From the NCBI GenBank assembly GCA_001464965.1, contig LNEJ01000031.1, forward strand, positions 1 through 44,214: a DNA stretch of 44,214 nucleotides, given 5' to 3'. Under the pieces are notes generated by a model. The model was not told the DNA's origin. It saw only the letters and a list, made by a program, of their open reading frames with translations, and searched no databases. How positions within the stretch are numbered: the first letter of the stretch is position 1; each line of letters begins with the position of its first letter. This stretch comes from Gammaproteobacteria bacterium Ga0074134 (GTDB lineage: Bacteria; Pseudomonadota; Gammaproteobacteria; Ga0077554; Ga007554). Below, in pieces: positions 1 through 44,214 of this stretch. Both the position numbers and the translations under genes were made by a program.

Positions 1-234
1 GTATGGCTGCAATCTTTACCTGTCTTCCCTCATCAATTGAAAGCTTGGCATACTGGAAGCGTCCATGTATGTATAGCGAGCACGGCGACACTATCACGAC
101 ACCGGTTCCCGCCGTTAAGATTCGCAGGGGAAAGTATCTCTACCCTTTCTGCGTAAATGCTACTAATATGGGCATGCAGACCATAGGCAAAGGGTCTTTG
201 GTCTCTGTCCGTTCGTACAACCAGGAGGTGTGCC

Positions 235-615
235 GTGACCATCAGAAAACTTTTGCTCTCTCTACCCCTATTATGCCTCATCTGCGGGGCGCAACTTGCG
301 CTCGCTGGAACACAGGCGGTGCGTGATATGGCGGGCATTCTTGCCCATCTTGAGCATCGCCCCAGTGGCGCGGAAAAAGACGCGCTGAAGGCCATCATCG
401 ACAACAAAGCTACCACGGCTCAAGAGCGCGTGTTGGCTACTGCAATTCTTAATCTTAATCACGCAGCGGCGGATGCCGACAAGCCGAAACTCAAACAAGT
501 GATGAACGATGCTTCCGCTCCCGCTGACGTGCGGGATATGGCGGGCATCATTCTTAATCTGGATCATCACCCAAGCGAGTCTGATAAAGGCAAGTTGCAG
601 AAGATGATGAAGTGA
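235..615 (+). CDS. Small secreted protein with three internal repeats, function unknown
   Basis: I do not recognise a family. The 126-residue product begins with a typical signal peptide (Lys/Arg then a Leu-rich stretch, probable cleavage after ALA at about residue 24), so it should be periplasmic or secreted. The mature part is about three copies of a 28-36 residue unit, at about 29-64, 65-98 and 99-126. Units one and three both start VRDMAGI and continue with L-x-H-x-P-S and a Lys-rich helix; the middle unit keeps the pattern in a diverged form. The start is a GTG at 235, chosen because a strong AGGAGGTG ribosome site lies at 223-230. The 234 bases upstream hold no gene I can support. The repeats look helical and alpha-solenoid-like, which is inference. 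Confidence 0.75.
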   Translation: MTIRKLLLSLPLLCLICGAQLALAGTQAVRDMAGILAHLEHRPSGAEKDALKAIIDNKATTAQERVLATAILNLNHAAADADKPKLKQVMNDASAPADVRDMAGIILNLDHHPSESDKGKLQKMMK

Positions 616-732
616 CGTATCGAGGGTAGTCCCGTACCGAAGGCCATCGCATTCCATTTTGTGGTGCCCCCTTCAGTACGGGGTTGCTCTTTACGGCGTA
701 TCCGCAGGCAAATCCTGCGCGCCGTTCAGTTC

Positions 733-762
733 TTGACGCTTCTCCCCGCTAACCTCTACAAT
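733..762 (+). promoter_or_regulatory. Sigma-70 promoter ahead of the cobalamin riboswitch
   Basis: TTGACG at 733-738 and TACAAT at 757-762 are separated by 18 bases. Transcription would start near 769, just before the first conserved riboswitch bases, which fits a leader transcript for btuB. Confidence 0.6.
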
Positions 763-769
763 TCGCCCT

Positions 770-985
770 TCGCTTCAGGTGGCCCAAAGGCATTCGCCCA
801 AGGGCTTAAACGGGAAGCCGGTGTGTTCTGCCTTTCAAGGTGAGAACAAGGCCGGCGCTGCCCCCGCAACGGTATGCGAGTCAAAGAGTAGCAACACGCC
901 ACTGTGCATTGCATGGGAAGGCGCTGCTCTTGGGAATTTTCCCGCTCGTAAGCCCGGAGACCGGCCTGTAGCGTTGTGATGACAT
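770..985 (+). promoter_or_regulatory. Cobalamin (B12) riboswitch
   Basis: The conserved blocks of the cobalamin riboswitch occur in order: AAACGGGAAGCCGGTG around 808-823, GCTGCCCCCGCAACGGTA around 857-874, the B12-box GCCACTG followed by TGCATGGGAAGGC around 898-922, and AAGCCCGGAGACCGGCCT around 950-967. It lies directly upstream of btuB and should repress it when adenosylcobalamin is plentiful. The expression platform is not certain. A short CAGG/CCTG hairpin followed by TTTTT at about 1011-1027 could be a terminator, but sequestering of the btuB ribosome site is equally possible. Confidence 0.93.
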
Positions 986-1106
986 TGCGGAGGGCGATGT
1001 CCGGGCGTTCAGGTGTTATCCCCTGTTTTTGTCTGGCTGTTTTCCTCTTGCGTGCCTTAATTTCTAAATTACCGTCGCGCGCTTGTGCGAGAGAGGAATA
1101 CACCCA

Positions 1107-2954
1107 ATGAAACTGCGTCTTATGCCGGCAGCCATGCTGTTGCTCGGCCCTTATCCTGTTTATGCCGCAGACAACGCCGCACCGCTTGATACCGTTATTG
1201 TCACCGCCACCCGCACTGTACAGACAGTGGATGAAACCCTCGCGGCGGTGACTGTTATCACCCGCCAGGACATCGAGCGCCAACAAGCACAGTCTGTGCA
1301 GGACGTGTTGCGCGGCACGCCTGGGCTATCCATCGCCAATAATGGCGGGGCAGGAAAGCTGACTTCTTTTTTTCTTCGGGGCGCCAATTCCAATCAAGTG
1401 CTGGTACTGATCGATGGTGTCAAAATCGGTTCGGCGACCACAGGCATGGCGGCGCTTCAGGACTACCCCATTGACCAGATTGAGCGAATCGAGATCGTGC
1501 GCGGGCCGCGTTCGAGCTTGTACGGTTCAGAAGCTATCGGTGGCGTAATCCAGATTTTTACGCGCAAGGGTGGCGGGGCGTTGACACCTTCCTTCAGCGT
1601 GGGTGGAGGCTCCTACAACACGTTCAAGACTTCCGCCGGAGTTTCGGGCGGCGGTGAGCGCGGCTGGTTTAATGCTAACGTGAGCGGTATGAATAGTAGT
1701 GGGTTCAACGCTTGCAACGGCAAGCCTTTTCCTGGCGGCGCGGGCTGTTTTACCGTTGAGCCGGACAAGGACGGTTATCACAACAAGTCGGGGACATTGC
1801 GTGGGGGTTATCGCTTCGGCAATCTCGCCGAGGTAGACCTGCATTGGCTGCGCAGTGAAGGCCAAGTCCACTACGATGGCAGTTTCCAGAATGAATCAAA
1901 ATCAGCTCAGCAGGTGTATGGCGGCCGTTTGCTTCTGAAGCCGCAGGATGCGCTGCGTTTGTCTCTGGCCGCCGGGCGCAGCCAGGATGATGCTGACAAC
2001 TTCAAGGATGGCATTTTCAGCAGCCGTTTCAATTCCGAGCGTGATACCGTGTCGCTGCAAGGTGATATTTCCATCGCGGCGTATCACCGGTTGACGGGGG
2101 GTTATGACTACCAAAGCGACCATGTGGACAGCACTACCGTTTACAGTGTTGCTTCACGCGACAATAAAGGGTTGTTTGCCCAATACCAGGGAGCGTTCGG
2201 CGCGCACGATGTGCAGGCCAGTGTACGCCATGACAAAAACCAGCAGTTCGGCGAGAAAGCCACAGGCGGGCTTGCGTGGGGCTACGCGATCAATAATCAA
2301 GTGCGCATGACGGCCAATTATGGCACAGCGTTCAAGGCGCCCACCTTTAACGATCTTTATTGGCCTGGGTTCGGGAATCCCAATTTGAAACCTGAAAAAT
2401 CACGGAGCATCGAACTTGGCCTGCGAGGCACACCGGCGTGGGGTAGTTGGTCTGCCCATGTCTTTCAGACGGCGATTAATGATCTGATTGGCTTTGACCC
2501 AGCAACGTACGCTCCAATTAATATTGATTCGGCACGGATACGCGGGGTGGAAGGCACCGTTTCCACACAGTTCGCCGGATGGAGCATGAATAGCAGCCTT
2601 ACCCTGCTGGATCCCAAAAATCGTGCCTCTGATGCCAATAATGGCAAGGTACTGCCGCGCCGTGCCGAGCAAACGCTGCGGGTAAATATGGATCGTGGCT
2701 TTGGCCATTACCGTGCTGGCGCTACACTTTTTGCTGAAGGTGAACGCTTCGATGACCCCGCCAATACACGCACCATGGGTGGCTATGCAACACTGGATCT
2801 GCGTGTTGAGCGCGCGCTTGCCAAAAACTGGCTGGTGCAGGCACGCATCGCCAACCTGTTTGATAAGCGCTATGAAACGGCCTCCTATTTCAACCAGGCG
2901 GGACGCAATTTTTTCATCACGCTCCGCTACCAGCCTGGTAAGCCGCCCGCATAA
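1107..2954 (+). CDS. btuB: TonB-dependent vitamin B12 outer-membrane receptor BtuB
   Basis: The protein imports cobalamin across the outer membrane using TonB energy. The 615-residue product has a signal peptide (about 1-21), a TonB box DTVIVTATR (28-36), a plug domain (about 45-155, with the VLIDGVKIG and RIEIVRGPRSSLYGSEAIGG signatures), and a 22-strand-type beta-barrel ending in an aromatic strand plus a short GKPPA tail. Length matches the BtuB family. The ATG at 1107 is preferred over a TTG at 1083 because it follows a GAGAGGA ribosome site and puts the signal peptide at the N-terminus. The cobalamin riboswitch immediately upstream and cobQ downstream make B12 the likely substrate, although corrinoid relatives cannot be excluded. 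Confidence 0.92.
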   Translation: MKLRLMPAAMLLLGPYPVYAADNAAPLDTVIVTATRTVQTVDETLAAVTVITRQDIERQQAQSVQDVLRGTPGLSIANNGGAGKLTSFFLRGANSNQVLVLIDGVKIGSATTGMAALQDYPIDQIERIEIVRGPRSSLYGSEAIGGVIQIFTRKGGGALTPSFSVGGGSYNTFKTSAGVSGGGERGWFNANVSGMNSSGFNACNGKPFPGGAGCFTVEPDKDGYHNKSGTLRGGYRFGNLAEVDLHWLRSEGQVHYDGSFQNESKSAQQVYGGRLLLKPQDALRLSLAAGRSQDDADNFKDGIFSSRFNSERDTVSLQGDISIAAYHRLTGGYDYQSDHVDSTTVYSVASRDNKGLFAQYQGAFGAHDVQASVRHDKNQQFGEKATGGLAWGYAINNQVRMTANYGTAFKAPTFNDLYWPGFGNPNLKPEKSRSIELGLRGTPAWGSWSAHVFQTAINDLIGFDPATYAPINIDSARIRGVEGTVSTQFAGWSMNSSLTLLDPKNRASDANNGKVLPRRAEQTLRVNMDRGFGHYRAGATLFAEGERFDDPANTRTMGGYATLDLRVERALAKNWLVQARIANLFDKRYETASYFNQAGRNFFITLRYQPGKPPA

Positions 2955-2972
2955 TCCTAAACCGCAGATGTA

Positions 2973-3093
2973 AGCCACAGAGCTCACAGAGGTGACGCGG
3001 GTTTTCGTATTTATTCCTGATCACTGGGCAGGTAAGGATAATATCTACGTTAAACGATGGTTTTTCTCTGTGAATTCTGTGTGCTCTACGGCT
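2973..3093. repeat. Imperfect inverted repeat between btuB and cobQ
   Basis: A left arm with CCACAGAG-CTCACAGAGG at about 2975-2992 faces a right arm CTCTGTGAATTCTGTGTGCTCT at 3066-3087, which reads CACAGAATTCACAGAG on the other strand. The CACAGAG words resemble an intergenic repeat seen in many environmental bacteria. It may act as a weak hairpin between the two genes. Confidence 0.4.
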
Positions 3094-3116
3094 AACTCCT
3101 TATTGGTAAAACGCCT

Positions 3117-4613
3117 ATGAAAACACGCACCTTGATGATCCAGGGCACCACCTCCGACGCCGGCAAGAGCACGCTGGTCACGGCGCTATGCCGCTGGCTG
3201 GCAAGGAAAGGCGTGCGCGTGGCGCCGTTCAAGCCCCAGAATATGGCGCTGAACAGTGCCGTGACCGCGGACGGCGGGGAAATCGGCCGCGCTCAGGCGG
3301 TGCAGGCACAGGCGTGTGGTTTACTACCCCACACCGATTTCAATCCGGTGCTGCTCAAACCCAACACTGATGTGGGTGCGCAAGTCATCATTCATGGGCG
3401 CGCCATTGGCAATATGGATGCCCGCGCCTACCACGACTACAAGCGCGTGGCGCGTGATGCCGTGCTGGCTTCCCACGCGCGATTACAGGCCGGATACGAG
3501 GCGATTGTGGTTGAGGGCGCGGGGAGCCCTGCGGAGATCAATCTGCGTGCGGGCGACATCGCCAACATGGGTTTTGCCGAGGAGGTGGACTGCCCCGTCA
3601 TCCTGATTGCCGACATCGATCGTGGCGGTGTCTTTGCCCACCTCGTCGGCACGCTGGCGCTGCTGTCCGAAAGCGAGCAGGCGCGCGTGGCTGGTTTTGT
3701 CATCAACCGCTTCCGTGGCGATCTTGCCTTGCTCCAGCCGGGTCTGGACTGGCTTGAAGATAAAACGAAAAAACCGGTACTGGGTGTGTTGCCCTATTTG
3801 CACGGGCTGCATCTGGAAGCGGAAGACGCGCTGCCGCGCGGCGTGGCGCCGCAAGAGGAACAGACTGAACAGTTGCGAGTCAGTGTCCCGGTGCTGCCGC
3901 GCATCAGTAATCATACTGACTTCGATCCGCTGCGCCTGCATCCCCAAGTCGCATTTCGCTATGTAGGGCCGGATGAAGCGCCTCCGCCCGCCGATCTTAT
4001 CATTCTGCCTGGCAGCAAGAGCGTGCGCGCCGATCTTGCGTGGTTACGCGAGCACGGCTGGGAGCAGGCCATCCAGCGGCACCTGCGTTACGGCGGCAAG
4101 CTTATCGGCCTATGCGGCGGTTTTCAGATGCTCGGTCATGACATCCACGATCCCCACGGGCTTGAAGGCGAGCCGGGCTCAAGCCGGGGTTTGGGGTTGC
4201 TCGATATACGCACGACGCTGGCGCCGGAAAAACAACTGCGCACGGTGCATGGAACACTCGTCGCCTCTGGGGCAGAGGTCACGGGATACGAAATTCACGC
4301 AGGCGTCACTATTGGTACTGCCCTCGAAAATCCTGTTGTCCTGTTCGACACGGGCGGCACCGATGGCGCAGTGTCGAACGATGGGCAAATCCTGGGGACG
4401 TACCTGCACGGCATATTTGAAACCAGCGATGCTTGTCAGGCGCTGCTGCGCTGGGCAGGGCTTGCAGGGGCGCAACCCGTGGACTACAAGGCATTGCGCG
4501 AGAGCGCCATTGAACGTCTGGCGGACACGGTGGATGCGCATCTCGACATAGCTACAGTGACCCGGCTCCTGGGATTAACCCTCACCGCAAAAGAGGGTGC
4601 GGTCCCCTTGTGA
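3117..4613 (+). CDS. cobQ: Cobyric acid synthase CobQ
   Basis: CobQ amidates the b, d, e and g side chains of adenosylcobyrinic acid a,c-diamide, using glutamine and ATP, late in cobalamin synthesis or salvage. The 498-residue protein has the expected two-domain layout. The N-terminal dethiobiotin-synthetase-like ATPase has the P-loop [10 protein letters not shown] (residues 10-19) and [13 protein letters not shown]. The C-terminal class I glutaminase-like domain has the nucleophile Cys333 in LCGGFQMLG and the catalytic His431 in YLHGIFE. The gene lies 162 bases after btuB on the same strand and may share riboswitch control by read-through. No other cobalamin-synthesis gene is in the window, so the rest of the pathway must lie elsewhere or the cell salvages corrinoids. 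Confidence 0.95.
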
Positions 4614-4639
4614 AACGGGAGGGACCACACATGGGTATG

Positions 4640-6568
4640 CTACAGTCCGCTGAACAGTGGCCTGTCCTCATTCGCTCCAATCGTGATTACCTTTCTATTG
4701 ATGGCCAAAAGGTGCCGGATTTCAAGCGTCGGTAATGGCCGGCTGATATGGTAGCCTTGCGCCATATCGCAGCCAAAGGCCGCCAGCATCTCCAGGTGGC
4801 CCTGTGTCTCAACACCTTCCGCCACGACTTTAAGGCCGAGGTTGTGTGCGAGATCAATGGTGGCGCGCACGATAGCGGCGTCGTTGTCATCGGTAAGCAT
4901 GTCGATCACAAAGGATTTATCGATTTTAACCTCTGACACAGGTAGTTTTTTCAGCCGGGCCAGCGAGGAATAGCCTGTTCCAAAATCGTCGATGGAGATC
5001 CGCACACCTATGGCGTCGAGGTGTGCAAACAGTTCCTGTGCTTGTGGCGTATCGGCCATAATCGCACCTTCGGTGACCTCCAGGATAAGTGCGCGGGCGG
5101 AGACGTCACAGTTGCGTAGGATCTCCGCAATCTTTTCCGCAAATTTTGCGTCGAGCAGGCTCAAGGGTGAAAGGTTCACGGCGACACTTATTCTTGTGCC
5201 GCCGCTGGACCAGTGCGCACACTGGCGGGCGCTTTCTTCGATGACGCGCAATGTCAGCGCGTTGATGACGCCTGCCCGTTCCGCTAGCGGAATGAATTCC
5301 TCGGGGAGGATAAGCCCGAGCTGTGGATGCCGCCAGCGTGCCAGGGCTTCAACACCGCAAACCTCCCCGGTATGGAGATCGGCCTTGGGCTGGTAATAGA
5401 CCTCAATTTCATCGCGGTCGATGCCCTGGCGCAATTCCGCTGTCAGTGTGAGCCGATCCATGCTGTGCCGGTCCAGGTCGGGGTCATATACGGTCAGGCC
5501 ACCACCCGCATGTTTGGCGGCATACATCGCCACATCGGCACGGCTCAACAGGCTGGCGGCATCTTCGCCATGGCCGGGAAATAGTGCAATGCCAATACTG
5601 GCGCCAATCGGCAGCGTCCTGGTTTCCACCACGAAAGGTGCCTGCAGCGTTATGAGTATCTTCTCCGCAATCAGAACCGCACCATCCACATCAACCTTGG
5701 GCAATACCACGGCGAACTCATCCCCCCCCAGCCGCGCAACGGTGTCGGATTCCCGCACCGCTTCACGCAGGCGTACGGCGGTCTGCTGCAATATCACATC
5801 ACCTGCCTGGTGCCCCAAGGTGTCATTCACTTCCTTGAAGCGGTCCAGATCCATCAGGAACAGGGCAAACGGTGCGTGTTCGCGCTGGCTGGCGAGTATG
5901 GATTGCTTTAACCGGTCATGCAGCAAGGCACGGTTGGGCAGGCCGGTCAAGGTATCATGCAGCGCCTGGTGTTCGAGCGCGTTGGCCTGTGTCACCAGCT
6001 CTTTGCGCATCAGGTTGAGGATTCTGCCGCCGGAAATCGTCAGGAACAAGGTAAGCGAAATGTATCCAATCGCCAGGTAGAAACCACGGTGGTAGGTGTT
6101 GTCGATCTGCTCCCGGGTTGGCGTTTCATCGTAACCCAGCCGGAGTACGCCGCGCAGTATGCCGGCATCGTCGTTGACAGGAACGGAGACGTAATAGACA
6201 GTATCTCCGTGCTCGCCAAAGAAAAAATCTTCCTTGAAATTCGTGCGCGCATCTGACCCGTGAGTGCTGACGATGGTCTGCCCCGATGTATCAGTGACCG
6301 CCCAAAAAACCACGCTGCCGCTCAGTGCCACTTCTTCGAAAAGTGTCTGTAGCCGCGCGGGACGCATATCCCGTCCTGCCAGAACGGCGAGCATGTGGGA
6401 TTCGGAGCGTGCCTGGTTGATAAACAGAGATTCATAACCCTGTTTCACGATATACAGTACGCCGATAAACAGCAAAGGGACCAGGATAGTGTGAATGGCC
6501 ACTACGACCATCATCAAGCGGCCGATCAACCCCCTGGAAAGGCGCGCTATTCCTGTCGGCTTTGCCAT
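4640..6568 (-). CDS. Membrane GGDEF-EAL c-di-GMP signalling protein
   Basis: The 642-residue product begins with a membrane segment (about 12-40), has a periplasmic sensor region of about 120 residues, a second membrane helix (about 163-186), a GGDEF domain and a C-terminal EAL domain. The GGDEF motif is intact (RLGGDEF) and is preceded by an RESD inhibitory I-site five residues upstream. The EAL domain keeps EALARW, the Asn of AVNLS, LEVTEG, DDFGTGYSSL, DKSFV and EGVE, so phosphodiesterase activity is plausible too. The net activity cannot be told from sequence. I chose ATG 6568 over GTG 6619, because it begins just before the membrane helix and overlaps the upstream gene by only about 20 bases. 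That overlap suggests co-translation with the periplasmic-binding-like gene, which may supply the input signal. Confidence 0.88.
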   Translation of the reverse strand: MAKPTGIARLSRGLIGRLMMVVVAIHTILVPLLFIGVLYIVKQGYESLFINQARSESHMLAVLAGRDMRPARLQTLFEEVALSGSVVFWAVTDTSGQTIVSTHGSDARTNFKEDFFFGEHGDTVYYVSVPVNDDAGILRGVLRLGYDETPTREQIDNTYHRGFYLAIGYISLTLFLTISGGRILNLMRKELVTQANALEHQALHDTLTGLPNRALLHDRLKQSILASQREHAPFALFLMDLDRFKEVNDTLGHQAGDVILQQTAVRLREAVRESDTVARLGGDEFAVVLPKVDVDGAVLIAEKILITLQAPFVVETRTLPIGASIGIALFPGHGEDAASLLSRADVAMYAAKHAGGGLTVYDPDLDRHSMDRLTLTAELRQGIDRDEIEVYYQPKADLHTGEVCGVEALARWRHPQLGLILPEEFIPLAERAGVINALTLRVIEESARQCAHWSSGGTRISVAVNLSPLSLLDAKFAEKIAEILRNCDVSARALILEVTEGAIMADTPQAQELFAHLDAIGVRISIDDFGTGYSSLARLKKLPVSEVKIDKSFVIDMLTDDNDAAIVRATIDLAHNLGLKVVAEGVETQGHLEMLAAFGCDMAQGYHISRPLPTLEIRHLLAINRKVITIGANEDRPLFSGL

Positions 6569-7089
6569 AGCTCTTGTACTATTCTCAGGCCCATCCGGGG
6601 GCGGGCATCTTGCGCCCACATATAGCTGACCGCGCCGGGCCGGCTGCGCAGGGCGCTGATTAACTGCCAGGAATCGGAGTATTCTTGCGGGCGCGGATCA
6701 CCCAAATGGCTTATCCGTGTAAACAGTTGGCGCTGGTAATTTTCGGATGACATGAATACGACTTTTTGCAGGAATACTTCGTGCAGCAAGGGATCGGTCA
6801 GATTGAGCAATGGCTCGATGCGTTGTCCATCCTTGGTTATGACCACGCCCAGAAACAGTTTGCGCACTTCGGCGGGGGTTAGCGGCGGGACGTAGGCATT
6901 GGCGCCAGCAACCAGCACAATATGCCGTGCCTGGTCCGCAACGGCATGGTTAAAAGCCGTAAACAGCAGCCCCAGGCAACAGAAGAGGCTGATCAATTTC
7001 TGCCGTACCCTTAGGGATATGTTGCGATCCACTGCATCGACACCTGAAATTGAATTGTAATTTTTCCTCGTAGTAGGCACTAGCAACAT
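6547..7089 (-). CDS. Periplasmic PstS/PBP-like substrate-binding domain protein
   Basis: The 180-residue product has an N-terminal hydrophobic segment (about residues 31-51, ending AVADQA) that looks like a signal peptide with an unusually long leader, so a start further inside is possible. The mature part matches the short phosphate-ABC-transporter-like binding domain: a [14 protein letters not shown] motif resembling the IFxGK segment of PstS, and the ending GAVSYMW. It is far shorter than a full PstS and has no transporter genes nearby. Its 3' end overlaps the start of the GGDEF-EAL gene. I infer that it is a periplasmic sensor partner that modulates the cyclase/phosphodiesterase rather than a nutrient importer; the ligand is unknown. 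Confidence 0.72.
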
Positions 7090-7172
7090 TCATACCCGGC
7101 TATGTGCTACGTTATCATTTTTATTGTCCATCACACAAACGCAACGCAAGTCACTATTCAAGGATTTTTGGA

Positions 7173-8006
7173 ATGATGAACGCAAGAACTGATCACTATG
7201 CCGTGATGGGTAACCCTATCGCTCATAGCAAGTCACCGCAGATTCATGCCCTGTTCGCGCGCCAGACCGGCCAGAATCTAGTGTACACCGCCATTCTGGT
7301 GGAACAGGGCCGTTTCGCTGAAGCCGTATCCGCCTTTGTGGAGGCTGGCGGCAAGGGCCTGAATATTACCGTGCCGTTCAAGCGGGAGGCGTGGGAGCTG
7401 GCCGATGAGCGCAGCGCGCGTGCGGAGCGCGCGGGGGCGGTGAACACCTTATTGTTCCGTGCGGATGGCACGAGTTATGGCGACAACACTGATGGTGCCG
7501 GCCTGGTGCGTGACCTGCGTGCCAATCATGGCGTAGAGATTGCTAGCCAGCGCATATTGCTGCTTGGCGCTGGAGGTGCAGTGCGCGGCGTGCTCGGCCC
7601 GTTGCTTGAAGAGCATCCCGCTCAACTGGTCATTGCCAATCGCACAGCGGACAAGGCAATCGCTTTAGCCAAAGAATTGACGGATTTCGGTCCGGTTTAC
7701 GGATGTGGCTATCAAGATATTGACGCACAACGGTTTGATCTCATCATCAATGGTACGGCGGCCAGCCTGAAGGGAGAAGTGCCGCCACTGCCCGCTGTCA
7801 CGCTGAGTGAAGAGTGCTGGTGCTATGACATGATGTACGGTGCAGAGCCGACACCCTTCATGCTTTGGGCAATGCAACATGGAGCGCGGAAAGGGCTGGA
7901 TGGCTTGGGGATGCTGGTGGAACAGGCCGCCGAAGCGTTTTTTCTGTGGCGAGGGGTGCGCCCGCAGACTGTGCCGGTGATTGATGCGTTGCGAAAGCAA
8001 CTCTAA
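7173..8006 (+). CDS. aroE: Shikimate dehydrogenase AroE
   Basis: AroE reduces 3-dehydroshikimate to shikimate with NADPH in aromatic amino acid synthesis. The 277-residue product has the substrate-binding N-terminus ([13 protein letters not shown]), the catalytic Lys70 in NITVPFK and Asp107 in GDNTDGAG, the Rossmann motif GAGGAVRG near residue 131, and the NADP-binding NRT segment. ATG 7173 is chosen over an upstream in-frame TTG-type start near 7104 because AAGGA lies at the right distance and the protein then begins like other AroE proteins; a second ATG at 7176 is equally possible. The stop codon abuts the palindromic repeat element at 8006. Confidence 0.95.
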
Positions 8007-8147
8007 GAACCTGTTCACGATCTCGCTGAAGGGCACATTGCGGCGTTAAAATCGAACTCAAAATGCTCACATACTTCGTGTATGCTCCGCTTTTTCGTTC
8101 GATTTTGCCTTCACTGCATCCCTTGATCGAGATCGTGAACAGGTTCT
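8006..8147. repeat. 142-bp palindromic repeat element, copy 1
   Basis: The element is bounded by perfect 20-bp inverted arms, agaacctgttcacgatctcg at 8006-8025 and its exact complement at 8128-8147. An inner perfect 10-bp stem pairs 8048-8057 with 8097-8106, and a central CATAC/GTATG hairpin sits around 8070-8084. A second full copy lies at 32805-32947. The core of about 40 bases (from TCAAAATGCTCACATAC to CCGCTTTTTCG) differs at one base between copies. The last base of the aroE stop codon is the first base of the element. No open reading frame of its own is apparent, so it resembles a MITE or large REP-type element. Confidence 0.88.
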
Positions 8148-8189
8148 AAAGAATTTCAAGGCGGGTGCTTTGCAGTGCCTGGTTCCACA

Positions 8190-8693
8190 TCAGCTTTTTT
8201 GGCCGGCAACGCTTTTTCCCCGCTTTATTTCGATGGTCTGATATGCCCTGGTGGGTGACGGTATGAACTGGAGCGGCGCGCTGATAGCATCTTGCGTTTT
8301 CAGGAGATCTGCCAGGGTATATTGGTTCAGAACGGAGAAGAAGCTGGTCAGGGCGTTGTTGAGCACGCCAATCAGGCTGCATACCTTGACGACCGGACAA
8401 TGGCTGGTATGGGCGTTGTAGCATTCAACGATATGGAAATTCGGTTCGGTATGCCGGATGACCTCGCCGATGTTGATCTCTTCAGGCGGGCGCGCCAAGT
8501 ACATTCCCCCGCCCTTGCCGCGCATGGTATGGAGGTAGCCGCAGTTGGCGAGATTATGCACCACCTTAACCAGATGGTTACGCGAGATTTTGAAATAATC
8601 CGCGATTTCGGTGATGGTCGCCTTCTCGCCTTTGTGTATGCCGAGATAAAGCAGCACCCGCAGCGAATAATCGGTATATAAGGTTAGTTGCAT
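8190..8693 (-). CDS. nsrR: NsrR-type Rrf2 family iron-sulfur transcription regulator
   Basis: The 167-residue protein belongs to the Rrf2 family: a winged-helix DNA-binding domain (residues 1-80, with ISRNHLVKVVHNL as the recognition region and RGKGGGMYLARP as the wing) followed by a cysteine-bearing Fe-S segment. Cysteines at 91, 99 and 105 and an Asp at position 8 match the cluster ligands known for NsrR, where nitric oxide damages a [4Fe-4S] cluster and releases repression. The start MQLTLYTDYSLRVL also resembles NsrR more than IscR. A palindrome GATATT-N6-AATATC lies 17-34 bases upstream, suggesting autoregulation. No nitric-oxide detoxification gene is adjacent, so the targets are elsewhere. 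The C-terminal tail of about 25 residues is longer than in typical NsrR. Confidence 0.82.
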   Translation of the reverse strand: MQLTLYTDYSLRVLLYLGIHKGEKATITEIADYFKISRNHLVKVVHNLANCGYLHTMRGKGGGMYLARPPEEINIGEVIRHTEPNFHIVECYNAHTSHCPVVKVCSLIGVLNNALTSFFSVLNQYTLADLLKTQDAISAPLQFIPSPTRAYQTIEIKRGKSVAGQKS

Positions 8694-8709
8694 GATTGCT
8701 AGGGTAGCC

Positions 8710-8727
8710 GATATTTACCCGAATATC
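8710..8727. promoter_or_regulatory. Candidate NsrR/Rrf2 operator overlapping the nsrR promoter
   Basis: The 18-bp palindrome GATATT TACCCG AATATC lies just upstream of the nsrR start codon. On the minus strand, TTGTTA and TAAATA with an 18-base spacer form a possible promoter whose -10 box is inside the palindrome. Size and AT-rich half-sites fit Rrf2-type operators, but the sequence is not the exact enterobacterial NsrR consensus. Confidence 0.5.
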
Positions 8728-8840
8728 CCGTACATTAACAATATGCCCATTTTGCTTGGCATTTTTGCAAGATTCCATCGCATTATTCGTGCCCGCCCCC
8801 AATTTCCGCGATTCAAACAGAATAAATTGAAAAAGAGCAA

Positions 8841-8873
8841 GTAGCCCGAATGAAGCGCAACACAATCCGGGAT
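8841..8873 (-). repeat. REP-like sequence beside a decayed RAYT transposase
   Basis: GTAGCCCGAATGAAGCGCAA followed by CACAATCCGGGAT has the form of the common proteobacterial intergenic REP-like repeat (GTAGCCCGGATGAAGC...ATCCGGG), with imperfectly complementary ends CCCGAAT and ATCCGGG. It lies directly after the stop of the transposase remnant, the usual position for the REP sequence of this transposase class. Confidence 0.6.
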
Positions 8874-9088
8874 CATTCGCCGAAACCAATGGCGCCGTCG
8901 GGATCACCTGCCAAATCATTCGCATTCGGGTACACACCCCGCGCGACAACGCGGTGAAACGTCAAAATCCCGGTCATTACGAATAATCTGTTCCCAATAA
9001 CGCCGTTGTCGGAGATCATATCCGCCTTTGGCATTAAGAAATAGGTGCCACCCGCAATCCGATTGCGCCGCCACATGACCATCGGCAC
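8873..9088 (-). pseudogene. Decayed REP-associated tyrosine transposase (RAYT, Y1 family)
   Basis: The minus strand carries scattered pieces of a RAYT protein in more than one frame. The N-terminal signature WRRNRIAGGTYFL is at about 9076-9038. In another frame follows QRRYWEQIIRNDRDF at about 9014-8970, matching the conserved RxYWExxIRDxxDF motif. The first frame then resumes with FHRVVARGVYPNANDLAGD and GAIGFGE before the stop at 8873, matching the usual RAYT C-terminus. The central part with the HUH and the catalytic Tyr region is deleted or scrambled, so it cannot be active. A longer open frame at 8916-9353 on the same strand spans part of it but has no coherent product. Known RAYTs act on adjacent REP hairpins, and one lies immediately downstream. 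Confidence 0.72.
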
Positions 9089-9394
9089 AGTCTAACCGCA
9101 TAACAGGCTGCTGTGCAGCCTTGATGAAGTGCAGCGCCATCAAGAGTGGTGTCGGTTTAATTTCAGTCCATTCGGGCTTGCTCTTGCGTGTGTGAGCGTG
9201 ACGAAATTGGGATTTTCTTAGGACCGTACTGAATGTTTCATTAAGAAATCTTTGGAGGCTAACTCGCATGGTGTGGCCAACGACGGAATGGAATATCATG
9301 TAACATTGATCGTTAAAGTGATGGCGATGGGTTGCAGAATTACCTCCAACCATCTACGGATTTTACAGATACAATTTTAGCGAAAGGAGCGGAC

Positions 9395-10156
9395 ATGGCA
9401 GGCCATAGAGTTCCTGGCCCGTTGGGCATGGGTGATAACACACCGGAAATCGACAGCGGGACGATGGCTCTAACCGCATCTCCGTTGCCCAGCCCGATTG
9501 GAACCGATGCATTCAACAAGTATTTGGCAGACTCTGGACAAGGCGGCAGCCGAATATCTGCCCGCCAGGCATGGGATGCATCCACACAACAAGTTCAGAA
9601 ATTGGATATGCCCACCCAGCAGTTCCAGACCTCGGAAGGCGGATCGCGCCGCCTCACCAGCGGTGAAATCGCGATGGCGCGCTTGATCTTCAAGGATTCC
9701 ATCGACTACTCAAAGGTCAAAGTGCACAACGGCGAATACCTGTGGTTCGGCCTGCAGCCGGATGATACGGCCATGACGCCAAATGGGGAAATGTATTTTA
9801 ATTCGGCAAATTTCAAGGAGGATTTCTCCATATCGACTGAGAGATTTCGGCGCTGGTTCATGCACGAGATGGTACATGTCTGGCAGCACCAGCTCGGCTA
9901 TCCGGTGAAATGGCGCGGTGCGATTCGAGTTGGCCTTCCATATGAGTACACCCTCGATGCCGGGAAAAACCTTGGCGACTACAACATGGAAGCGCAGGGC
10001 GACATCGTGGCGGACTACTTCGCGCACACGGTTCTGAAGCGGCCCCAGCTGATTGAGCAAAAAAGCAATCGGGACCCAGCGCTCATTCCGCTCTACCAAG
10101 CTGTATTGGCAGGATTCCTGGCGAATCCTTCGGATAAGAAGAGTTTGCCTAAATGA
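9395..10156 (+). CDS. Zinc metallopeptidase of the Vgr-related type, possible secreted effector
   Basis: The 253-residue protein has the zincin motif HEMVH at 157-161 followed by WQHQ, and a likely third zinc ligand Glu199 in NMEAQGDIVADYF. Upstream lies LTSGEIAMARLIFKDSIDYS, the segment typical of proteins annotated as Vgr-related, which are associated with type VI secretion and Rhs loci. There is no signal peptide; the first 90 residues are Gly/Pro/Ser-rich and low in complexity. ATG 9395 was chosen because AAAGGAGC lies just upstream, rather than a TTG at 9332. The stop codon overlaps the start of the next lipoprotein gene (ATGA), implying coupled translation. I infer a peptidase effector paired with lipoprotein immunity proteins. 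No secretion-apparatus gene is in the window, so the export route is unproven. Confidence 0.7.
   Translation: MAGHRVPGPLGMGDNTPEIDSGTMALTASPLPSPIGTDAFNKYLADSGQGGSRISARQAWDASTQQVQKLDMPTQQFQTSEGGSRRLTSGEIAMARLIFKDSIDYSKVKVHNGEYLWFGLQPDDTAMTPNGEMYFNSANFKEDFSISTERFRRWFMHEMVHVWQHQLGYPVKWRGAIRVGLPYEYTLDAGKNLGDYNMEAQGDIVADYFAHTVLKRPQLIEQKSNRDPALIPLYQAVLAGFLANPSDKKSLPK
10108..10152 (+). repeat. 5' edge of the tandem duplication, original copy
   Basis: This stretch at the 3' end of the metallopeptidase gene (GGCAGGATTC ... CGGATAAGAAGAGTTTGCC) recurs in altered form at 10767-10810. It marks the left edge of the segment duplicated together with the lipoprotein gene. Confidence 0.75.
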
Positions 10157-10662
10157 GGCTTGGCTGGATGTTCCGCGCCCTGGCGGCCACTTTCCTATTG
10201 CTACCGATCGCCTGCACGGCCTCTTCTCGCATGGCCGATGCCGTTGTTACCGAACGCGATGGTCAGCCTTGTTTCGCACTCAGCGATCAACCAATTAACA
10301 GAGTGAACGCGGCTATAGTTGATGACCTATCGACTGTACCACCAACCAGCATCTGGGTAGTCGACATCGATCACGAATCAGGCAAGCTACTGGCTGGCTG
10401 CGTTGTCTATGGGCAGGTATTCCCAAATCAGAAAGCGGGCCATGTGCCAGCGACAACTTTGCGTATCGGCCACATTTACGAGGTCGGCTTGATGGCGGAG
10501 CGTATTGACCCTACTGATCCGACTCAGGGATACGTCGCGCGATTTTGCCTCGCGCCGCAACCTGGCAACGCAAAACCCCGAGTTCGCCAGATAGTCTGGA
10601 ACAAACAGGCGGGACGCTGGGGCGATGAGGTTTGTGGGCTTCAGCAACGCGAGAAACCGTAA
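10153..10662 (+). CDS. Lipoprotein A of a tandem pair, candidate immunity protein
   Basis: The family is not recognised. The 169-residue product has a lipoprotein-type signal (hydrophobic LAATFLLLPIA then Cys21; Pro at -3 is unusual for a lipobox), so it is probably anchored in the periplasm. The mature domain has conserved blocks CFALSDQPINR, SIWVVDID, CVVYGQVFPNQKAGHVPATTL and IVWNKQAGRWGDEVCGL, with Cys residues able to form disulfides. Its ATG overlaps the stop of the metallopeptidase gene by one base. A near-copy follows 148 bases downstream. An effector gene followed at once by a periplasmic lipoprotein, itself duplicated, is the usual shape of a toxin-immunity locus; that role is inference. 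Confidence 0.72.
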   Translation: MRLGWMFRALAATFLLLPIACTASSRMADAVVTERDGQPCFALSDQPINRVNAAIVDDLSTVPPTSIWVVDIDHESGKLLAGCVVYGQVFPNQKAGHVPATTLRIGHIYEVGLMAERIDPTDPTQGYVARFCLAPQPGNAKPRVRQIVWNKQAGRWGDEVCGLQQREKP

Positions 10663-10766
10663 GCTGAAGGATAGGAATTTCAACCGCACAAATCAAAATA
10701 TCCATCTCCGCAGCACATAGGTCAATGCCAAATATTTCGTTGAGCGTCCAAAGGCGAATTGAAAGG

Positions 10767-10810
10767 GCAGGATTCACCAGGAATCCTGCGGATAAGAAGA
10801 GTTTGCCAAA
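10767..10810 (+). repeat. Duplicated relic of the metallopeptidase 3' end
   Basis: Before lipoprotein B, the sequence repeats the last codons of the metallopeptidase gene. It reads in frame as NPADKKSLPK and a stop, against NPSDKKSLPK and a stop at the true gene end. The rest of the metallopeptidase gene is absent. The duplication unit therefore spans effector tail plus lipoprotein, with a spacing of 658 bases between the two lipoprotein starts. Confidence 0.75.
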
Positions 10811-11323
10811 ATGAGGCCTGGCTGGATGTTCCGCATCCTGGCGGCGACTCTCCTATTGTTACCGATCGCCTGCACGGCCACTTCCCGCATGGGTGCTGCC
10901 ATTGTGACCGAGCGCGATGGCCAGCCTTGCTTCGCGCTCAGCGATCAACCAATTAACAGACTGAACGCGGCTTTGGTTTATGACCAGTCGACCAGGCCAC
11001 CTACCAGCATCTGGGTAGTCGATATCGATCCCGATCGAGAAGGCAAGGCACTGGTTGGCTGCGTTGTCTATGGGCAGGTATTCCCGAATCAGAAAGCGGG
11101 CCATGTGCCCGCGACAGCTTTGCGTATCGGGCAAGTCTATGTGGTTCACTTGATGGCGGAGCGTATTGACCCTGCGGACCCGACTCAGGGATACGTCGCG
11201 CGATTTTGCCTGGCGCCGCAACCTGGCAACGCGAAACCACGAGTTCGCCAGATAGTCTGGAACAAACAGGCGGGACGCTGGGGCGATGAGATTTGTGGGC
11301 TTCAACGACTCGAAAAGCCGTAG
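10811..11323 (+). CDS. Lipoprotein B of a tandem pair, candidate immunity protein
   Basis: This 170-residue protein is a close paralog of the preceding gene and is nearly identical over long blocks (CFALSDQPINR, the CVVYGQVFPNQ stretch, the whole C-terminal third). It has the same signal sequence and acylation-type Cys21. Differences cluster around residues 44-60 (LVYDQSTRPP, DPDREGKALVG) and 96-106 (GQVYVVHLMAE), so the copies may differ in binding specificity. The start context and Shine-Dalgarno region come from the duplicated effector tail, AAGAAGAG at about 10794-10801. It is probably co-transcribed with the metallopeptidase and lipoprotein A. Confidence 0.72.
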   Translation: MRPGWMFRILAATLLLLPIACTATSRMGAAIVTERDGQPCFALSDQPINRLNAALVYDQSTRPPTSIWVVDIDPDREGKALVGCVVYGQVFPNQKAGHVPATALRIGQVYVVHLMAERIDPADPTQGYVARFCLAPQPGNAKPRVRQIVWNKQAGRWGDEICGLQRLEKP

Positions 11324-11341
11324 TCTGGAGCTGCCTTAACG

Positions 11342-11764
11342 ATGAGTAATGTGTTAGAACGCAAGATACGAGTCGCCGTCCTTCTCACGCTTACTTGCTT
11401 AGGTGGGTGCGGCCTCCCTTATCCGATCTACAAGACACTGCAGCCAGCGTCTCAATTGACCGTTCTTGATCAGCACATGCGCCCAATAGAAGCGGCTGAG
11501 GTCACATTGATATCAAGAGCCTATCCATCATTCGGGAATCTCAAAAGCCGTGAAACCAAGGTTACCAATGATCAAGGTGTCGCCACATTTGAAAGCAAGA
11601 AAGAGTGGCGTGTCGAAGTGCTGATGATTCATGGATACGTAGACTACCATTGGAGTTGGTGCGTTCGTAAACCGAATTTCACCACGTATCGAAGTGTTGA
11701 CTCGTTTCTTAACCAAGCCACAATTCAACTTTTGGACGGTCAGTCCACACCATGCGGAGAATAG
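11342..11764 (+). CDS. Lipoprotein with carboxypeptidase-regulatory/Ig-like fold
   Basis: The 140-residue product has a clear lipobox LGGC with Cys23, preceded by a charged N-terminus and a hydrophobic stretch. The mature region (VLDQHMRPIEAAEVTL ... TNDQGVATF) has the pattern of a small beta-sandwich such as the carboxypeptidase regulatory-like domain, in which an introduced polar feature is followed by a turn DxxG and TF. The C-terminal part contains W-S-W-C and a final Cys, possibly a disulfide pair. It lies 18 bases after lipoprotein B on the same strand, so it probably belongs to the same transcript as the metallopeptidase locus. No specific function can be assigned. Confidence 0.68.
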   Translation: MSNVLERKIRVAVLLTLTCLGGCGLPYPIYKTLQPASQLTVLDQHMRPIEAAEVTLISRAYPSFGNLKSRETKVTNDQGVATFESKKEWRVEVLMIHGYVDYHWSWCVRKPNFTTYRSVDSFLNQATIQLLDGQSTPCGE

Positions 11765-12257
11765 GAGCAGGATCAAAGAGGGAGCATAATGACGATAAAA
11801 CCATTTCGAGCACGGTTGGGCTGAATGAAAGGAGCACGCAAGAGCATGTCCTCCAGAGGGATGAGGGGGATGACGTTGGTCTATCGATGTTGTGATGTCA
11901 GAGGGCTCGGTTGGTGAGGGAATACCCTTGCTCTCGGGCGAATATACCGTTTATGCTTCATATACCTTGAACCTACCAAGGACCAGATCAAGAGGGACAA
12001 GGTCAACGCAGCATGCTATGAATATAGGCCTGCCTGATCCCAGAATTTTGTTAACAGTTCACGCCCCGGGAGGAGCATTTACCGCTCCAGACTTGTCTCC
12101 TGATTTCAATTTCCACATCCTTGCACCCTCAAAAACGAGGCGTGCATATCGGCGTAAATATTGAGCTATCTTGGCGCTACTATCACATCAAATACTTATT
12201 CTGCTATATTTTTCTTGGGTAGTGAAATTTTTCGATGGCACAAGAGAGTTGAATTCA
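11765..12257. other. Gene-poor stretch, possible remnants
   Basis: I see no supportable gene here. A good ribosome site (AGAGGGAG at 11777-11784) precedes an ATG at 11789, but that frame closes after 11 codons, so it may be a broken gene start. An open frame at 11892-12164 has no recognisable motif and lacks a convincing ribosome site. The stretch separates the lipoprotein locus from the glycerate kinase gene and looks like decayed accessory DNA. Confidence 0.45.
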
Positions 12258-13397
12258 ATGCGCATCGTCGTGGCTCCGGATTCTTACAAAGGCAGCGTGA
12301 TCGCTCTGGGCGTTGCTGAGGCCATGGAGCGCGGCATCCACGCCGTGTTTCCCGAAGCCGAGGTGACCAAGGTGCCCATCGCCGATGGCGGCGAGGGCAC
12401 CGTCGAGGCCTTGGTGGCCGCTACGGGCGGGCGCCTGCAGTATGCAGAAGTACGCGGGCCGCTTGGTAAGCCTGTGCGCGCTCACTGGGGTATCTCTGGT
12501 GATGGAACCACGGCCTTCATCGAGATGGCTGCGGCCTCCGGCCTGCCCCTGGTGCCCGAAGAGAAGCGGGATCCCCGCATCACGAGCACCTTCGGCACCG
12601 GTGAGCTGATGAAGGCCGCGCTTGATGCCGGTCTGCGCAAGCTCATCGTGGGCATCGGGGGCAGTGCCACCAATGATGGGGGCATGGGCATGGCGAGGGC
12701 ACTGGGGGTGCGCTTTTTTGATGCGAAGGGTCGCGACCTGCCCGAGGGTGGCGCGGCCCTGGCGGGCTTAGCCCGCATCGATCTGTCGGGACTGGACCCG
12801 CGCCTGGCGGAAGCCTCCATCCGCGTGGCCTGCGATGTGACGAATCCCCTCTGCGGTCCCCGCGGCGCCTCGGCGGTGTACGGGCCCCAGAAGGGTGCGA
12901 CGCCGGACATGGTGGCCGAGTTGGATGCCGCCCTGGGTATTTTTGCGAAGGCGGCCACTGCCGCCACGGGCCGCGACATCTCCGGGTCGGAGGGTGCCGG
13001 GGCCGCAGGCGGGCTGGGGGCCGGACTGCTGTACTTCACCCCTGCGCGCCTGGAACCCGGCGTATCCATCGTGCTGGAGACCACGAACTTCGAGGCACGG
13101 GTTCATGGGGCGGACCTGGTCATTACCGGTGAGGGCTGCACGGATTCCCAGACGGTCATGGGCAAGGCTCCCGTGGGCGTGGCAGCAGCGGCCAAGCGTC
13201 ACGGCGTGCCTGTGATCTGTCTATCGGGTGGACTGGGTGAGGGTGCGGAGGAGGTGCTGAAGCACGGCATCGACGCCCTGGGTTCCATCGTGTCCCGGCC
13301 CATGACCCTGAAGGCATGTATGGACCAAGGTGCTGCCCTGGTGGAGGCCGCTACGGCCCGAATTTGCCGCCTGCTGAAGGTCGGCCAGTCCATCTGA
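12258..13397 (+). CDS. Glycerate kinase
   Basis: The 379-residue protein is a full-length member of the GarK/GlxK glycerate kinase family, which phosphorylates glycerate to 2- or 3-phosphoglycerate. Recognisable blocks are MRIVVAPDSYKGS at the start, VPIADGGEGTVEAL, GIGGSATNDGGMGMARALG, DVTNPLCGP, and the ITGEGCTDSQT segment in the C-terminal lobe. ATG 12258 is chosen because the family always starts with this motif; an upstream in-frame extension to 12171 is not conserved. By eye the gene is clearly richer in G+C, especially GGC/GGG/CCC codons, than its neighbours, and it sits next to an accessory patch, which suggests horizontal acquisition. No glyoxylate or glycerate pathway partner is adjacent. 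Confidence 0.9.
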   Translation: MRIVVAPDSYKGSVIALGVAEAMERGIHAVFPEAEVTKVPIADGGEGTVEALVAATGGRLQYAEVRGPLGKPVRAHWGISGDGTTAFIEMAAASGLPLVPEEKRDPRITSTFGTGELMKAALDAGLRKLIVGIGGSATNDGGMGMARALGVRFFDAKGRDLPEGGAALAGLARIDLSGLDPRLAEASIRVACDVTNPLCGPRGASAVYGPQKGATPDMVAELDAALGIFAKAATAATGRDISGSEGAGAAGGLGAGLLYFTPARLEPGVSIVLETTNFEARVHGADLVITGEGCTDSQTVMGKAPVGVAAAAKRHGVPVICLSGGLGEGAEEVLKHGIDALGSIVSRPMTLKACMDQGAALVEAATARICRLLKVGQSI

Positions 13398-13518
13398 CCG
13401 CCGCGATTTGTCGCATTTGGGGCAAAACGCATCTACAACAACAGCGGAGCAATTCATGGGTTGAAATACCTTCAACTCTAAAATTTAGCCATATCGATCA
13501 CAAAGCGATACTTAACCT

Positions 13519-13539
13519 AATTTCCGCGATTCAAGCAGA
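13519..13539 (+). repeat. Short repeat shared with 8801-8821
   Basis: The 21 bases here, in the intergenic space before the obgE 3' end, match 8801-8821 at all but one position (AATTTCCGCGATTCAA then G/A CAGA). Both copies lie in non-coding DNA flanking the accessory patch. Confidence 0.5.
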
Positions 13540-13540
13540 G

Positions 13541-14716
<1,176 letters not shown>

Positions 14717-14764
14717 TCAGGGGTTATAGTGGCGGCAAATCACGAGGATATCAATCCGTGCAAC

Positions 14765-14794
14765 AAAAAACCCCGTGCTAGGACGGGGCTTTTT
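14765..14794 (-). terminator. Rho-independent terminator after rplU-rpmA
   Basis: Read on the minus strand, CCCCGT-CCTAGC-ACGGGG is followed by a run of six T. The stem is flanked by A and T runs on both sides, so it could also work in the plus direction. Confidence 0.8.
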
Positions 14795-14819
14795 GCGAAG
14801 CATTTTACTACGTCGCTCT

Positions 14820-15077
14820 TTAATCAGGAATGACGCTTACAACCCTGCGATTGTTAGGCCCCTTAGTTGCGAATACCACGGTACCCGCGGCTTTGGCAAA
14901 CAGGGTATGATCGCGGCCACAGCCGACATTTGTGCCGGGGTTAAAGTGCGTGCCGCGCTGTCTAACAATGATATTGCCGGCCAGCACGCGCTCGCTGCCA
15001 AAACATTTAACGCCAAGACGTTTTGATTCTGAATCGCGGCCGTTGCGGGTCGAGCCGCCTGCTTTTTTATGTGCCAT
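14820..15077 (-). CDS. rpmA: 50S ribosomal protein L27
   Basis: This is a full-length L27 of 85 residues, located near the peptidyl-transferase centre of the 50S subunit. The N-terminus [19 protein letters not shown] and the conserved block [20 protein letters not shown] are diagnostic. It begins MAHKK without an N-terminal extension, so no cleavage step of the Firmicutes type is expected. It lies 39 bases after rplU in the usual two-gene operon and ends before a strong terminator. Confidence 0.98.
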
Positions 15078-15116
15078 TTGTGTATGACCTCAGTAACGTG
15101 TGAGAATTTTAGGATC

Positions 15117-15431
15117 TTAACCAGCGCTGATGCCAGTGATCTGCAGTTCCGTGTAATTCTGGCGGTGCCCGGTTATGTTGCGGTAATGCTTGCGGCGGCG
15201 CATCTTGACGATTTTGATCTTCTCGCCGCGCCCGTGCGATTTGACGGTGGCTGTTACCTTGCCGCCCGCAACATAAGGCGCGCCGATTTTAATGTCATCG
15301 CCATTGGCGACCATCAATACCTGTTCGATGTCGAGAGAAGCACCTTGTTCAACCGGCAGTGTCTCAACCTTCAGCACGTCGCCTTCGGCAACCCGGTACT
15401 GCTTTCCGCCGCTTACAATCACCGCGTACAT
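15117..15431 (-). CDS. rplU: 50S ribosomal protein L21
   Basis: This is a full-length L21 of 104 residues, which binds 23S rRNA. It begins [18 protein letters not shown] and contains the conserved [14 protein letters not shown] and [16 protein letters not shown] blocks. ATG 15431 is the family start; an in-frame start ten codons upstream is not conserved. It is first in the rplU-rpmA operon, transcribed from the divergent promoter at 15513-15541. Confidence 0.98.
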
Positions 15432-15512
15432 AATTCTTTTCTCCAAATTCTTGCTGCGCAACCAAGCCCCGGCGCAAACGGTTTTTCGCCTTCGGGCTTT
15501 GGTAAAAGAGTA

Positions 15513-15541
15513 ATTCTAACGCCAGGCGGGGGAAAGGTCAA
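15513..15541 (-). promoter_or_regulatory. Sigma-70 promoter of rplU-rpmA
   Basis: On the minus strand TTGACC (15541-15536) and TAGAAT (15518-15513) are separated by exactly 17 bases, about 80 bases upstream of rplU. This is one of the best promoter matches in the window. Confidence 0.75.
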
Positions 15542-15574
15542 ACGATAATGCTGAAACAAACCATGAACTAGCCC

Positions 15575-15604
15575 TTGTAAGGCGCCGTTTATAGCTTCTA
15601 CAAT
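15575..15604 (+). promoter_or_regulatory. Sigma-70 promoter of ispB
   Basis: TTGTAA at 15575-15580 and TACAAT at 15599-15604 are 18 bases apart. The expected transcript start near 15611 leaves a leader of about 50 bases before the ATG at 15662, which argues against translation from the in-frame ATG at 15611. Confidence 0.6.
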
Positions 15605-15661
15605 GGCAGTATGCCAGAACTCGCCAAAAACAGCGTCCATTACCATTATAACAAGGCAATG

Positions 15662-16630
15662 ATGAGCCTCGAAACCGTAAGCGCTCTGATTGAGGATGAC
15701 CTGCGCGCTGTTGACGCACTGATTCGCAAGCGGCTGCATTCAGATGTTGTACTTATTAATCAGCTTGGGCATTACATCATCAACAGCGGCGGCAAGCGCC
15801 TGCGTCCCAAGCTGGTGTTGTTGAGCGCGCGCGCCTTCGATTACGGCGGGGTGCACCATGTCGACCTTGCCGCGGTCATTGAGTTCATCCATACCGCCAC
15901 GCTGCTGCATGACGACGTAGTGGACGGCTCGGAGCTGCGCCGGGGCAGGGATACCGCCAATGCCATCTGGGGTAACGAGGCCAGCGTGCTGGTGGGTGAT
16001 TTCCTGTATTCCCGGTCCTTCGAGATGATGGTGGACGTGCGCAGCATGCGCGTCATGGAGATTCTGGCCCATGCCACCAATACCATTGCCGAAGGCGAGG
16101 TGATGCAGTTGCTCAACTGCCACGATGCCGATACTACCGAAGAGCGCTATCTCAACGTAATCCATTGCAAAACGGCCAAGCTGTTCGAGGCTTCGGCACG
16201 GCTTGGCGCAGTGCTAAGCGGGCGCCCAGAGGAGGAGGAGCGCGCCATAGCCGCCTATGGGATGCATCTGGGCACGGCTTTTCAGCTTGTCGACGACGTG
16301 CTGGATTACAGCGCTTCATCGCAAGAGATGGGCAAAAATGTCGGCGATGATCTTGCTGAAGGCAAGCCCACCCTGCCGCTGATCTATGCCATGCGCACCG
16401 GTACAGCGGAGGAGGCGGCTATCATTCGCCATGCCATTGAAAACGGCGGCCGGGAAAATATTGTTGCGGTCACGCAGGCCATTGAATCTACCGGCGCTAT
16501 CGCGTACACTGCGCGCTCTGCGCATGCGGAGGCCCGCAAGGCCGCCGAGGCGCTCTCGGTGATTCCCGATTCTCCTTACCGTGATGCGTTGTACGCCTTG
16601 GCAGAATTTTCTGTGAACCGCAGTTATTAA
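15662..16630 (+). CDS. ispB: Octaprenyl-diphosphate synthase (IspB)
   Basis: IspB elongates farnesyl diphosphate with isopentenyl units to make the ubiquinone side chain. The 322-residue protein has the two aspartate-rich motifs of trans-prenyltransferases, LLHDDVVDGSELRRG (first) and QLVDDVLDYS (second), plus the GGKRLRPKLVLL substrate site. ATG 15662 gives MSLETVSALIEDDL, aligning with Escherichia coli IspB; an ATG one codon earlier and one at 15611 are alternatives. Orientation divergent from rplU-rpmA is the standard gammaproteobacterial arrangement. Chain length (octa- or nona-) cannot be judged from motifs alone. Confidence 0.93.
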   Translation: MSLETVSALIEDDLRAVDALIRKRLHSDVVLINQLGHYIINSGGKRLRPKLVLLSARAFDYGGVHHVDLAAVIEFIHTATLLHDDVVDGSELRRGRDTANAIWGNEASVLVGDFLYSRSFEMMVDVRSMRVMEILAHATNTIAEGEVMQLLNCHDADTTEERYLNVIHCKTAKLFEASARLGAVLSGRPEEEERAIAAYGMHLGTAFQLVDDVLDYSASSQEMGKNVGDDLAEGKPTLPLIYAMRTGTAEEAAIIRHAIENGGRENIVAVTQAIESTGAIAYTARSAHAEARKAAEALSVIPDSPYRDALYALAEFSVNRSY

Positions 16631-16639
16631 CGTTGACGA

Positions 16640-16716
16640 CGGGGTGTAGCTCAGCCTGGTAGAGCACTAGCTTCGGGAGCTAGGGGCCGGAGGTTCGAAT
16701 CCTCTCACCCCGACCA
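16640..16716 (+). tRNA. tRNA-Pro, anticodon CGG
   Basis: A 77-base cloverleaf with encoded CCA. Acceptor arms CGGGGTG (16640-16646) and CACCCCG (16706-16712) pair fully, and C1-G72 with discriminator A73 is the proline identity pattern. The anticodon stem CTAGC/GCTAG encloses loop TTCGGGA with anticodon CGG. The T arm contains GGTTCGAATCC. It lies 9 bases after the ispB stop. Confidence 0.97.
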
Positions 16717-16732
16717 CTAACGTCGGAACCGT

Positions 16733-16969
16733 ATGAATCTTCTCCGCGTCATTCTACTGGCGGTGGCGATTTGGCTGATTTTTCGCATAGTCAAACGCTA
16801 TCTCAACCGCCCTTCCAAAACATCATCCCGCATTCCACCTGAACCCAGCGATATGGTGCGCTGCGAACATTGCGGCCTGCATATCCCCAAAATCGAAGCA
16901 GTGCGCGATAACGATCATTATTTCTGTAGCAAACAGCACCTTGAACAAAGCAAGAAGGTGGATCGCTGA
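16733..16969 (+). CDS. Small membrane-anchored zinc-ribbon protein (PP0621 type)
   Basis: The 78-residue protein has one N-terminal membrane helix (about residues 3-20), a basic linker and a compact C-terminal metal-binding motif: Cys44 and Cys47 in CEHCGLHIPK, then Cys65 and His69 in YFCSKQH. This matches a small family of conserved proteobacterial proteins often annotated PP0621 and of unknown function. It follows tRNA-Pro by 16 bases and may be transcribed with ispB and the tRNA. Confidence 0.75.
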   Translation: MNLLRVILLAVAIWLIFRIVKRYLNRPSKTSSRIPPEPSDMVRCEHCGLHIPKIEAVRDNDHYFCSKQHLEQSKKVDR

Positions 16970-16971
16970 GC

Positions 16972-17222
16972 CTACTGTACCGTCACCCGGAATTTAACCG
17001 TGGCTGATTGTCCTCCTGTCAGGGTGACGCCGGATGCGGCGACCGTATTCGCCAACGTAACGTTGAAATTACCCGCATCGGCATCCGCGGTGTTGGTGAG
17101 ATTCGGTGCCACACCGCCGTTGATGGTGTAGTTGAACCTGCCGCGAAGGTCGGTGTTTCAAGCTGACGGCCGTTGCCCGTGTTGTTGAGCATGAGGTGGT
17201 AGAACGAGGCGCCACTGGTTCA
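16972..17222 (-). pseudogene. C-terminal fragment of a repeat-type cell-surface protein
   Basis: Read on the minus strand, a piece in one frame (SGASFYHLMLNNTGNGRQLE) changes frame and continues RFNYTINGGVAPNLTNTADA and then DAGNFNVTLANTVAASG, ending SATVKFRVTVQ and a stop at 16972. The NTGNG and TVKFRVTV patterns are typical of DUF11-like beta-sandwich repeats in bacterial surface or biofilm proteins. There is no start codon or signal peptide and the frame is broken, so this is a remnant of a much longer gene. The rest of the parent gene is not in the window. Confidence 0.6.
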
Positions 17223-17292
17223 GGCAGGTGTATTATCCTCCCGTTCCAATCGCCGTTTTTAGGATAATTTGACTTTTTTAGGGAATATTTTT

Positions 17293-17721
17293 GTGACAAA
17301 ACTTCATGGTCCTTGTCCCCCTGAGGGCAGGCGGCGCGTTGCCCTTCAGGGTATTTTGCACATCACCTGGATAGTCTCTAACCTTGAGCATGCGCGCCAG
17401 TTTTATGAAGGTGTATTGGGATTGAGGCCAGACGAGTCCCGCCCTGATCTTGGTTTCTCTGGTGTGTGGTATATGCTGGAATCAGGCCAGCAGATCCATC
17501 TTATGGAGCTGCCCAATCCTGATCCCGTGATCGGTCGTCCTGTGCATGGTGGGCGGGATCGTCATGTGGCGCTGGCGGTGGATGATATTGAGGGAATAGC
17601 GGTGGTGTTGGAAGGGGCAGGCATTCAGTTTACCCGCTCCCAATCGGGGCGTCCCGCACTGTTTGTGCGGGATCCCGATGGGAATACGTTTGAGTTGGTA
17701 GAGGTGGTTAACTTAGAGTGA
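17293..17721 (+). CDS. VOC (glyoxalase/bleomycin-resistance fold) family protein
   Basis: The 142-residue protein is a single vicinal-oxygen-chelate domain with two beta-alpha-beta-beta-beta modules. Likely metal ligands are His in LHITWIVSNL, Glu in HLMELPN, His in DRHVALAV and Glu in FELVEV. The ending RDPDGNTFELVE is the family signature. It may be a dioxygenase, isomerase or resistance protein; the substrate is not predictable. GTG 17293 is used because AGGGA precedes it; a TTG at 17269 would add eight residues. The 3' end overlaps the convergent GGDEF gene by 9 bases. Confidence 0.8.
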   Translation: MTKLHGPCPPEGRRRVALQGILHITWIVSNLEHARQFYEGVLGLRPDESRPDLGFSGVWYMLESGQQIHLMELPNPDPVIGRPVHGGRDRHVALAVDDIEGIAVVLEGAGIQFTRSQSGRPALFVRDPDGNTFELVEVVNLE

Positions 17722-18534
17722 CTGGTAGGCGCGGTGCAATAGTTTGTTCGTGTCGTCACCTTTTATCCAGCCCGCCACCCCGCAGTGAGTTTCCAGGCTG
17801 ATGGGTTGTCCATCAGCCCCGGTGACTTTTACCTCCGCGAGGCGTAGCTGGAGCTTGTTGACCAGATCGACGGCAGCGGCCTCAGGTGTTTCCGGCAATA
17901 TGAGCAGAAACTCGTCAGTGTCCATGCGCCCGATCATGTCAACCCAGCGCATCTGATCCTTAAGGAATTGGCTGACAGCCATCATGACGCGGTCGGCGCT
18001 GGAATCCCCGTGGCTAGCGTCAAGCTGTGCGAGGTTGGCGACTTTCAACACGATCACAGAGAGGGGGTTTTCGTAGCGCCGACTGCGTGAGACTTGCGGT
18101 TCAAGGCTTTGCAGCAGGGCGCGGCGATTCGGCAAGGATGTGAGAGGATCATTAAGGGTGTAGAGTGCCAACTCTTCGGTCAACCGGTCTTGTGTCTGTT
18201 GTTGCGATGTTATGTCTGCGTAAAAATGCACGTAACCCACCCCATCGCCCAGCGGTTGCCGCCAGCATTTCAGCCAGCGTGCCGGCCGCGAGCTTGTCGC
18301 TGGAAGATGCATGATCTCCTGGGGGTCGAACAGGCATTTTCTGGCATCGTGCGACAGACCTGATGTAGTCAGGGTGTCATGGTGGGGGGGTAACTGGTCA
18401 TTCTGTATATCCAGAAGGACTTGGAGTGATTTATTGATGGATGACACTTGCCCCTTGTTATCCAGAACTAAAATGCCTAAAGGGGCAGTCTCAAGGATGG
18501 CCAATGCAATGGCTGAATCAAGACGATTTATCAT
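17713..18534 (-). CDS. PAS-GGDEF protein with degenerate GGDEF signature
   Basis: The 273-residue cytoplasmic protein has an N-terminal PAS-like sensor (about 5-110, with LETAPLGILVLDNKG and a YVHFYADIT exit), then a GGDEF domain starting LNDPLTSLPNRRALL. The active-site loop reads RMDTDEF instead of RLGGDEF, so both glycines are replaced. In known cyclases these glycines contact GTP, so this domain is probably catalytically weak or inactive and may bind GTP or c-di-GMP or act as a receptor. ATG 18534 was preferred to ATG 18549 because GGAGAG lies at good spacing before it. It is convergent with the glyoxalase gene and divergent from cyaA, which hints at a link with cAMP signalling, unproven. 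Confidence 0.82.
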   Translation of the reverse strand: MINRLDSAIALAILETAPLGILVLDNKGQVSSINKSLQVLLDIQNDQLPPHHDTLTTSGLSHDARKCLFDPQEIMHLPATSSRPARWLKCWRQPLGDGVGYVHFYADITSQQQTQDRLTEELALYTLNDPLTSLPNRRALLQSLEPQVSRSRRYENPLSVIVLKVANLAQLDASHGDSSADRVMMAVSQFLKDQMRWVDMIGRMDTDEFLLILPETPEAAAVDLVNKLQLRLAEVKVTGADGQPISLETHCGVAGWIKGDDTNKLLHRAYQSL

Positions 18535-18655
18535 AGCTAAACTCTCCATGGTTGTTCGTTTCCCTGTAGCCAGGCCACAAGACGTGTCTGTAAAAGACTG
18601 ATATCGGATGCTGGTGGGGAAACTTTAGCAGCCTGATAGGAACTGCTGGAATGTT

Positions 18656-21601
18656 ATGTTTCCATTCCTGCTGCCGCTATTATCTCGGGGTGTGATCGAT
18701 GACGCAAAAAATATGACTTTCGGGGCTAGACTGGCTGACATAAACGCCATCAAGCGGCGCTTTTTGGCGCTCAATCGTGAGCGTTTACAGCGTGCGCAGT
18801 CGTCCCTGCACGAGCGGCAACGCGATTTTCTCGATCTTTTGCCCTTGTTGTTTCATGTTAATCATATGCTTCTGCCTGGATTTATTTCAAGTAAGACCCC
18901 ATCGGGGGTCTCCGATTACTCTCCAGACAAGCGCGCCCTGGGGGCTGCGAAGAAGATTTCCAGGAATTTTTCATACAAGCGCAAGGCGTTGCCACGCTTC
19001 GATATCCTGTCGATTTTTCTGATGGGCAGCAGTGGCACGATAGCCTATTCCAAGAAAAGTGATTTTGATATCTGGGTTTGCCACCCCGCAAACATTGCAG
19101 AAGAACTGCTTGACGAGCTTCGCAAAAAGGCAGGGGCCATCGAGAAGTGGGCGGCCAGCCTTGACCTTGAAGTTCATTTCTTTCTTATGGATCCGTCGTC
19201 ATTCAGGTCCGGCAAGCAGAGTGAGCTATCCAAGGAAGGCAGCGGCAGCGCGCAGCATTATTTGTTGCTGGAGGAGTTTTATCGCACAGGACTGTTGTTG
19301 GCGGGACGTTATCCGGTGTGGTGGCTGGTACCTCCCGATAAAGAAAAAGAGTATGACAGCTATCTTGAGGTATTGAAAAATAGTTTCGCGGTACGAGAGG
19401 CGGAATATGTTGATTTTGGAGGGGTTCCCCTAATACCGGCAGAGGAGTTTTTTGGCGCCGCCTTGTGGCAGCTTTTCAAGGGTATCGACTCACCCTATAA
19501 GTCGGTGCTCAAGCTCCTGCTGATGGAGGTTTATGCCCATGAATATCCTGCGAGTGATTTGCTTTGCCAGCGTTTCAAAAAGGCTATTTATGAAGGGGAA
19601 GTTTCTCTTGACTCGCTTGATCCCTATATCATGCTGTATTTCAAAATTGAGGAACACCTGAAAAAGACTGCGGAGAAGGAGCGTCTTGAATTATTCAGGC
19701 GGTGTTTTTATTTCAAGGTCAACGAGCGGCTCAGTGTGCCATGTTCACCTCGTCATAATAGTTGGCGTCGCGACCTCATCAAGAGTCTGGCACAAGCTTG
19801 GGACTGGGATCCTGCTTATTTGGAAACGCTCGATGCGCGTCCCTCGTGGAAAATAAACCGCGTGCTCAGGGAACGAAAAATTTTGACCGGAGAGTTGACG
19901 CATAGTTATCGGTTTTTGTCTGATTTCGCTCATGAACATGCCCAGCTGGCGCTGATAAATCAAAAGGATTTAAATATCCTTGGCCGTAAATTGTATGCGG
20001 CTTTTGAACGTAAGGCAGGTAAGGTCGAGATAGTCAATCGCGGCATTTCCCAGGGGATGTGGGAGAGCCATCTCACCTTTGTTCATAAAAAAGAAGATGA
20101 TGAACACGATGGTTGGGCGCTTTTCATAGCACCCTACAATGAAGTTGAACGCGGTGGTTTTCAGCCTGTCAAGCGGGCGCACAGCATCGTTGATCTTGTG
20201 GTCTGGTGTTACTTCAACGAGATGGTGAATGACGCCACGGTGATTGGATTGTATGCCCAGGACGGCGGACTTACGCTCCGGGAGATCAAATTACTGATCA
20301 ATTGCCTTCATCATTTATTCCCGAACACTCAGGCTTCGGAAACGAATATGGAGGATCTTTCCAGGGCGTCACGGATGGAAAAGGCCGCCCTTTTTATTAA
20401 TTTGGGTGTTGATCCTATGGCAATGCACACGCGCCAGGGTTTGCACTACACAAGTAATAAGACGGATGCGCTGAGCTATGGAGGTGTTGGGGAAAATCTT
20501 GCGCTGACATTCGATATGGTGACGCTGACAAGCTGGAGGGAGGCGCTGACATTCAGGTATGCGGGACTCAATGGCTTGATGAATTGTTTGTGTGACTATG
20601 TTCGCTGGATGCCACCCTCCAAGGGCGCATTGCCCCCCCCTATTTATATGCAGTGCTTTTCTTCGAGCCATGGAGTCACTATTGTAAAAAGAATAGAAGA
20701 ATTGTTTCGTAATATTGTCGATAGTTTTTATCGAAGTTCCCATGCCGCTACCCTGCGCTATGTCCTGTCCGTTGAAAATATTTATTACATGTTGTGGATC
20801 GAAAATGACACGCTGCGTTATAAGCGGATTGAGTCATATGATGATTTGCTGGTTGATCTGTTCGCGGAGCAGAGGTCATTCAGTCATGTTGAAATTGATC
20901 AGCATGCCCTCCGTGGCACACCTCTTCCCCAGATATTCGCAATAAACAAGCCAAAGATGATCCAGGTTTTTTACCGCATGGATGGCGATAATGCTGATGT
21001 GTATGTGATTGATGAACGTGGTTCTCTTTATTATCAGCGCATGATCCATTGCGAAAGTATGGCGCTAATCAATCAGCACACCTTGTTCTTCGATTCCGTA
21101 TTGAGACGGCAGCATCTGCTGGGGGCGAGTGAGAGACAGGGCATGGATAGCTTGATTGGTGTTGAATTTTATCACATTGGAAAGGATGAAATGGGTAGGG
21201 CCGTGCTGGTGAAAAATGATCCTGTCCGTAAAAAGGGGTTGAAAAACTATTACAACGTGCAGATCATCGTTGATAAGGTAAAGGACGGCAAGCTGGCTTT
21301 TACCATTTATTGTGGTGACGAGGAATTTACTTCGCTCGAATACGGCAACGGCTTGTTCCGTGAGGTTGCCAGATATGTGATGGCGCAGCGGAAAAGCGGC
21401 TTGCGCTACCCCATTTACATTACGGATATCAATCTTCCCTCAGCGATGTTTGGCGAGGAATCGGGGCGGCGGCAAACCATCCACTTTCTGAATTATAAAT
21501 GTCAGATCGAAGACAGGCTCAACGAGGCGCTGCATGAGCTGGACCGGCAGGGCGGGAAGGCTCAAGAAAGTATACGGCGCAACCACTCGCCCATGTCGTG
21601 A
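18656..21601 (+). CDS. cyaA: Class I adenylate cyclase
   Basis: CyaA converts ATP to cAMP. The 981-residue product shows the class I catalytic N-terminus. LLPLLFHVNHMLLPGF and SGVSDYSPD are family blocks, and the nucleotidyltransferase motif begins GSSGTIAYSKKSDFDIW, with Gly124-Ser125 and Asp136/Asp138 as metal ligands. The C-terminal part from about residue 540 is the regulatory region. Length is close to the Pseudomonas enzyme and longer than that of Escherichia coli. ATG 18656 is used; an internal ATG at 18713 (MTFGARL) also fits the family start and has no better ribosome site. The last 40 bases overlap the convergent carboxylesterase gene. A likely link is to the Pil-Chp system encoded 8 kb downstream. 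Confidence 0.93.
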   Translation: MFPFLLPLLSRGVIDDAKNMTFGARLADINAIKRRFLALNRERLQRAQSSLHERQRDFLDLLPLLFHVNHMLLPGFISSKTPSGVSDYSPDKRALGAAKKISRNFSYKRKALPRFDILSIFLMGSSGTIAYSKKSDFDIWVCHPANIAEELLDELRKKAGAIEKWAASLDLEVHFFLMDPSSFRSGKQSELSKEGSGSAQHYLLLEEFYRTGLLLAGRYPVWWLVPPDKEKEYDSYLEVLKNSFAVREAEYVDFGGVPLIPAEEFFGAALWQLFKGIDSPYKSVLKLLLMEVYAHEYPASDLLCQRFKKAIYEGEVSLDSLDPYIMLYFKIEEHLKKTAEKERLELFRRCFYFKVNERLSVPCSPRHNSWRRDLIKSLAQAWDWDPAYLETLDARPSWKINRVLRERKILTGELTHSYRFLSDFAHEHAQLALINQKDLNILGRKLYAAFERKAGKVEIVNRGISQGMWESHLTFVHKKEDDEHDGWALFIAPYNEVERGGFQPVKRAHSIVDLVVWCYFNEMVNDATVIGLYAQDGGLTLREIKLLINCLHHLFPNTQASETNMEDLSRASRMEKAALFINLGVDPMAMHTRQGLHYTSNKTDALSYGGVGENLALTFDMVTLTSWREALTFRYAGLNGLMNCLCDYVRWMPPSKGALPPPIYMQCFSSSHGVTIVKRIEELFRNIVDSFYRSSHAATLRYVLSVENIYYMLWIENDTLRYKRIESYDDLLVDLFAEQRSFSHVEIDQHALRGTPLPQIFAINKPKMIQVFYRMDGDNADVYVIDERGSLYYQRMIHCESMALINQHTLFFDSVLRRQHLLGASERQGMDSLIGVEFYHIGKDEMGRAVLVKNDPVRKKGLKNYYNVQIIVDKVKDGKLAFTIYCGDEEFTSLEYGNGLFREVARYVMAQRKSGLRYPIYITDINLPSAMFGEESGRRQTIHFLNYKCQIEDRLNEALHELDRQGGKAQESIRRNHSPMS

Positions 21602-22233
21602 ATCTCCTGTGCGCACAGTGTGTGCGGCATGGTGTAGCTTCGCCATTCGACCCGGTAACCCGCATCCTCCAGCGTCTTGCAGGATATCTGACCATATATC
21701 AGTGGAATGACGGTATCTTCCGTGCCATGTGTCATCATGATGGGTATATTGGCGTTGGCGGGATGTGCTTCATTGCGCAGTTCTGCGGCCAACGGCAGAT
21801 AGGTGGACAACGCCAGGATTCCCGCCAGCGGCTGCGGGTAGCGTAGCCCTGCATGCAACGCAATGGCCCCACCTTGAGAAAATCCCGCCAGCACGATCCT
21901 GTGAGTGGGGATGCCCCGTGTAATTTCACGCTGTATCAGCGCGTGAAGCGCCTGCTCCGATGTGCGTATGCCCAGTTTATCTTCGGCAGCGGGTATGTCG
22001 GCGGATGCGATGTCATACCAGGCGCGCATCGGATAGCCGCCGTTTATCGTTATTGGCCGCTGCGGTGCATGAGGAAACACAAAGCGTACTCCCAGCTCTT
22101 CTGGCAAATGCAGTTGCGGTACGATATCCATAAAGTCGTAGCCGTCGGCGCCCAGGCCATGCAGCCAGATGATGCTGGCGGTGGGGTGTGTTTTGGGAGC
22201 GATTTCGGCGGCGGGGAGGGTTTCTTGATTCAT
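21562..22233 (-). CDS. Carboxylesterase/lysophospholipase-type alpha/beta hydrolase
   Basis: The 223-residue enzyme belongs to the phospholipase/carboxylesterase family that includes Pseudomonas carboxylesterase II and acyl-protein thioesterase. The catalytic triad is visible: Ser119 in GFSQGG, Asp173 in GTEDTVIP and His204 in YTMPHTL. The N-terminal IIWLHGLGADGYDF contains the oxyanion-hole region. There is no signal peptide, so it is cytoplasmic. The 3' end overlaps that of cyaA, convergent. The natural substrate is not predictable. Confidence 0.9.
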   Translation of the reverse strand: MNQETLPAAEIAPKTHPTASIIWLHGLGADGYDFMDIVPQLHLPEELGVRFVFPHAPQRPITINGGYPMRAWYDIASADIPAAEDKLGIRTSEQALHALIQREITRGIPTHRIVLAGFSQGGAIALHAGLRYPQPLAGILALSTYLPLAAELRNEAHPANANIPIMMTHGTEDTVIPLIYGQISCKTLEDAGYRVEWRSYTMPHTLCAQEIHDMGEWLRRILS

Positions 22234-22307
22234 GAAGATGCCCTGAGCTGTAATTAGGAAGAAGATATACTACGTCTATCCTGATCCGCAACCGATATAC
22301 TGATATG

Positions 22308-22331
22308 AGAACCTGTTCAACATCTCGCTGG
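22308..22331 (+). repeat. Solo left end of the palindromic element
   Basis: AGAACCTGTTCAACATCTCG followed by CTGG matches the first 24 bases of the element at 8006 except at two adjacent positions and the last base. No core or right arm follows. It lies just before the next start codon, and its end contributes the GGAGG ribosome site of that gene. Confidence 0.7.
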
Positions 22332-22339
22332 AGGTTGTT

Positions 22340-22696
22340 ATGAATCCCAATGCCAAAGCCCCTCGTATCAAGAATGATGATGTCATGTATCTGATGTTGC
22401 GCGATGGCCGGATCGCGGAGTTTAATGACAAGAAGGCAACAGGCGCGGCCATCGACCTGGTGAATTGCGATTTTCGCGGTCTGGATTTGCGTGGTTTGGC
22501 CGCGGACGGGCTGGATTTGAGTGGTGCTTATTTTCGTCAGGCCGATCTTCGCGGCGTTGATTTTAGCAAGTGCCGGCTGGAAGGCGCCAGTATTCATGCG
22601 ACCAAGATCTCGGGAACCTATTTTCCCGTAGAATTGAGCGCGGATGAGATTACGCTGTCATTATTGCATGGGACGCGGATGCGGTATTCGAAGTGA
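22340..22696 (+). CDS. Pentapeptide-repeat protein
   Basis: The 118-residue cytoplasmic protein carries a short run of pentapeptide repeats (A-D/N-L-x-x type) between about residues 38 and 90: DLVNCDFRGLDLRGLAADGL, DLSGAYFRQADLRGVDFSK and so on, forming a small right-handed beta-helix. The N-terminus (about 1-36) is a non-repeat cap with DDVMYLMLRDGRIAEFN. Its function is unknown. The leader comes from a solo end of the palindromic element, which supplies GGAGG at 22330-22334. It is convergent with amgK and ends one base before the amgK stop. Confidence 0.82.
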   Translation: MNPNAKAPRIKNDDVMYLMLRDGRIAEFNDKKATGAAIDLVNCDFRGLDLRGLAADGLDLSGAYFRQADLRGVDFSKCRLEGASIHATKISGTYFPVELSADEITLSLLHGTRMRYSK

Positions 22697-23686
22697 TCAA
22701 CCCATGCGCGGCAGTATCCGGTCATGGATCAGCGCATGCAGTCCAGCAAGTTCGGGATAGCGCCCACTCACCTCTTCTACATATCCTAATGTTCGCGGGA
22801 TATCTTTGAGATAGCCCGGCTTGGCATCGCGGATGTTGAGGCGGGCGAAGATGCCGATGGCCTTGAGATGGCGCTGTACACCCATCAAGTCGAACCAGCG
22901 CAGGAATTGCGCGGCGCCTATTCCACTGATGCTGCCCGTTTTTAACGCCTGTGCGTGATAGCTGTTGACCCACTCCTCAACTTGCTCGCGTGGCCAGGCG
23001 ATGTAGCAATCGCGCAGCAGCGAGGCCAGGTCGTAGGTCACCGGGCCGGTCACCGCGTCCTGAAAATCCAGAATACCGGGGTTGCCTTGCTCAGTCACCA
23101 TCAGGTTGCGTGAGTGATAATCCCGGTGTACCCATACCTGTGGTTGTTCCAGCGCTGAGTGGACGAGAGCATCAAATGCTTTATCGAGCGTCTCCGCTAT
23201 CGCCTTGTCCAGTGTTAGTCCCAGATGCTGTTCCATGAACCAGTCGCGGAAAAGTGCCATCTCACGCATCAGCAGAGGGCGATCATAGGCTGGCAGCAAG
23301 ATGGTGTTGCCTGTCTTGGGGCGCTGTAATGCCAGTAGTGCCTGCATGGCATCGCCGTAGAGCCGAGGCACGCTGGCCTCATTCAGTTCGCTCAGGTATT
23401 GGCTGTGCCCCAGGTCGGTCAGCAGTAAAAAGCCGCGTTCCAGATTGGTCTCCAGCACTTCAGGTACGTTCAGTCCCAGCGCGTGAAAAGCGCGTGCGAC
23501 GGTGATAAACGGGCCGCAGTCCTCCTTGTCGGGCGGGGCATCCATGACGATGCGGCTCTGGCCTGCATAGCGCACGCGGAAATAGCGCCGGAAGCTCGCA
23601 TCCGATGAGGCGGGCGCGATATCAAAGGGAGGCAGGCCAACGTCTTGACGTAGCCAGTGGGTTAACTCATTCAGACGTTCGGGCAT
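22697..23686 (-). CDS. amgK: Anomeric MurNAc/GlcNAc kinase AmgK
   Basis: AmgK phosphorylates the anomeric hydroxyl of N-acetylmuramic acid and N-acetylglucosamine in cell-wall recycling, a route that bypasses early MurA-dependent synthesis. The 329-residue protein has the aminoglycoside-phosphotransferase fold: SSDASFRRYFRV near the N-terminus, the catalytic HRDYHSRNL with Asp189 and Asn194, and metal-binding Asp207 in ILDFQDA. Its position divergent from lptD-surA matches Pseudomonas, where it is followed by murU. Here murU is not next to it; a convergent pentapeptide gene lies there instead. Confidence 0.88.
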   Translation of the reverse strand: MPERLNELTHWLRQDVGLPPFDIAPASSDASFRRYFRVRYAGQSRIVMDAPPDKEDCGPFITVARAFHALGLNVPEVLETNLERGFLLLTDLGHSQYLSELNEASVPRLYGDAMQALLALQRPKTGNTILLPAYDRPLLMREMALFRDWFMEQHLGLTLDKAIAETLDKAFDALVHSALEQPQVWVHRDYHSRNLMVTEQGNPGILDFQDAVTGPVTYDLASLLRDCYIAWPREQVEEWVNSYHAQALKTGSISGIGAAQFLRWFDLMGVQRHLKAIGIFARLNIRDAKPGYLKDIPRTLGYVEEVSGRYPELAGLHALIHDRILPRMG

Positions 23687-23809
23687 GTGTGTTTTGATCT
23701 GGGGTGTGGCTGGTTAATATCAAGGTATACTAATAAAATGGTCGATCCTGACTATTCTAAGCAATTTTGACGCCGGATTGCCAATCAATACACACATGAT
23801 GCTGTTTCC

Positions 23810-26056
23810 GTGAAAAAATCCTTGCCGGTTGTTTTGCGCTATATTTATGCGATGCTGTTGTCGTTTCCTGTTATGGAAATGGCCTCTGCCGCCTCACTCC
23901 TGGAACCCCTCCCGGAAGGGCCGTGGAGGTTGTGCGATATGCACGCTGCACCCAAGACGCGTGCCCCTATTAGTGCTGCCCAACGCAAAGAGGCCCCCAC
24001 TTATTTGAGCGCGGATTACGGGTTTGCCGTCAAGGACAAGCTGGCCGTCTTCAGCGGCAATGCGCTGGTGCGCCGTGCCGATGAGCGGTTGGCGGCCGAC
24101 ACGGTTATCTATGACGAGGCCAAGGGCACTGCACAGGCTCATGGCGATGTTCATTACCGGAGTGACAATCTGGAAGTCGACGGCGATGCCGGGTATATGG
24201 AGCTGGAGGCGGACAAAGGGCAGTTCGATAATGCGCAATACCGCTTGGAGGAGCAGCATGCCCATGGCAAGGCACCCACGGTCATCAAGGAGAATGCCCA
24301 GGTAACACGCATGAAGGGCGCTACTTATACCACCTGTAGTCCCGGCAGCGAGTCGTGGCTGATGCGTTCGTCCACTCTCAGGCTGGACGAGGGCAAGGGT
24401 GTCGGTGAGGTCTATAACGCCACGGTGCGGTTCATGGGGGTGCCGTTTTTTTATATGCCGTATATGTCTTTTCCGATCGATAATCAGCGCAAGAGCGGTT
24501 TTTTGATTCCGCGCTTTCTGCCATCCACGTCCTCTGGTATGGACATCAGGATACCGTACTATTTGAATCTCGCGCCGGATTACGATGCGACTATTACGGC
24601 CCGCTATATGACGTTGCGCGGCGTGCTGATGGATGGCGAGTTCCGCTATCTCAACCGCGCCAGCCAGGGTGGAGTGACGCTGGGTTATCTGCCGAATGAC
24701 GCCCTCTATGGCAAGGAGCGCGCCGCGTTCTCCTACAAGCATAATGGCCGTCTTGCCGAGGGCTGGAGCACCGACCTCAATCTTAACTATGTCTCTGACA
24801 AGGACTATTTCAGGAATTTTGGCAACAGCCTGAGTGTTGCGGCGGCTGTCTTTGCAGAACGCCGTTTTGATGTGGCGTATCAGAGTGAAAACCTGACTTT
24901 CTTGGGGAGGATGCAGGGCATGCAGCCGTTGGACAGGACGCTGCCATCCGCGGCGCGTCCCTACCGGGTATTGCCGCGCTTGCAGTTGACCGCCAGTTGG
25001 CCAGGGCAGGAGAGGGCGCCGAGCTACCGGTTTCAGAGTGAGCTGGTGCGTTTTGAGCAGGATGACCGGCTTAACGGGACGCGTCTCGATTTGCAGCCCG
25101 AGGTCAGTTTTCCGTGGCAGCGCGATGCGGGGTTTGTCACGCCCAAGCTGGTGTTGCGCCACACCCGTTATCTGCTGGATAACGCATTGCCAGGGATGCC
25201 AGAGTCGCCAACCCGGACGCTGCCTATCTTTAATATCGATAGTGGGATTTTTCTGGAGCGTGATTTCGCCTGGGGTGCGCGCCCCTTGCTGCAAACGCTG
25301 GAGCCACGTCTTTTTTATCTTTACGCCCCTTACCGGGATCAGTCCGCCCTACCGGTATTCGACAGCGCCGCGATGGATTTCAATTTTGCGCAACTCTTCC
25401 GTGACAATCGATTCAGCAATGCGGATCGTGTTGGTGATGCCAACCAGGTCAGCATGGCGCTGACCACGCGCCTGCTCGACAACGGCGCGGAGCGTATTCG
25501 GGCCAGTATTGGCCAGCTATACTACCTTGATGACCGCAAGGTGGCGGTTCCCGGCGGGGTGGTAGGCACGCGGCATACCTCCGATATCGTCGGCGAAGTA
25601 GCCGCCAGCGTGGCGCAAAGCTGGACTGCCAGCGGCGATATGTTCTGGAATCCAAATGTTGAACGCATTGAGCGAGGCTCTGTGCGCATTCAGTATCAGC
25701 CGCTTAGAAATCATATCCTCAACCTCGCCTACCGCTACCGGCGAGGCCAAATGGATCAGATGGATGTATCGTTTTTCTGGCCGCTGCACCGCAACTGGAG
25801 CGTTATCGGGCGCTGGTATTATTCGATTCCAGACAAGCGTGTTCTGGAATCGCTGGCGGGCCTGGAATACAATAGTTGCTGCTGGGCATTTACCATCCTC
25901 ACCCGCGATTACACCACCGGCGTCACTGCGGCAGGTGTCAATACATCCAACCGCTCTTTGATGTTTCAATTGGAACTCAAGGGCCTGATGAGTGTCGGAC
26001 AATCCATCAGTACAATGCTGGAGCGTGGTATTCTAGGCTATCAGGCCGCACGATAG
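23810..26056 (+). CDS. lptD: LPS-assembly outer-membrane protein LptD
   Basis: LptD with LptE inserts lipopolysaccharide into the outer leaflet. The 748-residue protein has a signal peptide (about 1-28), an LptA-like periplasmic beta-jellyroll (about 50-195, with KLAVFSGNALVRRADERL), and a large beta-barrel with FMGVPFFYMPYMSFPID. The four cysteines needed for the disulfide switch are present: Cys42, Cys176 and the adjacent pair Cys690-Cys691 in NSCCWAF, corresponding to the Escherichia coli pattern. The start is a GTG at 23810 with no strong ribosome site, so a small shift is possible. It is the first gene of lptD-surA-pdxA. Confidence 0.95.
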   Translation: MKKSLPVVLRYIYAMLLSFPVMEMASAASLLEPLPEGPWRLCDMHAAPKTRAPISAAQRKEAPTYLSADYGFAVKDKLAVFSGNALVRRADERLAADTVIYDEAKGTAQAHGDVHYRSDNLEVDGDAGYMELEADKGQFDNAQYRLEEQHAHGKAPTVIKENAQVTRMKGATYTTCSPGSESWLMRSSTLRLDEGKGVGEVYNATVRFMGVPFFYMPYMSFPIDNQRKSGFLIPRFLPSTSSGMDIRIPYYLNLAPDYDATITARYMTLRGVLMDGEFRYLNRASQGGVTLGYLPNDALYGKERAAFSYKHNGRLAEGWSTDLNLNYVSDKDYFRNFGNSLSVAAAVFAERRFDVAYQSENLTFLGRMQGMQPLDRTLPSAARPYRVLPRLQLTASWPGQERAPSYRFQSELVRFEQDDRLNGTRLDLQPEVSFPWQRDAGFVTPKLVLRHTRYLLDNALPGMPESPTRTLPIFNIDSGIFLERDFAWGARPLLQTLEPRLFYLYAPYRDQSALPVFDSAAMDFNFAQLFRDNRFSNADRVGDANQVSMALTTRLLDNGAERIRASIGQLYYLDDRKVAVPGGVVGTRHTSDIVGEVAASVAQSWTASGDMFWNPNVERIERGSVRIQYQPLRNHILNLAYRYRRGQMDQMDVSFFWPLHRNWSVIGRWYYSIPDKRVLESLAGLEYNSCCWAFTILTRDYTTGVTAAGVNTSNRSLMFQLELKGLMSVGQSISTMLERGILGYQAAR

Positions 26057-26095
26057 GCCGTACGCTCCTTTTTCGAAGTAAGATGAATCCGTATT

Positions 26096-27409
26096 ATGAA
26101 AAAATTGTTTGCAACTATAATCCTGGTGTTTGCCGCAAGTGCCGCGTTTGCCGATGCCTCGCAGGAAAAAGCCCCTTCAAATGTGGTCGAAATCGACCGT
26201 ATCGTTGCCATCGTCAATGACGCCGTCATCACCCGCGGCGAGCTGGACGAGCAAATCCATACTATCAAGCAGCAATTGCGCCAGCAGAAAACGCAGCTTC
26301 CACCTGATGCCGTGCTGCAAAAACAGGTGCTGGAGCGCCTGATTTCCAACCAGTTGCAGTTGCAGCTTGCCGCCAGCACGGGTATTCGCGTTGATGACGA
26401 CGTGCTGAACAAGGCGATAGGCCGGATCGCGGAACAGAACAAACTGACTATCACCGAATTTCGTGGCGTGCTGGAAAAAGAGGGCGTCAGCTTCGCCAAT
26501 TTCCGCGAGGATATCCGCAACGAAATCACCATGACCCGCTTGCGCCAGAGGCAAGTCGATAGCCGCATCAACGTGACTGATCAGGAAGTCGCGCGGTTTC
26601 TCGCAGCCCAGGCCAATAAAGGCAAATCAGATGATGAATACCGGGTATCGCATATCCTGATTGCCGTGCCGGAGGCGGCCTCGCCGGAACAGATCCAGGC
26701 CGCCAAACAAAAGGCCCAGCGGGTGCTGGATGACCTGCATGGCGGCGCCGATTTCAAGGAAACCGCTATTGCTGTCTCCAACGGCCAGCAGGCGCTGGAA
26801 GGGGGGGATCTGGGGTGGCGCGGCGTGGGCCAGTTGCCGTCGCTGTTCGCTCCACTGGTGGGACGCATGAAGCCCGGCGACCTGAGCGACATCATCCGTA
26901 GTCCGAGCGGCTTCCACATCATCAAGCTGTTCGACTACCGTAGCGGGCAAATCCATAAGGTGACCCAGACCCTGGCTCGCCATATCCTGATCCGCACCAA
27001 TGAGCTGGTTAGTGACGATGATGCCAGCATCAAGCTGGAGCAGCTCAGTCAGCGCATCAAGAATGGTGCTGACTTCACCGAGCTGGCAAAGGCCAATTCG
27101 GAGGACAAGGGCAGCGCCGTCAACGGCGGCAGCCTGGGCTGGGTCAGCCCCGGCGAGATGGTGCCGGCCTTTGAGCAGGCCATGAATGAACTCCAGCCAG
27201 GGCAGATCAGCAAGCCCTTCAAGAGCGAATTCGGCTGGCATATCGTACAAGTACAGGAACGGCGCGAACAGGACAACACCGAGCAATTCAACCGGAGCCA
27301 GGCCTTTGACGCGATCCGTCAGCGCAAGGTCGAAGAGGAATACCAGATCTGGCTGCGCCGCCTGCGCGATGAAGCCTATGTGGAATACCGGCTGGAAGAT
27401 GCCTTGTAA
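26096..27409 (+). CDS. surA: Periplasmic chaperone and peptidyl-prolyl isomerase SurA
   Basis: SurA escorts unfolded outer-membrane proteins, including LptD, through the periplasm. The 437-residue product has a signal peptide ([19 protein letters not shown]), the N-terminal chaperone domain (about 28-175, [20 protein letters not shown]), two parvulin domains (about 180-280 with [13 protein letters not shown], and 290-390 with [16 protein letters not shown]) and a C-terminal helix that completes the chaperone core. It follows lptD by 39 bases and precedes pdxA by 23, the standard gammaproteobacterial order. Confidence 0.96.
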
Positions 27410-27432
27410 CCCTTTGGCTTGCTACGCTGATC

Positions 27433-28425
27433 ATGTTGCCCCGCCTCGTATTGACTCCCGGTGAGCCCGCCGGCATCGGCCCGGACCTCTGTGTTCAGAT
27501 CACCCAGCAAGCCCGTGATGCCGAGCTTGTGGTTGCGGCTGATCCTGGCCTGCTAGAGTCTCGTGCACGCATGCTGGGGTTGCCATTGCGGCTGGAGGTG
27601 TTTGATCCCGCCCAGCCAAGCACAATCTCACGCACGGGTGTTCTCAAAATCATCCCTGTGCCACTGGCCAATGCCGCGGTGTGCGGTCATCTTGATTCCG
27701 CCAATGCTCCCTATGTGCTGGAAACGTTACGTGCTGCAACGCGCGCCTGCCAGGCGGGGCATTGCAATGCGCTGGTTACCGGTCCGGTGCAGAAAAGCAT
27801 CATCAATCGAGCAGGGATTCCGTTCACAGGCCATACCGAGTTTCTCGCCGATCTGACCCAGGCCCCGCAGGTGGTGATGATGCTGGCAGTGCCGGGGCTG
27901 CGTGTGGCGCTTGCCACCACCCATCTGCCGCTACGTGAGGTGAGCGATGCCATTACTTCCCCGCTCCTGGAAAGCGTGTTGCGCGTTTTGCACCATGACT
28001 TGCGGGCACGGTTTGGCATCTCCAGTCCGCATGTTTTAGTGTGCGGGCTCAATCCCCATGCGGGGGAGGGCGGGCATCTGGGCAGCGAGGATGAGGATGT
28101 TATCGCGCCCGTACTGGAGCAACTTCGTACCGAAGGCATGCACTTGACTGGTCCCCTGCCTGCCGACACCCTTTTTATACCCAAATACCTGAAAACCGCC
28201 GACGCGGTGTTGGCGATGTATCACGATCAGGGACTGCCGGTGCTTAAATATGCGGGTTTTGGCCGTGCGGTCAACATTACCCTTGGCCTGCCTATCATCC
28301 GCACTTCGGTGGATCACGGCACGGCGCTGGATCTGGCGGGTACAGGCAAGGCTGATGCCGGCAGCCTGGAGGCGGCCATCCAGGCTGCGCTGGAGATGAT
28401 TGCGGGTCACTGCGGAGTTAATTAG
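27433..28425 (+). CDS. pdxA: 4-hydroxythreonine-4-phosphate dehydrogenase PdxA
   Basis: PdxA oxidises 4-phosphohydroxy-L-threonine with NAD in the DXP-dependent pathway to pyridoxal phosphate. The 330-residue protein has [13 protein letters not shown] at the N-terminus, the metal and substrate site [45 protein letters not shown] and the final [16 protein letters not shown]. The histidines of these motifs are the zinc ligands of the family. In many relatives ksgA follows; here a membrane protein gene follows instead, so the usual cluster is shortened. Confidence 0.96.
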
Positions 28426-28488
28426 TCGCCCCGGCTTACTTGTTGATGCTATAATTAACAAATTTTATCAATTGGTTGCGTGATTTTT

Positions 28489-29007
28489 ATGGATGTCCAG
28501 AAAAGCCGTTCGCTGAATGTACTAGGTAGTCTGATTTTTTGGAGTCGCTGGCTGCAAGCGCCTCTGTATCTTGGGTTGATCGTTGCCCAAGGTGTTTATG
28601 TCTTTCATTTCATGGTTGAGCTTGAGCATCTGGTCGTCAAAACTGCGACCATTGGCGAGGCCGAGATCATGCTGGTGGTGCTCGGCCTGATCGACGTGGT
28701 GATGATCGCCAACCTGTTGATAATGGTGATTATTGGCGGCTATGAGACTTTCGTTTCGAGGCTCTATAAAGACGAACACCCGGATCATCCCGAGTGGCTG
28801 AGCCACGTTAATGCCAGCACCATGAAGATCAAACTGTCCATGGCGCTGATCGGTATTTCCTCTATCCACCTGCTCAAGACCTTCATCAATGCCCCGCATC
28901 TGGATGAAAAGACCATGTTGTGGCAAGTCGTTATCCATCTCACCTTCGTCGCCTCCGCCGTGGCAATGGCGTATACCGACAAATTGATGCAGAAACCGGC
29001 GCACTGA
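28489..29007 (+). CDS. YqhA/TIGR00645 family inner-membrane protein
   Basis: The 172-residue protein has about four membrane segments: around the [20 protein letters not shown] region, the [20 protein letters not shown] helix, the [12 protein letters not shown] region and the final helix near [15 protein letters not shown]. The motif [10 protein letters not shown] is diagnostic of the YqhA family (TIGR00645), which has no established function. ATG 28489 is preferred to an in-frame GTG three codons earlier. TATAAT at 28450-28455 is a good -10 box, suggesting its own promoter, although the -35 is weak. Confidence 0.85.
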
Positions 29008-29033
29008 CGGCTTCGTCAAGCGTTACCCATAGT

Positions 29034-29059
29034 CAAGAAACCAAGGAGGGTGTTTCTTG
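29034..29059. terminator. Weak hairpin after the YqhA-type gene
   Basis: CAAGAAAC and GTTTCTTG form an 8-bp stem with a 10-base loop, followed by GTGTTTTG. It could act together with the stronger hairpin just downstream. Confidence 0.4.
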
Positions 29060-29077
29060 GTGTTTTGCGTCAGTAAT

Positions 29078-29128
29078 GGCCTAAGGAATCTCTGATTTAT
29101 TCAGAGCTTCCCTAAGGGCCGTTTTTTT
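29078..29128 (+). terminator. Strong rho-independent terminator
   Basis: GGCC...GGAA.CTCTGA pairs with TCAGAG.TTCC...GGCC around a TTTAT loop, and is followed by GTTTTTTT. It separates the lptD-to-YqhA region from the pil-chp operon. The 260 bases between it and pilG hold no gene; they should contain the pilG promoter, which I could not identify with confidence. Confidence 0.8.
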
Positions 29129-29391
29129 CTATTTCAGTGAAACATCCCCGCTTCCAGGCATATTTTACGCTTACGCCTTTTATCTCCAAAGTCACTAAAA
29201 AAACGCTTTTTCCCGGCAGTAATTCCATTTCTTGATCTCCCTTAAAGTCTATATTTTTTCTGCCGATACAGTCACCAGAGAAGCTGCAATTACGTCTCTA
29301 ACCTGGCGGGGTTCAAGGTTTTGGAGGGAAAGGCGAAACATTGGGTAGCGTCCCGCGACTAATAAGAGCTGGCAGTTGAGGATATAAAGAT

Positions 29392-29850
29392 ATGACGGGA
29401 AATGATATCGCGGAACACGATTGTGCCGGCATCAAGGTGATGGTTATTGATGACAGTAAAACAATACGCCGCACAGCAGAAATTATTTTGCAAAAAGCTG
29501 GGTGTGAAGTCTTTACGGCGACAGATGGTTTTGAGTCTCTGGCGCAGATTGCCGATCACAAGCCAGACATCATTTTTGTTGACATCATGATGCCGCGCCT
29601 GGACGGTTATCAGACCTGCGCTCTCATCAAGCATAACCTCGTTTTTCAAAATACACCTGTCGTCATGCTGTCCAGCAAGGATGGTCTGTTTGACAAGGCG
29701 CGTGGGCGCATTGTTGGTGCGGAAGAATATGTCACCAAGCCTTTTACCAGTGACGAATTGTTGGGAGCAATACAGCGTCATGTGCGACGTAAAGATATGG
29801 AAAGCACGGCGTTCGCCGGGGATATTTCTGTTTCGCCGCAGGGGCTGTAA
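29392..29850 (+). CDS. pilG: Twitching-motility response regulator PilG
   Basis: PilG is a single-domain CheY-like regulator of type IV pilus extension, and in Pseudomonas aeruginosa it stimulates adenylate cyclase CyaB. The 152-residue protein has the receiver acidic pair Asp20-Asp21 in VIDDSKT, phospho-acceptor Asp64 in FVDIMMPRLDG, and the signalling Lys in VTKPFT. Unlike PilH it has an extra N-terminal stretch of about 13 residues and a 20-residue C-terminal tail. GAGG precedes the ATG at 29392. It is first in the pil-chp cluster. Confidence 0.9.
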   Translation: MTGNDIAEHDCAGIKVMVIDDSKTIRRTAEIILQKAGCEVFTATDGFESLAQIADHKPDIIFVDIMMPRLDGYQTCALIKHNLVFQNTPVVMLSSKDGLFDKARGRIVGAEEYVTKPFTSDELLGAIQRHVRRKDMESTAFAGDISVSPQGL

Positions 29851-30037
29851 AACGAACAGATCGCGCGGCCCGTGCAGGGAACAATGTGACGAGGTTTATA
29901 ACAAGTCTTTGGGGTTGGCGGTGTTTTACCGTGCAATGCCTTCACGGGTACATTGCGTCCTTACGGGTGCTTTGGAAATTAAAGATTCAAGGATTCCTTT
30001 TTAGAACTATTTAACAGTGAGTGACAGGAGATTTGAA

Positions 30038-30403
30038 ATGGCTCGTATATTGATTGTGGATGATTCACCGACGGAAATGCATGTGCTGAAAACCATGCTG
30101 GAAAAAAATGGCCACCAGACCTTGGGTGCCAATAATGCGGAAGAGGGTATCGCCAAGTCAAAATCGGAAAAACCAGATCTTATTTTGATGGATGTCGTTA
30201 TGCCTGGCACCAATGGTTTTCAGGCGACGCGCCAGATTACCAAAGACCCAGAAACCGCCTCAATTCCAGTCATCATCGTCACTACCAAGGATCAGGAAAC
30301 CGATAAGGTGTGGGGGCTGCGTCAGGGTGCCAAGGATTATCTCACCAAGCCGGTGGAGGAGTCTGCGTTGATCGTGAAAGTCAAGGCGGCGATGGGGGGC
30401 TAA
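30038..30403 (+). CDS. pilH: Twitching-motility response regulator PilH
   Basis: PilH is the second CheY-like protein of the Pil-Chp system and promotes pilus retraction or acts as a phosphate sink. The 121-residue protein is a bare receiver domain: Asp8-Asp9 in ILIVDDSPTEMH, phospho-acceptor Asp52 in LMDVVMPG, TT in IIVTTKDQE, and Lys in YLTKPVEE. ATG 30038 is used because ACAGGAG precedes it and the protein then begins MARILIVDD as in other PilH proteins. It lies 187 bases after pilG, an unusually wide gap, and 4 bases before pilI. Confidence 0.92.
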   Translation: MARILIVDDSPTEMHVLKTMLEKNGHQTLGANNAEEGIAKSKSEKPDLILMDVVMPGTNGFQATRQITKDPETASIPVIIVTTKDQETDKVWGLRQGAKDYLTKPVEESALIVKVKAAMGG

Positions 30404-30407
30404 GCTC

Positions 30408-30959
30408 ATGATGCCGCTTATCGCCAGTCACACCCCCTATGAAATACTGAACGAGATTGAGCGGCGCAGTCTTGAGTCGGGTGCTGAGTTGCCCAAGGAA
30501 GAGAAACATAAAGCGGCGTGGAATGGGGTGGCTTTTGTATTGGATCATAACCTTCTGCTGGCACCGCTGAATGATGTGCAGGAAGTCCTGGATTGCCCAC
30601 CGCTAACGATGGTGCCGCGAACCAAAGTCTGGTTACGAGGTATCGCCAATGTGCGTGGCCGTTTGTTGCCGGTCATTGACCTGAATGCCTACCTGGGTGG
30701 TGATGCAACGCCGTTGCGCGGCAATAACCGGATTCTGATTGTGCAATATGGCGTGCTGTCGGCGGGACTGCTGGTTGATGATGTGCTAGGGCAGCGGCAT
30801 TTTCTGGACGAAGACAGTTGCCAGTTACCGACGCACGAAGCGGGAGGGGTAATGGACTATGTGCGGCCATCGGCTTATCACAGGGACGGCGACATTTGGC
30901 TGGTGTTTGATATGCGTAAATTAGTGTCATCGCCGCGGTTTCTGCAGGTGGCAGAGTAA
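30408..30959 (+). CDS. pilI: CheW-like adaptor PilI
   Basis: PilI couples the receptor PilJ to the kinase ChpA. The 183-residue protein is one CheW domain (about 40-178), with VAFVLDHNLLLAPLNDVQEVL, RTKVWLRGIANVRGRLLPVIDL and the C-terminal VFDMRKLV. The N-terminal extension (PYEILNEIERRSLESGAELP) is typical of PilI. Two adjacent ATG codons (30408 and 30411) follow a GGGGG ribosome site within the end of pilH, so translation is probably coupled. Confidence 0.92.
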   Translation: MMPLIASHTPYEILNEIERRSLESGAELPKEEKHKAAWNGVAFVLDHNLLLAPLNDVQEVLDCPPLTMVPRTKVWLRGIANVRGRLLPVIDLNAYLGGDATPLRGNNRILIVQYGVLSAGLLVDDVLGQRHFLDEDSCQLPTHEAGGVMDYVRPSAYHRDGDIWLVFDMRKLVSSPRFLQVAE

Positions 30960-31001
30960 TCAGGCGTTCCCGGGGATGTTTTAATTGCAGAGGATTTGGA
31001 T

Positions 31002-32768
31002 ATGAAGATAAGCGGGTTCAAGAATTCAAGCGGGCTTATGAATATAAGCATGTTCAAGAACATGGGTGTGAACACCTTGCTGTGGTTGCTGGTGGGGTTG
31101 ATGTCGCTGGCGGTGGTAAGCATTGGGGCGTTCGGGTTTTACAGTACCTACAAGGAACAGGTGCTTGCCGTGGCAACGGTGGATGAAGGCGAGTTGGATA
31201 TCAAGATGCTCGACCAGGTGCAGGAGGCAGCCATCTCGCTGAACAGAGAGCTGGAGGCGTGGAAGAATATCCTGCTCAGAGGTGAGAAACCCGAGGATTA
31301 TAAAAAATATCTGGATATGTTTGAGAAGGAAGGAACCCAGGCCGACTCAAAATTAAAAGCGGCAAAGCAACTGATGGCGAATCGTGCTGGGCTGGATACC
31401 GCACTGGTGGATGCAGTGCTAAAGAAGCATCAGGAACAGATTGCGGCGTATCGGGAGGCCTTGAAGAGCTATGACCCCGCTCGTCCTTTCGAAACCGCCC
31501 ACACGGTGGATGATTCCATTCGTGGCCTGTTCGATGCTACATGGGAGAGGATGGATGCCCTTAAAAATAAAACAGACTCATACATTCCTCAGCGTCTTGA
31601 GAGTGATAGAAAAGGTGCGCAGGAAGCCTTCGATGACAGCCGTGTAACTTTTATCGTGGTGGTGATCCTGGCATTGGTGCTGACGTTCGCTCTTGCCTTT
31701 CCTATCAGAAAGGGTGTCAACCAGGCCATTAATAAAGTGAATTCCCTGCTTGCCGATGCCGAACAGCAGAACCGCCGCAACCAGGACGCGATTTTACGCT
31801 TGCTGGATGAGGTGGCCGATCTGGCGGACGGCGATCTGACCAAGAAACCTGTGGTGACGGAAGACTTCACCGGCGCTATCGCTGACTCGCTGGGCTACGC
31901 TATCGACACGCTGCGCGGGCTGGTGGGATCGATCAACACTACGGCGGTGAAGGTGGCTACCGCGGCAACGGAAACCCAATCGACGGCGATGCGGCTCACT
32001 GAGGCTAGTGATCAGCAGGCGCAGGAAATTGAGACTGCGGGCGTGGCTATTTACGAGATGACGAAATCCAGTGAACGCGTCTCGGCGAATGCCGCGCAGT
32101 CAACCGAGGTGGCGCAGCAGTCGGTGGATATCGCAAAGAAGGGCGCGGAGACAGTGCAAGGTACCATTCAGGGTATGGAATCCATTCGCGAGCAGATTCA
32201 GGAAACCTCGAAACGTATCAAGCGTCTGGGTGAAAGCTCCCAGGAGATCGGTGAGATCGTGGGGCTGATCAATGACATCGCCGACCAGACCAACATTCTT
32301 GCCTTGAATGCATCTATTCAGGCGGCTATGGCAGGTGAAGCGGGACGCGGTTTCTCGGTGGTGGCGGATGAGGTGCAACGCCTGTCCGAGCGTGTGGCCA
32401 ACTCCACCAAGCAGATTGCAACCTTGGTGAAAACCATTCAAGCCGACACCAACGAGGCGGTGATTTCCATGGAAAAGAGCACCTCCGGCGTGGTCGCCGG
32501 TACACAGCTGGCGCAGGGCGCAGGTAAGGCGCTCGAAGAGATCGAGGGCGTGTCCGGGAACCTTGCCCGCTTGATTGGCGACATTGCTGAAGCAGCCAAT
32601 CAGCAGACGATAATGGCAAACACAGTGTCCAGTACCATGAAAATGATTCAGGAAGTGACCACGCAGGCATCGCAAGGTACCAAGCAGGCCGCGGCATCCA
32701 TCGGTGAGTTGACAGGGATGGCTGGCGAATTGCGGAAATCGGTGGCCGGCTTCAAGCTGCCCGCGTGA
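31002..32768 (+). CDS. pilJ: Methyl-accepting chemotaxis protein PilJ
   Basis: PilJ is the receptor of the twitching chemosensory array; in Pseudomonas it responds to pilin state and surface contact. The 588-residue product has a first membrane helix (about 26-52), a periplasmic helical region (about 53-215), a second membrane helix ([17 protein letters not shown]), a HAMP-like stretch and a cytoplasmic signalling domain. The hairpin tip reads [18 protein letters not shown] and then [19 protein letters not shown]; the [11 protein letters not shown] variant is typical of PilJ rather than flagellar receptors. ATG 31002 follows AGAGG at good spacing; a TTG at 30996 is the alternative. Confidence 0.93.
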
Positions 32769-32804
32769 TAGCGGCAGAGTGCAGCGTCCTGCCTCCTGGG
32801 GGTT

Positions 32805-32947
32805 AGAACCTGTTCGTGCCCTCGCTGAAGGGCGCATCGCGGCGTTAAAAATGGCCTCAAAATGCTCACATACTCCGTGTATGCTCCGCTTTTTCGGCCA
32901 TTTTTGCCTTGCGCTGCATCCCTTGATCGAGGGCACGAACAGGTTCT
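32805..32947. repeat. 143-bp palindromic repeat element, copy 2 (inside pil-chp operon)
   Basis: The arms AGAACCTGTTCGTGCCCTCG (32805-32824) and its exact complement (32928-32947) are perfect. The inner stem AAAAATGGCC (32847-32856) pairs perfectly with 32896-32905. The core is identical to copy 1 except for one base, but both stems differ from copy 1 with matching changes on both sides. It fills most of the 213-base gap between pilJ and chpA and is read through by the operon transcript, so it could act as an attenuator or RNA processing site. Confidence 0.88.
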
Positions 32948-32981
32948 TTTGGACATACTTGATTACAAAAAGGTGAGCGGC

Positions 32982-35900
32982 ATGATATCGGCGGAGCATA
33001 TGGATTATGGCGCCCTGAAGTGGGTAAAGGGTGAGATTGAGGTAAACCTGCAACAGGCGCAACGGGCGTTGGGCGTGTTCCGGGAGCACCCTGCCGAGGC
33101 CGCACAGATCGACTTGTGTATCACTTTGCTGCATCAGGTGCGTGGCGCGCTGCAAATGCTGGATCTTACAGAGGCATTTGCGCTCGCCAGGGAAATGGAG
33201 CAGGCGGTTCGTGTTCTGGCCAAGGATGAAGGTCGGCGCAAGGGCTGGGTCTATGATACCTTGATGCGTGCCATGTCTGAATTGCCATCTTATCTGACGG
33301 GGCTGCAAGAAGCTCAAACAGATCGTCCTCAGCCCTTTTTGCCGTTGATCAATGATTTGCGCGTCGCCACTGGCGCCTCGGTGCTTTCCGAGAGCATGGT
33401 GTTTGGTCTGGCGGTTATCCCTGCTATTTCTCCACACAGCCCCGGCATGCAAGATGAGCTGGAGAGGAATGTCAAGGTGCTGGCCCATCAGCTACGTCCG
33501 GTGTATCAGGCGGGCTTACTGGTGTGGTACCGCGATGCCGGCAATAAAACGGCATTGCGGCGGCTGTTGCAGGTGGCCGTACAGTTGCAGCAGGTGTGTC
33601 CCGAAGAAGGTCTGTGGAGAGTGTCTACGGCGTTGCTTGAACGGTTGCTGGCCGGAACGCTTGAGTCCAACAATGCCATCAAGTTGCTGCTGGGGCAGGT
33701 GGAGCGCCAGATCGGCCGGGTCATGGCGGCGGGATCCGAGGAGTTGCGCGATCATCCTCCCGCTGATCTCATAAAGAATCTACTTTATTATATTGCCTAT
33801 GCCGACACGCACAGCGAGCAGGCTGGGGTTATGGCTGTTTCTGCCGGTGCCGATATGCCGCAGCATATCTGCAGTGGAGTGGATGCCGTCAACCCCGGCT
33901 TGCTGGACATCGCCGCGGATGCAGTCAAGGATGAGCTGGCATGGGCCAAGACCAAGCTGGACGGCTTCGCGCGCGCCGGTGGACGTCATACCCTGCAAGA
34001 ATTGCGTGTAATAGCCGGTGTATTGGCCAGGGTGTCAAACACCCTGGATATGCTGGGCCGCTGGGAACTGCGCCAGCGCGTGCGGCAACAGACCGGCGTG
34101 CTCGATGCGATGTTGGAAGGGGGCGCCATCCTCAATGACCCCCGCTTTCTGGAAGTGGCCAACGCCTTGCTGTATGTGGAATCGCTGTTGCGCGATGTCC
34201 AGATGCCGGATACGGCGGCTTCTGAAAGCAAACCCGCAGACAATCCGGAAGCTGTAAAAGCCGGGACTGTGGAGTATCACGATTTGTGCCGTGCTGTTAT
34301 CCGCGAAATCATGGTTGATATGGGCAAGGTGAAGGACGATATCATAGCTCTTGCCAAGGCGTCCGGTCAGCATGAGTTGATCAGCGCCGCGCCCGCTGTG
34401 CTGCACCGTATCATCGGCAGCCTGAAGATGCTGTCACTGAATCGTCCGGAAGACTTGTTGAAAGCGGCTTACCATTATATCCGGCGCGAGTTGATGGAGC
34501 GCAAGATCACACCATCCCTTGAGGCGCTGGATACCTTGGCTGATATGCTGACCAGTATCGAATTTTATCTGGATACCCTGGCCGAGAGTCAGATGAATCT
34601 TGATTCCCTGCTGGACCTGGCTGATGGCAATGCCATCACTTTAGGTTATCCGGTTGAAACCGTGGACGACTATCCACTGGATGCTGTGATTGGATCTGCG
34701 GTTTCTGGTGAACCCGCTGTTGTTGAAGCCACGCCTCTTCTAATAACAGGCGCCGAAATTTTGATCCCGCCGCCGGTTTCAGACCGTATCGTGCTGAGCA
34801 TGGACAGTGCCAGTCTGGCGGAAGATATTGCTGTGGCTGAGGTTGTCGAGGCTGCTCCAGTATTACCCGCCGCGCTCACCCAGGAAGAAGACGCCGCCGA
34901 GGTGATGGAGATTTTTGTCGAGGAAGCGAACGAGGAGCTGGCTGCAATCGCGCAACACTATCCTCTGTGGAGACAGGATACAAGCAATCATGAGGCGCTC
35001 AAGAGTATTCGCCGCTCATTCCACACCCTGAAAGGCAGCGGAAGACTGGTGGGTGCGAATGTGATTGGTGAAGTCGCCTGGGCCATCGAGCACCTGTTGA
35101 ACAAGGTGCTCGATGGCGAAGTTCCCGTCACGCTGCCGGTGTTCGATGTGGTGGAGCATGCCCAGGCTGTTATGCCAGTGCTGCTGAGACAATTTCAGCA
35201 TGTTAAAAAAAATATGGATATCGGCTCGGATATCCAGTCATTTATAGACCAGGTGCAGGCGGCGGCTTTACCCACGCCGATCTTGGGTGAGCATGTCAAT
35301 GGCGTTCCCGATACGGTGGAAGTGCAACACGAAGCCGCGGTAGCCGTCTCTCCCATGGAGCAGGAGCCAGTAATTGACCCTGTGCTGCTGGAGATTTTCA
35401 GAGTCGAATCCAAGGGGCGCTTGGAAGAGGTGCGGCGATTTATCGATACCTGTGGTTCGGCTAAAAAAGGCCAAGTGACTGAATCGCTGATGCGTAATCT
35501 GCATACCCTGCAAGGCAGTGCGCATATGGCGGGATTTAATGACATCGGTGATCTCGGTGGCTTGTTCGAAAAACTTGTCAATACGATTTATCGCAATCAC
35601 GGCGAGGTAGCGGAAGCGGAGTTGCTTGCATTGAGTGATTTTAGCGGGGTGTTCCATGAGATGCTGCACTTGGAGAATCCGCTTGCTCAGTCTCCGAGAA
35701 AGACAGCGGCACTGGAAAAGATTTCTTTCCTGACGCGCCGCGCGCAGCACCTTCTTGATGTTGCCGCCATGGAGCCAAGTGCTTCTGTTGAAATCGAAGC
35801 CTCCGATGTGTTGGATGATGAGGCATCGGTCTGCGACAGCGATGAAGTGCGCGATGTTTTTCTCGAAGAGGCGACGGAAATTCTGGGCAATACGGAATCT

Positions 35901-38255
35901 CTGTTGCAACGCTGGATGGATAAGCCGGACGTGCTCGAGCCGGTGGCAAGATTGGAACGCGAACTGCATACCTTCAAAGGCGGTGCGCGCATGGCGGGAA
36001 TCAGCGCCATGGGTGACCTCAGCCATAGCTTCGAATCTTTGTTGAGCGCCATCGTGGCCGGTGACGTTGCCGCCACCGATGAGATTTTCCAAATATTTCA
36101 ACAGGCCCATGATCAGTTGCAAGCGATGCTGGAGCCGGTATTGTTGCACTTGCCGGTTGACCCTGCTCCGGAGCTGATCGCCAGGATGGAAGCGCTAGCC
36201 AGGCATGAGAATATTGAGTCAGAGCAGCCGCTTGATATGCCGCTTGTGGAGGAGGCGAGTCATGCCCTGCCGCCTGCTATGGATGCAGTAGAGACTCCCG
36301 CCTCGATAACACCCGAATCATCCTTGGGTGACAGCGTTGCCGCGCCGGAGGCTGCTCCAGAACCGGCATGGCTGATCCCTAAGCCATCCACTGAACAAAT
36401 CCGCGTGCGCTCCGATCTGCTGGACAACCTGGTGAATCAGGCCGGAGAGCTGAGTATCTCCCGTTCTCGTCTGGAGCAACAAATTAATGGCTTCCACACA
36501 GGTTTGACGGAAATGAAGCAAACGGTAGTCCGTTTGCGTGATCAGTTGCGCAAGCTGGATATGGAAACCGAGGCGCAAATTCTGTTCCGTCATCAGGAAG
36601 CAGGACTGCAAGGCCAGGATTTTGATCCGCTGGAGTTTGATCGCTTCTCGATGTTACAGCAACTTTCGCGCAGCATGATGGAGTCAACCGCCGATCTTGC
36701 CAGCATTCAGGATCAACTGGAAAAACAGGCTGGCGACTCGGAAACCGTGCTGCTGCAACAGGCGCGCCTCAACACCGAGTTGCAGGAAGGCATGATGCGC
36801 ACCCGCATGCTGCCTTTCGCGGGTATGGCGTCACGCCTGCGCCGGGTGGTGCGGCAAACAGCGCGGGAACTGGGTAAGCCGATTGAATTGAATGTCGCGG
36901 GTGAAGACCTGGAAATGGATCGCACCGTGCTTGATAGAATGGCGGGTCCCCTGGAACACATGATACGCAATGCCGTTGATCACGGCATTGAAGACGCAGC
37001 CACCCGGCGCGCGCAGGGCAAGCCCGAAATGGGCGTGATCACCTTGCAACTTGCCAAGGAAGGTACGGAAATGGTGCTGAGGCTGGCGGACGACGGGCGA
37101 GGCCTGGATCTGGCGGCAATCCGCCGCAAAGCCATTGAGCGTGGCCTGCTGGGTGAAAACACCGTGATTGATGACTACAACCTGATGCAGTTCGTATTAG
37201 AGTCGGGGTTCAGCACCGCCGCGCAAATTACGCAGATTTCCGGGCGCGGTGTGGGTATGGATGTGGTTAATAACGAGATCAAGCAGCTCGGCGGAAGTCT
37301 GCAGATCGAATCTGCCACGGGCAGTGGAAGCCGGTTCACGGTGCGCTTGCCGGTGGCATTGTCCATCACCCAGGCGCTGATCGTCGGGGCAGGTGCGCAG
37401 ATGTATGCCATCCCTCATTCCAGCATCGATGGCGTAATGCGAGTCAGCTACGAAACGCTCGTGCAGGCGTACGAGGGTGGCGCTTCTACATTTGAATACG
37501 GCGGCGCTCATTACCCGTTACAATCATTGAGCGGGCTGTTGAACGGTGGCGTGTCTCCCCTTCCTGAAAAAGAGGCGCGCCATCTATTGTTGATGGTGCA
37601 CGGTAGTGGCCAGCGAGCGGCGCTGTGGGTGAGTTCGGTCATGGAAAACCGTGAGATCGTGGTCAAATCCTTGGGACCTCAGTTGAGCGCGGTGCGCGGC
37701 ATCATGGGCGCCACTATCATGGGTGATGGTGGCGTGGTATTGATTCTCGATATCCCCGTATTGCTGCGCCTGGGCTTGATTGCGGAACAGTCACAGGGGC
37801 TGGCGCCAGAACCGCAGATTGCGGCGCAAGACGTCGCGCGGCCATCGGGCAGCGGGATGATCAATGTCATGGTGGTGGACGATTCAATTACCGTACGCAA
37901 GGTTACTTCGCGCCTGCTGGAGCGCAACCAGATGCGGGTATTCACCGCCAAGGACGGGGTGGACGCACTGGAAACTCTACAGCACCAGATCCCCGATGTC
38001 ATGCTGCTGGATATCGAAATGCCGCGCATGGATGGGTATGAGCTGGCATCGGTGATGCGTAATGACGAACGCCTCAAACACATCCCCATTATCATGATCA
38101 CCTCGCGCACTGGCGAAAAGCATCGCGAACACGCCCGGCGCATCGGCGTTAACGAATATCTGGGCAAACCCTATCATGAGGATGAATTGCTCGATCATAT
38201 TCGCGCACTGGCCAGCGGCCAGGCGGCGAATAATGACTTGAGCATGGCAGTCTAA
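32982..38255 (+). CDS. chpA: ChpA/PilL hybrid chemosensory histidine kinase
   Basis: ChpA is the CheA-type kinase of the twitching chemosensory system. The 1757-residue protein has an N-terminal FimL-like or degenerate Hpt region (about 1-640), three canonical Hpt domains with phospho-acceptor histidines His681 (SFHTLKGSG), His841 (NLHTLQGSA) and His996 (ELHTFKGGA), a dimerisation domain, a GHKL ATPase (HMIRNAVDHG, DDGRGLD, GRGVGMDVV, GSGSRFTVRLP), a CheW-like domain and a C-terminal receiver with Asp1677 (LLDIEMPRMDGYE). It is shorter than Pseudomonas ChpA, which has more Hpt-type domains. ATG 32982 follows AAGGTGAG; an upstream in-frame extension would be translated from the palindromic repeat and is rejected. 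Confidence 0.93.
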   Translation: MISAEHMDYGALKWVKGEIEVNLQQAQRALGVFREHPAEAAQIDLCITLLHQVRGALQMLDLTEAFALAREMEQAVRVLAKDEGRRKGWVYDTLMRAMSELPSYLTGLQEAQTDRPQPFLPLINDLRVATGASVLSESMVFGLAVIPAISPHSPGMQDELERNVKVLAHQLRPVYQAGLLVWYRDAGNKTALRRLLQVAVQLQQVCPEEGLWRVSTALLERLLAGTLESNNAIKLLLGQVERQIGRVMAAGSEELRDHPPADLIKNLLYYIAYADTHSEQAGVMAVSAGADMPQHICSGVDAVNPGLLDIAADAVKDELAWAKTKLDGFARAGGRHTLQELRVIAGVLARVSNTLDMLGRWELRQRVRQQTGVLDAMLEGGAILNDPRFLEVANALLYVESLLRDVQMPDTAASESKPADNPEAVKAGTVEYHDLCRAVIREIMVDMGKVKDDIIALAKASGQHELISAAPAVLHRIIGSLKMLSLNRPEDLLKAAYHYIRRELMERKITPSLEALDTLADMLTSIEFYLDTLAESQMNLDSLLDLADGNAITLGYPVETVDDYPLDAVIGSAVSGEPAVVEATPLLITGAEILIPPPVSDRIVLSMDSASLAEDIAVAEVVEAAPVLPAALTQEEDAAEVMEIFVEEANEELAAIAQHYPLWRQDTSNHEALKSIRRSFHTLKGSGRLVGANVIGEVAWAIEHLLNKVLDGEVPVTLPVFDVVEHAQAVMPVLLRQFQHVKKNMDIGSDIQSFIDQVQAAALPTPILGEHVNGVPDTVEVQHEAAVAVSPMEQEPVIDPVLLEIFRVESKGRLEEVRRFIDTCGSAKKGQVTESLMRNLHTLQGSAHMAGFNDIGDLGGLFEKLVNTIYRNHGEVAEAELLALSDFSGVFHEMLHLENPLAQSPRKTAALEKISFLTRRAQHLLDVAAMEPSASVEIEASDVLDDEASVCDSDEVRDVFLEEATEILGNTESLLQRWMDKPDVLEPVARLERELHTFKGGARMAGISAMGDLSHSFESLLSAIVAGDVAATDEIFQIFQQAHDQLQAMLEPVLLHLPVDPAPELIARMEALARHENIESEQPLDMPLVEEASHALPPAMDAVETPASITPESSLGDSVAAPEAAPEPAWLIPKPSTEQIRVRSDLLDNLVNQAGELSISRSRLEQQINGFHTGLTEMKQTVVRLRDQLRKLDMETEAQILFRHQEAGLQGQDFDPLEFDRFSMLQQLSRSMMESTADLASIQDQLEKQAGDSETVLLQQARLNTELQEGMMRTRMLPFAGMASRLRRVVRQTARELGKPIELNVAGEDLEMDRTVLDRMAGPLEHMIRNAVDHGIEDAATRRAQGKPEMGVITLQLAKEGTEMVLRLADDGRGLDLAAIRRKAIERGLLGENTVIDDYNLMQFVLESGFSTAAQITQISGRGVGMDVVNNEIKQLGGSLQIESATGSGSRFTVRLPVALSITQALIVGAGAQMYAIPHSSIDGVMRVSYETLVQAYEGGASTFEYGGAHYPLQSLSGLLNGGVSPLPEKEARHLLLMVHGSGQRAALWVSSVMENREIVVKSLGPQLSAVRGIMGATIMGDGGVVLILDIPVLLRLGLIAEQSQGLAPEPQIAAQDVARPSGSGMINVMVVDDSITVRKVTSRLLERNQMRVFTAKDGVDALETLQHQIPDVMLLDIEMPRMDGYELASVMRNDERLKHIPIIMITSRTGEKHREHARRIGVNEYLGKPYHEDELLDHIRALASGQAANNDLSMAV

Positions 38256-38276
38256 AGAATCAAAAGGAGAGGACAG

Positions 38277-38747
38277 ATGGCTACAACATTGAGCATGATT
38301 CACAGCCTGCTGTTGCCGGTGCATGGAAAAATGCTGCTACCGCACGCCACGGTTGCGGAAGTCGTTCCCTATAGCGCCGCTGAGCCGGTGCCGCATGCTC
38401 CATTCTGGCTGGCAGGTATGCTGTCCTGGCGGGGAGCGCGCATTCCCCTGGTGTTTTTTGAGGGGGCTTGCGGAGACTCCTTGCCCGTCTCCGAGCCTGC
38501 TCAGCAAAAGATAGTAGTGTTGAAAACCTTGGGGGAGGATCCTGATCTGCCTTTCATCGCCCTGGTGATGCAAGGCCTGCCGCGCGCCATCAAGGTAGAC
38601 GCGGACGCCTTGAGCGCCGAGGCCGATGAGTCATCCACCCCGCTGATCCTGAAACATACCCATATCAACGGACAAGCCGTTTACCTCCCCAACCTTGATG
38701 CCCTGGAAGACGCAATTAAAGCTGCGCTGCAGGTGGTCAATAATTAG
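38277..38747 (+). CDS. chpC: CheW-like protein ChpC
   Basis: The 156-residue protein is a single CheW-type domain with LLLPVHGKMLLPHATVAEVVPY and WRGARIPLVFFE. Its position directly after chpA matches ChpC, a second adaptor of the Pil-Chp system. AAAGGAGAGGACAG gives a strong ribosome site before the ATG at 38277. No pilK (methyltransferase) or chpB (methylesterase) gene is found between pilJ and here or after it, so the local operon lacks the receptor-methylation pair. Confidence 0.85.
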   Translation: MATTLSMIHSLLLPVHGKMLLPHATVAEVVPYSAAEPVPHAPFWLAGMLSWRGARIPLVFFEGACGDSLPVSEPAQQKIVVLKTLGEDPDLPFIALVMQGLPRAIKVDADALSAEADESSTPLILKHTHINGQAVYLPNLDALEDAIKAALQVVNN

Positions 38748-38772
38748 CGATACTGCACGAGTATGTAGTAAA

Positions 38773-38800
38773 ATTCTGCTTTTGACACACAAAGCAGAAT
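38773..38800. other. Perfect 10-bp hairpin immediately before prfB
   Basis: ATTCTGCTTT and AAAGCAGAAT form a perfect stem with an 8-base loop, ending four bases before the prfB ATG. No Shine-Dalgarno sequence is visible outside it. It could be the operon terminator after chpC, or a structure affecting prfB translation. Confidence 0.6.
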
Positions 38801-38804
38801 ATCC

Positions 38805-39903
38805 ATGCTCGAAATCAATCCGGTCGTTAAGCACATCAAAGATATGCAGGGGCGTTCCGATGCCCTGAGGGGGTATCTTTGACTATGATGTCAAGAAAGA
38901 ACGCCTGACCGAGGTCGAGCGCGAGCTCGAAAATCCCGCCATCTGGAACAACCCCGAACGCGCCCAGGAACTGGGGCGTGAGCGTGTCCAATTGCTTCAG
39001 ATCGTCGATACGCTGAATGACCTGGGTGAAAACCTGGCGGACGCGCAGGCACTGGTCGAGATGGCTGGCGAAGAGGACGATCAGGCCACGGTCGATGCGG
39101 TGATTGCCGATCTCGGCAAGTTGGAAACCAAGCTCGCCGACCTGGAATTCCGCCGCATGTTTTCCGGCGAGATGGATCACAATAATGCCTTTCTCGAAAT
39201 CCAGTCCGGCTCCGGCGGCACCGAGGCGCAGGACTGGGCCAACATGCTGCTGCGCATGTATTTGCGCTGGGGCGAGCGGCGTGGTTTTACCACCGAACTG
39301 ATTGAAGTGTCGCCCGCCGAAGTCGCGGGCATCAAGAGCGCTACGATCCGCTTTGAGGGTGAGTACGCCTACGGCTGGCTGCGCACCGAAACCGGCGTGC
39401 ACCGCTTGGTGCGCAAATCGCCGTTTGACTCTGGCAACCGCCGCCATACGTCGTTCGCTTCGGTGTTTGTCTCGCCCGAGGTTGATGACAGCATCGAGAT
39501 CGACATCAATCCAGCCGATCTCAAGGTCGATACCTACCGTGCCAGTGGTGCGGGCGGGCAGCACGTCAACCGCACCGAATCCGCGATCCGTATCACGCAC
39601 ATGCCTAGCGGCATTGTCGTGGCATGCCAGAGTGACCGTTCCCAGCACAAGAATCGTTCCACCGCCATGAAGCAATTGCAGGCCAAGCTGTATGAGATGG
39701 AGATGCAAAAGCGCCGCGTCACCCAGCAGGTGCTGGAGGATAGCAAATCTGATATCGGCTGGGGCAGCCAGATTCGCTCCTACGTGCTCGACCAGTCGCG
39801 CATCAAGGATTTGCGCACCGGCGTCGAAACCGGCAATACCCAGGCAGTGCTGGATGGCGACCTGGACGATTTCATCGAGGCCAGTCTGAAGAGCGGGTTG
39901 TAA
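38805..39903 (+). CDS. prfB: Peptide chain release factor 2, programmed +1 frameshift
   Basis: RF2 ends translation at UGA and UAA. The first frame runs 38805-38879 (25 codons) and meets TGA at 38880-38882. The signal AGGGGGTATCTTTGAC at 38868-38883 has the internal Shine-Dalgarno AGGGGG, the CTT slip codon and the UGA stop, with the same layout as in Escherichia coli. After the +1 shift the second frame continues from GAC at 38881 to the stop at 39901-39903, giving 365 residues in total. The RF2 recognition motif SPF (RKSPFDSG) and the catalytic GGQ (SGAGGQHVN) are present. The frameshift makes synthesis self-regulating: low RF2 raises slippage. Confidence 0.97.
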
Positions 39904-39918
39904 AGTAAAAAAGTGCAG

Positions 39919-40007
39919 GGTGCGTCTCACGCACCGCCTTGTGAGAATTCAACATGACCTGCCTGAGCGTTAAAGAGACGCCTTGAACGTGGTGCGTGAG
40001 ACGCACC
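39919..40007. repeat. Pair of inverted 17-bp palindromes between prfB and lysS
   Basis: GGTGCGTCTCACGCACC at 39919-39935 and GGTGCGTGAGACGCACC at 39991-40007 are each near-perfect hairpins (7-bp stem, 3-base loop) and are exact reverse complements of each other. The pair can thus fold locally or as one long stem. This is a known style of environmental intergenic repeat; it may protect the prfB 3' end or partly terminate transcription. Confidence 0.75.
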
Positions 40008-40032
40008 TCAACTCGAAACTGGAATTGCAAGA

Positions 40033-41532
40033 ATGACTGACCAAGACCCAATACAAGACGAACATCAACTCATCGCAAACCGCCGCGCCAAGCTGGCAGC
40101 GTTGCGTGAAAGAGGTATTGCCTTCCCCACCGATTTTCGGCGCAACGTGGTGGCGGGCGAGCTGCACGCCAAGTATGGTGATAAGGACAATGAATTTTTT
40201 GAAGCGCAGCCGGTGCGCGTGAAAGTTGCCGGGCGCATGATGGCGAAGCGCCTCATGGGCAAGGCGAGCTTTACCCAGTTGCAGGACATGTCCGGCCGTA
40301 TCCAATTGTTTCTGCAGCGCGACACTCTGCCCGAAGGCGTATACGAAGAGTTCAAGGCATGGGATGTTGGCGATATCCTCGGCGCCGAGGGTGTGCTGTT
40401 CCGCACCAAGACGGGCGAGCTTTCCGTAAAGGTGGAAGAGATCCGCCTGCTGACCAAGGCGTTGCGTCCGCTGCCTGAGAAATTCCACGGCCTGGCCGAT
40501 CAGGAGACCCGTTACCGTCAGCGTTACCTCGACCTGATCGCCAACGAGGTGACGCGCAACACCTTCCGCATGCGCACGGCGATAGTCGATTACATTCGCG
40601 GTTTTTTGAATCAGCGTGATTTTCTCGAAGTGGAAACGCCGATGATGCAGGTGATCCCCGGCGGCGCCACGGCGCGGCCCTTTACTACCCATCATCACGC
40701 GCTGGACATGCAGTTGTTTTTGCGTATTGCGCCGGAGCTATACCTGAAGCGCCTGGTGGTCGGCGGCTTCGAGAAGGTCTATGAGATCAACCGCAATTTC
40801 CGCAACGAAGGCCTGTCCACGCGCCATAATCCTGAATTCACCATGCTGGAATTTTATGAGGCCTATGCGGATTACCGTGACTTGATGGACCTTACCGAAG
40901 AGCTGCTGCGTGGCATGGCGCAAGCACTGCTGGGCACGGCAACGATCACCTATCAGGGAGAGCAATACGAGTTCGGCAAGCCGTTTGCGCGCATGACCTT
41001 GAAGGAATCCATCCTGCATTTCAATCCGGAGATCACGCCATCAGCGCTGGAAGACCTGGCTGCGGCCCGCGCCGTGGCGCATGGGCTCAAAATCCCGCTC
41101 AAGGACAGCTATGGCCTGGGCAAGGTGCAGGTGGAGATCTTTGAAAAGACCGTCGAACATCGCCTGAAAAATCCGACCTTCATCACCGCCTATCCCACAG
41201 AGGTTTCGCCGCTAGCGCGCCGCAACGATGATGACCCGTCCATCACCGACCGCTTCGAATTCTTCGTCGGCGGGCGCGAGATCGCCAATGGTTTTTCGGA
41301 GCTGAACGACGCCGAAGACCAGGCTGAACGTTTTCGCAAGCAGGTGCAGGAAAAAGATGCGGGCGATGAAGAGGCCATGCATTTCGACGCCGACTATATC
41401 TGCGCCCTGGAACACGGCATGCCACCCACGGCAGGTGAAGGCATCGGCATTGATAGATTGACCATGCTGTTTACCGACGCACCGTCAATCCGCGACGTGC
41501 TGCTGTTTCCGCATATGCGGCCGGAGGCTTAA
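40033..41532 (+). CDS. lysS: Lysyl-tRNA synthetase, class II
   Basis: LysS charges tRNA-Lys. The 499-residue enzyme has an N-terminal OB-fold anticodon domain (about 60-145, [20 protein letters not shown]) and a class II catalytic core: motif 1 [10 protein letters not shown], motif 2 [20 protein letters not shown], and motif 3 [14 protein letters not shown]. The product is full length. It follows prfB, as is common in proteobacteria. Its 3' end overlaps the convergent outer-membrane protein gene by 4 bases. Confidence 0.97.
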
Positions 41533-42563
41533 AACCGATATGCCGCCTCTACCATCGCTGCCATCGACTCCCAGTTGACCTGATTGAGCCGTGTGCGACC
41601 TGTGGTGCCATCGGCGAAGAAGGTCACGTCCATGCCTGGATTGGTGGTCCATTTGCGGTGTTCCAGTGTGACGTTGAGTAGAAAATTTTTGGTAATGGAA
41701 TATGACCCGCCCAGTGATACGTTATAGCCATTACCGTTTGCGCTATGGGTGAAACTCACTGGATGAGCGAATTTGTCCCGCAAATTCCAGTTGGCGTTGG
41801 CGGAGTAATCCACCCAGTGGTATTCCATGCTTGCGATGACGGCCAGTTTCGGCCCGGCCTGCAGCCAGGCATCCATGCCCAGCCAGGGGCCTTTCCACTC
41901 GGTAGAGTAGCTGCTGTTCAGGCCAGCAAAAGGGCCGAGCGGCTGTGGATTGACCCACGGAGGGGCCAGGTCTGGTCTGGATACGGTCTGGAGCCCGTCG
42001 GTCATGGTCAAGTTTTGCTGGTGGAATGAATAGCCCACCAGCGGGGTGAGATTGATAAATTTGCCGACTGAACTATCGAATAGCCGGAAGGTGTGCCCCA
42101 CGCCCAGGCTTGCATCGCGCACATCACCGCCCGCATTGTTGTTGGAGCGGGAAAATTCAAGAGTGCGGTTGTCTCCCCAGTAGTCCGAATCCTGATTTTG
42201 GCCGCTGACGATTTTGCCGTAGCTTGCCGCCCCGCGCATTACCCAGTCGTCCTTGTAGGTTATTTTTCCGCCAGCCCGTAATTGGGCAATATCCAGGTTT
42301 TGCCAGCTAAGCTCAGACAGAATATTGGGGCTCGTTCCTGCTGATGTGCCGGCAATATTCCAATTGAGTCTGTCTTGGCGATAGCCCGTGCTCAACCCGC
42401 CTTCCATTTGTACGTTAGGGGATGCGTGTACCGCGGGTAGCGCGGCGGCGAGCCCTAAAAGCAGTGCGTATTGCAGTTCTTGTTTCATGGGTTCCGCTTG
42501 TGCTTGTGGCAGGGTGGCCGCGAATGCGGCAATGCATGCCGTTGTAAGGGAGTGAATTTTCAT
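41529..42563 (-). CDS. Outer-membrane beta-barrel protein
   Basis: The 344-residue product ends in the outer-membrane signature AAYRF and is rich in alternating aromatic and polar strands ([48 protein letters not shown]), so it is a beta-barrel, perhaps of 10-12 strands. It somewhat resembles outer-membrane proteins annotated as Protochlamydia type, but I do not identify a transport substrate. ATG 42563 has AGGAAC upstream and encodes a signal peptide [14 protein letters not shown]... ending AQAEP. A second in-frame ATG at 42488 starts another complete signal-like sequence ending VHASP, so the true start is ambiguous. Confidence 0.75.
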
Positions 42564-42666
42564 GGTGCTGTTCCTGACGGGCCGTTTTCCTTTCTTCCTG
42601 CTAAAAACATCGGACATTCTGCCGATAGCTTTAGTTAGGGGCTCTAAGAGATGAAAGGAGGTGTTT

Positions 42667-43254
42667 ATGGCATCCCTGGTAATACACCCAACCGCTACAG
42701 CGCAGTGGCAAGCTCTGGTTCTTGAGGCCGAGTCCGCTGCGGATCGCCGGCTCGATGAGGAAACGGAAAGTTATCTGGTCTTTCTGCTGATGCGCTTCAT
42801 GAGTGAGGCGGGGGTGGCGAAGAAAGTTCTTGCGATGGATTATTTGCGCGCCATGAATGACATGGGTCGCGTCCGGCAGGGAAAGTTGCGAGATGTTGGT
42901 GATCTGTGTCTGATCCATGCCGGTCTGTTTCCGTTACAGGCGGAACGCCGCCGCGTTGCGGTGAGCTATTTCGTTGAGCTTGGGCGCAGCGCCTATTTGC
43001 AGCTTGCCGGGTATCTGCATAATAGCGCGTCGGATACCTATGTGCACCTTGCGCAGGATTTTATAGTATTAATGGATGTGCTGCAGAGCATGCGCACCCT
43101 TGGCGGTAATAGCGCCTCGCTTTTAAGCCCCTTGACCGCCTATGACCTGTGGAATGACACAGGTGCCCGCCATATTTACAGGTCCATGTGTGATGGCGCC
43201 AGCGCCTTGCCAGTAAAGACGGGCAGGCGCGGAGAAAAACAAAAGTCTCATTAA
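42667..43254 (+). CDS. Conserved helical protein of unknown function
   Basis: I do not recognise a family. The 195-residue protein is mostly alpha-helical with no signal peptide, although the central helix around YFVELGRSAYLQLAGYL is amphipathic. Visible features are an acidic region (LEAESAADRRLDEETESYL), an RQGKLRDVGDLCLIHAGLF segment and a long C-terminal helix (VHLAQDFIVLMDVLQSMRT). A strong ribosome site AAAGGAGGTG at 42654-42663 supports ATG 42667. It is transcribed toward glnA but is separated from it by the NtrC/sigma-54 region, so it is not in the glnA transcript from that promoter. Confidence 0.75.
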   Translation: MASLVIHPTATAQWQALVLEAESAADRRLDEETESYLVFLLMRFMSEAGVAKKVLAMDYLRAMNDMGRVRQGKLRDVGDLCLIHAGLFPLQAERRRVAVSYFVELGRSAYLQLAGYLHNSASDTYVHLAQDFIVLMDVLQSMRTLGGNSASLLSPLTAYDLWNDTGARHIYRSMCDGASALPVKTGRRGEKQKSH

Positions 43255-43390
43255 TCTCATCAAAACCCTTGCCAGCGGTACTCTCCAGAGGTAATCTTCG
43301 CCGATCCGGGAGTTCTGTTGGTGACGGCCCGTAATTTTTTATCAGTCGGCAGTACGCTTCAAGTCTTGCTATATAAAACCGCAATAGGGC

Positions 43391-43434
43391 GCACCAGAAT
43401 GGTGCTTTCTGCTTTATGCGCACACTAATGGTGC
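43391..43434. promoter_or_regulatory. Two NtrC-type binding sites upstream of glnA
   Basis: Site 1 is GCACCAGAATGGTGC at 43391-43405, a perfect 6-bp-arm palindrome and a close match to the NtrC consensus (TGCACYNNNNNGGTGCA). Site 2 is GCACACTAATGGTGC at 43420-43434, with one arm mismatch. Their centres are 29 bases apart, about three helical turns, and they lie about 126 and 97 bases before the predicted transcript start, much like the strong NtrC sites at Escherichia coli glnA. Confidence 0.85.
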
Positions 43435-43497
43435 GTATGACGGATTGCTTTTGACCGTTGCGGTTTTTAACGTGTTGAAATAACAGTTAATTTTTTA

Positions 43498-43513
43498 TGG
43501 CATGTTTCGTGCT
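43498..43513 (+). promoter_or_regulatory. Sigma-54 promoter of glnA
   Basis: TGGCATGTTTCGTGCT has the -24 GG and -12 GC elements with exactly 10 bases between GG (43499-43500) and GC (43511-43512). Transcription should start near 43524, about 50 bases before the glnA ATG. With the NtrC sites this indicates activation under nitrogen limitation. Confidence 0.88.
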
Positions 43514-43572
43514 ATTGTCGAGCTAGATTTGCTCACAACTAAACCCAGATTGCCCTTTGGAGGGGAGTTTAA

Positions 43573-44214
43573 ATGTCCGCAGAAACAGTTCTCAAAATGA
43601 TCAAAGACAACGAAGTGAAATTCGTTGATTTCCGTTTCACCGATACCCGTGGCAAAGAGCAGCACGTCTCCGTGCCCGCTTCCACCCTCGATGCCGATGC
43701 CTTCAGCGATGGCAAAATGTTTGACGGATCTTCCATCGCCGGCTGGAAGGGCATCGAAGAGTCCGACATGATTCTGATGCCTGATGCCGATACCGCAGTG
43801 ATGGATCCGTTCTTCGACGAGAGCACTCTGATTCTGCGTTGCGACATCCTTGAACCCCATACCATGAAGGGGTACGATCGTGATCCGCGTTCGCTGGCCA
43901 AGCGTGCCGAGGCCTATTTGCAGTCCACCGGCATTGCCGACACCGCGTTTTTTGGTCCGGAGCCTGAGTTCTTTATCTTCGACGATGTGCGCTGGGGCGC
44001 AGATATGAGCGGCTCGTTCTGCAAGGTCGATTCCGAGGCCGCTTCCTGGAACTCCGAGAAGGTGTATCCCGATGGCAATATGGGGCATCGCCCCGGCGTG
44101 AAGGGTGGCTATTTCCCCGTGCCGCCGGTGGACCAGTTCCAGGACATCCGCTCCGCCATGTGCCTGGCGCTGGAAGACATGGGGCTTTCCGTTGAAACCC
44201 ATCACCATGAAGTG
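43573..44214 (+). CDS. glnA: Glutamine synthetase type I, 5' part (runs off the window)
   Basis: GlnA condenses glutamate and ammonia to glutamine. Only the first 214 codons are present; the frame is open at the window edge. The beta-grasp N-terminus ([21 protein letters not shown]), the [18 protein letters not shown] loop and [12 protein letters not shown], which carries metal-site glutamates, are those of type I glutamine synthetase. The regulatory adenylylation Tyr lies in the missing part. AGGGGAG precedes ATG 43573. The sigma-54 promoter and NtrC sites upstream indicate classical Ntr control. Confidence 0.96.

What the first reader, a model, noticed from the sequence alone, without database searches (positions are those of the whole stretch)
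32805..32947. Large hairpin inserted within the pil-chp operon between pilJ and chpA
Copy 2 of the element sits in the only large gap between pilJ and chpA and must be transcribed if the operon is continuous. A perfect 20-bp outer stem around a structured core could reduce chpA levels relative to pilJ by attenuation or RNase III cleavage.
Basis: partly seen in the sequence, partly recalled or inferred. Interest (0 to 1): 0.5.

Follow-up and report, generated by a model that had tools for sequence, protein, structure and literature searches.

The report
Mobile hairpin with a portable core
The hairpin between two type IV pilus signalling genes is a recently inserted, 141-letter jumping element whose folded centre recurs, between quite different ends, in jumping elements of several bacterial phyla; that centre, not any effect on the neighbouring gene, is the interesting part.

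Summary
The hairpin is real (z about -11, perfect 20-bp outer stem) but is not a built-in part of the pil-chp operon. It is a MITE-like mobile palindrome; this genome holds 61 matches to its core. Complete copies end in GAACCTGTTC and lie between identical 3-bp TNA repeats (23 of 28). All three sampled same-genus genomes have the pilJ-chpA gap without it. A sister-genus genome holds an IS5-family element with similar ends. ChpA attenuation is untested: no terminator or promoter was found, copies elsewhere show no significant orientation bias, and chpA keeps its ribosome-binding site.

The surprise is the interior. A hairpin core (conserved tip with TCA/CTCC internal loop, covarying 11-bp stem, GCGTT/GCCTTG box) recurs in 94 of 299 genomes of this phylum, in 33 of 296 of the phylum of an Alistipes MAG, in Desulfobacterales and in a Clostridia MAG. 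It sits between unrelated ends with 2-, 3- or 4-bp target duplications. In this bacterial family three end types share it, always as matched pairs (78 of 78). In four genomes of another lineage it lies between a cobalamin riboswitch and a TonB-receptor gene, about as conserved as the aptamer. Its function is unproven. I found no description in the open papers searched.

The parts
32806..32946 (+). the mobile element (141 bp), type A ends
   Evidence: ends and flanks compared over 28 complete copies
32803..32805 (.). left target triplet TTA; the right counterpart at 32947-32949 reads TTT, so the duplication is imperfect
   Evidence: empty site GTTAGGG or GTTGGGA in relatives
32806..32824 (+). 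left terminal arm GAACCTGTTCGTGCCCTCG; four differences from the genome majority, each matched in the right arm
32928..32946 (+). right terminal arm
32825..32927 (+). core CTGAAG...CTTGAT, found with three different end types in this genome
32838..32912 (+). stretch matched by covariance model R1 (89.2 bits; this copy was one of the model's 56 rows)
32841..32846 (+). left half of the conserved box, GGCGTT
   Evidence: columns
32906..32911 (+). right half of the conserved box, GCCTTG
   Evidence: columns
32846..32856 (+). left side of the covarying 11-bp inner stem (pairs with 32896-32906)
32896..32906 (+). right side of the covarying inner stem
32863..32895 (+). conserved tip TGCTCA-CATAC-loop-GTATG-CTCCGCTTTTTC; internal loop TCA (32866-32868) / CTCC (32884-32887)
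   Evidence: exact pattern scan; alignment A1
32970..32984 (+). apparent chpA ribosome-binding site and start codon, outside the element
   Evidence: by eye; same in relatives without the element
8007..8146 (+). second copy in the window; target duplication TAA at 8004-8006 and 8147-8149, the first being the stop codon of the shikimate dehydrogenase gene
   Evidence: L016
22308..22334 (+). left-end remnant without the rest of the element, just upstream of ORF 22340-22696

Best explanation
It is a non-autonomous transposable element (MITE-like), moved in trans by an IS5-type DDE transposase that recognises GAACCTGTTC ends and duplicates a 3-bp TNA target. It inserted into the pilJ-chpA gap after this species split from its sampled congeners. 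Shown: the family of copies, the target duplications, the empty sites. Inferred: the transposase. The hairpin in any pilJ-chpA transcript is a by-product of the palindrome. Its interior is a separately conserved hairpin module that occurs with several different pairs of terminal repeats (shown). I infer that the module is recognised as a folded hairpin. My preferred role is in DNA: folding holds two ends that lie only 141 bp apart side by side for the transposase, and the fixed unpaired motifs are where a transposase or host protein binds. New end pairs would arise by one-sided recombination followed by hairpin-templated correction of the other arm. This role is the least certain step (about 0.3); a role in RNA is about as likely. 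The confidence given is for the MITE identity plus the separately conserved core, not for the role.
For: 61 core matches in the genome. Identical 3-bp flanks in 23 of 28 complete copies, left triplet TNA in 28 of 28, right in 26 of 28. Empty site in G001, G002 and G003. IS5-family element with ends GAACCTATTCAATATC and a TAA duplication in sister genus G004. Covariation of the inner stem: 232 both-side changes against 85.5 shuffled, 0 of 500. Same core with ends giving 3-bp (45 of 56), 4-bp (3 of 9; 14 of 24) and 2-bp (5 of 5; 6 of 6) duplications. Matched end pairs in 78 of 78 cores with both ends classed.
Against: No element with these ends was found in the window's own genome: its four PF01609 matches have no such repeats and the G004 element has no match there. 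The DDE protein in L171 is split over two frames, so it may need a frameshift or be dead. The window copy's right flank is TTT, not TTA. Two of the five covariation measures do not exceed the shuffles clearly (pairs with a change on both sides 13 against 12.5; further pair types 45 against 40.8, 21 of 500). Nothing here shows that the core is needed for movement.
Confidence: 0.82

Rival explanations
1. The core is an RNA motif. Copies land in transcribed regions, often right at stop codons, and the folded core acts in the message: limiting polarity, stabilising 3' ends, or as part of a leader switch. Selection for this keeps tip and box in elements of many kinds.
For: In four of five fetched f59 loci the core lies between a cobalamin aptamer and a TonB-receptor frame. 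There the core windows have 56 of 75 invariant columns, against 22 of 50 in the arms beside it and 45 of 175 in the coding part. Many copies abut a gene 3' end.
Against: No significant orientation bias (17:13; 27:14, p = 0.06), although the core is asymmetric. No Rfam family matches. In f59 the leader just downstream is as conserved (35 of 50 columns), so the core is not uniquely protected there. Abutting stop codons also follows from a TNA target.
Confidence: 0.35
2. One MITE lineage whose ends drifted: the core is simply homologous by descent and the terminal repeats changed step by step with their transposases, without capture of the core by other elements.
For: Several end types resemble each other (GAACCTGTTCA, GAACCTATCTCA, GGCCTGTTNACA). 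On the core tree the end types are strongly clustered: 3 changes against a shuffled mean of 23.1.
Against: Duplication length differs by class: 2, 3 and 4 bp. Types A, B and C have unrelated terminal sequences in one genome, joined to the core at the same junctions. A rare altered tip occurs on all three types in this genome (L212, L301, L302). The tree needs three end changes, not the minimum of two (few columns).
Confidence: 0.3
3. Attenuator or processing site of the pil-chp operon: the hairpin lowers chpA relative to pilJ.
For: Very stable hairpin in the gap; co-directional flanking genes.
Against: Absent in all three sampled same-genus genomes; no terminator found; the same element sits in 58 examined places of many kinds. 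A fortuitous effect is not excluded.
Confidence: 0.12
4. The stem covariation reflects a mutational process only (hairpin-templated correction of one arm from the other), not selection for a structure.
For: The window copy's outer arms carry four matched differences at once; outer arms, not expected to need pairing for an RNA role, covary as well.
Against: It does not explain why the mismatched tip loop and box persist across phyla while paired parts change, nor the conservation in f59.
Confidence: 0.3

Closest known systems
MITEPsy1 of Pseudomonas syringae pv. phaseolicola (PMC3189936, passages read)
   Same: About 100 nt, IS5-type ends, target duplicated, homologues said to be possibly widespread among bacteria; shown there to transpose.
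   Different: 4-nt duplication CTAG or YTAA and different ends; whether it has this core was not tested (an exact pattern of its ends gave 0 of 25 genomes).
Prokaryotic MITEs in general (review PMC10969869, passages read)
   Same: Under 500 bp, terminal inverted repeats, direct repeats, stable stem-loop transcripts, intergenic.
   Different: The passages describe MITEs as decayed transposons; none describes an interior shared by elements with different ends across phyla.
IS5-family insertion sequences (NCBIfam transpos_IS5_3; candidate L171)
   Same: Ends and TAA duplication like type A.
   Different: Carries the transposase; no hairpin core was seen between its ends (sequence printed).
TIMEs, Tn3-derived miniature elements (PMC4133298, listing and start of abstract seen)
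   Same: Title speaks of mosaic non-autonomous transposons made by miniature elements.
   Different: Tn3-type; no shared hairpin core known to me (recalled, not tested).
REP/BIME and Correia-type repeats
   Same: Dispersed palindromes between genes (recalled).
   Different: Not compared by sequence here; REPs are 20-40 bp palindromes (abstract of PMC3733652 in a listing).

Membership tests
MITE | short, non-coding, terminal inverted repeats | tested here: met
   141 bp, 20-bp perfect outer stem; I take it as non-coding: its only tip ATG frame runs on into chpA
MITE | target-site duplication | tested here: met
   23 of 28 identical 3-bp flanks in this genome; the window copy itself TTA/TTT
MITE | many copies and empty sites | tested here: met
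   61 core matches; empty in 3 of 3 same-genus genomes
MITE | mobilised in trans by a transposase of an autonomous element | not testable with these tools
   candidate only in sister genus G004
IS5-dependent element | ends like those of an IS5-family element | tested here: met
   type A ends resemble L171 ends; types B, C, E and F not paired with a transposase
IS5-dependent element | autonomous partner in the same genome | tested here: not met
   none among 4 PF01609 matches in G000; assembly is in 80 contigs
MITEPsy1 family | homology of the interior | not tested
   interior not obtained
known RNA family (Rfam 15) | match to a covariance model | tested here: not met
   none at the element in the window at gathering score; in 9 loci at E <= 1 the three matches lie elsewhere than the core
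intrinsic terminator or attenuator | GC-rich stem-loop followed by a T run | tested here: not met
   0 found at 32700-33050; the scan does not allow internal loops

The most novel reading that the evidence does not exclude
The core is a self-standing structured nucleic-acid module (covarying stem, TCA/CTCC internal loop, GCGTT/GCCTTG box) that has been captured repeatedly between the ends of unrelated transposons in four phyla, changing transposase and duplication length while staying itself, and that some hosts have taken over as a working part of a B12-riboswitch leader. It would be a new kind of cargo: a hairpin that lets short transposons succeed whatever enzyme moves them.
Probability: 0.4. 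Interest if true: 0.82.

Novelty: new variant of a known kind. Interest (0 to 1): 0.62.

Why it matters
MITEs are usually seen as decayed transposons whose interior is junk. Here the interior is the conserved part and the ends are what changes. That points to an unknown function that short mobile palindromes need, or that hosts use, in several phyla, and it gives a concrete test: break or swap a 33-nt tip and measure transposition, binding or expression. One covariance model would also label many unannotated hairpins in Pseudomonas, Chromobacterium, Nitrosomonas, Desulfobacterales and Bacteroidota.

Tried and rejected
Rfam: no match at the element. Phage origin: no exact tip match in viral contigs and no blastn match in the phage records. 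CsrA-type loop: the ACGGA loop of this copy is not conserved in other rows. Kink-turn and put-like antiterminator: considered from recalled motifs only; the GGAG/UGA loop of the reverse strand lacks a 3-nt bulge, and no significant orientation bias speaks for an RNA-polymerase modifier. Resemblance of GTTRRR to integron attC boxes: wrong arrangement (recalled), dropped. Intrastrand triplex motif (PMC4666352; outline and passages): its E. coli consensus is different, and the passages say no mobile elements were found with it. Two type-C end pairs 0.9 and 1.2 kb apart (L121, L115): the frames between them look like ordinary genes by eye (no profile search). MITEPsy1 membership could not be settled. 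The first junction alignment had three loci on the wrong strand; one search replaces it. Paper searches: (open-licence PubMed Central only). Sequence strings gave 34 papers (20 listed) and 10; those listed look unrelated by title and none was opened. Subscription journals and supplements were not searched.

Rows dropped before counts: one search used 68 of 81 printed tips (enough flank). One search kept 56 rows after removing near-identical ones; of the window genome's rows only those with at least 9 of 11 stem pairs were admitted, which favours pairing in those 5 rows. One search used 58 of the 61 places (three weak ones not fetched). One search dropped, without counting them, cores whose left end fitted none of the three types. 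One search displayed 10 Bacteroidota loci; in L360 the script hit a wrong place.

Full report
OBSERVATION. The hairpin is there and far exceeds chance. Arms 32805-32832 and 32920-32947 are 93% complementary. The fold has 20 unbroken outer pairs, z -11.7 on the plus and -11.2 on the minus strand, 0 of 200 shuffles as stable on either. Neighbours are PilJ-like and ChpA-like by Pfam domains. The gap is 213 nt; other gaps compared in the cluster are 4, 36 and 21 nt.

A FAMILY OF MOBILE COPIES. BLAST of the own genome lists 44 matches, 4 of them reverse-strand matches at places already listed; only 40 of 86 candidates were scored. A covariance model of the core finds 61 places at E <= 1e-3 in 2.9 Mb (E-values rough, the last few weak). 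Among fetched loci of this genome, 28 copies have both GAACCTGTTC-type ends. The three bases outside are identical in 23; the left triplet is TNA in 28 and the right in 26. Over all fetched loci, 45 of 56 type A copies with a core have identical triplets. The unit is therefore GAACC...GGTTC with a 3-bp TNA duplication, and the window copy is 32806-32946. Its own flanks are TTA and TTT, so its duplication is imperfect.

INSERTION HISTORY. The start of ChpA was sought in 8 genomes of the family and found in 7; G004 had no match. In the three same-genus genomes other than the window's own, the junction reads ...GGGGTTAGGGCATACTTGATTACAAAAAGGTGAGCGGCATG or a close variant, without the element. Two other-genus junctions (L223, L224) also lack it; L225 did not show the PilJ end. 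The element is thus private to this genome among those sampled, upstream of an unchanged apparent ribosome-binding site.

WHO MOVES IT. Among PF01609 matches in eight family genomes (30 loci fetched), one (L171, genome G004) is flanked by perfect 22-nt inverted repeats AGAACCTATTCAATATCTTTTT. It is about 865 bp, with an 87-aa DUF4096 frame and a 178-aa DDE_Tnp_1 frame; the second matches NCBIfam transpos_IS5_3 over its cut-off; TAA lies on both sides. Its ends resemble MITE ends such as GAGCCTATTCAATATC in the window's genome (L256). It has no match in that genome, so the current mover there is unknown.

THE CORE. In relatives the element was found in 7 of 7 other genomes of the family and in 6 of 29 more distant genomes of the class. 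Several distant matches keep only the centre (L038-L041). A uniform-base estimate of my own expects about 0.001 matches. None was found in viral contigs. In 68 copies with enough flank, 11 positions left of the tip pair with 11 right of it, best at one register (43-62 of 68 per position; 12 of 68 at the next). On 56 non-redundant rows, 88.2% of cells pair (shuffled 73.3) and 232 cells change on both sides (shuffled 85.5), each 0 of 500 shuffles; slid structures give 33-50% paired. Two weaker measures do not separate well: pairs with a change on both sides (13 against 12.5) and further pair types (45 against 40.8; 21 of 500). The rows were chosen by the tip pattern, so the tip's fixed letters prove nothing by themselves. 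A sample found with the model instead is more telling: of 9 Bacteroidota loci in which the core was displayed, 7 have CC/GG instead of GC/GC just below the internal loop, one CC/GT and one GC/GC, while TCA/CTCC is kept in 8 and is TCA/TTCC in one.

HOW WIDESPREAD. With the model at E <= 1e-4: 94 of 299 genomes of the window's phylum, the window's own included (57 of 239 of good quality; many of the 94 are in one family, f59, often with one to three copies); 33 of 296 genomes of the phylum of an Alistipes MAG, that MAG included. In 20 genomes chosen because they hold a tip, copies range from 1 (Oceanimonas) to at least 150 (Chromobacterium alkanivorans, at the scoring cap); Crenobacter 55, a Nitrosomonas MAG 54, Pseudomonas punonensis 45, the Clostridia MAG 14, the Alistipes MAGs 7 and 8, the alphaproteobacterium 5. 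Pseudomonas plasmids and one Halomonas replicon carry matches. MAG contamination could explain single cases; two Bacteroidota-sample hits lie on contigs over 1.7 Mb (G436, G546). Clostridia rest on one MAG.

DIFFERENT ENDS ON ONE CORE. Flank identity by end type among fetched loci with a core: A GAACCTGTTCA, 3 bp in 45 of 56; B TCCTACTGTGTCACAAA, 4 bp in 3 of 9; C GGGCACCTCTAWAAAT, 4 bp in 14 of 24; E GAACCTATCTCAAAAA, 2 bp (TA) in 5 of 5; F GTGYCCRTCCGGAAACG, 2 bp (TA) in 6 of 6. A Pseudomonas pattern matched no complete copy. Types A, B and C all occur in the window's genome, joined to the core at CG|CTGAAG and CTTGAT|CG. Of 81 cores extracted from own and family loci, 78 had both ends classed: 53 AA, 11 BB, 14 CC, none mixed; 3 had no readable right end. 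In a core tree of those 78 (103 columns; most forks unresolved) the 11 B cores and 14 A cores sit together behind a branch of support 99, and 3 A cores with the 14 C cores behind one of 98; three changes of end type are needed, the minimum being two. A rare altered tip occurs on all three end types here (L212, L301, L302). The window copy differs from the majority at four places in each arm, all matched, which fits hairpin-templated correction. If arms are so readily corrected, the persisting mismatches in tip and box are unlikely to be accidents (inference).

A DOMESTICATED COPY? In family f59, four of five fetched loci have the core just downstream of a cobalamin aptamer, upstream of a frame with a TonB-receptor plug domain in the three tested. 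In the four-way alignment, invariant columns are 56 of 75 in the core windows (350-424), 22 of 50 in the arm windows beside it, 92 of 125 in aptamer windows (175-299), 35 of 50 in the leader windows just downstream (450-499) and 45 of 175 in later windows, mostly coding (625-799) (sums mine). The strand transcribed there is the GGAG/UGA strand. This is the best sign that the core does something in place, though the leader beside it is as conserved.

CONTEXT. With a home-made ORF caller, 50 of 58 copies in this genome are intergenic and 8 overlap a predicted frame. Of 45 with both neighbours, 17 lie with and 13 against two co-directional genes, 8 between convergent and 7 between divergent genes. 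Of 89 copies in other genomes: 27, 14, 17 and 8, and 23 inside a longest-ORF prediction that is cruder in GC-rich genomes (p = 0.06 for 27:14). Several abut a gene end; at 8004-8006 the TAA stop codon of the shikimate dehydrogenase gene is itself the duplicated target.

VERDICT. The finding as given, a chpA attenuator, is not supported beyond the hairpin's existence. What is there is a mobile palindrome of ordinary size with an unusual, portable and widely conserved interior. I found no description of that interior in the open papers searched.

Noticed in passing
window 22308-22340: A lone left end of the element runs into GGAGG six bases before the ATG of a pentapeptide-repeat ORF; the element's remnant may supply that gene's ribosome-binding site.
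   Followed up: no
L276, L278, L281, L283 (family f59): Core hairpin between a cobalamin riboswitch aptamer and a TonB-receptor frame, conserved in place.
   Followed up: partly
L199 (near the start of C20) and L207 (near the end of C43): Two element halves each break off at the hairpin tip into the same sequence (AGGGCTCCCTCATTAAAAAGTAGG...), as if another repeat or insertion sequence sits in the loop.
   Followed up: no
L014, L018, L020, L022, L023, L030 and others: A subset of copies carries an extra block of about 18 bases (..AACCCTTCGCTGCGCTCTT..) in the right arm only; other copies hold small extra hairpins at the GCGTT/GCCTTG box (L217, L293, L295).
   Followed up: no
window 10108-11330: Tandem duplication of about 0.66 kb (86-90% identical) holding two ORFs of 169 and 170 aa.
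   Followed up: no
window 39919-40007: Another inverted repeat (22 nt, 91% complementary, 45 nt apart) near the start of ORF 40033-41532; unrelated to this family by eye.
   Followed up: no
window 32862-32981: The chpA reading frame is open back through the element to an ATG in its tip, so an N-terminally extended frame exists; probably chance.
   Followed up: no
window 760-983: Cobalamin riboswitch (Rfam RF00174, 109 bits).
   Followed up: no
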